Assembly (NCBI GenBank): GCA_963971425.1
Contig: OZ020525.1
Location: forward strand, 14,948,187-15,012,186
DNA from: Bryoerythrophyllum caledonicum
Taxonomy: Eukaryota > Streptophyta > Bryopsida > Pottiales > Pottiaceae
DNA length: 64,000 nt
Direction of reading: 5' to 3'
Shown: in pieces, positions 1-64,000 of the stretch
How positions within the stretch are numbered: the stretch's first letter is position 1
How the letters are laid out: every line of letters begins with the position of its first letter
The notes under the pieces: generated by a model
Databases searched by the model: none
Seen by the model: only the letters and a program-made list of their open reading frames with translations
Told to the model about the DNA's origin: nothing
Program-made: the position numbers and the translations under genes

Positions 1-38
1 CTAAAAAAAGTAAATGAAACAATTTTCCAATTATTGAT

Positions 39-855
39 TTAACCCCTAAAGGCTTGCAACCTTTTAGCATCCAAACTCATTGAAAATTGTGAGTTTCAAT
101 GCATTCAACACAAAATGCAAATAAACATAGCTTTTACATATCTAACCGTAGGATCTCGTGCTAGGATTCTACGAGCGTGTGAGGCAAAAATTTTGTTCAA
201 TTTGACTGCATGAATTGAAAGATATCATCCTCTGAAGTTAGACATAATCTCTTCTTTAGGTCATACTAAACACCTTCAGCAAAATTTGACCACCTTCTGT
301 GACTACTTTTTACACTACGGTATGTGATTTTTGAATTTTAAATTAAAATAGATAATGTTAGGCACATGTGCACCAAATTTTAGAAGTAGAAGAGGGGTAG
401 AAGATGTCCATAAAAATCCTGCAATGCAACTATGTGCTGAGAATTAACAACACACTTCAAGATTTGCATATATCATAACATTCTCATATTTTTGAAATTC
501 AATAATCCGTATGGTAAATGCTAAGTTTTCCATTTTCTTTCCAAGAGGATGTTTTTTGTAATAAAAATAGACAAAAACTCCAATTTCTACTGAATTTACA
601 ATTAGTTAAAGTTTTGCTACTCTATTTGTTAAATCGCACACTAAATTGCTGCACTATTTGTATATATTACTAAAAAAAATTGTAACTTTTGAACCATAAG
701 TTGGATTTCTACGAAAATTATGTCCACAGGAAGCTAATAAAAAGTTGTCCATTCAATAAGAAAAATTTCAAAAAATCATACCTAAATTTGAGATGGTGGG
801 ACCTTACCCAAACTTAAAATGTCCCGTGAGGGAACACTGGGCCTTTAGGGGTTGA
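39..855. mobile_element. TTAA-flanked piggyBac-like non-autonomous element, copy 1
   Basis: The left end reads TTAACCCCTAAAGG and the right end CCTTTAGGGGTTGA, so the tips are inverted repeats and the right TTAA has one change. The interior is AT-rich with no coding region. Its second half (from about 240) is repeated at 59.8-60.4 kb, which makes these two a subfamily. Confidence 0.75.
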
Positions 856-1556
856 TGGAAATTGGGATTGATGCCACAATCATAGGTTCATTGTTAAAAT
901 GCCAAGGAAAACTGTTAAATGCCATCATTTACTTATTTATTTATTGGCACCAAAAAAAATAAAAATAACACAGAAACGTGACAAACAAGACAAGACCCCA
1001 AAAGGAATTCACTAACCCAAGTCACCCAGTCACCCCAGCCTGCTACACACAACCTCATAACAACCCAATTGGTGTTGGGCCATCATCATTTTGAAGTTGT
1101 CAAGCTATAGAGAGTGACCAGGCCCAATTGTACAACCACCGAGTAAAATAGATGGCTTCATTTCAGTTGCGGGTCAAGGGTCAAGTTGAAGTGGTCGTCA
1201 CCGCGTGATCATCAAGTGAGTGCTTCCATCAGCCATGGAGCCGAGAAAGCCGTCAGCACAACCAGCGACGTGACGCGGTTTATGAAATCCACCTTCCGGG
1301 GATATCCAATACACTTGGTTAGGGTGGACGAAGTGAAGCAAGGTTCCCGTTCTCGATACTTAGACTTTCTCGGCCCCATGGCTAATTCTACCACTGTCAA
1401 GAGTATATGTAGTCTCAATGGTTTCATCTCCAACACCATTCACATGAGCCAGCGCTTCCATCCTTCATCGTCTCCAGGAGATTGAGTTTTCTGCAGTACT
1501 AGCTGATTGCCCCAGTTCTCTTCTCTGATCTAGTGTCCCAAACTACTCTTGTCGCC
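856..1556. other. Upstream region of the cyanovirin-like gene
   Basis: No convincing gene is seen. Base composition becomes more balanced from about 1180, as expected for a promoter and 5' leader. An open frame at 1186-1485 has no recognisable domain and is probably chance. No clear TATA box could be assigned. Confidence 0.4.
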
Positions 1557-2156
1557 ATGGCTACCCGGTCACCAGCTCACTCTTCGTACGCTGCGGCTGC
1601 TGCAGCTCTTCTGTGCACATTTGCACTGCTCTCCGGCTTCGCTCGAGCTGATGTAAGTCGATCGATGCAACGAGCTTCTTCACTACAGCTTTGAATATGG
1701 GACCGATCGAGCAGTTTGATTTGCTGGTGGTGATTAAGTTGTGGGGTGATTGGTGTGCTGCAGTGCGGTGGGTTCGCGTTGACCTGTAGCGGCATCGAGG
1801 TGAGCGCGCAGGGGGGGTTGACGTGCATCTGCTCGAACGGGAACGGCGGGTACAGCCGCGCCAGCCTGAACTTGGACGCGCACATCAGCAACAATGACGG
1901 CAACCTGGTGGACGGCGCGGGGTTCGCGGCGTCGTGCCGGAACATCCGCTGGTACCAGCTGGGCACGAGCAACCAGGGCGTGGCCGCGGAGTGCACCAAG
2001 GTGGACGGCAGCCTCGGCGGCACCACGCTCTACAACGTGCAGCGCCGCGTCGCGAACTACGACGGCAACCTCTCCTTCAACAACTGCCGCCGCCGCTCGC
2101 TCCTCCAAGTCGCCACCACTCTGCCGGCCTCTCGCAAAGTGCTCAACCATATGTAA
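1557..2156 (+). CDS. CVNH: Secreted cyanovirin-N homologue (CVNH lectin-like), two exons
   Basis: Exons 1557-1652 and 1764-2156 join in phase 0 (donor GTAAGT, acceptor TGCAG) to give 162 residues. Residues 1-31 form a signal peptide with an Ala/Leu-rich core, and the intron falls at its end. The rest carries the two tandem CVNH repeats: about 33-82 (ends SLNLDAHISNNDGNLVD) and 83-138 (ends NYDGNLSF). Cys40 with Cys53 or Cys55, and Cys90 with Cys109, match the two disulfide positions of cyanovirin-N; Cys33 and Cys140 are extra. The family binds high-mannose glycans; a role in defence is only inference. The ATG sits in a good GCCATGG context. The short tail after 140 (RRRSLLQ...) is not part of the fold. 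Coding GC is much higher than in the flanks. Confidence 0.9.
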
Positions 2157-3479
2157 GATCATAGTTACCATGCAACCTATGCTGATCGTACTCTAACATG
2201 CGATATGCATCGCTTGCATATTACACTCCAATATTAATGATTAGTGTCAATAACCAGGGTTTCGCTAGAAGAACGCCCCAGTCTCTAATTCAATTAGTTA
2301 TGATTAAGTTATCCGGACCGTTTTCTGCAGCTCCTAAGAATGTACTAGCAATAATATTATGCACCCAGCGAATTAAAGATCGTTCTGTGTAGTAATGTTC
2401 ACGCTGGACAAATTCAGTTGTCCCTAACAAATTTCACAAACATGGCAGACGTGTCTGTTATTTATTTTGGTCGGACATATTCTATCCCCCAAATTTTATG
2501 AAAACGTTCAAATATCTACAACCAAGACACACATGGGCTTGTTGGACATGCGAACAGATGGTCGCATGTCCATTGACCCCTAAAGGACCAAGTGTGCCAA
2601 GAAAATAGTGGTCACATAATTACCGACACACAAGTTTACAGTACTCTCCGACAGGCAACCGTAACAGAGAAGTGCACACACTAAGTTACCTCTGGATGGA
2701 TTCTAATTTCTTTTGTGACCATAGGAAACCACTATGGATCATGGTGTAAGGCCATGTTCCAATTTTCAATACTTGCCTACAGCTACATACAGTTAAAGAA
2801 TCATCTCTGCTGCAGGAAGACTTCTCAACCAACCATTGCTAATGTATAACACCATGAATGGTTAATTCTATGATGCTGTTTGGGTCTTCTAACAATAGGC
2901 ATAACAGGGCAGTAGGTTCATTGTGTTGTCTAACAATAAGCTATAAGGTAGTGGTTGATATTTCCGTGCAGTTCCAATTGTTGCACCCTACATTCCGGGG
3001 TTGTGTGTCAGAAACCAACCAGCCTGGCTTTAGAAAGTGTCCAAGCTTGTTCTAATTCCGCCCATGCTTGGGAAAATTGAGAACTTCTGATTGGTTCGTA
3101 TTGGTGCACAAGTGCTCTATTTTCAGAATCCAACCTCTCATGAACACCATGACTCCATGAGCGGTTATTGGCCACTCTAAGCCTTCGTTCTTAAAAATTC
3201 ATAGAAAATTGTAGAAATGCTCAAAAAATGTTTTTTTTTTGGGGATGCCTTTGCAATAGCTTTGCGAAGCATCCAAAAATCATAAAATTTTTCTTTCACA
3301 AGTCTAAATATGCAAACCTGAAATTCGGGCGGGAATATCAACCACTACCTTAGTATAGCCAGGTTTTCTGAATATGAGTATTGACACGACTGATCATAGA
3401 TGGCTATCCAGAGTTATGAGAAACTGTAGGACTGAACACCGAGTGGAATGATCTGATGGTTGATGCTTACAAGCTGTAA
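2157..3479. other. 3' flank and intergenic DNA with a solo TTAA-element end
   Basis: It contains the 3' UTR region of the gene ending at 2156. A single left terminus of the TTAA family (TTGACCCCTAAAGGACCA, 2573-2590) lacks a matching right end. No gene was recognised in the rest. Confidence 0.45.
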
Positions 3480-3770
3480 TAATTGGACCATTCCCACTTC
3501 ATCAAGTGGTAAAAGTATCAACCTTTGCAACATGATTTTCATTACCCCTACGTGGAGGTCTACTTCGTACATAATTAATTCAAAATGGACGGTGTCCGAA
3601 TTTCTTGGAAAATATATACATTTTGTCTAAGGTGATACCCATGTGATGCCAAGGTCATACTCATGTAATATCTATGTGATACTTGTGTAATATCTAGGTG
3701 ATACCCATTAAGTCTGAACCACCTTGCAAGGAAAAGATAATTAATTTGACACAAGATTGTTGAACTAGAC
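3480..3770 (+). repeat. Dispersed repeat carrying a GGTGATACCCATGTAAT minisatellite, copy 1
   Basis: About four degenerate units of about 21 bp (GGTGATACCCATGTAATRYC) lie at 3628-3712, and the flanking sequence resembles that at 7449-7612 and 38190-38340. The ends of the larger unit were not found. Confidence 0.6.
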
Positions 3771-3874
3771 CTTGGGGTACGGTACTACGAACAGTACCTT
3801 ACGGTAGGGTCGGTGACACTTTGGCTTCATTTACTCGTCATTCCACGCACCTAGTGCCTAACTATATGGGATAT

Positions 3875-4230
3875 AAGGTAAGCCCCCCTAAAACCGACAA
3901 GTTAAGGAATGTGCATATATGGAGAAAGGAGATCATTCTACTAATATTTTTCAGTGATAGCCAATAGAATTGCAATTCCAACCCAAGTGATTTCATATTT
4001 TTTCAATGAAAACTGAATTAGTTATGAATTTTCAAAGTGTGCAGCCATGTTTAGTGGGTGGCCGGCAGTAGGTACCCCCCATAACCAATGACCAAAAGTA
4101 AGGGTCTTGACTATTAGCAAACCTCCATTTGGAGCTGAATTGGTGGTAATGGGATGGAAGAGGGTTGGATATACCCCAATTTTATGGGCGTTGGCTATGG
4201 GTTTTTGTTGGTTATTGGGGGGCTTACCTT
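3875..4230 (-). mobile_element. MITE family B (AAGGTAAGCCCCCC termini), copy 1
   Basis: The left tip AAGGTAAGCCCCCC and right tip GGGGGGCTTACCTT are perfect inverted repeats. The interior matches 6772-7113 and 13081-13422 in the opposite orientation. It is 356 bp with no coding region. Flanking bases leave the target duplication (TA or TAA) undecided, so the superfamily (mariner or Harbinger type) is open. Confidence 0.8.
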
Positions 4231-4449
4231 AAAGCAACTATGGTCACGATGTAAGTTGCAATGTATTCAAGTGGAGAAATATATGATTTACAAGGTGAAA
4301 AAAAGGTTTTTCAAAGGTGAAAAAAGGTTTTCTCTCACTTCAAATGCTATAATCTTAATATATGTGCACTGAATTGCAACCAAACAAATACTGCATATTC
4401 ATATAAAAGTTGAGTTTAACCCTTGAAGGTATGAGAAGCTACATTTGGG

Positions 4450-5325
4450 TTGGAAGAAAAAGAACTCATGTTTCCAAAGGGGGCCAGAGTGAATAAAGTG
4501 TCTGTTCATTCCACCACTAAATTCATGTCCACCAGACATAGGTTTAGTAGTATGGAACTACTCCCCCCTCTTGAGGATAGACACTATATAGCTGAAAAAC
4601 CAGTATCCAGTAATCAGGAATCATGGACCAACCAAAGCACAGGGCTCAATTCCAAGAGATGACCTGTAAAGATAAATGTGTGTTTTTGAGAGGTTTTTAA
4701 GGAGTATCGTACAATTTTGGGAGAGGTTGGTTATTTTTGAGTTTTCGTTTATGCCAGAAGTATGGACATTGCATGTTGGATAACGATGTTGTTTGATCTT
4801 TGTGAATGTCTTTTTAATTGGATTAATGGGGATATTGAATGTTTTTTCAAGACTTTTCGTAGAGGGGATAAAGGTAGTGGCTCTAGCTCTAGCGGTGATG
4901 ACAATATGCGGGTTTACTTTCCATCCTCAGAGCTGCAATGTCATTAATAAGTGGTTGATATTTATTGATTTTGTTTTCAATTGCTTATGGGGAAAATCTG
5001 TCAATATAGTATTTGAATTCATTAAATTGGATAATAAGGTTTATATTTATGTGCTCCATTGGAGGGTCTTTGTATGGAAGTCCTTTGATGCATAGTATGT
5101 CTGGTTTAAACTTGACATTACAGTGACATCTTTGGGTTCCGCATGTGCATAGAAGTAGCCATGGGGGGACCATGTTTTCTTGTGGTTTGTTATTGAAGGT
5201 TTTGGCGTTCATAAGTATAAAGCACGGTGATTTAATTGAGGATGTTGTTAGTTTTTAAATTTTCCATACCGCTTTATTGTGCCTTTTGACGATTAGGGAG
5301 TGTATGTGATGGTTTTGGCATTTCG
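4450..5325 (-). mobile_element. LINE fragment A: 3' end of a restriction-like-endonuclease type LINE
   Basis: It reads on the minus strand and is homologous to 11521-12671. The segment 5212-4985 encodes KPDILCIKGLPY and then IIQFNEFKYYIDRFSP, matching KPDILCVKGLPYN and IQFIEFTYCNDRFSP in the other copy. The spaced PD...E pattern is what one expects of the restriction-like endonuclease at the C-terminus of R2/NeSL-type LINEs. The 3' UTR ends at 4450 in a pyrimidine-rich tail (sense strand). It is 5' truncated and its reading frame is decayed. Confidence 0.65.
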
Positions 5326-5838
5326 GCATGTGTAGTTCATAATCTGTGATCCATTTGGTAATATTATTTTTTTTATGTCAGTAATAATTACTAAAGAAAA
5401 AAATGTGAAAGTTTTGGTAGAGGTGTTGATTAATTTTTGTATCATTTTGGGTTTCATATAACAACATTTGTTCCAATGGTGAGGGCTCTAAAAGGAAATC
5501 CGTGAGTGTGCTTGTTAGGAAAACTTTTGCTTCATTTTCTAGTAGAAAAAATATTTGGGTGATTGGTGATCTATTGCAATCGGCTTTGTTTAATTTGGGA
5601 ATGCTTTTAGCACCACCATATTTGGTAAGAATAGAGTGGGTGAGTCCCATGCTTGTGAGCCTTTTTGTCCTTACCCAGGTCTGATGCTTGTAAGCTTCTT
5701 TGTCCTTATCCACAATGTTTTCTGTATATTCGATATACAAGGTGTAAGAATTGATGTATACTATAGTATACGATAGTTTGTATTTGTATTGAGCACGATC
5801 TAATGACACATGAGAATTTTAATTTAAATCATTATTGC
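5326..5838. other. AT-rich spacer between LINE copies
   Basis: A minus-strand open frame (5378-5809) has no recognisable domain. It could be a decayed piece of another LINE region, but nothing proves this. Confidence 0.3.
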
Positions 5839-5956
5839 ACCTACTACAAGCTTGAGAAGTAGCAAAGTGGTCATGTATTCTACATGTATGGTGCCAGGTC
5901 TTAGTAGTGGAACGAACAGACACTATATTCACGCCGGCCTCCTTCGGAGACCGGCG
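5839..5956 (+). mobile_element. LINE 3'-end remnant with terminal stem-loop
   Basis: The sequence CTTAGTAGTGGAACGAACAG and the following 26 bp up to 5956 match the sense 3' end of the LINE at 11521-12671. It closes with a GC-rich stem-loop (CGCCGGCCTCC / GGAGACCGGCG) at 5931-5956. The (TTC)n tract starts directly after it. Confidence 0.75.
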
Positions 5957-6303
5957 TTCTTCTTCTTCTTCTTCTTCTTCTTCTTCTTCTTCTTCTTCTT
6001 CTTCTTCTTCTTCTTCTTCTTCTTCTTCTTCTTCTTCTTCTTCTTCTTCTTCTTCTTCTTCTTCTTCTTCTTCTTCTTCTTCTTCTTCTTCTTCTTCTTC
6101 TTCTTCTTCTTCTTCTTCTTCTTCTTCTTCTTCTTCTTCTTCTTCTTCTTCTTCTTCTTCTTCTTCTTCTTCTTCTTCTTCTTCTTCTTCTTCTTCTTCT
6201 TCTTCTTCTTCTTCTTCTTCTTCTTCTTCTTCTTCTTCTTCTTCTTCTTCTTCTTCTTCTTCTTCTTCTTCTTCTTCTTCTTCTTCTTCTTCTTCTTCTT
6301 CTT
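5957..6303 (+). repeat. Perfect (TTC)n microsatellite, about 115 units
   Basis: The 347-bp run of TTC shows no interruption. It starts at the last base of the LINE stem-loop, so it probably grew from the element's short TTC-type 3' tail. On the complementary strand this is (GAA)n, a motif known to form triplex and sticky DNA when long. Confidence 0.97.
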
Positions 6304-6462
6304 GCCGTATTTGAGCATGATAAGGATCAAATATTGAAATGACCTCCAAATGAAACATGTTAGTTGAAGAATCTTCAATCCAAAGGTATATGTCTTCCTA
6401 AAATTCAGTACATTTTTTGTATCTTAAAAGTAAAATACGTGACCGTATATATGGTACCTATT

Positions 6463-6591
6463 GACCTTTAAGGGTTAAGAACTCACAATTAAATATTAAA
6501 ATTTTACTTAAAATTTGATTTTCTTGCCCTTTCTTGACAACTGTAGCTATGAACTTTTTATGAGAGATTGTCAAAGAACTTTAGGAGTTAA
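6463..6591. repeat. Two solo right ends of TTAA elements
   Basis: CCTTTAAGGGTTAA (6465-6478) and CTTTAGGAGTTAA (6579-6591) are right termini. The stretch 6561-6591 matches the end of the short copy at 37143-37365 (ATTGTCAAGGAACTTTAGGG). No left partners were found. Confidence 0.5.
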
Positions 6592-6771
6592 CTTGACAAA
6601 TTATAGTATTAGCTACATTTGTTGGTATATAGTATTGTCAAACACTAGAAACTATAGTTGGTATAGTCATAGATTAGGATGAGATATATCAAGTAGACCC
6701 TTTCCAAACTAACTGAAGAAGCCCAAATTTGCAAGGTTGTGCCCATTACAAGTCTGTTAGATAACCCCCTC

Positions 6772-7113
6772 CTAACTTACCAAAATCCATAATTGACATC
6801 TATAAAATTGGGGTATAACCAACCGACTTTCATTCCATTACCACCCATGCAATTCCAAATGGAGATTTGCTACTAGTTACAACTCCTTACTTTTGATCAA
6901 TGCTTATAAGGGATACCTATTGACAGCCACCGACTAAACATGGAAGCACACTTTGAAAATTCATAACTAATTCACAGTCATAAAAAAAAATTGAAGTCAC
7001 TTGAGTTGAAATTTTAATTCTATTTGCTATCAATGAAAAATAAATTGGTAGAATTCTTTCCTCTCCATATATGTACATCGCTTAAGTTCTTGTTTCCGGG
7101 GGGGGTTTACCTT
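6772..7113 (+). mobile_element. MITE family B, copy 2
   Basis: The sequence is collinear with 13081-13422 over its whole length (for example CTATAAAATTGGGGTAT, then CTCTCCATATATG, then GGGGGTTTACCTT). The left terminus is more diverged than the right. No coding region. Confidence 0.65.
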
Positions 7114-7448
7114 GAAGACGACAATTGTATAGTCTCCGTATCAAGATTGCTATCTTGTGAGCCGTGAGCACTGAATTTTTTTATTTTTTTTCCACAATTC
7201 TTTTACAAACTTTGAAAGCAACGCCTATGGCCGTAGGTTATATTTAGTCTATCTTGACATATGTAAAAAATCATTTAAAACTCTACAATATTTGGACATA
7301 TTGAAGTCTGAATTGTTGACAACTTGATGGTCTTAGAGCAACAATTTTTCTTCAAAATGAAAGGGGCACTTATGGGTTTGGTATTTAGGTTAGGGTAACG
7401 AAACAGGTTTGAATTACTCATTGGTCGTATTTGTATTTATTTCATTGA

Positions 7449-7612
7449 GAATGGAGCTCTCCCAATAATTGAAAAATTAAAAGGACTAATGGAAGGCCAT
7501 ACCCTTACAATACATAGATGATACCCATATAATACCAGGGCCATATCCATATAATACCTAGGTGATATCCATATCATACCTAGGTGATATCCGTGGTGTG
7601 AAAACCACCTTT
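7449..7612 (+). repeat. Dispersed GGTGATACCCAT minisatellite repeat, copy 2
   Basis: About four units of the type TAATACCTAGGTGATATCCA lie at 7515-7600. It ends in AAAACCACCTTTAATTGAG, like copy 1 (GAACCACCTTGCAAGG). Confidence 0.6.
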
Positions 7613-7987
7613 AATTGAGAATTTGACATACTTCAATAAAAAGTGTTTGATACCGACGATTGTGTATGGTATGAAGCACGGAAACACATTCATGTTGTAT
7701 AGCGTACTATAAAAGACGTGGTGAATTCTCTAAATTATCACAATTTCTTATGAATTTCATACAATACTCAGTTTTGTCTACATGTAATACACAACAATAC
7801 CTTGGTTTATGGATGGATCAAATAATGGAATAGAGTTGTTCGGTAATGTGTTAAATCATTCCATGTGTTTTAATTAATATAAGATGGGACATTGACATAC
7901 GCACAAAAAGACTCCAACAATTACAAAGATGATATCAAACAAAAGTAGGTTCCATATAAAATTAAAAAAACAATCCAAATAGAGGAA
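7613..7987. other. Spacer before the methyltransferase-like pseudogene
   Basis: AT-rich. It would hold the 3' UTR of the minus-strand gene that ends at 7988. Nothing else recognised. Confidence 0.3.
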
Positions 7988-10040
7988 TCACGAATCCTCT
8001 GCCGAAAAGTCAACAAAGTCATCCTCGTCCAAACAAGGGGCACTACTATTCGACCCACTACCATCAGCCTCATTGTCTACAAACTGCCTTGCGATGGACC
8101 TATGATGGGGTGCCCAAGGAACACTTGGAGGGGATGATTGTGCTGCCATCGCATTTGCAACACCACCATCCCAAGGAGTCAAATCATATGTCCGCGGAGG
8201 GCTATTAACCAGCTTTGACAACCTTAACAACATCTCCGCCCACGTTGTTGATGGTGAAGCCATCAATGACCTCGACCAATTGCAAAAAATCAAAGCAATC
8301 ATATTGTTAAAGTCAGAAATAAAATTACAAACTCTCTAAATCACACTAATGCAAAATTCACCAAAGAAGTAGAGAACTTACAAGTTCTCTTGCGAGCCGT
8401 CTTCACCTCTGGCTCATCGTCATCGAGCTCCAACGGGCGCTTACGAGACTCCTCCTACAGCGCTGGTGCCATTGCTGACTTCACCTCCACCGATCTCGGA
8501 ATCAAGGGTCGGAGGACCCCCTCAACCAAATCCGGGTCAGACTCCAATGCCAAGATGTGGCGCTTTAGAGCCTTGCAAGCCCTGATTGATGCCCCTTACA
8601 AGATAAACAAAATAATTAGTACTAGAGTTGTAATACAATGAAGGATAATCAATTTAACGTAGTAAGAATACTTACCAGTAGATGCTGTCAAATCAAAAAC
8701 TACGTCGTCCTCCTGGGTGCAAAGGTCAATCAAAGCCTCCATGAGGTTTGTAGACTTCTCCCACGCTCCCCGTCATGGCTCCATGGTGGTCCCTCTCATC
8801 GTCAGCGTATCCTATGTCATAAGATTGGTCAAGTGACCATCCGAGGACAGCTGAATCAGCTCCTTCGCGAATCAGCTCCACCATGTCGTAGAAAGAAAAA
8901 GGGGTTGTTGACTTGGACTTCCTCACAAAACACTTCACAATGAAGCACTTGTCAGTGCGCCCGGGCTGCCCATCGCGCGAGAGTGGAAAGCCATGAATGA
9001 CAAACCACTTTGTCTCCTCGACGAACTCTACCCAATCTGCCCAACCAAGAAGTTCATTGGAAATGAACTTCGAGTCGGGATAAGACACGATGAGCGGCGC
9101 TTCGTCACAAAGCAGCGCCCCGGCCATCTCAAAACAATGGTAAATGAAAGGGGATTCCCTCTTGCCTCTCTTGTTCAGCTGAGTTGGATGCTCGTTCCAA
9201 CTGGGCACTTTAGTGCCACAATGAATCTTTGGGACCGGCAACCCCTCCGGCACTTCTATGATCACCATGTACACCAAACCAAGATCGCAAGGAGCTCCAC
9301 GCAAGGTTCGGAGCTTAGAACCAGCATACGCCTTCGCAAACTGGCGCAACTCGGTCCAAACCGGGGGGTAGTCAGCATCGTCGAAGATATTGTTGAAAAG
9401 AGATGCATGATGGAGAGGGCACTCTCACACATCATCGACACTCCAACAGAAGAATCAACTTGTTCGATCACTGGGATCGTGTACTCTATCTGCAAAGGCT
9501 TCGTAATGAATGTTGAGGGTCGGCTACTGGCTGAGGACAAAATTCCTTGCAATAGTGCGACCTCAACAGGAATGGCAAGTGATGCACCCACCCCAAATTC
9601 AGCAATGAGCTTCTCGGGTCCCTCCGTCAACACCAACACTGCTAGCTCTTTGTTCCTCTCCTTGACTTCCTTCTTCAGTGTCTTGGCGGTCTCCTTCTCC
9701 ACCCTGAGGGCTTCTTTCTCCGCCGCCTTAGCCGCCGCCTTCGCCGCCTTTGTAGCTGTTGCCTCTCTCTCCTTCGGAGACAACTATACATCCAATTACG
9801 CAGCCATTGAGGGGACCGATGGAGGAAGCATCCCCTCATCACCATCTGAGACGGGTAAGGAGTCACAGCGAGACCTTAGCTGCATCTCCTTCCTTGGGGT
9901 AGGATCGGAATCCTTCAGCTCCAAGAACCAAGGGCACTGCTCCAAGTGGTGACAAGAGAAGCGTCGCAACTGCGCCTCCGTGAAGATGCACTGGACATTA
10001 GTGGGATCCGTCTACATATTCAAGCGAATCGGAAGCAGTT
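7988..10040 (-). pseudogene. Decayed multi-exon gene with beta-class N4/N6 methyltransferase-like domain
   Basis: Plausible exons run about 10016-8674, 8597-8379 and 8300-7988. The first junction (G|GTAAGTATT to TTGTAAG|GGGCATC) keeps phase. In order it shows: LRRFSCHHLEQCPWFLELK; an Ala/Lys/Glu-rich coiled coil (KEREATATKAAKAAAKAAEK, 9777 down); CDLGLVYMVIIEVPEGLP, a degenerate match to a (D/N)PP(Y/F) catalytic motif; LLCDEAPLIVSYPDSKFIS; then STNLMEALIDLCTQEDDVVF followed by DLTASTGASIRACK and RHILALESD. The last part fits the C-terminal SAM motif (VLDxFxGSGTT...IGxE) and the motif order of beta-class amino methyltransferases. Two stops near 9790, an in-frame TAG near 8455 and frame changes near 9410 and 8750 break it. 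The C-terminus is acidic (DEDDFVDFSAEDS). The family assignment comes from motif reading only. It may be host-derived or the partner gene of the adjacent Harbinger element. Confidence 0.5.
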
Positions 10041-10291
10041 CGGGCTGCATGGCTCCCTTGGCAACAAGCTCTCTCCAGAAGTAGCGAAGCAATGCCAAAA
10101 TAACCCATTAAAAAAATCAAAAAGAAAAAAAAAATATTATCATAAAATGCCTAATTTTGAGTTTTTTATCCTATAGTCTCTACCCTAGAGAAGGGGAAGA
10201 ACACTAATTTGATATTTGGTGTTCCACTACATTTTATGTTATAACCTTTCTCCACCACATAACTCTAATTATGATTCTCTAGAAAATTAGA

Positions 10292-10434
10292 GGCGCTTTA
10301 CACCATGGACCAAGAGGACTGACCAAGAGAAATCATTTATTTTCATGGTCACGGCTCTTGGTCTAGAGCCGTGACCATGAAAAATGAAAAATCATTTTTT
10401 GAGTGTCCTAGTTACTTCTCATAGTGTAAAGTGG
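10292..10434. mobile_element. Small foldback element with Harbinger-like tips
   Basis: The tips GGCGCTTTACACCATG and CATAGTGTAAAGTGGA are imperfect inverted repeats similar to the GGCGCTGTTTACA tip at 30328. The centre is a perfect 18-bp stem with a 6-base loop (10341-10358 / 10365-10382, TTTCATGGTCACGGCTCT). It lies in the spacer between the methyltransferase-like and transposase genes. Confidence 0.6.
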
Positions 10435-11507
10435 ATTTGGACCGGGACAAGTATGGGCTGATTTTTTTAATGTTATCTGAAAAGGGCGGATTTGGAGTTT
10501 ACCTCGCCATTCACTCTTTCACCCTCCCCTTCTTCATCCTCCTTGTTTCCACCTTCCCTCTTTTCTTCTTCTCTCTTTTCTTCTCTGCTCTTGAAATTTG
10601 AGCAACTAGGGTTGCAATGGAGGGGATGAGGAGGGACCTTGTGTTGATGCTAGGGTTGTATATGTGCTTGCACATGCTTGTTTCACACGTTGTGAGCATG
10701 CAAGCACTGACTTTACAAGGAGTATGGGAGAAATTGGCAATTTTCAGCATGTTTTTAGAGAGTATGGAACGAAGAATACGGAGCATCTTGAGTTTTGCAA
10801 GACAAGGTGGATTTACGGATCGATTATTGTTGGGATCATATAGTGAAGGACAACTTAAGGTTAGAACCCGAGTTAAATTTGCTACTTTCAGATTCCTTTG
10901 TGAGAAATTAGGGCTATTTTTGCGAAAACAAGATACAACTTTCAGGAATTCAATTTATGTGGAAACTAGAATTGCAATTTTGTTGACAAGGCTAGGATCC
11001 GGCAATGGACCATTGCTTATAGAGGATTTATATGGGATTGCTGAATGTACGGTTTCAAAAAATTTGAGAATTTTGTAAAGCCGTTAGACAACATTTGCAA
11101 CGTATGTTTGTTCAAATGCTTAGTGAATCACAGTTTAGAATTTTACCTTAAGAATTTGAAGCTCTACATGGCATTCCATACGTTGTACGCGCAATAGATG
11201 GGTCGCGTATCGCAGTATTGGCGCCAATTGTTGGTAGAGAAGATTATTATTGCCTGAAGTCATTCCATTTAGCTATTCTTCAAGAAATCGTCGATGTCAA
11301 ATGGAGGTTTTGGGATTACAAATTTGGTTGGGCGGGTAGTCTTCATGATTCGGTTGTTTTTCAAATTACAAAAATTGGAAGAGCTTGTGTGGAGGGGAAA
11401 CTGCATCCGTACAAGTTGATAGGGGATACAGCATATCCCGTTAGACCGTGGATGTACTGTCCATTCAAGGGAGGAAAAACTGAATTGTCACAAATCCATG
11501 GAAATTG

Positions 11508-11520
11508 GAATTTCATTCAA
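11508..11520 (+). repeat. Left target-site duplication of LINE B
   Basis: GAATTTCATTCAA occurs here and again at 12672-12684, on either side of the LINE. It is a perfect 13-bp direct repeat cut from the Harbinger coding sequence. Confidence 0.92.
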
Positions 11521-12671
11521 AAAAAAAAAAAAACGCCGATCCCCAAAGGAGACCGGCGTGAATAAAGTGTCTATTCGTTCCACTACTAAGACCATGCCCA
11601 AAGGACAAGGAATTAGCGAGCTGGAACTACTTCTCTCTCTCGAGGGTAGACACTATGTAACAAGAAACCAAAGAAACACAAGTCAACCAACCAACCAACG
11701 AATCACAAACCAGGCAACTAACCAACGAACTAACCACAAACCAGGCAAGTAGTCAAAAACCCTTAAAATCAACTAGTCATGAAAATCAAGGCGGGGGGAG
11801 AGTTTAGGGGGGGTCCTGTGTATCGGGGAGGGCTTGGTTGTTTTCAATTTTGTGTTTATGTAGAAGAATGGACATGGCATGTTGGATAGCTATGGTGTTA
11901 ATGTTTTTAAAGGATGCTTTAATTGTTTCAATGGGTATCTTGAAGGTATCTTCTAGAGTTTTCATAGATGGGATAAAGGTGGTGGCTCGAGCGCCGGATG
12001 TGATTACCATAAGGGGGTCGACATTCCATCCGAGGGCGATGATGTCGTCAATAAGGGGTTGGTATTTGTCTATTTTGTTTTGGATTGTTTCCGGGGAAAA
12101 TCTATCGTTGCAATATGTGAATTCAATGAATTGAATGGTGTAGTCTTGGTTGACGTTATCCGGTGGTGGGTCATTGTATGGTAAACCTTTGACACAAAGG
12201 ATGTCCGGTTTGAGCCTAGCGTTGCAATGACATCTTTGGGTCGTACATGAGCATGGGAGTAGCCACGAGGGGACCGTATTTTCTTGTGGATTGTTATTGA
12301 AAGTGCCGGCGTTCATTAGTATAAAACATCGCGATTTATTGTGGGAGGTGATTAGTTTTCGGACTTCCCATACTACTTTGTTATGTCTTTTAACAATTAG
12401 GGAGTGTATGTGGTGGTTTTGGCATTTGAGTAGAACATGTAGCCATATGTCGGGGTCCGTTGAGGGGCATATGGGGCATGTTATGGATGGAAATCTTTCT
12501 ACTCCAAAGAAGAGTTGTTTACGGGCGTTTCCCATGTATTGACCGGTACGGAATTTGATAAGGCATGTTATTTGTGAATCGGTGACGATGGGGTTTTTCC
12601 AAAAATTTGTAGAGAGTTCATTGTCTATGTCATTGTTGTTGATCCACTTTTCTATGTTAGGAAGGTCATCC
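11521..12671 (-). mobile_element. LINE copy B, 5'-truncated, with zinc-finger and restriction-like endonuclease C-terminus
   Basis: The minus-strand frame 12535-11804 (243 residues; the open sequence continues upstream as NNNDIDNELSTNFWKNP, then ITCLIKFRTGQY) encodes CPIC...HVLLKCQNHHIHSLIVKRH, a CCHC-type finger. KPDILCVKGLPYN and IQFIEFTYCNDRFSPE follow, which fits a PD-(D/E)XK restriction-like endonuclease as in R2/NeSL-type LINEs. Reverse transcriptase is missing because the copy is truncated at its 5' end. The 3' UTR contains CAACCAAC-type repeats (read on plus) and ends with a stem-loop (CGCCGGTCTCC / GGGGATCGGCG). A tail of 14 T in the sense direction follows, which is not the usual poly(A). 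The 13-bp duplications show target-primed insertion. Confidence 0.82.
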
Positions 12672-12684
12672 GAATTTCATTCAA
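12672..12684 (+). repeat. Right target-site duplication of LINE B
   Basis: Perfect copy of 11508-11520; transposase coding sequence resumes immediately after it. Confidence 0.92.
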
Positions 12685-12725
12685 TCTTTAACCCGGATGT
12701 GTGTAGAGAGGGCATTTGGAATTTT

Positions 12726-12989
12726 AGACCACAAGATTTTTTTTTATCACTTTTTGTAATATTTTATTATTTCTCAATTCTCTATATATTATTTCTTCAT
12801 TAATAACACCAAATGTGAAGGTAGTAACTTTCCAAAGTTACACCTCTCTACATTTAGTGTTCATATTGACATTTAGTGTTGTAACACCATCAACATTGTT
12901 GACATATAGTGTTAGGGTTTGTAATTAGTGTACGCTACACTACACACCAAAATTCGTGTAGTTCAATACCACTAATCCTTCATCCAGTG
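12726..12989. other. AT-rich DNA with a remnant of the TAGTGT family
   Basis: At 12850-12955 motifs such as ACATTTAGTGTTGTAACACC and GTAATTAGTGTACGCTACAC resemble the end region of elements at 33838-35103. No complete element is defined. Confidence 0.35.
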
Positions 12990-13080
12990 GGCATCGTTTT
13001 AGTGGTGGAACGAACAAACACTTTATTCACGCCAGTCTCCTTGGAAGACCGGTGTTCTTCTTTTTCTACTTCTCGGTATA
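12990..13080 (+). mobile_element. LINE 3'-end remnant with TTC-type tail
   Basis: GTGGTGGAACGAACAAACAC is followed by a degraded stem-loop (CGCCAGTCTCC / GAAGACCGGTG) and a TTCTTCTTTTTCTACTTCTC tail. It matches the sense 3' ends of the other LINE copies. A family B MITE begins right after the tail. Confidence 0.7.
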
Positions 13081-13422
13081 AAGGTAACCAACAAAAGTCC
13101 ACTGCCAACGCCTATAAAATTGGGGTATATCCAACCCTCTTTCATCCCATTACCACCAACTCAGCTCCAAATGGAGATCTGCCAGTAGTCAAGACCCTTA
13201 CTTTTGGTTGTTGGTTATAGGGGGTACCTACTATTGGCCACCCACTAAACATGGCTGCACAGCTTGAAATTTCATAACTAATTCAGTTTTCATCGAAAAA
13301 ATATGAAATCACTTGGGTTGAAATTGCAATTCTATTGGCTATCACTGAAAAATATTAGTAGAATGATCTCCTCTCTCCATATATGCACACTCCTTAACTT
13401 GTCAGTTTTAGGTTCTTACCTT
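13081..13422 (+). mobile_element. MITE family B, copy 3
   Basis: It starts AAGGTAACCAACAAAAG and ends GGTTCTTACCTT, and is collinear with the reverse complement of 3875-4230. It is 342 bp, non-coding, and sits between the LINE tail and the promoter region of the DnaJ-type gene. Confidence 0.78.
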
Positions 13423-13650
13423 AGGTTCCGTAGCGGAACAGTATTCTACGGAAGCCATCCGACGTGGAGGCCACCGCAGGCAGGGATCCTGGAAGGTGAT
13501 AGCTTTATCCAAAACTGCTGTCAAGTGATGAGAGAAGCCTGAGTTTGCAGCTCCTGGACGCGCCGCTGCCGCCGCAGCAGCAGCAGCGATTCTCCCTCTT
13601 CTCCACAAATCGGGTGCTCTTCGCTTCTTCCGTGAGCTCGAATTCCAGCT
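13423..13650. promoter_or_regulatory. Presumed promoter and 5' leader of the DnaJ-type zinc-finger gene
   Basis: Composition switches to GC- and CT-rich DNA after the MITE, as in plant 5' leaders. A short inverted repeat (TTCCGTAG / CTACGGAA) lies at about 13427-13454. No TATA box is clear. The assignment rests on position. Confidence 0.35.
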
Positions 13651-14855
13651 ATGGCGGCTCCAGCGCTCACGTCCCGCCTCCTCACAACCCACACTCGCCT
13701 CTCGCCACCACCAGCGTCATGCCCAGGTCTCACATCAAATCTCACTCACCTCTGTAGCTCAACCTGGGCGCTACTTTGGTCGTTGCCCCTCTCTTGCTGT
13801 ATTTCCATCTCTGCAGCCTTGATAAGGTTTTCTCGTTTATGGTGTGAGAGCTGGTTAGGGTTTAAGGTCTTTTTGTCGCAGGGCTGGAAGGTGGGTTCAG
13901 AGAGGCGGGGAGCTTATGGCGGAAGTTAGAGTGCCTGAACCTCCAGGTAGCTTTCTTTTTATCACCCTCGGAACTTGTATGATTTCTACAGTTGGTGATT
14001 GAAGGGCTCTTCATCAGGGAATAATTTTCATTTTTGCTTTTTCTGTGGGTTTTTTGGTGTGGTCAGTATACAAGGCCTCCATTTTGCACAAGGTGATCAT
14101 CCGTGTAAGCTTGTCCCTTTGCTCCCACTAGGTAAAATCCATTACGTGTAGTGGATTATTTGATTGCTCTTGATTTGGTAGCACCTGGTTTGATGAACAT
14201 TGAGGTTTTTTTTTGGCATGTAGATGTAGTGTTACGGTTGCTGTACCTGGTAGGAAGCAAGGCGGCCAAAGGTCGAGGGTGGTGACCAATGCGATTCCAG
14301 TTGCAATTCCATTTGTAGTGACATTGGTGGTAGTTGGAGCTGCTGTAGTGACCCTTTCGAAAAAGGAGAAGCTGCCGGGATTACCAGAGGAAACTAGGGT
14401 AATATGTCGTAATCTTTCTCAAACAGTACCGGCTCCAGAAAGTGATTGATTTTCGTTTTAATCAATTCTGTTCCATCATCAAAGCCCTGATTTGCAGGTG
14501 CAATGCGAGGAATGCAAAGGCTCAGGAATATGTCCAGCTTGCAACGGGGACGGGTTTCTGCTGAAAACCCCATCGAAAGAAGCCTCAGCCAAGGCACGAG
14601 CCAATGCCAAAGACGCGGCTACGCGCTACACCGCAGGGTGAGTTTGCAGGTCGCATTGGTTGATGATCGATCAGATACATTCATGAAGTTTTCTCATGAG
14701 TTTTCTCATCAGGTACATTTATGCAGTTTTCTCATACAGTTTTCTCATGATTTCTCTGCAGGTTGGCGAAGAAGTGGAGCTACTGTGGGACATGCTCCGG
14801 AGGCCGTGGATGCCTAGCGTGCGATGGCCGTGGGTGGCTGTCGGAGCCTGAGTAG
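13651..14855 (+). CDS. Chloroplast-type membrane-anchored DnaJ cysteine-rich (BSD2/LQY1-like) zinc-finger protein
   Basis: Four exons fit in phase: 13651-13826, 14224-14398, 14498-14637 and 14762-14855, giving 194 residues. Residues 1-59 are Ser/Thr/Leu-rich and poor in acids, like a plastid transit peptide. Residues 82-103 (AIPVAIPFVVTLVVVGAAVV) form one membrane span. Two CxxCxGxGxCxxCxGxG blocks follow: C120, C123, C129, C132 and C172, C175, C181, C184. The linker is Ala-rich and charged (ASAKARANAKDAATRYTAG). This is the DnaJ zinc-finger without a J domain, as in BSD2, LQY1 and related thylakoid assembly or thiol-handling factors. Which member it is cannot be told. The first donor (AAG|GTTTTC) is weak, so the transit-peptide exon boundary is the least certain part; the other junctions are GTAATA/GCAG and GTGAGT/GCAG. 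Confidence 0.78.
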
Positions 14856-16149
14856 TTGCGAGGCCCTAATCTTATGACTTGGCATTTTCTTGCTCTGCTT
14901 TGGCAGGGTGCTTGTGGAGACCGACACTGGACATGGACATATCCTAGAAACAGACGACCTTCCAAAGTCCTGCTCTTCATGGCCTCATGTCATCACTTGG
15001 CTATGGGTAGTTTTTTCTTCAGCTAGCGTCGAAAGATTTCTCGGCGAAGCGTAGGTTTTGGAAGACGAGATTTTTAATAAAGAGTGAGTAGATGTGCTAC
15101 AAGTTTGTTCCTAGATTATCACTACCTTCGTTGTGACCCATCTTATCTTAAATAAATGACAACAGCATGCAAGAAATTGTACGAGTTGATGAAGTGGAGT
15201 TCTCGAGTGTTGCACTCATGGCAGACTATAGAAATGAAAGCCACTGTTTTGCCATCTACTTGTCTTGTTGATGGACGTTATCTGTGACTGCAACCGACTG
15301 TACGTCGCCAACGGTCGTCTCGGTTTGAAACTTGAAGGTGAAGCTGCTTTGGTAGCATTCAAGTTAGAATGCTTTTTCCATCTATTTTCACCGACCAAGG
15401 TATCACAGATTGACAGGATGATGCATACACAGTATTATAACAAAGCGCTGACCAGAATTTACCTTCGTGTTCCACGTTTATAAAAGTTGTAAAAAAAAAT
15501 TATGTACATGAAATGATACCGAAGTACCATTCCTCACTTCAGTGCAATTTTTGGGCTTTGTATCCAAGAACTAGATCCAGGATCCTGTTTCAGAAGCACG
15601 CAGCAGATTTTACAACGAAAGCAGTAACTCCTCGTCTTCAACTGGTAAGGAAAACTGAAAGATGTCAGAAGAGAAGCTTGTGAGTCCCAGTGAATCCATG
15701 GCTACTTGGAAAACTGATCTTAAAAAACCGCACACTCGAGAGCAGTACTTAGTTTCAAACCACCGCACTGCGGCAGCAAAAAAGGTTCACTCACGGTGCT
15801 CCCACACGCTTAAAAAGGGAGCCGCACCGATACCGATTTCCTGTAAACCTTCACCTTCAATTGTTACCACCTTCACCACAACACTTGTTGCAGTTGATGA
15901 TGATGTTGACCAACCTCTCGGAGTGCTACGAACATCTTCATTCGGAGGCCCGGTCGGAGATCAAGTCTCTATAATACATGATGCCAGGCCTCCTCCACCT
16001 TTGCAAGTCCGGCAAAACACCTTTCAACTGTATGCACAGCCTTCGCACCTTGTACCAGATGAGTATCCGGACCTGTTCAAAATTGATTACTTTCTTCTCT
16101 TCACCTGGTGATTGTTCTTCTTGTTACTACAAAACTTGGCTCGTGGACC
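14856..16149. other. Convergent 3' flanks of the DnaJ-type and COL genes
   Basis: It holds the 3' UTRs of the plus-strand gene ending at 14855 and the minus-strand gene ending at 16150. An AATAAA-like AATAAAG lies at 15077. Open frames here (15265-15483, 15662-16111) show no domain and are probably not genes. Confidence 0.45.
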
Positions 16150-17736
16150 TTACAAGCTTGTCCTCTTGACGAAGCGGCCTTTCATGCGCGGCCGCCGCTC
16201 CGCGTTGAGCTTGCGGACCTCGTAGCGAATCTTCTTGGAGAACAGGCGCGTGCGCCGCTTCTCCTTGTAGCGCATCACGCGCGCGTCGCGGTCGCCGTCC
16301 AATTCCTGCACCAGCCCCGCGGAGTCGCTCCCCGACGAAGTCGAGTCATCGCTGGTGTGCATCTGGGGCACCACCCACGGCTCGCCCCGGTTCGACCACG
16401 CGCTCAGCACCTCCTTCAAGTCCAGGCTAAGACACGGCATAACTCTCTCGCCCTCGCAGCACTTCAACATCTCCATCGCCTCTCGCTTGATCCGTTCCGC
16501 TCCCATCGGCTCCTCCGCCTCACTTTTCACCTTGGTTGCGAAGAACGTTGCAAATGGACCCGCCATGAACTGCTCGGATTCTGTCGGCTCTGCACCTAAA
16601 GGTCACAACAAAACAGAAAATCATCAGACAACTGGGTCGCATGTAATCAACAACAGAAAATCAAGCCAAAAGGTCACAACAGTTGTTGAAAGGTGATAGC
16701 AGACAAGACATCGGAGATCATGGACAAGGAAAAACACCAGAAAACTATGGCAGCCTGGTCACATAACAGCACCAACTAATCAACGACAGAAAGTTTGATG
16801 GTGCCCAAACAAGTAACTGGAAAGGTGATAACAGACAAGACACAATGATGTTGGAAATGTTGAGAATGGACCAATACCTGTGACATGGGAGGAGACAGTG
16901 GCGTTTCCCTCAAAGACGTCCAAAGGGTTGTTGCTGTTGTTGTTCTGGAGAGCGAGATCGAAGGTGATGGCGAAGTCGTCGCTGAGGTCCATCTCGGGGG
17001 ATGCGAATGCGTCCAGCCCGGGGATGTCATCGGGGAAGAAGAATGCGTCATTGGCAACGTCGACGTCCGCAGAGGTGTCGACGCCGCAGAGGTCATCACC
17101 GAAGGCCGCGTCGGGGACGAGGAACTGGTCGTTGTCGATGGCGACATGCTCAGAGTGCGCGGCCTTGCCCTTGAGAAACGCAGTGAACGAGTCGGACGTC
17201 GCGGTGTGATCGCCCTCCAGAAACTCGTCCAGATCCGGAGCGAAGAATTCGACGTCGTCCGAGCACGCGGGCGACACCGACGGCACCTCGGCGTCGGAGC
17301 AGAGGAACTCGCCGGCGTCCAGGAAGTCGAAATTGAGCTCCACAGATTCCGCGTCGCGTGCTTTCACCTCCACGAGCTCGCTCGACAGGCGCGTCAGCTT
17401 GCGCAGATGGTGCGAGTACGGCCTGCTGGTCCTGGACCGCTTGCGAGCTGGCGCGCCGACGTCCTCCGGGACCAGGTTGCTCTGCGAGGATCGCTTCTTG
17501 GGCGTCCCGTCCGGCGTGAGCCGCACGCGCTCGTGCCGCATCGACAGCGCGTTCGCCGAGTGCACCTGCGTGTCGCACGCCGTGCACAGGTACGCGTCGT
17601 CCGCCTCGCAGTACCACAGCGCGCTCTTGGTCGCACACACATAGCACGCCCGCGCCACCGCCCGCCCCGCAATCGCCTTCGCAATGGCCACTCCGGAGTT
17701 ACCCAAAGCACTCACCGCGACCTCAGTCGCCATCAC
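16150..17736 (-). CDS. COL: CONSTANS-like transcription factor, one B-box plus CCT domain
   Basis: Two exons, 17736-16878 and 16595-16150, join in phase 1 (donor ACAG|GTATTGG, acceptor CCTTTAG|GTGCAG) to give 434 residues. The N-terminal B-box has zinc ligands C31, C34, C43, C51, C54, H59 and H68 and the signature [12 protein letters not shown] single B-box followed by a basic KKRS...ARKRSRTSR stretch resembles the one-B-box COL group (COL6/COL16-like). The middle is very acidic ([20 protein letters not shown]), a likely activation region. The CCT domain is the extreme C-terminus, residues 389-434 ([20 protein letters not shown]...[12 protein letters not shown]), and would bind NF-Y partners and DNA. 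The intron lies upstream of the CCT exon, the usual place in this family. Coding GC is high. MMATE offers two possible starts; the first is used. The role is light or daylength signalling by family only. Confidence 0.95.
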
Positions 17737-19437
17737 AGCTCCTAGATGTCAAATCACCACGCCGAACACAATTCCTCCCACCACTCCTCGTCTCTAAGCC
17801 CGTACACAGACTGTTCCAAAACGTCTCATCAACTCCGCCGCAACCTGATCACCAGTCACGTCTCCCAAACCGAGATATAATCGACAAATTTAGCACCAAG
17901 CTCCAAAATCACGCCCTGGCAATCTATGGCTGCATGATTTATCTGTACAAGAAAGAGTTTATAGTACTTCCAAACTGCAACAAACTGGACCTGCACTGGG
18001 ACCCAATTGATTCTATCTAGACAAGACGGAATTGAGTAGTAGTGCTCGAGGACAGGGCCTGTACGACTACAACAGAGAGGAGTGTGGGCGTGGCGAGGTT
18101 AAGTAGAGCGGGGGGGCGAGGGGATGGGCATCCAGGGTGGATCGAGTGAAAAGCGAGTAGCGACAGGGAATGCAAAAAGGTGGTAGTCCAAGTGCGGGTC
18201 CACCCGGGGGCGAGGCCAATGGGAGCGCGCGAGCGGAATTCGCTGCTAGCTAAGCGCTACGAGCGCGAGCAGCGTCCGATCAGCATCGCGGATCCGAGAG
18301 CGTCCGAGCCTAGTACCCCGCTCCATCAATGCGAGGGCCCTATATACGACCTCGCAGGCCCCAGCATGTTCTCCAATTCCCACTCTCCTTCTGGACGAGC
18401 TCTGCAGGTCTAGCACTACACCAGGTCACAAGTCGGTGTTGTTGCAGTAGCCCAGATCTTTACCTTGGATGTTCCCCGCGTCGTTGCTGAATTCCACTCT
18501 CAGGATCTTGTGAGTTGAATCAAAAATCTTGCCCGGGGCCACATTGCTCGCTTTTCAGTTGATTCGCACTTGGACCTACCTTCTGTTTTGGACACCAGTT
18601 GCCCAGAAACTTTTCCAGGGCATGCATGAGTGGGTGAATACTGGAGGAAAATGTCCCTGGGATATTTCATGCGGTAAACAATTACTTGGCCATTTGAAAC
18701 TATTTTTTCGGATCGCCTCTTCATTTTTTCCTTTTCCAAAAAGAGAAAGTTGGAAAGCATATTAGAGATTTTTGCAATGGGGATTACTTGTCGGAGACAG
18801 GATGTTTTTTTCATCAGGAACCTAGTTGTTTGAGATTGGTTGTAAAAGACTACATTTCCGCATTTGAATAACAGGGGACTCTTTAGATGGTAGAATCATG
18901 TATAAATTTGACTGAGCGTTCGGTTGCGTGGTAATAAGGTTGAAAAGTCCGAGAATGATGAGATTGGCCTATATTCTAGACAATACTCACAGTTGCAGTG
19001 AATTTTGATGGATGTGAAATAGCAAACATCGTCTAGCACTTGTCATCTTGACAGTTGTGAATACGTAAAGAAACTCATGTTTTATTTGCAACTAACAACC
19101 ACAGTGTTCCCGGTTTTCACCATCCAAGAGGGGAAATTACCCTTAAAAAGGGCCTGCCCGGTTGCCTGTCAAGCACACGCTAAATTGAATGGTGAGTACT
19201 CGAGGGCGAGGGTGGACTTGAGATTCGTCATGGGACCTCAGAGAATTATCTGACCAAGTTTGCTGCCATGCACAGTTACGTACGTTGGTAAATGGACTGC
19301 TCACACATAAGTAAATAAATCAATTAATAAATAAGCGATCAAGTTCTGGCCCTTGATTTCAGAGGCTGCAGAACCTGTCAAGCGCACAACTAAATTTCAT
19401 GGGCAAGCTATAAGGAACCAGAAACCGAGATTGTACC
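17737..19437. promoter_or_regulatory. Upstream region of the COL gene
   Basis: The 17.74-18.45 kb part is GC-rich and probably promoter and 5' leader for the minus-strand gene. From 18.5 kb it becomes AT-rich without a recognisable gene. No specific light-response element is claimed. Confidence 0.4.
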
Positions 19438-20352
19438 TTAACCCCTAAATTTCCAAGAGTCCCCTCGGGGACTCTAGAAGGTTCGGGCAGGTACCTCCTG
19501 CGTCAAGTTGTAACATTATTTTTTGATATTTTTTGAAATTTTTGGACATTACTTAAAAGCTTTGTGTGAGTCTAATTTTTTCCTAAATCCGACATTTTAT
19601 GAAAAAGTTATAGGGTTTTGAAGTTCAAATGGGGAAAGCGGGCACGTCAGGCAACTCCAAAAACTTTTCATAGCACACTCTATTGAATGTGAGATTTTCA
19701 ATACAAGCTAACAATATTATTTCCTTTCATATTGTCAAAAAAAAATCTCTTGTCTTTAGTGAGAAAAGCATGTAAATCCAAGTCAAACATTTTCACACAT
19801 AATCGCACATTGTCGGGCAAGGTACCCAAAAAAATTCTTCTTTTTCACATAAAACTTCAAGATCATCATGTTTTTTATTTTTTATTTTTTCCGTAGCATT
19901 ATGTGGTGTAAACCTTCTTATTGACCATTCATATTCTCATTCTAAAACATACTAAGTTCACAAAAAAATAACACGCAAATTGACCATTTTTTAACCTCCA
20001 CATCTTACACAATTTTATTGAATATGCTACACCCTTTTTCTACCTCTAAAAATTGGAGTACAAGGAACTAATATTGTGCTTAACATGATGGAAATGGATG
20101 TAGACCTTGTGTAGTGCCGAAATTTGACACCAAGAGAAGTCAGATTCTGTTGATCTACTAAATGCAGGGAAGAAAATGAACCATTTTCTATACTTCAAAC
20201 ATTATAATGTTACAATCCGTACGGTCAAACTTCATGAAAATTTCCATGTAATATGATAGGGTTGTTTTTTGTGCTTTTTGTATTATCATAGTATGCATAA
20301 TCTATTACCCTCATAGAATCTCCAAGTGTCTCATGGTCCATTTAGGGGTGGA
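19438..20352. mobile_element. TTAA piggyBac-like element (AAATTTCCAAGAGTCC subfamily), copy 2
   Basis: It begins TTAACCCCTAAATTTCC and ends GGTCCATTTAGGGGTGGA. The interior is collinear with 26485-27428, 28560-29510 and 52872-53676 (for example AAAAAGTTATAGGGTTTTGAA). No coding region. Confidence 0.75.
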
Positions 20353-21220
20353 AGGATTAACCCTTTTAAGGCCTACGAGCTCACCAGGCATAGGAATCTA
20401 TGAGCGTAATAGACTATGCATACCACCATCTACACAACAAGTACATTTCATTGCGACCCCACTTCACAGAAATCATTGTAGTTTGTCAATGCTTGCATCA
20501 ATTTTGGTGGTGCCAATCCCGGCAGATAATCATCCTATTCGGCCTCTAAATTCTCCTCAGAGGTGGTCTGTAGTGCTTGCTACAGAGGTTAACGTGCCCA
20601 AATGACCCAAAAATAGATGTTAACCCTTAAAGAGTTGAACCACTAACATGTACATTGCAAAAAAAAATGTAGATCTAAGGTACACGACCTATGCCCTTGG
20701 CCTAAAAAAAAGCGCGCATGTGCCGAAGAGGTACATTCGAAAGAGAGATGTTAACGGTTTAAAGGTACGTTCTCGGTTTCAGATACCTCAAGCTTACGGA
20801 CCCACTGGGACCCTGCCATGTACTTACTACTATTTACCGATTTTCACGTGATAATTCCACTTGTAAGTTGCAGGCACTGATGGGAATTTAGTTACATTTT
20901 TCAGTGCGCTGCTTACTGTTAGTGGAGGGCAGGTTGAATTGTATGATCGGAGGCTGCAGAGAGCCTGCGCATTGTATGTCAGCTCTGCGGACTCCAGAGC
21001 CCGGAGCGTGTACACTGATCACGAAAATTGATATCATTCTTGAGAACCTCAATCCCGAGGCCCAGCGTTGGAACTCCTGCCCGAGCTGCGCACTTCATTA
21101 TCATGGGATTTGCTGCAGGATGAATTTCATCATACTGGAGCATTCCTGAATACATCACCTTGATTGCATCAACGAAATATATTCTATCCAAATTTTCATA
21201 GATTTTCAAAACCTAGGCGT
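20353..21220. other. Spacer with a solo TTAACCCTTTTAAGG end
   Basis: A further TTAA-type left terminus starts at 20357, only four bases after the previous element, and TTAACCCTTAAAGAG occurs at 20621; neither has a clear mate. No gene was recognised. Confidence 0.4.
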
Positions 21221-21261
21221 AGTTCTTATTATTATTATTATTGTTATTATTATTATTATTA

Positions 21262-21294
<33 letters not shown>

Positions 21295-21320
21295 TTATTA
21301 TTATTGTTGTTAATATTATT
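21221..21320 (+). repeat. Compound (TTA)n/(GTA)n microsatellite
   Basis: TTATTATTATTATTG is followed by nine GTA units and further TTA units. Interrupted and compound. Confidence 0.95.
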
Positions 21321-21401
21321 TTTTTCTTTGGGTTCTCTGATTTGAAAGAGACTTTGCAAATTTGGGATTCTCCACTTGCTAACTCTGATTTCTAATACTA
21401 A

Positions 21402-21744
21402 GGGCCAGTTTACACTAAGGTGACGAAGTGCACCGTTCGGTCAAGAATTTCAGCCTAAGACATGGTTATTTGAGGCAAGGGACGATGTGCAAGGCCATGT
21501 TTCTTGTCCGAGGCTTTGAGCTCGCCCAAGAAACTTCACCTCCAGAGAACCTCCCCTCCAAAAAGTGTCGCCACATTGGCAACCATGTCATTTTTTCATC
21601 CATGCACAAAGTTCTCCACCGGAGGACTCTTGGCCGTAGTCTAAACCCCCATTGGAGAAGAGCGTCACTCATGGCCAATCAAATTTCAAAATTCCCCTAG
21701 AATTCATCACCAGTGGACTTCTCCACCATAATGTAAACTGGCCC
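21402..21744. mobile_element. Harbinger-like MITE (GGGCCAGTTTACA termini)
   Basis: Left GGGCCAGTTTACACTAAGG and right ATGTAAACTGGCCC are inverted repeats. Flanks are TAA on the left and TTA on the right, close to the Harbinger TTA/TAA target. It is 343 bp with no coding potential of note. Confidence 0.75.
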
Positions 21745-22050
21745 TTAGACTCTTCCGCTACTTGTTTTTTTTTAAATCATCTTTGTGGATGGCGTGGGGG
21801 CAGGTGCGAGGAAGTACCCCACCATGCCTCCATCAAGAGGGGGCGAGGGCACCGGGCGAGAGCCTGGCTGCCCTCCGCGCACCTCATTGCCGGTACGGCA
21901 GTGGGCCGGGGTTGGCCGCCATGTCCTCGCTCACTGGGTTTTTTTTTAAAAAGAAAGCATGGCATTGCCTTCTGGAGGCCCTAAAGCCGTGCAACTATCC
22001 ACCAGGCAAGTCTAGAGTTCGCCTACAACCGGGTTGTGGTGGGGCTTATA
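21745..22050. other. GC-rich spacer between two MITEs
   Basis: It is unusually GC-rich (for example GGGGCGAGGGCACCGGGCG). No domain was recognised in its short open frames. Confidence 0.3.
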
Positions 22051-22053
22051 TTA

Positions 22054-22426
22054 GAGCTTCTCCACCGCGGACGAGGATCCCGGTAGACCTACCCGGTTTG
22101 GGGGGTCCGGGTGGCATGACCCCTCCAGTGCGGGCCCGGGATACTCCTCACCGGAATATCATATGGCGGATTTTTCCAGATCAACGGAATAATCCTATCA
22201 TATGGCGACATCCCTCAAATTTTAATCGGTTGGGTTAACGAACAAAGAGTTGACACGTGGAGATCACACAGTTCCCGGCGCCTTGATATGGCGGTCTACA
22301 GGGTTTCAAAAAAATTCACCGTTTTGCGGTGCATGATTGCAGCGACTGCGTCACTCCGGGCCCGCATCCCAGATTCTTTCCCGGCCATATTACCCCGGTT
22401 TCCGGAGCCCCCGAGTGGAGATGCTC
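22054..22426. mobile_element. Harbinger-like MITE (GAGCWTCTCCACC termini)
   Basis: Left GAGCTTCTCCACCG and right GAGTGGAGATGCTC are imperfect inverted repeats with a perfect TTA on each side (22051-22053 and 22427-22429). The interior is GC-rich with a repeated CATATGGCG motif. It resembles the GAGCATCTCCA MITEs common in plants. Confidence 0.75.
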
Positions 22427-22429
22427 TTA

Positions 22430-22847
22430 GGTGGTTAATGCAACCATCCGCCAAACTAACCAAGCCATGGCCATCGGAGTTCGAGTCTTGGTGGCCATCT
22501 TCTGAGTTTCTAAACTAATTGGAAATGTACATGCAATTGTGTAACTTGGCAATCAGTTGGCTTGAAAACAAATACCATACCCTAGGGTCGGATTTGGTTA
22601 TAAATATTTCTATCAATAGATGCCAAATTTTTGGAAATTCTTTTTTCAAAAACATAAAAAATTAACACGGTGGAAAAATGGATTTTGAAGATTATTATAT
22701 TTGTATAATTTTACTAATATTCTATTTTTAGACTTGTATAATCATTCAGCATACCAAATCCGACCCTTCTGTACGGTACCCAATTCAAACTCGACATGCA
22801 TGTGCTTGATATAGATTAATGTAGGTGATCCACATAAATAATGAGTC
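22430..22847. other. AT-rich spacer sharing sequence with 38.6-38.7 kb
   Basis: GGCTTGAAAACAAATACCAT (22560) and TGTAGGTGATCCACATAAAT (22821) recur in similar form at 38621-38705. They are probably remnants of one undefined repeat. Confidence 0.45.
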
Positions 22848-24022
22848 CACACTATAGACAGTCTAACCTTGATGATATCACACCCTCTGTTTCACCAAGG
22901 TGTGATATAAACAAGGTGTGACATTTGTATAATATCACGTTTGACAAATTTATGCATAATGTGATATTATCCAAAAGAAAAGTAGAAAAAATGAAAAAGG
23001 TGATTTTTTTAATCAAAAAATAACAAAATAACATTATAACAAACTTTCACATTGAATCGCCTCCACTCCGCACTTGAACATCTTGAAAGACAACATATTT
23101 GGTGATATGCATCATATGACCTCAAAATGCATATGCCAAATGAACTGGACAAATTTTGGCAAAAGTGTCTTTGAAAGATTCCATCATGTCTAGGTACCCT
23201 TGTTGTAGCAATTTCAATGACCATTGTATGACCATGAATGAACAAAACAAATGGGGATCAATGACTAAAACTCATTATTATTTATTGGAATTATAAATTA
23301 CATAGCACATGTCCTATGCATGTGGAAGACTCTTTGAAAGACCCCATCATATACCTCTTGTAACAATTTCAATGACTATCCAAGACCAAATCAAATGAGG
23401 ATCAATGACAAAAACATGGACAATGGTGGCGCCCTAACGGGACAATGAGGGGCAAGGAAGAGCAATTCGGGGAACAATGCCTACGGGGATAGTGATCTTG
23501 ATCACAGGGAACATCACATAGGGAACGAGGGGCGGATTCAACAATGTACTGTCCCGACATGAGCTGCAGCGAGGGAGGGTTCGATCTTGGGTTCGACTAC
23601 TGTAAACAGAGTTTGGAGACATGGTTCCGGGATAGGTGGAAAGGGGTAGGAAGGAGGGTTTGTCGGCAGGGAGACTTGCACGGTTTGGAGGCAGGGCTTG
23701 CTGAGGTTAGCAAGGATTTGCAAATTTTGCAAAGGAATTTTTTGACAGGAGCGAGAGTTGAGTCCGCAAGGGGCAAGGACGATGGGACGAAAACCTATAT
23801 AAGTGTCATCTTTTGTATCCAACACTTATACATCTTTGCTACTTGTTATTGTCACACTTACACTACGGATTTTGAAAGAGAAAAAAAAGTGATATTGTCA
23901 AGGGTGATAGGGATATTGACAAGGGAGTTTTGAATAAGGAAAATTGGTTTCAAGGTTTTGAGTGACAATATCAAAGTGTCCTATTAACAAGGGTGATATT
24001 ATCAAAGTTAGATTGTAGAGTG
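22848..24022. mobile_element. Inverted-repeat element with GTGATAT-rich termini
   Basis: Left CACACTATAGACAGTCTAAC, then CTTGATGATATCACACC, pairs imperfectly with the right-hand GGGTGATATTATCAAAG, then TTAGATTGTAGAGTG. Inside, a block of about 95 bp is duplicated (23168-23262 and 23328-23420). A GC-richer patch at 23430-23790 has an open frame (23544-23933) with no recognised domain and may be a captured gene piece. Superfamily unknown. Confidence 0.55.
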
Positions 24023-24041
24023 AAGGTTGACTTCAACTTTT

Positions 24042-24828
24042 TTGAACCCTTTACCGCCCAAGTATGTTTATGGAAAAACCAAGATTTCTGCTGAATTCTT
24101 TCTTGAACCGGATTTTATGGAAATACAATGCCTATTATTAATATCTAACCTTACAAAATTGAACTTAACCCATGACCTCAACTTTGGGGAAATTTTGCGC
24201 ACCATCCAACGGTTGATGGAATAGATTATAGTGTTTAAACTTACCGTATATTGGTATTGAAAATTGTGGATTTTGCAGGGTGTACTACTTTATCCATCCA
24301 TAGATTCTTGCAAGATTCTTTTTACTTTGAATAAGAGCGGTTTACATGTGCACTAGGTTGATAGCATCGCATAGACATATCATATGTGAAGAAAAAAAAT
24401 TTACACAATTATTGGTGATTTTTTTTTTTTCTACTTGGTTTTATACAAAAATGTTCCAACCTTAACGAATCAAAACGGAAGTTTCATATATGCGAGGAGA
24501 GAGATTAACAATCACAACTTAATGAAGAATGTCTTAAAGACAAAGTTCAATCAAAATTTAAGACCAAAATCAATGTGCATGTGTGTGAAATACAACATAG
24601 TATGTGGCATGGTATTCATTGTATTTGATGTATTTTGTGTTGTATTCCTAGCTTTTCCAAGAGTTCTATAAATCCAAATCATGATCTGATTGTTGGAGAG
24701 TGTTCGTGTAATGTGTGCGCAAATCTGAACCTGGAATCTTGGAGCCTAATTCCTCATGGATGTCATACAAATTGAGTTTTAGCACCTCCGAGGTCCCATT
24801 TCGGGCTTCCTGGGCGGTCAAGGGTTAA
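24042..24828. mobile_element. TTAA piggyBac-like element (CCCTTTACCGCCC subfamily)
   Basis: The left end is TTGAACCCTTTACCGCCCAA and the right end CTGGGCGGTCAAGGGTTAA. It is AT-rich, non-coding and starts 19 bp after the preceding element. Confidence 0.7.
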
Positions 24829-25240
24829 GGAACCAAGTGATCTCGCAGGAGATTTCATGCTAGACTTCCAAGCTCTGTTGTATGCTGGAAAAATCCAGTT
24901 TCGAAATGATTGGTCCTACAAGTTGCAATGTGCTTATATTTTGCAACATTGAACTGCATGTGCAGAGGGTCTTGATCAAATCAATTATCCCTGAAACTTT
25001 GGATTTAATCTCTGACATCCTCAAAGGTACAAATTCCTCACAGTTTCCTCTTTCAAACCAAAATACAAAACTGTTAGTTGCACTTTGAAGTTTACAGCTA
25101 TTATTGGAGGTAGCCAACAAATGGTAGGCTTCCGGAAGTTTACCACATTTGGCACTAGTATCCAAAAGCTCTGCAAATTAGCACAGAGCTAAACATGGCC
25201 GAATTGATCAGTCAATGAATCTGAGTCAGATTGTGATTGA
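24829..25240. other. Spacer, nothing recognised
   Basis: Open frames on both strands (24860-25165) have no family signature. Confidence 0.3.
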
Positions 25241-25465
25241 CTACACTAAATACCATTTTTAGTGTGGCGCCTAGTAAATGGCTTGTAAATGCTGTAAGTT
25301 TTTACGTTAAGTGAATATTTTTACCAACTATGTTTACAATGATCCCTTTATTTGAATACTACAGAGAGTTGTGCTCTTGGTAAAAACTGGCATCAAGAGT
25401 AAAAACTTATTGCATTTACAAGTCATTTACTGGGCACTACACTAAAAAAGTGATATTTAGTATAG
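25241..25465. mobile_element. MITE family D (CTACACTAA termini), copy 1
   Basis: Left CTACACTAAATACCATTTTT and right GTGATATTTAGTATAG are inverted repeats that continue inward (ATGGCTTGTAAATGCTGTAA / GCATTTACAAGTCATTTAC). It is 225 bp and matches 35379-35601. No target duplication could be fixed. Confidence 0.78.
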
Positions 25466-26484
25466 CTTCAGAGCACTTTTGCGAGTTGCTAGGGATAGGC
25501 AGGCTCCCACTTATGACTTCACCCAAATAACCAATCATGGCACTATTCACTCCAATGTTTCCTTTTCGTTTCTGCTTTAGCACACCTTACAAGCAAGTGA
25601 ATACCTTTATTCCGCACACACCAATGAAGGCAAAGCATGTAACATAAAAGATTTCCTTCTACTGGTTGTGTCCTGCTCATTATAAATGCCCTGAGGCGCC
25701 CATTTGTTTCTCCTAAAGGGAAAAAGGAGAACAAAAGTCCAATTTTCCTTTTAAAAAATCCCAGCCCTTCTCTGACGGATTCCTCATCCATGCAATCAAC
25801 ACAACTCATCCTGCACGCAAACGACGTGATTTTCGCACTGTAAATCCTATCCCGCGTCAGCAAAAGACATGGAGTTTCACCACGAACCGAAAACCAAGGG
25901 AAAGAGCTGCAAACTGAGCTCGCCCATGTTCTTTAGCTGTAACGAGATGTGCCCCCAGATTCGCAGCATCTGAAAATGGGGAGTACTGTAGCGCTACTAC
26001 GAGCATGTGATTAGCTCAAACGGCTGTTCCAGTAGAGGGCAATGATGGAGGGAGTCCCGTTTGAAAGCGGCATGTTACCCTGTCAGGGAGCCTTCAAAGC
26101 ATTTAGGTGCGTGAGAACGAAGCCGGTGAGTGCTCGAGAAAGAGGGCAAAAGGATAGCGAGGGGATTCATCTGACGAGGTGGTGATCATTGCCAGGGTCC
26201 CGCCTAACTTCCAACCACTCCTCGAGTTCTCGATCGCCACTCTCAGCTTCCTCTTTCCAACACATTCTCCTCTGCCCTTTGCCTCGTTTTGTGTCCCAGA
26301 TGGGCCACACGATGAACACACACGCGCACATTTTTCCAGGACTCTTGGCAGGCCACAGTGACACTCTCGTCGTCCAAGAAAAATTCGGTGCTCTCTGCAG
26401 CGAGGAGGCTACTTCTGGGAGCCTGGACTCTATCGACGACCAAACTATGCCAAGATGTCGAGTTGCTGGAGTTGGAAAACATTA
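25466..26484. other. Moderately GC-rich spacer without recognised gene
   Basis: Several short open frames on both strands at 26.1-26.5 kb overlap each other and carry no known domain. A short exon or RNA gene cannot be excluded. Confidence 0.3.
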
Positions 26485-27428
26485 TTAACCCCTAAAGGAC
26501 CAAGTGTCCAAATTTGGCTTTTTGAAAAATCGGTCAGGTTCCTATGGTGTCAATTTCCAACATTCCACTTTGAAATTTTTACTATAGAAAGACATTACCA
26601 AGAGCTCAGTGGGAAAACAATTTTTTCCCATTTGATAAAAAAGTTATAGGGTTTTGAATTTTAAATGGGGAGGGCGGGCACCTTGGGCACCTCCAAAAAC
26701 TTTTGATAGGACACTCTATTGAAAGTGAGATTTTGAGTACTTGCAAGTAATATTATTTCCCTTCATGTTGTCAAAAAAAAGTTCTTGTCTTTAGTGAAAA
26801 ATAGCATACCAACCCAAGTCAAACATTTTCACACATTGTCACTCATTGTTGGGCAAGGTACCAAAAAAACTTCTTCTTTTCCACATAAAACCTAGAGATC
26901 TTCATATTTTTCACTTTTTATTTTTTCCACAACAATATGTAATGTAAACCTTCTTATTGACCATTCGGATTATCAATCGAAAACATATTAAGTTCAAAAA
27001 AAATTAAAGTGTGAATTAACAAATTTCGAGCCTCCACTCCTTGCACACTTGTTTTGAATATGCTACACCCTGTCTCTACCTCTAAAAATTGGTGTGTAAG
27101 GAGCTTAAGTCATGCTTAACAAGATGGTAATAGATTTAGACCTTGTGTAGTGAAATTTCTTGACACCAACTGAAGTCAAAGTCTGCTGATCCACTAAACG
27201 CAGGGAAGAAAATGAACCATTTGCTTGACTTCAAACACTATAATCTTTCAATCCGTGCGGTCAAAGTTTATGAAATTTTGTACATGTATTACTTAATAAG
27301 CCTTTATTGAGATCCTACGGTCAGAACTAAAAATCAAAGTTTTTGTTACCTTCTTTATTCATTGCACTAGAATCCATTAATTTTGAAGTGTTTTTGGTGT
27401 AAAACTGTCTTGGAACCTTAGGGGTTAA
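26485..27428. mobile_element. TTAA piggyBac-like element, near-complete copy, 944 bp
   Basis: TTAACCCCTAAAGGACCAAG at the left and GAACCTTAGGGGTTAA at the right, with both TTAA intact. Flanks beyond TTAA (CATTA and AATAC) do not match, so TTAA itself is the duplicated target. Confidence 0.85.
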
Positions 27429-28559
27429 AATACTCGCAGAGTTTAGGTCCTTGTAGTGTGAAAAAAAAAAATGTTCGAAATATTTCGCAGATAAAACTGT
27501 GGAGTTTTGGTCCTTGTAGTGTGAAAGCCCAAGGTACCAAGTTTGGAGGCCGTGACTCAAACTATTTTGCAAATTCCAAGTCAATTTTACTTCTTAGAGA
27601 TCCTTCTTTTTCCAATTTTACTTCTCTGACTTCTTTTAGTCATGGAGCCTAGAAGAGGACACATTTCTGGTGAATAGAAAATGGCCAAAATTCTCATTAC
27701 ACAAAAAAAAAATCAACACACGCACCAGTATAGATAGAGTTTAGGTAAAAAATTCAGGTGAAAATTTGAGTAAAGAATTTCAGATAAAATTTTAGTTGAA
27801 GAAAATTGGGTATAAAAGCTTAGATGAATCTTTGAGGAAGAAGATTTCATAGTAAAATAAGTTACTCATTTAATTAAAAAAATGTGTGGCACCTAGGCAA
27901 GAGTTTGGGTTTTCATTCTTGTTCAAACCAAACTTTCCTCCAAAGGCCAAACTCGTGGCGCCAAAACCTCCAAAAAGTAATGTCATGTAGGCACTTTAGA
28001 CCCCCTTGGCATCTCGACCTTTCGTCCCACTGTGAAAGTCAAAGGACCCGACGAAGGCCAATTTTGAGGCTCTAGACCAATCAAACTGCTAGTAGCACTT
28101 GGCACCTCGATGCTTGGTCCAAGTGTGAAACCCCCTTGAGAGCATGCCCAAAAATAGTAGATTTGAGGCCCCTCAACAGGTCTTATAGAGGGGCTATTTT
28201 TATGCCGTGGGAGGGAGTGGTAGGTTCTCATTCCACGAGCCCTTTTCAACCTTGCCTTCAAATTATGTCTGGATCAATGAGTGACAAGAATTAGTTAAGA
28301 ATGACAACAAGTCTAAGAATAAGGACACTCTACAAAAAGCCTCCTTATGGAATGCACCTTTATGTTTCCAGGGACTCACGAAACGTTTTAAGTATCTGAG
28401 TGCGTTGTGCATAGCCATTGTACTAATCTCCAGCTCGTTGCAAATCTCTGCATCTTTCAAGATCCATTCAATGGAGATATTGACAATGCTTCCGGTCATT
28501 GCCCTAAACTTGGGCCCGGAGCTTTAATAAAAAGCTTCGGAATTGATTGGTGAGCCCAA
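27429..28559. other. Spacer with dispersed short repeats
   Basis: A phrase of the type GTTTTGGTCCTTGTAGTGTG occurs twice near 27440 and 27500. No gene was recognised. Confidence 0.3.
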
Positions 28560-29510
28560 TTAATCCCTACGGGCCTAAAGGCCCAAAAGTTCCCCTGGGG
28601 GACTCTTGAAGATTTGCGCAGGTTCCTATGGTTCCTATGGTTAGCATTTTTCTTTGAAATTTTTACTATATATGGACATTACTATAAGCTTTGTGTGCGT
28701 ACAATTTTTTCTTAAATCCGGCATTTAATGAAAAAGTTATAGGATTTTTAATTTCAAATGGGGAGAGGGGGCACGTCAAGCAACTCTGAAAACTTTTGCT
28801 AGACACTCTATTAAATGTGAGATTTTCAATAGTAGCAGGAAATATTATTTCATTTCATATTTTCAAAAAACATTTCTTGCCTTTAGTGAAAAATAGCACT
28901 TCAACCCAAATCAAACATTTTCATACATTGTCACACTTTGTTGGGCAAGGTACCAAAAAACTTCTTCTATTCCACATAAAACTTAGAAATCTTCATGTTG
29001 GTTACTTTTCATTTTTTCTACTACAAAATGTGGTGTAAACCTTCTTATTGACCGTTTGGATTCTCATTCTCAAACATATTTAGTCCACAAAAAAATAAAA
29101 CGTGAATTGGCCATTTTTGAACCACCTTTCCTTGCACAATTTTTTTTGAATATGTTACACCTCTTTTCTACATCTAAAAATTGGCGAACAAGGGGAAAAC
29201 ATCATGATTAACATAATGGTAATGAATTTAGACCCTTTGTAGTGCAAAAACTTGACACCAAGTGAAGTCAAAGTCTATTGATCCACTCAACGCAGGGAAG
29301 AAATTAATCGTTATATCCACTTCAAATACTATGATCATACTATGATCAAAGTTTATGAAATTTTGTGAGTATGTTTCTTAGTAAGTCTTTATTGAGATCC
29401 TATGTTAGACAGAGAAATTGAAGATTTTTTTTCCTCCTCACTCATTGCACTAAACCGAGCAATTTTGAAGTGTCTTTGGTTTGAAAATGCCTTGGGTCTT
29501 TAGGGGTTAA
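28560..29510. mobile_element. TTAA piggyBac-like element, 951 bp
   Basis: TTAATCCCTACGGGCCTAAAG at the left (diverged) and GGTCTTTAGGGGTTAA at the right. The interior is collinear with 26485-27428. Confidence 0.8.
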
Positions 29511-29613
29511 ACTATGAGCCACTTGAAGGTTGTTGCACATCAACCTAGATCAGCTCCAACCTTGATTCTTGCACCCTTTTTTTCCATCTTGGCATCACTT
29601 TTTCTTTGTTGAC

Positions 29614-29691
29614 TTGATTCCTAAATTTCCAAGAGTTCCTCTGGGGACTTCAAAAGTCTACCAATGGGACTTGGAAAAATTTAGGGATTAC
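29614..29691. mobile_element. Mini TTAA element, 78 bp foldback
   Basis: Left TTGATTCCTAAATTTCCAAG and right CTTGGAAAAATTTAGGG are the two tips of the AAATTTCCAAGAG subfamily with almost no interior. Similar in size to 48311-48387. Confidence 0.55.
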
Positions 29692-30324
29692 AGACACAAA
29701 TAATCTTGAGCATGAGCCCTGCATAGTTTGACAATGAATCAAACTTTGAGCCAAAAGTACCTCTATTAATGATTAGAGGGTAACCTAAAGGACTCTCAAA
29801 GATCTAAAATATGGTGTATGGGAGGCAAAGTTTGGCAAATTCTAAATAATGAAGACCTTGTTAAAGGTCCCATTGGGTCAAGGTGACCATTGCGTGACCT
29901 TCAAAAACCTAGGTTGTAGGCCCATTGAGGATGTTCTTAGGACATCCATAACCATTTCCTCATTTGGGCCCTCAACCAATAAATGAAGGGTTATTTGATG
30001 CCAATTGGATAGTGAGGAGCCATATGAAAGGCATAACCCCTTAACTAGAACCTACAAACACAACTTGTATGGCCCACTCTATGCCACCTTGTGTGCTATG
30101 TGACATTGCAACTATGTGCTCTATTTAAGATGCTTTGTCTTCCTCTTCCAACCATGTTGCGGTTCTTGAACTTGAGCCATTAGGAGTCAACCTTGGATAT
30201 TGCTACAATGGTCTTATTTTGATTGGAGCATAAATTGAAGGGCTTTGAAAGCTTCAGAAATCTAGTGTGTGGGAGGTAGAACTCGAAGAGCCCAAAATTA
30301 TTGAGGCTCTTCTAATGATCCCAT
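29692..30324. other. Spacer, nothing recognised
   Basis: Moderately AT-rich with frequent stops on all frames; no repeat ends were identified. Confidence 0.3.
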
Positions 30325-30327
30325 TTA

Positions 30328-31025
30328 GGCGCTGTTTACATCTAGATGGTTTGGACTGGAGCCCAAAGAATTCCCGAGTTCTGATTGGAGTAAAGAATTG
30401 GTACCCCGGAAATGGGTTTACATCAAGCAAAATGCGGGTTGTGGCCTAAAGTTTTTTCCGTGGATGAGAAATCTAGTTGGAATCCTACATGGCAGATTTG
30501 AATAGTGTTTTACAGAACTTAAGGAGACTTATTTCCTACAACCTCTAGGAGGTTGTATTTCCGGAAGGCCAGGAGAGTATATTTTAGAAACTATTTCAGT
30601 CAATCATTTATAATATTTTACTACTGACATTTATTGTTGACATTCACAGCTGACATTCACTGCTGAAGTTTACATTTACTGCTGACATTTACTGCTGAAG
30701 TTACATTTACATTTTTGTAATTTAAATTCATTTGGAAACTTCACAAATTTCTTTTGAAGATGTAATCTAACTGTACTACAAATTCTTTCACTATGGGGTA
30801 GTTCTCAAAAGAGCCCATTTTCATATAACTACTTAAAAATTCAGGCCAAGTACACAATGGACCACAACCCTTCTTTTCGGGTTTACACCTAAACTTTAGG
30901 CCACAACCCACTTAGAACTCCTTTGTTTGGTGGAAGGTACCCCGCTTACAATGGTTTCATCCTTCAAGCGGGCTACCACTTGTGTCTATGGGCTCCAACC
31001 CAAACCTTCAGGTGTAAACAACCCC
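30328..31025. mobile_element. PIF/Harbinger-type non-autonomous element with TTA duplication
   Basis: Left GGCGCTGTTTACATC and right GGTGTAAACAACCCC are inverted; the similarity continues inward (GGTTTGGACTGGAGCCC / GGGCTCCAACCCAAACC). TTA flanks both sides (30325-30327 and 31026-31028). It is 698 bp. An internal cluster of about 13-bp units (TGACATTTACTGC) lies at 30625-30715. Confidence 0.88.
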
Positions 31026-31198
31026 TTAGACGGGGTGAACGTTACTTCCCTAGAATATGCCCTTGGCAATACAGGTTCATAGTCTCGGTTGAAGATGCTC
31101 CTAGGGAGGTGACCTTGCATGTCACCCCCTATTTTAAAATCATATGTTGATAACCACGACCACACAAATAGGATGACTTGGCTTGGGAAAGGGGCGCG

Positions 31199-31466
31199 GA
31201 CAGGACATCCCCCACGCTCGGACTTACCCGAGGTGGGCCCCTGTCTTAATTGCATGCGCTCATTTTTCTGGCCCTCCCATTTTGGGGGGGTCAAAGGCTT
31301 TTTTTGGCCTTTTTTAAACAAAATTGGGGCCTACGGCCCCACTGTAATCTATAGGTCCTCATTTGACTAAATTTAGGTCGTCATTCAAAAACAAAATAGG
31401 GGCCAGGTTTTGGCCCCACCACCTCGTCCCCCACCCAGTAAGTCTGAGAGTGGGGGATGTCCTGTC
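31199..31466. mobile_element. MITE with GACAGGACATCCCCCAC termini
   Basis: Left GACAGGACATCCCCCACGCT and right AGTGGGGGATGTCCTGTC are near-perfect inverted repeats, and the similarity extends inward (GGACTTAC / GTAAGTCT). It is 268 bp and GC-rich. The target duplication is not clear, so the superfamily (possibly Mutator-like) is open. Confidence 0.78.
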
Positions 31467-32481
31467 AAATCGGGAAAGGTGTGGGGAAACCACCGGACAA
31501 CTCTTTAGGAACTTGAGATACTCTCATGTAGCTTTAACTTGCATTGTGTAGGGCCCAAAAGCATTGACTGTCATTACTACTTATGCATTTGATTTGGTGC
31601 AGAGAAAGGATGCATGAGGTACAGAATGCTCTATTTCGGTCCATAATGATTCTCACCTTGCCTTTCTCTGCTCTTTTAAAAGGACTTTTCAAGAAAACTT
31701 TGTTAAATAAGAGGTACCTCAAACTGAGAATACCTGTAACTGCTATTATGTACTCTATCCCTTTATTTGAGAGCTGAAATGTATTTTAGAACCTTGTTTC
31801 TAGAACCTTGTTATGCATGTTGCCATGTTCTTACCATGAGCCTTACACTACAAAATGATGTATAGTGTCCCCAAAAGAAATCATGAACCGTTATATTAAA
31901 TGTAAACTATGTGTTTAGTGTTTTCACACTAATTATGAACTATTGAGCCACAATATTAAATATTAACTAATGTTCAGTGTTGTGAATGTTAATGCCAACA
32001 GCAATAGTATTTGTCATCTACGGTAAACCATACCATACAAAAAAATTACTTGTTGTCGTTTACTGTGAGAAGATTTTGAGGACATTGAAAATCACATTCA
32101 TTTGCAATAAAAAGATTAGAGAAAGAAAACTTGACCATCACAATGGAGGGATAGTGAAATTGCAGCTGGATGGTTCAAATATACCCCCCTTCAAAAACGC
32201 AAAACGATGTAAATGTGAAAACTTAGTAAGTGAAACATGGGAACAAAAGTTAGCGAGCATGCTAAGGAGACTCAGCAGAGCAGATTTGCATACGAAGATG
32301 GTTGAGCTCTAGTCAAGGCGAGTTTCCATGTGAAACCCGACCTGTGAAGTTCACTATAGCATCCCGACATAAGAATCAGGGAGCTCAAATCATCGGTCGC
32401 TTCCATGTTGGTGGCACCACCTCAAGATTTATTTTTTTTAAATGGAAAAAAGAACGGAATAAAATAGAGGTCCTTCAACAT
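31467..32481. other. Spacer with TAGTGT-type remnants
   Basis: CACTACAAAATGATGTATAG (31848) and TTTAGTGTTTTCACACTAAT (31914) look like one end of a family C element without its mate. Sequence at 32308-32350 is an inverted relative of 33725-33770. Confidence 0.35.
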
Positions 32482-33169
32482 CTACACTAATAATGTTCAT
32501 TAGTGTTATGGAACCAATAGTGTAACTACCCCTAAGACCTGACTTTCACTAAATGTCAATTTGTTTACATTTAGTGTTTAATGTCAAAAGAATGAGCCTA
32601 ACAAAATTGCTCATAACTTTTGCATCACGACGAATTAGAAGATGTACCGTATACCGATGGAATCTTCTTGAAAAAATACATAAGCTAGTCACCTCACTTG
32701 ATAGAATTGGTGTGAAATTGATAAAGATATGCCTCCTCAAACTTTCAACCAAAACTCAAGAAATCTGTCCAAAAATATTTGCTATAACTTTTTATTTAAG
32801 ACGAATTTGAAGATGGGTAAGGTGCCATTGGAAGCGTCTTTTCCAATCCGTCTCACAATGGCACCAAAACCCTCGAATTGGACAAAATTGCCCTGGATAT
32901 CATCATTTGAAAAACCAACCTTCAAAAAATCAGCCCAACATGGAAGGTTTGCTTTTGACATGTGGCGAGATTTGGGTGACTTGCAATGAATTGTTGCATA
33001 ACCAACACCAAATGTCAATATGTTAAAATGTAATAAGGGCAAAAGTTACAAAAATTGACAGTTAGTTTTTAAATTGACATTTAATGTTGTCACATTAGTA
33101 GGATAATTGACATTTAGCGTTTAAGTTCGTAAATAGTGTTGTGAACACTAATGAACATTATTAGTGTAG
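32482..33169. mobile_element. Inverted-repeat element, CTACACTAATAATG termini
   Basis: CTACACTAATAATGTTCATT at the left is the exact reverse complement of AATGAACATTATTAGTGTAG at the right. It is 688 bp and non-coding. Same terminal hexamer as families C and D but with a different interior. Confidence 0.85.
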
Positions 33170-33837
33170 TGACTGTGACAGAATCTTCGTGGATAAAATT
33201 AGTATGTTGGGTATATTTGGGGTTGACGGGCTTGCAAAGGGAGGTTGACATGCCCAACATCTTTTGGAACACCCCACCTAGCTAATGTTAGATCTGAGGG
33301 TTTGATTTGCATGTGAGTGACCCAACCCCGTCAAAAATGATAGGTCGGGTATAGCATGGAACCGGGCTCTAAGGGTGAATCCCCATGTAATACCCAACCC
33401 GAATTATCACTGTAGCTTCCCTACTTGCAGAATGTAGGGAAGAAAATGTAGGGTCACTTCCATGCATCACACTTGTCAACTATTATAATCAACCCAAGGT
33501 TTTAGGTGCTTCCAAGTTGTAGCCCAATTACCTTTATTAAGAGAATCTGACAGGTCCTACCTTGAAGTCCCCCAAGCGTCATTGCTCTGATTAGTATGTT
33601 GGGAGGAATGGAGAAGTTGACGGGCTTGAAAAGCGGCTCCATCATCCCTGAGATAATTAGCTAAACCCGACCTTCCTTTTTTGGGTAGGGTGAGAAGCTA
33701 GCTACATGGAAGTGACCCGATCCCGTCAGAGATGACGGGTCGGGCTTTACATGGAACCAAGCTCTAAGGGTGCAAGTGGGGCAAAAGAAAGCACAATGAA
33801 AGGTAGCATGGGCCTTCATATACATGTAACACAACGA
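33170..33837. repeat. Direct duplication of about 185 bp
   Basis: 33187-33372 and 33590-33775 share ATTAGTATGTTGGG, TTGACGGGCTTG, GTCAAAAATGATAGGTCGGG-like and ATGGAACC..GCTCTAAGGG blocks in the same order. They probably are two copies of one undefined MITE. Confidence 0.55.
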
Positions 33838-34626
33838 CACTACACCAAATATTGCATTTAGTGTACTAACACAAATAGTGTACTTATCCTAGAACACTAA
33901 TTGCAAAGAAGCTGACAAATAGTGTTAGCTGTCCATGCCATTCATAATACTCCCAATCAACTTTCTTGTGCCAATAAAAATAAAATGAACTAAAAAGATA
34001 CCCCCAATCAACCACCTACCAGCCGCCATGCCATAAGAGAGTATTTTTTTAAAAAAAAGATACCCCTAATCAATTATTTTTTAAAAAGGTAACATTTGAA
34101 AAAGTAATATTTTGAAAAAGTCACTTTTTGAAACAATATTTTTTCCAAAATTCGTCTTTTTTCAAATGGTTACTTTTTAAAGATGACCTTTTCCCCAAAA
34201 GGTAACTTTTTCAAATGTATACTTTTTCAACATGTTAATTAATCAGCAAGTAACTTTTTCAAAAGGTTATTGAATCAAAAGGTTTTTTTTCAAAAGGTTA
34301 CTTTTCCTACATGTAACTTTTTCAAATGGATTATTGTTTCAAAAAGTGACTTTTTCAAATGGTTATCTTTCAAAACATCACTTTTTCGGAAGGTTATTTT
34401 TTCCAAATATTACTTTTTCAAAGGTTACTTTTTCAAAATGTTTACTTTTCCAAATGTTAACTTAAAGGTTACGTTTTCTAAATGTTATTCTTTTAAATGT
34501 TTATTTTTGCAAATTTTTCCATCTTTATAGTTTTCTTTTTTCAAAACTTTCCTTTTTCAAATGATTGCTTTTGCAAATAATTTTAATAAAAAATCTCATT
34601 CCTTTCTAACCTCAGTCTCTTTCTTG

Positions 34627-34687
<61 letters not shown>

Positions 34688-35103
34688 TTGCAAATTCACT
34701 TTCTTCCATACCTATGTTCTCTTTTTTCCAATTTTTTATCTCCTAACTGTTGTTTTCTCTCAATTGTTGGTGTTTCTAAATTGTTCTGTTTTCAAAGTTG
34801 TTGATTTTTCTATGTTGTTCTTTTCTCCAAATTGTTGTTTTTTCCAATTTTTTCTCTACAAGTTTTTTTTTCCTCTTCTTCACTTTTGATACTCCAAATG
34901 TACAATAATTCTCTAATACTTTTGATACACAAAATGATCACAAGTAGAATTTTTTTAATTCCAATCTTTACTCGAATTCCCAAATAGTGTAGTAGTTGGC
35001 ATTTAATGTAGTATTTTACCACTACACTAATTGCATAGTTTGCAATTAGTGTATATGTTTGCATTTAGTGTTAAGTACACTAAATGCAATATTTAGTGTA
35101 GTG
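33838..35103. mobile_element. Family C inverted-repeat element, 1266 bp
   Basis: Left CACTACACCAAATATTGC and right GCAATATTTAGTGTAGTG are inverted, with further inverted blocks (CATTTAGTGTAC / GTACACTAAATG and ACACTAATTGCAAA / TTTGCAATTAGTGT). Nine flanking bases on each side agree at seven positions (AACACAACG / AAGACAACA) if the tip is taken as ACACTAC, hinting at a 9-bp duplication. The interior has a CTTTTTCAAA-rich tract (34080-34560) also seen in 58150-59110. Confidence 0.72.
34629..34684 (+). repeat. (AT)n microsatellite
   Basis: About 28 uninterrupted AT units inside the family C element. Confidence 0.95.
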
Positions 35104-35378
35104 TAAGACAACACAAAACATCACTTTCAATGTAATACAAATGGGGTTGTTTTTTACACTTGTATACTAGAGATTTCCTGAAAGTGCTTTCCGAAGAGGA
35201 AAGCCAATATGACAATGGCACCTAACAAAACGATTTTTTTTACACACAAGAATAGACTTCCAAAAATCTCATATTCTTTTTTTCTGCACCAGTGAGATGC
35301 ATGGCAATCAATGCTCTTAGGCCCTACCCCATGCAAGCTAAAGCTCTCCCATAGTACCCGAAGCACCCAAGAAGTTGA

Positions 35379-35601
35379 CTACACTGATTTTGATGTTTAG
35401 TGTCATGGGTAGTAAATGACTTGTAAATGCTGTAAGTTTTTACTTTTGATATAAATTTTTACTAAGAGCACATTAGTCTGTACTACTCAAAGAGGGGGAT
35501 CATAGTGGACATGGTCGGTAAAAATATTCATTAAGACTGAAAACTTATAGCATTTACAAGTCATTTATTGACCATGACACTAAACATCAAAATTAGTGTA
35601 G
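35379..35601. mobile_element. MITE family D, copy 2
   Basis: CTACACTGATTTTGATGTTT and AAACATCAAAATTAGTGTAG are inverted; the inner part repeats that of 25241-25465 (GACTTGTAAATGCTGTAAG). It is 223 bp. Confidence 0.82.
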
Positions 35602-37142
35602 TGGTTCCCCCACACCTTTCCTAAGCCAAGTCACCATGTGCATGTGGCCCCAATTACTAACATAAGACCCTAAGATTTGGGGTGACATACGGGGCCAACC
35701 TCTTTTACTTTCACAAAAACTCTATTGTGTACAAGTATTTGCGTTCCTTCACCAAAAAGAAGTTGAATTTATGGCAACCCACCCTATTACCACCCACTAT
35801 AAGCAATGCCACTTCATCTTTGTTTGATTCACAACCTAATTTAAGTTCCTTGGATCCCTACGCTTCCAACAAATGCGGCGAGAAGTCCACCAGAGTCTGA
35901 AGGGCAAACTATAGTGATATTTATAGTGAAAATTGCAATTATTTGTACCCATTGTGTAAATGATGTAGCGACTAGGCGTGATGAAATGTACCCACTCATA
36001 GCATCTCCCAGGTCTCCCACGTGTCGCCCTTAATGGGTGAATTTGGAAGTGTGAAAGAGTGGACGGGTGGAAGTGGCGCAAAATGAGGTGGAGATGGGGC
36101 AAAAATGGGACCATCTGTAGAGTGGCACTAATTGGAATGGCGGTGAGGGGCTGGGTTACCTTGGGGTGTGTTGCAAACAACCCCATTTGTTCTAGTGCTA
36201 CTCCCGGTTTAACAAAACGTCGCCACACCCAGGCTGTGTAAAAAGGCATCGAACAACCACTGTCAATTAGGAAGAACGAGATTATTTTCCATAATCAAGG
36301 AGCGCTTCGAAGTTATGATAATAATGGTTCGTTCAGGACTTTCAGCTGATCGTTGCTGTTATGAAAATAACCTGCCACATTGCTCCACCAGGGTACGGTA
36401 ATCCTGAATGACCAGGTCTTGCTCTACCTCATAATATACCTGTGAGGTGTATCTCACCGTCAGAATTACAGCGTTGTAACCTGTCTAGGCTCCGGCTTGT
36501 GCAACTTGTTCAGAGGAAAGGAACAAAAAGCGGGCACTAGAAGCTCTAAAGTCTAGTGATGCAACTGGGCCTGAATCTAGGTGTGACTCATGAGAGGAAT
36601 CAATTCGAAGTCAAAAATCAACTGAGAAACGTCCGAGTCAGGAACTCTCCCTGCTGATCACAGCATCCAAATAAAACTCAGTATGATTCATGCAATGAGA
36701 TGGGATCGGAGCCGATCTCGTTCCATGAAGCGGCGCAGCTTGCAACGTAGGTTTTCGCGACGGTGAAGTATGGGGCAAGGCCGAAATTCAGGTTGCGTTG
36801 TTGACGGTCCGTGGTGCCACTTGCGACGTAGGTTTTCGCGATGGTGAGAGCTCGTCGCTGCTGCCCACTGCCAGCGCCGCGCGAGCACCCACTCGCCATT
36901 GGCTTCGACGAGTCTGTGACTCTGTGGTCAACCTGTAGCCCCATGCACGGCACATGCATTCATTTCATTAGAAAGTATTAGGAATATCACTACCCTAAAA
37001 GTGGTATCTTACTATGGGCTATCCTTTTTTACTCATGATGGTTCCCTTTGCCAACTAACAAGATATTGTTCAATAGAACAGTAAATTTTGATAAAAATAC
37101 TCATCCATATTTCAGTAAATCTGGACTATGCAAAGTTCAGAA
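35602..37142. other. Spacer without recognised gene; one short direct repeat
   Basis: GACGTAGGTTTTCGCGATGG (36825) recurs 80 bp away as ACGTAGGTTTTCGCGACGG. The 36.3-36.95 kb part is less AT-rich than its surroundings but shows no domain. Confidence 0.3.
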
Positions 37143-37365
37143 TTAACCCCTAAAGGACCAGAGTCTCCTTTGGGGGGATTCCTTGATTTTTGGGCAGGTT
37201 CCTAAAATTCGAAAAAAATTTAATTTTCTCTAAAATTTTTAAGCTAGATTGCCTTTGATAAGAGCTTCGTGGACATATTTTTATTTTATTTTTTGGATTT
37301 GTGGTTTGAAAGTTAGTACCACTTATAGTTTTTGAGGGAAATTGTCAAGGAACTTTAGGGGTTAA
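37143..37365. mobile_element. Short TTAA piggyBac-like element, 223 bp
   Basis: TTAACCCCTAAAGGACCAGA at the left and GGAACTTTAGGGGTTAA at the right, both TTAA intact. It is an internally deleted derivative; its right half matches 40013-40946 (AAGAGCTTCGTGGA). Confidence 0.85.
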
Positions 37366-37574
37366 AGGTTTTTGTTGAGGGTATAAGCACACTACACTAT
37401 CCTACTTTTGATGTCACAGTGTCCCATATTTGGAACAAATTTATTTTAAAGGTACATATATGAGGAGGATTACATTATTGAATTTAGTGAAACGGTTGAC
37501 ATTACTAATGGATCCTTGGGTCCAAGGGAAATTTGCCATTTGTAATCAATATTTAGTTTTATTCACTAAATTCA

Positions 37575-37798
37575 TTAACCCCTAAGGGCCCAAGAGTCCC
37601 TTTGGAGGACTCCTGAAGGTTTGGACAAGTTCCTATGGTGTCAATTTATAACATTCTTTTTTTAAATTTCTAGTGTAGATGGACATTGCTAAAAGCTTCA
37701 TGTGAGTCCAATTTTGATTACCCCATTACTCATTGCACTAGAACGAGCAGTTTTGAAGTGTTTTTGGTGTGAAAATGCCTTGGGCCTGTAGGGGTTAA
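37575..37798. mobile_element. Short TTAA piggyBac-like element, 224 bp
   Basis: TTAACCCCTAAGGGCCCAAG at the left and GGGCCTGTAGGGGTTAA at the right. It is the same size class as 37143-37365 and 51005-51229, but its interior follows the 28560-29510 type. Confidence 0.85.
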
Positions 37799-38962
37799 AA
37801 ACGGGGAACCCAATGAAATTTGATCTATTTTCTTTATACCTTTGTTGGTTGGTAGTGGAAGCTAACAAGATTCAACATGTAGGTCTAATTTTTGTTTAAT
37901 TAGTTCGTCTTTGAAATAACTCTAAACTCAAAATTAGACATTTTTAGTGTGACAATGTACCTCCTCTCAAGTTTAGCGTTCCTTAAAAAAACCTTGTAAA
38001 AGGGATTAAATAACAAAAAAATTAAGCCCACATGTAGAATCAAGTTAACTTCTACCTTCTATCAACCAAAATGTTAAAAACTTCCACCTCCAATCAAGCA
38101 AATTTAGTTAAGTATGGAAATGATCGAAGTTGTGTAGATTTAAACCAATTGTTTTTAGTGTACCCTACATTGTGGTCACTTTCTTACATAATAATTAATT
38201 CACAATGGAGAATGTCCAATTTTTTTGGAAAATCCAAGAGTCTGTCTCGGTGATACTTATGTAATGCCTAGGTGATATCCATGTACTTCTGTAATAGCTA
38301 CATGATACCCATTGTGTATAAACCACTGTGATTTGGAGGGGAAATTTTGGCAGAGAAGTGCCGAAAGTGACCAATGTGTACCGCCGTACTAATACATATG
38401 GGGTTAATTTTGACATTCTAAATTTGACACTTTTTCTAGTGATGTGCGGGGAAACAACACTTGATGAAAACTTGTGTATAGTGTAAAAGTGTTGAATTTA
38501 GAGTGTTGGAAAAACAACCCCATTTGTAATACATGGTTCCCTAAATATAGTGTGGACCATAGTAGTTCAAGATTCTACACTAATTGGAGATTTACACCCA
38601 TTTGTTGGCTAACACACACTTGCTTGAAAACAAATGCCTTTTCAAAACTTGAAATGCTTGTGCTTGATATAAATTAGTGTAGGTGATCCACATCAATAAT
38701 GAATCCACAGTATATTCAGTGAATGGTGTAGTGTTTCTTAACCAACAATCTTTGACCTTTTCTTTTGATTTATTTTATCATGTGAATTGAATGTTAATAA
38801 AGTAGTGATTGGAGTTGTATATTTGACTGGCTTTTGGTTATTTGCTTAGGGCACTCAATAACCAGGGGGTGTTTTGAGAACAATTTCACTGGTCAGCTTT
38901 TTTTATCTTAGCATTTTGAAAACATAGAAATACTGCTGTCAAAACAAGTTCGCTATTGCAAA
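37799..38962. other. AT-rich spacer with minisatellite repeat copy 3
   Basis: 38190-38340 is the third copy of the GGTGATACCCAT repeat (for example GCCTAGGTGATATCCATGTA). 38621-38705 shares sequence with 22.56-22.85 kb. No gene was recognised. Confidence 0.45.
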
Positions 38963-39001
38963 ATAAACATGTTACAGAAGTGGATTCTGTAACATGTTTA
39001 T
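38963..39001. repeat. Perfect short hairpin
   Basis: ATAAACATGTTACAGAA pairs exactly with TTCTGTAACATGTTTAT around a 5-base centre (GTGGA). Confidence 0.8.
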
Positions 39002-39022
39002 GTTGGATTTTGCAAGCAAGTT

Positions 39023-39352
39023 TTAACCCTTTAGTGCCAAGAGACCTTGGCAAGGTTGTTTTCTTTGTGCCTTTTCTCTTGTAACTCTTTCTACAATAGT
39101 CTAATGTCTTGCGTACTCTAAATACATTTTGGGCTTTTCATTAGCTTCCCAACAGATCATTCCAATCTCAAATACATGGAGGCATCAACAACCTATAGAG
39201 ATTCCAATGAAGTGGAGTCGTAGATTTGTTTTGTGCTGAAATGTACCCACTATGTAGATGGTGTTTTTCCAAATCTACTATACTCGTAGGTTGTCTTTGA
39301 CTCTCGTGGTCCAATTGATGTTTTTGTTTCCACATAGGAGCTAAAGGGTTAA
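39023..39352. mobile_element. TTAA piggyBac-like element (CCCTTTAG subfamily), 330 bp
   Basis: TTAACCCTTTAGTGCCAAG at the left and AGGAGCTAAAGGGTTAA at the right. Interior words (TGTACCCACTATGTAGATGG) are related to 41120-41260. Confidence 0.75.
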
Positions 39353-39440
39353 ATATTGTCATAAACTCTTGTATGTCAATGTTACACACATAAACACGAA
39401 GGTGAAATATATGACTAGTTTTGTTTTGTGCCAAATATCA

Positions 39441-39527
<87 letters not shown>

Positions 39528-39541
39528 CATCATTATTATTA
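39441..39541 (+). repeat. (ATT)n microsatellite, about 33 units
   Basis: Nearly perfect ATT repeat with single changes near each end. Confidence 0.95.
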
Positions 39542-40012
39542 AATGTGACTGTAGCTCCACTTGGGCAGTCAGAGTGAAAAAGGCAAAAGCAGGACTGGAT
39601 AACACATATGATCCCAGAAGAAAAGGGAAAAAGGGAGGAAGATAAAAATATAACCCAAAAGGAGATGCTCTTTTCCATGCTGACAAGGCGGCCTAGGGTT
39701 GGCTCATCTGAGGTTTGGCAGAGCCTCAATCCTGCACCAATTTCATAAAATCTTCTTGTCATGTGACTAGGAATCTAGTCAGCGTCTGAGCACAAACTCA
39801 ATGATTTTTATCCATTCATGGCCTTATTCTTTTCTCTTTGAAGAATTTATTTTGAATTTACAAATGCAGTGTTCTTTTGTTTCATTTTATTTTTATCTTA
39901 TTTAAACATATAAAAATGTATTGAACTGATTTTGAAAACGGAAAATTTGCCCAAGATGTTCAAGTTGAACATCTTGTATTAGCTCCTGAGGGCCTTTTAG
40001 ACTTATGTTGGA
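39542..40012. other. Spacer, nothing recognised
   Basis: No gene, repeat end or RNA gene was seen. Confidence 0.3.
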
Positions 40013-40946
40013 TTAACCCCTAAGGGACCAAACATCCCCCCAGGGTCATTTTGGATTTTGGGCATGTACCTACAATTTGGAAAAAAATCCCTTTCAATTG
40101 ATTTTTTTTTTCAAGATAGGATCTGATAAGAGCTTCGTGGAGATATTTTTTTAATTTTTTTTTGGATTTGTGGTTTGAAAGTTAGTACCACTTAAAGCCA
40201 GAAGTGGGGACTCCGGGCACCTCCAAATTTTTTGACAAACGTTTCTATCGACATTGAGATTTTTCACACACATAAAGAATATTTCCTTCTTTGGAAATTT
40301 TCAAAAAAATTTATTGTCTTTAGTGTAAAAAGCCATTTTATTCCAAGTCAAACATTTTCACACATTTTCGGGCAACGGGGAAAAAAAAATCATCTTTTCT
40401 ACATAAAACGTAGAGATCTTCATATTTTTCACTTTTTATGTTTTCAACAACAATATGTGGTGAAAACCTTCCTATTGACCATTTGGATTATCATTCGAAT
40501 ACATACGTAGTTCACAAAAAAATAAAACGTGAAATGGCAATTTTTGAACCTCCACTCCTTGCACACTTGTTTTTAATATGCTACACCCCTTTTTTACCTC
40601 TAAAAATTGGTGTGTTGGGAAATAACATCATGCTTAAGACAACGGTAAAAGATTTAGACCTTGTACAATGCAAAAATTTGATACAAAGTGAAGTCAAAGT
40701 CTGCTGATCAACTCAACGCAGGGAAGAAAATGAACCATTGTTTTGACTTCAAACACTAAAATCTATCAATCTGTGCAGTGGATTACAACCAAAATTTTAC
40801 GGCATATTCATAATGAAGTCTATTTAAAGATCTTACGGTTGAAAATCCGAAATTCACTTTAAAATGTGATTTTCATGTCTCTTTTTGGCAGTGACAGTTT
40901 TGGACTGGTTTTAGAGCGAAAGTGGTCGTGGTCCTTCAGGGGTTAA
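40013..40946. mobile_element. TTAA piggyBac-like element, 934 bp
   Basis: TTAACCCCTAAGGGACCAAA at the left and GTGGTCCTTCAGGGGTTAA at the right. It is collinear with 57133-58065 from end to end and nearly the same length, so these two are the youngest-looking pair. Confidence 0.88.
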
Positions 40947-41119
40947 AGCTACTCATTGGACTTCCAAATCTTCCTCCATCTTTTCACCTTACAACATTCA
41001 AAAGTTCATCAAATTAATTTTTTTTAATCATACACTTAAATTTGGTGTTGCTAGAATACATTCTTTGCTAAATTATGAAGAAAGTATGAAAAACTTTGAA
41101 GAAATTAATTTGCACTGAC

Positions 41120-41260
41120 TTGAGCCTTTCAGGACAAGGTCATAGCGACCATGGACATAATGTACCCGTTGCCTTGATGATGGTGAGCATCAACCTACCA
41201 CTCTCGTAGATACTATGACCCTCGTAGATTCTTGCACCAACCTCATCCTGAAAGGGTTAA
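41120..41260. mobile_element. Short TTAA element (CCTTTCAGGA subfamily), 141 bp
   Basis: TTGAGCCTTTCAGGACAAGG at the left and TCATCCTGAAAGGGTTAA at the right. The left TTAA has changed to TTGA. Confidence 0.65.
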
Positions 41261-43000
41261 GATCAAAGAGGTTTCAAAAGCACGAGATTATCAATTGGTA
41301 GAACCTCAAAACTTCCAGAATTTGACAGGCATGTGTATCTCATTTGGAGTAAGTTACATTCCACCAAATTGCAATAAAACTTTGCCAGTATTTCACATGT
41401 AATCATTCCATTTGGCATATGATATTCGACAAGGATATCTCTTATGAATTTGACATTAAATAGTTTGTTATATTTGAGGCAACAGATTAGAAATGTTTGG
41501 AAATGTTTGAATGAAGTGCACCCACCTGAAATGCTTGGAATGAAACTCTACCTTATAATTCTGGGCCTTGAAACTCCATGCATTGCCATGTTGTTAAAAA
41601 GCAACCTCCAGGGTCATGAAGATGAGGATGTAAACACAAAATGAGAGAAGAACATAGAGCACCCGCACCGCTCCACTCAATGTAGGCCACGGCAAGGAAC
41701 ACAGTGCTAAGCAAAATGTGGGACCGGTCAAGTTGTTTGCCTCTCGCATCTGCACGGCACGGCACAACCACTCGTAAAAAAAATCGTCGCATCACATGTC
41801 TAGTTCCAAGCACCCGCAACCTTCATTGAAATGCGGATGCCTCTCTCGTGTTGTTTCAATCAACCCCTAGTCATGATTGCTTCTTGCCATGGCACCAATT
41901 CCACACGAGGCCACTGTGGAAAAGCTTATTTTTGTTGTTCTGACATCGTTTGACTTGAAAACAAAATTCCTCCGAGGGGAGGTTGGCATGAAGAAAGCTT
42001 GTCGGTGTGCATGTTGGTGTGCCCACTCCCATGAGCTATGTGGTTGCTCTTAATTCAACAACAATGGAAGAGAATGGACATAGTCATCGCTCTCCTCGTT
42101 CTCCAGCCTTGTTCTCCTGCCCATTTGCATAGCCCCAATCAAACCCTATACCTTACATTCACCAATAAATCTTAAATCCTTAGTCTTTAATCCATGAATC
42201 CTAAACCCTAAAACCTAGTTGTTTGAGGACGGAGAGTGGTATGACCTCCATCCATCCCCTTGGAGGACAACAAGGAGGTCATTCCTCCCTTGCTGAGGAC
42301 TAACTCCCTTGTCAAGTTGAAGTCATTTATACTAGTAAAAATCACATTGTAAAGTACCCTAGAAAAGTGGGGTTCTTTGGTATTCTTTGTTGCAAATCTT
42401 CTCAAACAAATGCAATGACAAGTATAATAGAACCCCAATTTTCTTGGGTGATTCAAGAAGATGTTTATGCTTGTATTAATTCAGGAGAAGAACAATGTTC
42501 ATGTGAAGGTTTTAATATTTCCACTAGCTTGGTGAAAGTTTGTTTTCCCTTTGTATCATCATGCATATTATGGACTAGTATTAAACCTTCATATGCAATT
42601 TCATGTGGGTACCAAAGTTTGGAAGTTGGTGTTCAATGATTAGTCCATATCAGTAAAGTATGCATACTTCAAAGTTGCCATCCAAGGCAATACTATATAG
42701 CATTATGAGAATATTTGTTGTTGCAATAGTAGGCAATTTTACTGCATGATTTTACTACCAATAAATTTTTATTAGTACTAATTTTTGCATATGCATTTCA
42801 TGCATTCTTTGATGTATTGGAATCTTCATATTCCTACTTAAAGTAATGATAGTAAACTCATTGTTTGGTAATAATAGAAACTAAACACAACACTTGATTT
42901 TTTATTTTGGGTGTGTTTACCTTATGTTTGAGATAAAAGTTGTCTCCATGAATTTGTTCATTTCATTATGCCTAATTGTTTACTTACATTGACCTGCAAA
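41261..43000. other. Spacer with no recognised gene
   Basis: A GC-richer patch at 41640-42130 contains AGCACCCGCAC and AGCACCCGCAA 150 bp apart in direct orientation. The open frame 42367-42639 (90 residues, Cys-rich start) has no recognised family. Confidence 0.3.
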
Positions 43001-46000
43001 GATAGAACAATAAAAAGTCGGTGCATCTCCAAAGAATGCAAAGTTCTTGACTTGAATAAATAACCAACATCATTAGTTTTTTAAAATTATACTGAATCTT
43101 TTTATAAAGAGAATCATCTCTCTTTATGCATAGAATCTATTAAAAATAAATCAACAAGTTTTTTTAAATATTGTAAATTTTGAAGGTGAATACTTAATTG
43201 CCTATAAGAAGCAATTTTGCAAATAATATTTTGGGGGCACATTACCAATGGTATGCCACATGTTGACAAGAGAAATTCAAAACCTTGAAGACCAAAAAAT
43301 CTAGAAAAAAATATTACCTTTTTAATATAAATGATTACTTGCAAGTTTGTTGATCACATCTTTAGAAGCATGCACCGAATGAGATTTTTTTGACAGTTTC
43401 AAAAATCAAAATGAAATAACAAAAAACTGCAATAATCTTATTTCAAATGAGGAGGAGTGATTGAATTAAAAAATCTGTTTCGTATTATGAAATTATTCTT
43501 AGATCAAAAAACATTTCTTTCACAATTTTGTATCAAAATTAAAAATAAAATGAGATTATCACAATTTAGAGCAATTTTTTTTTACATTGACACATTAAGA
43601 TTTTTCCATCTACTAGACTAAATGAGTCCAAGTTTGATCCATATGATCTTTACTAAGTTTACCATTGTATGGTGCAATTCAAATTTCCATATTTTACTTT
43701 CATTAAATCATACAAAGTCTCTTTTTTCTGTAATAAAAAACCCCATTGTCCATAGGGTCATACCATGAAAGCAAATGCATATGAAGAATATAATGTTATA
43801 TTAAGCAAGAATAAAGCATCTTGCCCTTGACCTTGTATTGCCAACATGTATCAAATTACAATATTCTAAAACAATTAGGGATGACATATTTGAAACCCAA
43901 AAATAATTCTAAATTGTATGTCATAAAAGCTCTTTCCATATATTTATTTTTTTGAAAAGATACAACATGTAGATTTTATAACCTTCTTCTTATGTTCATT
44001 AATTTATCAAAATTTCCTAAGATTCTAACACAAACGTGTTCTTCAAAAGAATGATACAGTTCAAAACCAATTTTTTCACATGAATTGCTTTACTTGAATG
44101 TCATGTTTCAATGCATAGCTAAAACAAGTCATATGAAATTTTAATAAATAAGAATACATAATCAAAAAGGAATTTTGTGTTTTTTTTTTTGAATTGGTAA
44201 ATATATGTGATAGCAACCTAATTTACATGTCAAAAATTTATTTGTGATATTACAATAATTCATCAAAACACCAAGTTAATTTCTTATAAAAAAAAAATTT
44301 ATCCTCCTCATGCTAAATAATTAAATTAAGTTATAAATATCCAAATCAAAAGTATAGAAGGAAAAAATGCAATAAATATGCATAGCATTTTATATAAACA
44401 CTCCAAATATTAAAGATAACTAATATAACTTTGATCTTGAGTTTGGAGATTACAAACATCATCGATGATTAATAAGAATTCTACTTGAAAAATTCTACCT
44501 TCAAATTCAATTTTGTTTGCTTTGTTTCAAATTATGATTCACTACAATTTATAGGAACTTATTCAAATTAGACAAGTTCTATTTTATTAACCTCTAGAAT
44601 TTCTCAATTATTTTCATCAAAAGCTTTCGACATATTTATTTTAGTACATGGAGGCAAAAAATAAAAATAAAAAATATATTATATATATATATAAATGTTT
44701 TTAATAAAGGGATTTTAATCTGCATGAATTAGATTAGCAAAATAACTATCGTGAAAGCTAACTATTTTGATTAGAATGGTATTCCTAGTGTTTGAAGCTA
44801 ATAGAAGTGGATTTTTCTCCTCTTTCTAGCAATTAAAATTAATTATTTTGGTGTCACTTTTTTTCTCTAGATTGCATTTAAATTTGTTACTCTTGTGGTA
44901 AAAAATAATGTTGGTTTTTATATATTGGTTTAAGAAGGTGTGTTAATAAGACTTGATTTTATTTTTAAATAAATGTATATTGATTAATAGGATGAAAAAA
45001 GAAACAATACTTCAAAAGGTAAAATTTTGCATTACAAATCGTTTTTTTGGACAATTAATTTTTTTTGATGATAACAACTTGTTTATAAATTGATGCGTGT
45101 ACTAGAAGAAAGTAGTGAATTTCTAAAGCTATTGAGCTTGGATTCAAAACCACTTAATAGATAACACAATAGCTTTTTTTGAAACTAGTGGAAATAGAAT
45201 CATATTTTTGTGAAGCTATCATTGTTCGACATCTTTTCAGATACTTATGATATTCAAAAATTTAATTAGAATATTAAGAAGTTGCTTTGAAACGCTAATA
45301 ACTTACTTCTCAACCTTGTACCTTAAGATGAAAATTTGTAAAATTCATACCTTTGGTAATTATTATAATAATATCAATCTAATGAATTCTTGCAGAGACT
45401 TTTCTACACTTGAAATTGCAAAATAGAATAAATATAGAATGAAACATGTGTCAATACAAAGCATAAGATATATTAAATATCATAGAAAAAAAAATTATAC
45501 TGAAAGAATGAAATAAATTCAAAAATAAGAGATTTACTAAAAATATTTTTTAGTTGTATCAGAAAAATATTTAAAAGGCCTTGAATTTTTTGAAAATTTA
45601 TAAGAATCCTATTATTGTTGGTTCAAATCTATAATTAGTTTATTAAAGTATGGTGTCTTGTAGAATCTAGTTATAATCAAATTTTCATATATTACAGAAA
45701 GAAAAAGTAGTAATTTTAGTTTCTTATTAGATTTGTGTAAAATAAGTTGTGAATTTGGGTACACATGAGTTGGTTTTTAAAAGCTTTTAAAAATTAATTT
45801 CAAAATCTATTGAATAGAAAATGATTATTCATATTATGTTTCATAGAGTTGTAAAGAATGAATGTGTAGTTGATTTTTATAGAAATCTAAATGTGTTATA
45901 GTTAATAAGAGAGATTTCTTAAAACATTGGTGAAGTGCACATTCATTTTTAAAACTATTAGAAATCATCCTCAAACAGCATGCAGAGTGTTTTTTGGTAA

Positions 46001-49000
46001 ATAACAACATTATATTTACCAAGTGATAATCTTGAAAAAATAAATAAATCAACCACGTATAATTTTTTTTGGAATTGATGAATGTTATAAGATCAAGATG
46101 AAAAATATTGTTTGTGTGGATGAGAATTTGTTTATAGTCATCTTGCTCATTAAATGAAGAAAAAATCACCTTATATCATACACTCTAAGGTTTTTGAAAT
46201 ATATTATAATATCTATAATTATCTTCAATATTTAAAATATTTTTAGAAATGAAAATTCAAAATAATTTTATAATACTTTATCTCAAATTCAATTTAAAAT
46301 TAGACATTTCATTTTCTAATAGTATGTATCTAATTTATTTTTTCACCCTTGTTTCTTTAGTTATATGATGTAGTTATAAATCTAAGATACTATGTTGTAA
46401 TGTTAATATTTCAAAAAAAAAATTTCAACATTGATTTTTTATCTTCAATATCCATAAAATAAAGGTTGAAAAAAACGATGATCTAAAATATTGATTTGTA
46501 ATTAAATCAATTGAAATGAAATCCAACCACTCAATGAAATTTATATAAAATGCTCTTGATCATCAACATACTTTGCTTAATTTTAAATGCATGCGTTCCA
46601 AATTTTCTCTTTGATTTTTATAATTTCTAAACAAAAATTTGAATTAAAAAATAACATGTTGGGGATTTTTTGACATGTAGTAGCTTCAATCCTAAATTAT
46701 TGATATAGAAGCTTACTTGGTGTCTCTTTGTCATATGAGGTGCTCCTTTGCACTTGAATCGGGAATGTTTTCACCAAAACAATGATTCCAGAGTCATATT
46801 GTCCATATCAAAAGCGTCCTTTATCCTTGTTATTTTGTGTGGAAACTTGTGATCCACATAGGCCTTTCCACCGACTTCAAATACACGAAAATTTGTTTCA
46901 AACCCAAAAATACCTCCACACCGCATTCTAAAAGATAAAAACCTGACTTGAAATTGTGTTTTGAAAAATAAGAACCTATGGCAACATTGTGATTCAAAAA
47001 GAAATTGGAAATACTAGACATTGAAGTTCAGGACAATGATGTAAAGTTTTGGATCTACATTTAAGATATGATTTTTTGTTGTAAATTAAATCATCAATTG
47101 TACCAAAATTGAATTTTGAATTTATATGGTCTAATTTTAGATCATCATTGACCATTACTAAATGTCTAATAAAAAAATAGCAATTTTTTTAATTAGACAT
47201 GATTTAAGATCTTCATGTTGTCTATTTACATTTATTTTCTCTACTTAGCTCTAGAGTCCATCTATTTTTGTATCTATAGGTTATAATTGCTTCAAGAGAA
47301 TTTCAACAAAGCTATACACTCTATGATTATACATGAAGAATGTATGGGTGGTGTAGTGAATGAACAAACATTCTTTTTATGCCAACTGTCTTTAGAGACA
47401 AAAGTTCACCTTTCTTTATGGATGGGTGTATATAATAGTGTAGTTTGTAACAATTCCATATACTTCCTCACATTTTTGGATACGAAATATTTTCTTATTT
47501 TAAGAATTTTGGTTGAAATTTATACTATGAAAGAATCAAACTTAACAATGATCAAAACATTGTATACTTTCTAAATCAGTTCCATTCTTCCACCTGCATT
47601 TTTACATTTGGTTAGATTTTTAGTGCATTACACCACAATTTTGAAAAATTTCTTTCATCTTGACTATTTAAGCATCTTTTTGCCCATGGTATTCTAATTG
47701 TATAGACCTCTTTTGTTAAAGAAACCAAGAGTTTTCATGTTTTAATTCCAAATGGCACCAGACAATTGTCAGTGTATGACACTTTCAATAATGAAATATT
47801 CAAAGAGGTGTATTGATTTTATTGGAGTTAAAAGTAATCAACTACATCTTGTGTCATGTCTTCTTGCATAATGTAGGTTAATCAACAAGCTAGTGTAAAA
47901 ATAAGTTATTATTTTTTGAATAAAAAATTATAAATTTAGAAAAAATTATAGAAGAAATTTTAAGTTTGATAGTATATGACAAAAGGTATGAGTTCAATAA
48001 TTGCATTAAGTAAGATCCTACTCAAGTTTACTTTGGCAATTATGTTGTTAAAGGCGGTGGTTTACAAAAATAGTGTATATACAACACACCATTCATATAT
48101 CTAAAGTACTCTATATAATATTTAATATTGGACTAACTAGTATCTATAGAAGATCTATCCTTAAGTAGTTGACAATTTGGAAAATAATAAATGATTAAAG
48201 ATAAACGTTTGTTTCAAAAACCTTTTTAATGTAATTAGTTTATTGCAAATACAAAAGATGATGTTTCTATTATTTTGGTTGAAAAGCTAAAGCATAAAGT
48301 ACCAAGTTTTTTAACCCCCAAATTCCCAAGAGTCATTTTGGGGGGTTTTGAAGTCCTCCAAGGGTACTCTTGGGAATTTAGGTGTAAGTTGTGTTAGCAA
48401 AAGCCTACATATAAATATGATTTTCACCGAAAGAACACATTCTTCACATACAATGAAGAAAACATATTATATTTTTCTTGCTACAAATAATCAAAACATC
48501 ATGAATTTTTAGTGGAAATTTGAACATATTCATGGTTGTTATTCTACATTTTAAAATACCACAACTACAAAATTCTATGAAACTGCAAAACCATGTATCA
48601 ATTTAGTAGATTATGTCGTGGAGAACTATTAAAATTTCTATTGCTTAAGTAGCATTCATGTAGCTACTTTGATGTTAATATATTAATACATTCATTTGGG
48701 AATCATGAATTGAATAAAAAAATATGTAACAAATACAAATTTTGAAACAAAATCAACTTAAATTTGAAGTCTATACCCACAAAAGAAGCATATGTTACAA
48801 CATGAAGAATTTAAAATAGAATTTGCACATAAGAATAAAATTTCCATTATTGTTATATTTGAATCAATGATTTCTACATGTGGACCTAAATGTTATATAC
48901 CTATCATACTTGTGATAAAAAACATCAACAATGTCAAAAATTAAGCTCAAAGAACTCTAATAACTAGCTTTTAACATCATCCACTACATCCTGTTTCAAT

Positions 49001-50150
49001 GTACTCTTTATCTTTTTTGTACTGCATAGTGAACCAAATAAACTTTTTTCACTTTTAATTTCAAATCTCCAGCTCCACCTACTCCCAAAAAGAATAAGCC
49101 ACAGTAGACATTATATTATGATATTTAATATGCAAAAAATTCTATACATTAGAAATTTGGAAATTGCAATATTAAATATGCAAAAAATCTATGCATAGGA
49201 GATTTGGAAATTGCATAATCATGCATTAGTACAAGGACATTTTATAATTTGAGATATAAATAACATACATCATGATTTGATTCGAATAAATTTGTTGATT
49301 TTCCAAATATCCAAACAAAATGAAACGAGGCATACTATAAAAACGTGATGGATTTGTATTTTTGTGTATTTTTAGAAATTAGATATATATATACAAGTAT
49401 GCATATATTGGTTAAGGCAAATTTGTATTAAATTTTGAATTAATTTATTCTTGAAAAACTGATGACATAGGTTTAAGCATTAAAATCAACGTTTATTAAG
49501 CCTACTTTGAAAAAAATTCCACCTAGACAAATATTTATCTAATTTTATTATTATTATTTAACTTAAAATACATATAAAAATTTGGTTTTTAAAAAAAAAT
49601 TGTCTCATTCAACAGTATTCAAATATTAAAAAAGAACATTTTCCTATTTTTCTATTTTTGTTTTTTGAGTTTTTTGATATATTACCCTTCAATGTTGTAT
49701 TTAGTTCAAAGGGTTTGACATTTTTATTGAATCCATTTAAATATGTTCTTTTTCAATGTCTTTTCTTTCAAAATCCAATAATATAAAAATTGTTCCAAGG
49801 AGTTGGGCTTTATAATTCACATCAATTGTAGTTTTCAGAGGTTGAGACTAAGGTTTTTTTAGATATTGAATTGTCATTCAAAGGTTCATCAAGGCGTAGT
49901 TTGATTTCTTGAAATAGGTATAGCAAAGAAGACATAAATTAAATTTAAAATGTTCTTGTTGAGAATAAAACTGATACCTCAAACTATTGGTAATTTTTTT
50001 TCTATGTGCATTTGAACAACTACATTTTATACAACAATTTAAAAAAATATTTTATCATTACACAATTTTCATACTCTTTTCTAAAAGTTTTAATAAGTGA
50101 TTGTTTGGAGTTCAATGACGTTTTATTAGTAATTATTAGAGAATAGACTA
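43001..50150. other. Very AT-rich gene-poor stretch
   Basis: Long runs of A/T with stops in all frames. Apart from the 77-bp TTAA mini element at 48311 there is no recognisable gene, RNA or complete repeat. It could be old decayed transposon DNA changed by C-to-T mutation, or simple AT-rich heterochromatin; neither is shown. Confidence 0.5.
48311..48387. mobile_element. Mini TTAA element, 77 bp foldback
   Basis: TTAACCCCCAAATTCCCAAG pairs with CTTGGGAATTTAGGTGTAA, and AGTC..TTTGGGGGG partly pairs with CCTCCAAGGGTACT. Only the two termini remain. Confidence 0.75.
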
Positions 50151-50155
50151 CACGT

Positions 50156-50310
50156 CAACATCTATTATAATAGCTAGCTCCCTCTATAATAGTCAACTCC
50201 ATCTACAAACAACCAACTTTCTTCACAAATAGGGCTGTTGTAATAGATGTTGTAATGGATATTGTGTAAAAAAATATGAGTGTTGTAATAGATGTTGTGT
50301 TAATAAGCAT
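50156..50310. repeat. AT-rich foldback
   Basis: GTCAACATCTATTATAATAG near the left pairs with TTGTAATAGATGTTG copies near 50232 and 50286. Possibly a small MITE; exact ends not fixed. Confidence 0.4.
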
Positions 50311-51004
50311 GACTATTGTAGAGGACGCTCATTGTGCTTTATCCTTAGAGTTATTATACAATTAAATAGTGAGTTGTCTCTACATTAAAGCTTCAACATT
50401 TGTTTATTGCATTGCAAGACTCAAATTTAGGCTATGTGTAGCTATAATTTTTTTAGCATTCATGAGGTATAATAGATCAGTGTGGAATTTCATGCATTTA
50501 AAAAAATTTCAAATACACTCATCTATGATGAATTTAGACATAAGGTCTTGTTAAAGAAACATCTATAAGAGAACCTTAAGGTGAATGTAAATTTGAATTT
50601 AGGGACCATACTGATGCTACAGAGTCAAAAAACTAAAAATGCAACCATTCGAATCATATGCACACATCTACTACTGTATGTTCCTCTTTGTGTCATACAT
50701 GGTTGTTGCTCACATGACGCTGCATATCATAAGCTGCCCACGCAGGGCTTTGTCCTGACGGAAACTGGACACCATTCTCCACAGCAAGAGGAATCTGAAA
50801 ATGTGTACATATTAGAAACCAACTATAAATTATTTAAAGAAACCTATTCTACTTCTAACAACATCACTCTACTTTTGACAACATCACTCAAAGATATTTA
50901 TTTTATGATTCCAAAATTTAAAGATTCAAACAGAAATTGATGTACAATTCTAGCTACATTGAATTAATAATAACTATCTTGTATCTAAATTATCTCAAAG
51001 TGTG
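50311..51004. other. Spacer with an isolated GC-richer coding-like patch
   Basis: 50581-50940 is an open frame of 119 codons whose central part (about 50700-50800, AAYHKLPTQGFVLTETGHHS) has a more balanced composition than the AT-rich flanks. No family was recognised; it may be a captured or degraded exon. Confidence 0.25.
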
Positions 51005-51229
51005 TTAATCCCTAAAGGACAAAGGCATCTAAGAAGAATCTCTACTCCATTGAATCTCTACTTCCATGATAAACTCTTTGAGAATGTAACCAGAGGATCT
51101 TATCCTATACTTATATGAAATGATGTTGTAATTTTTTTTGATAATTATGACCGTACGGATAGAAAGATAATTGCAGCCAAAGTAAAAACATTTGTACTCC
51201 AAGGTACACTTGGTTCTTTTAGGGGTTAA
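51005..51229. mobile_element. Short TTAA piggyBac-like element, 225 bp
   Basis: TTAATCCCTAAAGGACAAAG at the left and GTTCTTTTAGGGGTTAA at the right. Its right half resembles the right end of 53711-54733 (AAAGATAAnTGCAGnCAAAGT). Confidence 0.82.
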
Positions 51230-52871
51230 ATTAAATGAAGCTTGAGCAAGATCAAAACAATGTTTACTTAAACATGAACATAAGTATACTTGTCAACAAC
51301 TACACATGACAACACCATATTTGATAAAAGTGCACGAAGTCATGTGCACTTTTTTTTGGAATAAATAGTAGGGGCTTTGCACCACCTTTCACATACCTAC
51401 TTGATGTAATAACGTTATTTCACTTAACAATAAAACTCCAAAACATTGTGGAAACTAAAGGAGTTGACAATAATCCACCTCTCTATTTGTAACCACAACT
51501 CCAAAAACATTAAAGACATTGATAGTTGGAGAGGTAGGCAAGTGCTAACATACAAAATTTGGAGACAAAAATTCAGGAGGGTAGGCTTTGCACGTAAAAA
51601 AAGAATTAGACTTATGTTTCAATGTGCACTTTTATTATGGCATATGCTCTTTTATTAAATAGGGTGTTAAGAAGATAAAATTGTATTCAAGTTGATTATG
51701 TTTTTTTGAACCTACGAAATTGATTTTAATACCTAAGAGAATTTCTGGTGGTTAGGATATTTGATCTTGAAGATGTCCAATTATTATTCAATGATTAATA
51801 AAAGGCATTTCCACCTTACACATTAGGTGAATGTACAACAAAATATAGTAAATATATATGAATAAGTTTCCAAGTCCTCTAGGCCAACAAAGCATTAACT
51901 CTCGTTTGCAAAATACTTGAACTTCAATTGATTAAGCCTCAACATTCTCCTATAAATAAAATTTGCTATGACCACATCTACCATTACAAAGTGTATTTGA
52001 AGCACTTAGAGTTGTATTAATAGCGATGCAACCTTGTAAATTTGTTTGATAAACTCCATCCTTGTTATCATTATCATTAAGGTTGTAAATATTTGAGCAT
52101 ATTTAAGTATATTTGGGATTATTCAAAGAATGTTGATAAAACTTTGAAGAATATACTATGGTAAGGTCCCATGAAAATTAGGAATGGACACATCAGTGAT
52201 GTCCATTGAGCCTCGTCTGTCTATGTAAGCAAACACTTGTACCAAGTTTTCCAAATCTTCAATACAAACACAATTGTACATTTAAATTAAATACAGTGGC
52301 GCTCATTAGTAACGTCTTGGACTTATTGATGGATAAAAGTCTAGAGTGGGTGCTAAACCTTTAACAACAATGGGCCGTTATAGCCGTCCAAGTATAGGCT
52401 GAATTGAATCCCCTACCCTTGTGCTCACAGTTGCATCCAAGAGGAAAGTAACTCTACATGTCGTTAACCTTTAAGGTTGGATGACCAATAACTACCAACT
52501 TAAGCTTGCTGACCTATTTATAGCGTTTGTATACGTGGTAAGACATTTTTTGGGAATTCAAAATAGGATTTCATGAATATTGCAATTGTCGTGACCATTT
52601 ATTTCTTCATATTGAAATTGCTACAAATTTTCAAAGTGGATAGTAAGCCGTGACCCATTCCTCGACTTACCATACTCTCTATTTCCACACTAAGTTGTAC
52701 CAATAACCACTTCTGCATTGACTAAAAACCGGCAGCTTTGAACCAATCATGAACTAACACCCAATCAAATCTCACTTCCTAAAATTTCGGAAATGGGGTG
52801 GGTCTGTGGTGGTTTTGGTACACTTTACCTTCACCATTATGGGGTTTGTGGTGGTTATAGGTCATCCAACC
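51230..52871. other. Spacer, nothing recognised
   Basis: AT-rich with short open frames without domains (for example 51446-51658). Confidence 0.3.
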
Positions 52872-53676
52872 TTAACCCTTGAATTTCCAAGAGTCCCCTC
52901 GAGGGACTCTAGAAGGTTTGGGCAGGTTCCTATGGTGTAATTTTCTAATGGCTTTCTTTGTTATTTTTAATGTAGAGGGACATTACTAAAAGCTTTGTGT
53001 GAGTCTAATTTTTTCCTAAATCCGGCATTTTATGAAAAAGTTATAGGGTTTTGAAGTTCAATTGGGGAGAGCAGGCACGTCAGGCAACTCCAAAAAAAAT
53101 TTCTAGGACACTCTATTGAATGTGAGATTTTCAATACCAGCTAATAATATTATTTCCTTTCATATTGTCAAAAAAAATCTCTTGTTTTTAGTGGAAACCT
53201 TCTTATTGACCATTCGGATTCTCATTCTAAAACATACTAAGTTCACAAAAAAATAACTCGCAAATTGACAATTTTTGAACCTCCACATCTTACACAATTT
53301 TATTGAATATGCTACACCCTTTTTTCTACCTCTAAAAATTGGAGTACAAGGAACTAATATCATGCTTAACATGATGGAAATAGATTTAGACCTTGTGTAG
53401 TGCAAAAATTTGACACCAAGTGAAGTCAAAGTCTGTTGATCCACGAAACAAAGGGAAGAAAGTGGACCCTTTTCTCCACTTCAAACACTATGATACTACA
53501 ATCCGTGCGGTCAAACTTTATAAAATTTTAAACTTAAATTACTTAATAAGTCTCAATTGAGATCCTACGGTTAAAACTAGAAGTGAAAGTTTTTAATTTC
53601 GTCCTTACTCATTGCATTAAAACAAACAATTTTGAAGTGTTTTTAGTGGAACTTGTCAAAGAAATTTAGGGGTTAA
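52872..53676. mobile_element. TTAA piggyBac-like element (AAATTTCCAAGAGTCC subfamily), 805 bp
   Basis: TTAACCCTTGAATTTCCAAG at the left and GAAATTTAGGGGTTAA at the right. It is collinear with 19438-20352, with an internal deletion of about 100 bp near 53190. Confidence 0.82.
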
Positions 53677-53710
53677 AGGACCATGACATTTTAAAAGAGT
53701 CCCTACTCCA

Positions 53711-54733
53711 TTAACCCCTACAGGACCGGGCTTTGTGCTTCACCAAAACCACCCCAAAATTGCCACTTTGAGATGAGATATTATTAGACTTATTTAGACA
53801 CCTTTATACTATTTTCAACCGTTGGATCTTTAAGGTAACTACTACGTGAAGACACCCTGAACTTTTTTTAAAATTTGACCATACGGATCAAAAGATAAAT
53901 GCATTTGAAGATTGCAAAATTGTTTTTTTCTATTGTACCCGGGCTGGTTTAGCATACTTTGACTCAAGGTAATGGCATGTTTTCCACTACACATTGCATA
54001 AACTCAATGGATCTATGTTCTACCTTGTGTAAAGTCATTGCATGCCAAAAATCACAAGCAATGGAGGTGTTCACGATAAGAAAAATGGCTCTTTACTTAG
54101 GAAAGCAATTTTATTTTCTACGTAGAGGAATAATTCTTGGATCTAATATCCAAACGGTGAATAGAATCATTATGTCATATTCTAAATTTTTATTTTTATT
54201 TTTTGTTTGTTGAAGAAAGTAAAATCCATCATTTTTATGCATATTTCCGTGAAAACAATGAAAGTAGCCAAGAACTTTCCTTCACTACTACCCGCCTCAA
54301 AAAAGTGCAATTGTCAAACTCTACAGTAGCACTATTCATCTCTTGGACTATAGTACCCTGCCCAACTGCCAAAAGAGTCAAGCTTTTTTCGTGTGAAGCA
54401 CCAAAACTTTTTTCCTATAAGTTAAAAAAAAAAAAAAAGATTCCCCGCAAAGATAACCCGTATTTCTATTAGCACTACAAATTTCAAGAAGTTATCTTCA
54501 AAAATGGATTTTTAGGAACATGCCAAAAATCAATTTGTCCCCCGTAGGAACAAATTGTCCTTTAATTAATTAAAAATTGCCAAAATGAATTTTTCGAGAA
54601 TGTGATAGTAGGATCTTCTTCTAAACTTATATGACATAATGTGGTAAATTTTTGGTGAATTTTGAGTGTACGGATTGAAAGATAAATGCAGTCAAAGTGA
54701 AAAAAATTGGACACTTGGTCCTTTAGGGGTTAA
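53711..54733. mobile_element. TTAA piggyBac-like element, 1023 bp
   Basis: TTAACCCCTACAGGACCGGG at the left and TTGGTCCTTTAGGGGTTAA at the right. It is the longest copy here. No transposase-like frame was seen. It starts 34 bp after the previous copy. Confidence 0.75.
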
Positions 54734-54885
54734 CAATTTCAGTCATCAAAGGACGCATGAGTTACCTATGTGTACGTATTGAAAACACCTCAATTAAGAA
54801 ATAATCCTCAACGAACTCTCGATGCACATGCCATAAAATCATGATATACTAGGTAAGGAAAGAGGAAAACCATGAGATATCTTTT

Positions 54886-54979
54886 GGCCATCACTGAGAA
54901 ATATATTATTATTTGTTCTCTCCATACTATGCACATTGCTTAACTTGTCGCTTGTGGAAGGTTTGTCTTAACAAGACTG
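54886..54979 (+). mobile_element. MITE family B fragment
   Basis: GGCCATCACTGAGAAATAT, then CTCTCCATACTATGCACATT, then CTTAACTTGTCGCTTG match the right third of 13081-13422. Confidence 0.6.
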
Positions 54980-55146
54980 AGGTCTACAGCTGATCAAACA
55001 CGAATACTGCCTTAGACAACTGAACACAGTAAATGGACCTGACGTGAACGAGAAAGGATGCGTACCTGGATTGCTCTCCAAACAGGAATCAAGCTTTGGA
55101 GGGATTCAGGTAAAGAAGAAAATAAATAGGGCCCGGATCTACGTAC

Positions 55147-56256
55147 CTGCGAATGAAGGCCATAATTATCGCCAAACACCTGCTGTTGTAAACTGTTGTA
55201 GGAAAGCTCAGAACTGGGAAATATCCCATTATACGCAGCTCCTGATGAACCACAGTTTTTTTAATCATTGAATTTAAAGCAAACTTGCCCATGCATGTGA
55301 TATTGATGTAACTGGAAGTTATAAATTCATGTACCAGCTCCGGGGTTAAGTCGTTGACGCTTTTCGGCATTTGTCAGTTCCGCTCGGAGTTTCTCCACGT
55401 CCCTTGCCATGCTCACCAAGTTCTTCTCCATCGCCTGCCGTTGGTCCAGCTGCTCAGCATTCGCCTTCTTCTCATACTCGAAAGCATTTCTGTCGGCATG
55501 TACGTACCCCATGGTCTTACATATTATACCCGGTATTGGATTTGAGGAGATCGTCGCATGTTGAATATTGGATGTAGTGTTGTTACCTGGCTCGCTGGAG
55601 CTCTGATCGAAGTGTGTCGATCTCAGTGCGGAGATTGGGAATCGCTTGCACGTCTGCACGCGCCCGCTGCAGCTCCGCTGTCAATGTGCGCACCTGGACT
55701 CCTAGTTCCTGCGAGTGCTGGTGCAGTTTCTGGCAGTCGCTTCTCGCTTGAAGGATATCCGTTTTCAGCGGCTCTGTTGCTCGCAGCTCCGCCTCCAGAT
55801 TGGCAGATTTCTCCAACAGAGACCTGATCAGTTTCGACGTCTCTAGGGGTGAGCACACTCACAGGTATAGAATGTTTAAACGCTCAAACGATCGTTTTTA
55901 TACCTGACTTGGACCTCCTTGTCGTTTTGGAGGCCTTGGATCATGGACTGCATTCTTTGGACCTCCTGTTGCGCGGCCGCGAGCTCCTGCCGGAGCGCGA
56001 CGTGAGTGGCAGCGAGACGTTGATTCTCGGTGAGGAGCCTCTGGAGCTCCGCGTGCTGGCTGGTGACTTTCTGTTCCAGGAGGAGAACGCCGGGCGGTGG
56101 ACCGTTCATCAGCGGCGGTGGACCCATGTTCTGCGGCCGGTTCTGGTTGCCATACAGTCCGGGGTTCTGTCGCATCATCCCCAGTCCAGGATTTCCGAGG
56201 GCGGTCGCACGCGCATTCAGCACTCCTTGCGCAGACATCCGGTTTCTATTGGACAT
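55147..56256 (-). CDS. FLXL: FLX-like coiled-coil protein (FLOWERING LOCUS C EXPRESSOR-like), at least four exons
   Basis: Exons 56256-55904, 55823-55587, 55489-55335 and 55241-55147 fit in phase (2, 2, 1, then 0) and give 280 residues. Residues 1-58 are a Gly/Pro/Met/Asn-rich head ([12 protein letters not shown]). From 60 to about 240 it is a continuous coiled coil with family landmarks: [60 protein letters not shown] and [20 protein letters not shown]. The C-terminus ([20 protein letters not shown]) is the Tyr/Gly/Asn-rich tail of the family. In Arabidopsis FLX works with FRIGIDA in activating FLC; in a non-seed plant that role is unlikely to be the same. Exon 4 ends at a good donor (CAG|GTACGTAG), so one short last exon below 55147 is probably missing. 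The start chosen is MSNRNRM; an in-frame ATG 12 codons upstream (MKQDRLQEELLI) is possible. Confidence 0.9.
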
Positions 56257-56959
56257 AATAAGCAGCTCCTCCTGTAGTCTGTCCTGCTTCACATTTCACC
56301 ACAGTACCGTTGCCTCATGGATTCTACGTCACCGAAGTTGGTTGAAGCTAATTGACCATGACAAGGAAAAGACTGATGTGGAAATACGAACCGACCGACT
56401 ACCAACTGAATACTTTCGTAAGACTTTGCATGGTCAAGAACAGAGATCACAGTGCGCGTGTCAAAGTAAAAAAAATCAGGCACACACAGCAATGATCATA
56501 GAGAAAATGGAGCAAGAAATTATCCAAGACTGATTATCAAGGGTTTCTCTGTGATGCCTAATAATCATGCTTCTGAAAGCTGAGAGAGTTCGAGACTTTC
56601 GACAGAGATTCATCCTTGTGTAAGTGCAAGGTTAGGGTTGAAAGCTCACTTTGCAAGAGAGGGCGATGTATGGTGCAGCTCCAAGAAGGTTACGTCGGTA
56701 ATTCTTGACCAAATGAGGCAATTGAGATACCGATGGAAGCGCAGGAACGAGGGCGACAGAAGCGAGGGGAGGAGGCGGCAAAGAGGGCGTATTGGAATGC
56801 GTGAGAGCAAGAGGGAGCGAGCTGCAGCAGACGGAGTTGGTGGCAGAACGGAGGAGGTTGCAACTGTACTGGGAGCGGGAACTGTCATGGGAAGCGGTAA
56901 AGGAGGCAGTTGGTGTACTGGTTGGCTCGGTCAACATCTGGACCCTGTGGCCGTGGCCA
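56257..56959 (-). promoter_or_regulatory. 5' leader and promoter region of the FLX-like gene
   Basis: Read on the minus strand, 56650-56930 is rich in CT and GC (TCTTGCTCTCACGCATTCC), typical of plant 5' leaders. A 5' UTR intron is possible. The inverted-repeat elements start directly beyond it at 56960. Confidence 0.4.
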
Positions 56960-56975
56960 CTACACCAAAGATGGT

Positions 56976-59326
56976 CACTACACTAAATATCACTTTTAGT
57001 GCAGTATCACGAATAGTGTAATTACGTTTGTACACTATTCGTGAATAAGTTTACAAATAGTGTTAGCCACCAATATCATCAATGATACCCCCAATCAACC
57101 CCCCAATCAACCACCTACCCCGCCGCCATGCCTTAACCCCTAAAGGACCAAACGTCCCCCCGGGGTCATTTTGGATTTTGGGCATGTACCTACAATTCGA
57201 AAAAAAATACTTTTTAATTGATTTTTTTTTTCAAGATAGGATCTGATAAGAGCTTCGTGGAGATATTTTTAAAAAAAAAATTGGATTTGTGGTTTGAAAG
57301 TTAGTACCACTTAAAGCCAAAAGTGGGACTTCGGGCACCTCCAAAATTTTTGACAAAAGTTTCTATTGACATTGAGATTTTTCACACACATAAAGAATAT
57401 TTCCTAATTTAGAAATTTAAAAAAAATAATCTTGTCTTTAGTGTAAAAAGGCATTTTATTCCAAGTCAAACATTTTCACACAGTTTCGGGCAACGGGGGA
57501 AAAAAACTTCATCTTTTCTACATAAAACCTAGAGATCTTCATATTTTTCACTTTTTTTTTTTTCAACAACAATATATGGTGAAAACCTTCTTATTGACCG
57601 TTTGGATTATCATTTGAATACATACGTAGTTCACAAAAAAATAAAACGTGAAATGGCAATTTTTGAACCTCCACTCCTTGCACACTTGTTTTGAATATGC
57701 TACACCCCTTTTTTACCTCTAAAAGTTGGTGTATTGGGAAATAACATCATGCTTAAGACAATGGTAAAGGATTTAGACCTTGTACAATGCAAAAATTTGA
57801 TACAAAATGAAGTCAAAGTCAGCTGATCTACTCAACACAGGGATGAAAATGAACCATTGTTTTGACTTTAAACACTAAAATCTATCAATCCGTGCGGTGG
57901 ATTGCAACCAAAATTTGATGGCATGTTTATATGGAAGTCTATTTTAAGATCTTACGGTTGAAAATCCAAAATTCACTTTAAAATGTGATTTTCATGTCTC
58001 TTTTTGACAGTGGCAGTTTTGGACTGGTTTTAGAGCGAATTAGGTCGTGGTCCTTTAGGGGTTAACTAACCATCCACCCTCATTCTCAATCCCATATTAT
58101 CCCCCCTTGCATTTGCAGATTTTATCACTCTTACAGTTTGGTGATGCAAATTAATATTTTTTGAACTTTTAATCCTTTCAACATTTTGCTTTGTAAAGTT
58201 CCTACTTGTTCAACTTTTTACTTTCTAACTTTTAACTTTTAATTGTTTTCTTACTTTTCCTACTTTTTACCTTTTCAACTTTTTACTTTTTAGACTTCCT
58301 ACTCATTCAACTATTTATTTTTCAACTTTTAACTTTTTATTTATTTTATTACTTTTCTAATTTTTACCTTTTCAACTTTTACTTTTTTTGACTTCTTACT
58401 TTTACAACTTTTTACTTTTATAAACTTTTTACCTCTTTACCCTTTTACCATTTTCAACTTTTTACTTTTCAAATCTTTACTTTCTCTCACCCTTACTTTT
58501 TCTTAACCCTTACTTTTCCTAACCTTTACTTTTACAATCCATTATTTTTTCTTATCCATATTTTTTGAACTTTTACTTTTTCAATCTCTTATTTTTTCTA
58601 ACCCTTATTTTCCAAATCCCTTACTTTTTCTAAACTTTACTTTTTAAAACCCTTACCTTATCAATCCCTTACATTTCATACTTTTACTTATCATTCTCTT
58701 ACTTTTTCTAAGCCTTACTTTTTCAATCCTTTTCTTTACTTTTCAAATCCCTCCTCTTTTTAGAAATATTGTTTTTCAAATGTCTCCTTTCTCAAATGTT
58801 ATCTTCTTGAATCTTTTACTTTTTTAATACTTTAAATTTTAAGCACCTTTTCAAAAAATACTTTTGAAAAAGGTTAACTTTTTCAATGTTTACTTTTCCA
58901 AATGTTAAAGGTACATTTTTCAAACATATACTTTGAAAAATGTTTCTATTGTTTCATGTTTCTATTGTCTATTTTTCCAAATAAAATTCTTTTCAAATGT
59001 CTACTTTTTATATGTGTATTTATTCAAATGTTTATTTCTTCAATTGTTACCATTTTCAAATATTTCCATTTTCAAGTGTTTCCATTCTCAAAGGTTTCCA
59101 TTTGAAAATGAAAACATACTCAATACACATAATCTTCTTCTACTCTTGATACATTAATTGTGCACAAGTGAAAAATATATATTGCAATCTTAAGTGGAAT
59201 TCCCAAATAGTGTTGTAGTTGACATTTAGTGTATTGATTTGTCACTACACTAATTGCCCAGTTCACAATTAGTGTACGGGTTCGCATTTAGTGTACACTA
59301 CACTAATAGTGATATTTAGTGTAGTG
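56976..59326. mobile_element. Family C element inserted in family D and itself hit by a TTAA element
   Basis: CACTACACTAAATATCAC at the left and GTGATATTTAGTGTAGTG at the right are exact inverted repeats. The inner repeats (AGTGTAATTACG, ACAAATAGTGTTAGCC and ACACTAATTGCCCAG) and the CTTTTTCAA-rich interior match 33838-35103. Without the nested TTAA element it would be about 1.4 kb. Confidence 0.8.
57133..58065. mobile_element. TTAA piggyBac-like element, 933 bp, innermost insertion
   Basis: TTAACCCCTAAAGGACCAAA at the left and GTGGTCCTTTAGGGGTTAA at the right. Collinear with 40013-40946. Both TTAA are intact. Confidence 0.9.
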
Positions 59327-59566
59327 TAACTAATTGTTTTGGAAATGCTATTAGTTTTTTACTTTTGAAGATTTTTTTTTACTGAGAGCACATCTATCTA
59401 TACTACTTAAAGAGGGGCATCATTGTAAACATAGTTGATAAAAATATTCATAAGCGGTAAAAACTTATAGCATTTATAAACAAATTAGTGTGGTTAACAA
59501 TAATGACCATCTTTAGTGTAGCCGTGATAGAGACAAATGAGTCAAAGCTATTGATTGTTCTTGTAC

Positions 59567-59784
59567 GGTAGGACAACCTAGAGCCGATCGACAACCCGAT
59601 ATCGCTCCCTTCTATATTCTTCATAGGTTCTAGAGAAGAAATGTAGCCTATCTTTATATGACTTATGCATTGACCAATGAATTTATAAGTGATGTGATAA
59701 ACTGGCTATATTTCCTATCTAAAATCTAAGAAGGTATAGAAGGGAGCAGTGTTGGGTCGCAGGTTGGTTATGGGTTGTCCTACC
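59567..59784. mobile_element. MITE with GGTAGGACAACC termini
   Basis: Left GGTAGGACAACC with further inverted blocks (CGACAACCCGATATCGCTCC, CTTCTATA) pairs with the right-hand TATAGAAGGGAG, GTTGGGTCG and GGTTGTCCTACC. The repeats are about 50 bp long with a 100-bp centre. Confidence 0.8.
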
Positions 59785-59796
59785 TTATATCAGCCT

Positions 59797-60416
59797 TTGA
59801 AGTAAGACAAAAGCTCTTTTAGGTCATACTAAACACCTTCAACAAACTTTGACCACCTTCTATGGTATTTTTTGTACTACGGTCTGTGATTTTCTAATTT
59901 CAACTTTAAGAGGATCATGTTAGGCCCATGTGCACCAAATTTTAGAAGTGGAAGAGGGGAAGGAGATGTTCTTAAAAATCTTGCAATGCAACTATGTGCT
60001 AAGAATTAACATTACACTTCAAGTTTTGCATATATCATATCCTTCTCATATTTTTTAAATTTGAAGATCTGTACCATAGATGCAAAGATTTCCATTTTCT
60101 TTCCAAGAGGATTTTTTCTTATTTTCAAATGAACAAAAAATCAAATTCCTATTGAACTTTAGAATTAATTGAAGTATTACTATACTATTTATTATATGTC
60201 ACACTAAATTGGTGCACTATTTGTGTATGTTACATAAAAGGAATTGTAACTTTTGAACCATAAGTTTGGTTTCTACAAAAATTATGTCTATGGTAAGCTA
60301 ACAAAAGCTGCTGGTTCAATTAAAAAACCTCAGAAAATCATGCCTAAATTTGACAACATGGTACCCTACCCAAACTCAAAATGTCCTCCAAGGGGACATT
60401 GGGCCTTTAAGGGTAA
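59797..60416. mobile_element. TTAA piggyBac-like element, left-truncated
   Basis: From TTTAGGTCATACTAAACACC onward it matches 240-855 of the window. It ends TTGGGCCTTTAAGGGTAAA. The left part is missing, perhaps lost at the junction with the MITE ending at 59784. Confidence 0.7.
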
Positions 60417-61674
60417 AGGGTTAAAAGAATTGAAATGACTTGATTAGGTTATAACAAATAGAAATGTTCTTAAAGTTCATAGATTTTTATATTGATAGAG
60501 TTGAATTATTTATAGAACGCCTCCATGGTACAAAAAGAATTCTACAATGTGAATCATAAGAAAAACAAAACGACACAGATTTGAGTAAATTTTTTAGATC
60601 AAAATAAAATATTATAGATAAATTTGTTGCCAAGAGTCTGAAATTAAGCCTTGAAAATGCTACTTTCCATGCTTGTTAGATGAATATTCAAAGGTACACG
60701 TGCAAACAAGGGTCTAAAATTTTGGTTTAATTTTGGTCATAAATAAACATGCTAAGCCTTACAAATAATTATTGGTTTCTCAACCCACCTTAGATTACAT
60801 TTGTAATGTTTGAAGTTGGCGTTGTACAATGCAACAAGTTAACAACAACATCCCATGTATGTGCAAATTGTGGCCAACGAAGGAGTTTCTAGTACTATTT
60901 ACAACTATTCACATTGTCTACTTGGGTTAAAGACATCAATAAGGCTAATATATTAATACCAAAACTTTGCAAAGTTTTACAAATACATTTTCAAATTAAA
61001 TTTAGCAAGACAATAACATTTATCACAATTTTTTCCATACAAACAAAGTCTACCAAATTTAGTGCTGAAATATACTTCTTTGTTTACTTTGAACATATTC
61101 CATATGATTAATCTATACAAAGAATTGTTTTGTGTGGATTGTGATTGACTCTTATGGAGGTCAAATTGTTGAAAAGTATTTTTATATAGAGTAAACATAG
61201 AGTTTTTTGATGTACTACTTGTCAATTTATTGTGATCGTTTTCGAACTCCTCTCTTTGTCAAGCTTTCCAGAAAGCACTAATGTCCAACTTTAATAACAA
61301 TTTCTTCCGTAATGTTTTGATCTAGTCTAGTAACTTTGTACTCATGTAATTTTAAATCAAAAAATTGTTTAAATTCAACCGGCCTCCTCTCAAGGAGGCT
61401 GCCACCCAAAAAATGGCCCAAAGTCACCAATTGCCCTTGCATGTTTTTCTCACATCCTTGTCACCTCCTTGTGTCATTGCACTCTAAGTTAGAATTTTGT
61501 CCTAAGTTAGAGTTTTTTCTATTTTTAGCGTGAAAAGCTATGGCTGGAAATGGAAGGAGGAGAACTGAAAAAATGGTTGGAGAGGATGTAGGTCTGGTAC
61601 GACTTGGATCCAAGGGCAAGATTTATATGAGAGAAGTGGAAGAGCAAAAATTATACAGGTCGGTGTTGCATGTG
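60417..61674. other. Spacer, nothing recognised
   Basis: AT-rich with short open frames without domains. A possible 3' flank of the kinase-like pseudogene lies at its right end. Confidence 0.3.
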
Positions 61675-62700
61675 TCTCAAGATGGGGACCCATCATATCC
61701 TCTACAACTCTTGCAAGTGATGGCCTCTTTGTGGGGTCTTTTTGAACAAAGGCATCCAACTTTGCTGAGAATGCAAATGCATCCATTGTATCTTTGAAAA
61801 GCTCTTTGCAATAATCGTCCTTCCAAATCATCTTCGCCAAAAATCCAACCAAAATGCATGAGATTCCTTTGTACATGGATGCATTCTCTACATGCGCTCC
61901 AAATTGCGCTCCTCGTTGTCACGTGGATCATACACAAAAAACAACTTAGAGGCCACCCCTCGCTTGGCATTCCTTGATTCTTGGCAATCACATTCATTTT
62001 TAAAACCATAAAATGAGGCCTTATTCTCCACAATTCAGCTTGCTATCCCCCAATCACACCCTCCTATATATGCATTCTCCACTTGATGTGGTGGAAAGTA
62101 GAGTAGAGTATTTGATGGCGTTACGTCATTATGGATTATTATTGCCTTGTGGACTAAGTGCATAACATATAGTAGTGACCAAGCCAACATTGCTCTATTC
62201 TTCCGAAAGGCAACAGTTCTTTCGGACTCTTCCATGGTGATATTTTTTAGTTTCAAAACTTTGGTGTAGCTTGCTGCCTCTGACACCTGCTACTTAATTG
62301 GAAGAATTTGCAAAGGCAATCTCCGTTTCAGCACAATGTGAATGGATAGCCTAAATTTTGATCACTCCACATGCTGAATTGGGCAAAGAAGAGCCTCGAT
62401 TGATCGTTGCTCACGCTTCTCACGTTCACTTTTAGCCTTCGAAAGCTTCTCCGCAAATTCAATGTGGATTGGAATACCTGACATATTTGTGATACAAACT
62501 TTTTACACCTTGTCGTATCCACCATAATTATCAAAGCCAGATAATGGCACAATTTCTGCCTTCTTTGGAATCCACACCACTCGAGAGTGCATGTGTTGTT
62601 CCATTTCCGCCTTCAGCGCTTGTTCATTCCAACCAGGGTTACCAATCCGACGTCCTTGGGGATTTGGGAGCGTCCTGAGATGTCGACCGGACAAGAACGT
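61675..62700 (-). pseudogene. Protein kinase-like pseudogene
   Basis: On the minus strand the order is NPGWNEQALKAEMEQHMHSR, VCITNMSGIPIHIEFAEKLS, MLAWSLLYVMHLVHKAIIIH followed by NDVTPSNTLLYF, CDWGIAS, VASKLFFVYDPRD, VGFLAKMIWKDDYCKELFKD and KDPTKRPSLARVVEDM. These fit the catalytic loop (HxDxxxxN as HNDVTPSN), the metal-binding motif (DWG for DFG), a VAPELF-like end of the activation segment and the C-terminal Arg of the kinase fold (KRPSL). The Gly-rich loop and the Lys are not seen. The pieces lie in different frames with stops between them (for example near 62035, 62290 and 62370), so it is not functional. No introns are evident between the pieces. It may be host-derived or carried by a transposon. 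Confidence 0.6.
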
Positions 62701-63000
62701 CCGGACATCTCGTCGGATGCATCGTCGGCGGGATTAAAAATCATTAATCCAGGGCCACAGTAAATATTTTTAGTGAAATTATTTTTACTGAAATCAGACG
62801 GCACGGGCGGACGGCAAAATTGGTCGGCACGAGCCATTATCGACTGTTTGATTCCGCGTGGAACAACGTGGACATCTCGCGGCCGTCAGATCGTGCGGAT
62901 GGCTCGCCGACCGTTTGATCGCACGGACGGAGAGCCGGCCGTCCGATCGCACGGATGGCCCAACGGCCGTCCAATCGCAATCGGTTGGCCCGCCGTCTAA
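62670..63000. repeat. CpG-rich patch with degenerate GGCCGTCCGATCGCACGG repeats
   Basis: Four to five degenerate units of the type CGGCCGTCNGATCGCACGGA lie at 62878-62990 in an otherwise AT-rich region. A related inverted motif (CCGGACAAGAACGTCCGG) lies at 62686-62703. It is unusually rich in CpG. Confidence 0.6.
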
Positions 63001-63320
63001 TTGCACGTCACACTCTTCTCTATAACCTGTTGATTCCAATTTTATGTAGCAATCGCCCATCGGGTCAAAATTGCATGAGTTATGAGTGGATGAACATTTT
63101 TGGCGGAATACTTCGTCCGTTCATAAGTCCTTCATCATTTGTCGGATTGTTAGTTGCCACACCATTCTGAAATTAGCAACATAATTTCTAGAGCGTAATG
63201 TATTACAAATATGGTATCCCATGTGAACGGCAAAGACAAATCTGTAATGGTTCAAAAAAAATTCCTTCGATTCATGGATCTTTCTTTTATTGAGATGTAC
63301 TGATCATGCACAACCTTCGT
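63001..63320. other. Spacer, nothing recognised
   Basis: No gene or repeat end was identified. Confidence 0.3.
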
Positions 63321-64000
63321 CTAATCCTTGAAGGAACAAATCACCCCCGGGGAGAAACTTTTCACTTCGTGCACGTTCCTATAATTGTGATTTTAATTGG
63401 AATTTTGTGACTTCCATAATGTTCCCACTAGGCTTGTATTAACATAGATTTCTATAATGCAAGCCTAGTGGGAACATTAATTTTGTCCCACTTGGATCTC
63501 TAGAGAAAAAGCAATGCTTTTCTAATCACACATAGTTTGACTCCGCACAACTCCAAACGTTTTGCTATAAGCTTCCATTGATTTTAAGAGTCTTTGTAAT
63601 ACTAGATCGTACCTAGGTTTCTTAAAAACGTCAATAAATATTTCATGTCTTCAATGAAAGATCTAATTTCCAAGCAAAGTAAAAAATGTTCACACATTTC
63701 TAGGTAGTGTAATGAGAACCACTAATAATTTTGGACATTTTCATATCTTTGGATCTAGGTTTTTGTAAGGTTTAAAAGTTAAAACGGATCAACTCACAAT
63801 ACACCCAAGACTCACACATATTCTCCTTCTGATTCCAAACCCATTCCTCGGATGGTCTAGCGTCTATTGTATTGTAATTTGACTCTAATTTCTATATAAA
63901 AACTCTCTTCCATTAACAAAACTTAAGTTTTAACCCAAACTCTTAAGAATTTAAGGTTGTTATGCATCTCTCTTAAGGAACAAGGTATTAATTGAACGCA
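63321..64000. mobile_element. Left part of a TTAA piggyBac-like element running out of the window
   Basis: CTAATCCTTGAAGGAACAAA, then TCACCCCCGGGG, match the family's left terminus (compare TTAACCCCTAAAGGACCAAA, then CGTCCCCCCGGGG). The first TTAA has changed to CTAA. The right end lies beyond 64000 or is lost. Confidence 0.55.
63418..63478. repeat. Perfect 19-bp inverted repeat
   Basis: AATGTTCCCACTAGGCTTG and CAAGCCTAGTGGGAACATT are exact reverse complements with 23 bases between them. Confidence 0.9.

Follow-up and report, generated by a model that had tools for sequence, protein, structure and literature searches.

A methyltransferase-like second gene in an abundant, putatively Mutator-like DNA transposon of Bryoerythrophyllum caledonicum

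The transposases of plant Mutator-like elements (MULEs) are built, in order, of a Cys/His region, a core with a C..HW motif and a SWIM-type CxCxnCxH finger. Several MULEs carry a second gene in addition to the transposase. In the available portions of two accounts these include MuDR (mudrB), VANDAL and Hiun (vanB and vanC) and Kaonashi, which has an Ulp1-type gene (PMC6446971, PMC13317346). The available text of the first also gives SWIM-type fingers and target duplications of 8-11 bp for MULE groups (PMC6446971), and vanC of VANDAL elements is presented in both as a counter-silencing gene (PMC13317346, PMC6446971). MULE accessory genes are a leading case of transposons set against plant silencing, and in the portions of the literature viewed neither vanC nor the Ulp1-type genes are linked to a methyltransferase. 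The term 'methyltransferase' is absent from the main text of PMC6446971 and PMC13317346, in which other accessory domains, SET among them, are given.

Bacterial-type 4mC enzymes are known from eukaryotes as host genes, and accessory genes are known from MULEs. We did not see the combination of the two in the accessible parts of the open-access literature, where no MULE was found described as carrying a methyltransferase-like gene. A methyltransferase-based accessory gene in such transposons is apparently undescribed.

Here we describe a decayed gene in a window of B. caledonicum DNA (the whole stretch analysed, 64,000 nucleotides at C14:14948187-15012186) and the element family to which it is related. 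The features of the locus are as follows.

7142..10096, minus strand: 5'-truncated copy of a putatively MULE-like element, equal to the last 2.95 kb, at the 3' end, of an element of about 12.6-13 kb; aligned to copy L043 over 2967 bases, from 10096 down to 7159
7142..7162, plus strand: terminal inverted repeat at the outer end of the decayed copy, CAAGATTGCTATCTTGTGAGC; one mismatch in 21 against the terminus of near-identical copies (chance expectation 0.02)
9388..10092, minus strand: part of exon 5 upstream of the methyltransferase-like domain, with an Ala/Lys coiled coil at about 9640-9783 and three in-frame stops; tblastn with exon 5 of the intact relative L009 gives 53% identity over 235 residues (E 3e-65)
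8677..9424, minus strand: first part of the methyltransferase-like domain, where VIIEVPEGLP (about 9236-9265) occupies the place of motif IV; it matches exon 5 of L009 at 58% and 70% identity and aligns with bacterial enzymes
near 8863, minus strand: frame shift within the first part of the domain; two in-frame stops beyond it
8595..8675, minus strand: GT-AG intron of 81 nt inside motif I, splitting DLTASTG^ASIRACK; 81-84 nt long in five intact copies
8381..8594, minus strand: exon 6, with the remainder of motif I, ASIRACKALKRHILALESD; one in-frame stop
7988..8275, minus strand: exon 7, with the acidic tail of the C-terminus and the stop; 46% identical to exon 7 of L009 (E 2.5e-18)
10602..11508, plus strand: remnant of a PIF/Harbinger-type transposase, an unrelated neighbour; DDE_Tnp_4 E 2.1e-10, ORF 11152-11565

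The original prediction had described a decayed, intron-bearing gene on the minus strand that extends to 10450 and stands head to head with a Harbinger transposase. The minus-strand peptides on which it drew are present, and the GT-AG intron (8675-8595) does split motif I. The decay is also borne out by comparison with L009, which reveals stops within the reading frame as well as frame shifts at two places, close to 9390 and to 8863. The extent had to be redrawn: homology to the element ends abruptly at 10096, and to the left the copy continues to its own terminus at 7142. What remains of the gene is the part of exon 5 from residue 78 onwards together with exons 6 and 7; the first 77 residues of exon 5 and the four exons before it are gone. 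When exons 1-4 of L009 were compared with the window the best match was no better than E 5, and the element transposase found nothing better than E 0.18 in the window copy. The copy belongs beside subfamily 2, represented by L043 (91.2% identity). In several searches the remnant was represented by a 282-residue reading, which includes about 30 out-of-frame residues (8863-8770) before RGAWEKS; the Pfam match lies downstream of these.

Elsewhere in the window, adjoining B-box and CCT frames, the arrangement of CONSTANS-like genes, and a match to DUF7895 mark the sequence as that of a land plant. Two 92%-complementary arms (3887-4214 and 13085-13412) were considered as long terminal repeats bounding an element of 9.5 kb. 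This candidate was rejected and the arms are read as separate small repeats, because a third copy lies at 6765-7107 and they have short inverted ends of their own.

Exon 1 of the intact gene has 1713 candidate places in the same 437-Mb genome. Scores were computed for the best 150, every one of which matches at E 6.2e-56 or better; the scored places are 63-71% identical to exon 1 of another assembly. Nineteen ten-kb stretches were picked for near-identical scores, and the sample is therefore biased to young copies. Three subfamilies are present, with long aligned pieces 96-99.9% identical within each. The right end is common to the 18 of the 19 copies compared (L048 was excluded for an early break in its match), and the flanks beyond it are unrelated. 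Two copies read end to end are approximately 12.60 and 12.95 kb long. The terminal inverted repeats are about 21 bp (CAACGACGCTA.. and CAGGATTGCTA..), and GTGAGC repeats are found subterminally. Exact target duplications of 9, 9, 10 and 10 bp (CGCAATACCC, TATACATTA, TGCGTCCAT and GTGAAAATAG) flank four of five copies, the left end of the fifth lying outside the 601 bases compared. The remnant in the window is very likely one end of a large two-gene DNA transposon that is abundant and has multiplied recently.

The gene represented by the remnant (gene 2) has seven exons as read here in L009. It encodes an N-terminal module with an invariant WDGNHRH, a coiled coil, a beta-class methyltransferase-like domain and an acidic tail. 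The Ala/Lys coiled coil, already recognized in the decayed copy by the original prediction, is retained in the intact relative. The N-terminus has no match in Pfam. Against PHROG 1033 (ParB-like) it reaches a weak E of 0.11, and its two weak PDB matches are not to ParB; a ParB-like reading is not significant at this E-value and without a Pfam match. In a second assembly gene 2 was found on two contigs and gene 1 at 88%. A 60-residue query matched 231 stretches in a prokaryote genome collection; two of them, with 56 and 60% identity in their best segments, encode relatives. Both are on these two contigs of the second assembly, which are labelled Synechococcales MAG. We infer that these contigs are eukaryotic contamination, because the relatives are intron-rich and share the intron inside motif I.

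The original prediction had assigned the domain to the beta-class amino methyltransferases, and the N6_N4_Mtase profile (PF01555) agrees. The unspliced exon of the window matches this profile at E 0.016 and the spliced construct at E 7.4e-7, with 29.8 bits against a curated cut-off of 26.7; a second construct scores 27.4 bits against the same cut-off. All five intact members match PF01555 (E up to 1), the best at 3.3e-7 and one with 30.8 bits. Two PHROG families of DNA methyltransferases match the remnant at E 1.1e-7 and 1.2e-6, and the NCBIfam CcrM model matches at E 6.6e-4, far under its equivalog cut-off. The adenine methyltransferase of PDB 5hfj, presumably the H. pylori enzyme, is matched at E 0.0016 by the remnant and at 3e-4 with a five-row profile. 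When seven enzymes from bacteria and phages are aligned with the remnant by MAFFT, VIIEVPEGLP is placed at their D-x-P-(Y/F)-G column and motif IV lies upstream of motif I, which is the beta-class order that had been proposed; the profile comparison reaches the last 66 columns only, and the motif-IV half of the domain rests on this alignment order. Matches of the remnant to phages and plasmids by tblastn are weak, the lowest E-values (4e-4 and 8e-4) being in the motif-I segment. Exon 1 finds four phage and two plasmid records at best no better than E 3, exon 5 has no match in phages, and relatives of the gene were not found in IMG/VR. AlphaFold2 models have a mean pLDDT of 32.8 (three-row alignment) and 41, too low for a fold to be assigned. 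From the profile matches and the motif order we infer that the domain of gene 2 derives from a prokaryotic-type beta-class N4/N6 DNA methyltransferase.

The motifs of the active site tell of a different present state. In DNA amino methyltransferases the catalytic aromatic residue stacks on the flipped base. Intact copies have DVPE at the place of the catalytic (D/N/S)PP(Y/F/W) in 16 of 18 rows, the other two rows being outside the search pattern and three further loci having no such frame. All five spliced intact copies have D(L/I)TASTG instead of the SAM-binding FxGxG, so that its first glycine is a serine; the last glycine of motif I is retained, and so is LALE, which follows the second strand, with its flanking residues. 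The original prediction had looked to intact homologues for a (D/N)PP(Y/F/W) motif, and they carry DVPE. Its methyltransferase ancestry stands and its enzyme claim falls, since the profile match is retained (5/5 members) and both the DPPY-like motif (16/18 rows) and FxGxG (5/5) are lost. METTL14, which has EPPL, is a precedent for such a loss of activity.

The methyltransferase-like domain is under purifying selection. Five copies, compared in ten pairs, give it a dN/dS of 0.10-0.25 over the part up to motif I; the values are rough, since in most pairs dS approaches saturation. Some bounds were incomputable: for the first half of exon 5 this holds in two subfamilies, and for exon 1 in one. Exon 1 itself has a dN/dS of 0.08 in one pair and is incomputable in two. 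From the dN/dS of 0.10-0.25 it follows that the protein has been kept in use by the element. Judged by its motifs, the domain is probably used in a way in which ordinary methyl transfer has been lost.

A working enzyme is unlikely but deserves consideration. The active site of gene 2 would then be unusual, with DVPE in the place of DPPY and TASTG in that of FxGxG, and the enzyme would methylate the DNA of its own element (4mC, 6mA or another modification), thereby marking or protecting it. The glutamate in place of the aromatic residue in 16 of 18 rows, the serine in place of the first FxGxG glycine in all five copies and the METTL14 precedent all weigh against this. The profile match and the purifying selection would fit it, as would the retained LALE and last glycine of motif I, and variants such as DIPYG, DLPFG and DLTMGSG are tolerated in bacterial and phage relatives. 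In addition, 4mC enzymes of bacterial origin are described from Marchantia and bdelloid rotifers in the available parts of PMC8885841 and PMC12344493.

In both complete copies a second gene (gene 1) with two exons lies to the left of gene 2 on the opposite strand. The exons correspond to 699 + 492 or 736 + 457 residues, measured as stop-to-stop frames. An N-terminal Cys/His region and a DDE-like core (FDHVKRV ... FMADSAGAN ... C..HW) were recognized by eye, and C..HW and a C-terminal SWIM-type CxCxnCxH were found by pattern in both copies. The best Pfam match of gene 1 is Transposase_mut at E 0.16; it reaches none of the Pfam MULE or SWIM profiles and is without a match among solved structures. 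Because profile support is weak, the MULE assignment rests on the length of the target duplications, the short motifs and the domain order. Gene 1 has 2745 candidate places in the genome, of which the best 104 were scored. When these were set against the 150 scored places of gene 2, at least 32 pairs lay within 15 kb, all 32 head to head and none otherwise. The random expectation is 1.2 pairs in any orientation, with a maximum of 5 in 200 random draws. The 32 pairs come from the best-scored places only and do not represent a share of all elements. These findings point to a Mutator-like transposase, weak in its profile support, as the likely true partner of gene 2, and it is highly probable that the element is a two-gene MULE.

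That the element belongs to another, unnamed superfamily of DNA transposons with MULE-like target duplications appears improbable. The missing Pfam MULE and SWIM matches would be expected in that case, and the inverted repeats are very short (about 21 bp, with GTGAGC repeats). The duplications of 9-10 bp speak against it, as does a Cys/His region followed by a C..HW core and a SWIM-type CxCxnCxH, the order of plant MULEs. SWIM fingers and duplications of 8-11 bp are likewise given for MULE groups in the available text of PMC6446971.

The original prediction had suggested that the gene might be a partner of a Harbinger-like element. It was right that the gene is the second gene of a transposon and that the neighbouring ORF is of Harbinger type, as the DDE_Tnp_4 match confirms; the partner it named is replaced by the Mutator-like transposase. 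Intact homologues had been expected beside Harbinger transposases between common inverted repeats, and no Harbinger match was found in 55 element loci, which include the 19 ten-kb copies and two upstream stretches. The best E-value of the Harbinger protein against these loci is no better than 0.21, and that of the Harbinger-side DNA is 0.037 over 30 bases. A search for Harbinger-type terminal repeats around the gene gave no pair with a TWA duplication; three pairs with 3-bp duplications of another kind are weak and look like chance. A PIF/Harbinger partnership is favoured by the adjacency to ORF 11152-11565 in this window only, and for the copies compared it is exceedingly improbable, since the copy is cut at 10096 and a different transposase is paired with gene 2. 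The head-to-head layout with the Harbinger ORF is a by-product of the truncation at 10096. A decayed single-copy host gene, a nuclear methyltransferase acquired laterally, would share the beta-class ancestry but can be dismissed with near certainty, as all 150 best-scored of 1713 places match, many of them near-identical, with common termini and target duplications.

We return to the two-gene MULE and propose the following model. Gene 1 and gene 2 diverge from one common intergenic region between terminal inverted repeats of about 21 bp. The element would have captured a prokaryotic-type N4/N6 DNA methyltransferase, the catalysis of which was then lost or changed. Its domain may now be a DNA-recognition scaffold that aids the element. 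The scaffold could counteract host silencing directed at copies of the same element, in the manner of VANC in VANDAL MULEs, or could act with the transposase at the ends. An accessory role through DNA binding without methylation is plausible, at a little under an even chance. Among the specific roles counter-silencing would be the most likely, and is put forward tentatively; a cofactor of transposition or of targeting comes next and is more doubtful, and an unusual working enzyme would be third. More speculatively, the element may have captured a bacterial-type amino methyltransferase as an epigenetic tool, which writes a non-host mark (4mC or 6mA) or reads element DNA with a dead fold. The element's own chromatin state would then explain its recent burst; we consider this about as doubtful as the cofactor role. 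With such a protein under purifying selection in an abundant, recently mobile element and present in two assemblies, one can test directly whether DNA-modification folds serve transposons in evading or rewriting host methylation. A further caution is that 'DNA methylase' annotations in plant genomes may be transposon genes.

The structure of the element can be compared with three known systems. It resembles MuDR, VANDAL and Kaonashi, as far as the available accounts describe them, in the pairing of a transposase with an accessory gene, in the SWIM-type finger and in the 8-11 bp class of target duplications. Here, however, the accessory gene combines a methyltransferase-like domain with a coiled coil and a WDGNHRH module. 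With the beta-class enzymes (PF01555, including those beside HindIII-type endonucleases, CcrM and 5hfj) it has in common the IV-then-I order, KSxxLMExLI, LD....G, LALE and the profile match. It differs from them in DVPE instead of (D/N/S)PP(Y/F/W), in TASTG instead of FxGxG, in its introns and in its fused N-terminal parts. Finally, the Marchantia 4mC enzyme and the bdelloid N4CMT are, in the accessible text, likewise bacterial-type amino methyltransferases in a eukaryotic nucleus (PMC8885841, PMC12344493). Compared by description only, those are host genes, and N4CMT has SPPY (PMC11065753, available text), whereas the gene described here is borne by a transposon and has lost the motif.

The Harbinger remnant beside the element fragment is broken by a LINE-like 3' part and seems to continue from 12676. 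As read by eye, GAATTTCATTCAA flanks this LINE-like part on either side. These features, and other repeat structures in the window, are:

3887-4214, 6765-7107 and 13085-13412: three copies of a repeat of ~340 bp, in two orientations
5957-6304: (TTC)n run of ~345 bases
10290-10440: fold-back structure between the element fragment and the Harbinger remnant
10602-11508: Harbinger ORF, part before the interruption (by eye)
11523-12676, minus strand: LINE-like 3' part inside the Harbinger ORF, with a CPIC..HVLLKC..H finger (by eye)

The fold-back has perfect arms of 19 nt each (10340-10358 and 10365-10383). The three copies of the ~340-bp repeat carry short inverted ends of their own, and the repeat is MITE-like. 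The (TTC)n run follows immediately on a LINE- or SINE-like 3' end, which contains the hairpin CGCCGG..CCGGCG; similar ends are found at other places in the window.

Elsewhere in the genome, off-diagonal matches in the comparison of element copies revealed tandem repeats upstream of the methyltransferase-like gene (gene 2). The units (~126 bp and ~220 bp) differ between two subfamilies. The positions of these repeats, and of a further transposase copy, are:

L043, 3505-4515: tandem repeats upstream of gene 2
L050, 3531-4740: tandem repeats upstream of gene 2
G000:C14, 14852879-14854030: copy of the element transposase with four internal stops

The last lies ~94 kb ahead of the window start. Transposon genes with introns also occur in the public assembly 'Synechococcales AVDCRST_MAG81', on contigs L009 and L010 (gene-2 relatives) and G001:C80 (a transposase relative), and probably represent eukaryotic contamination of this MAG.
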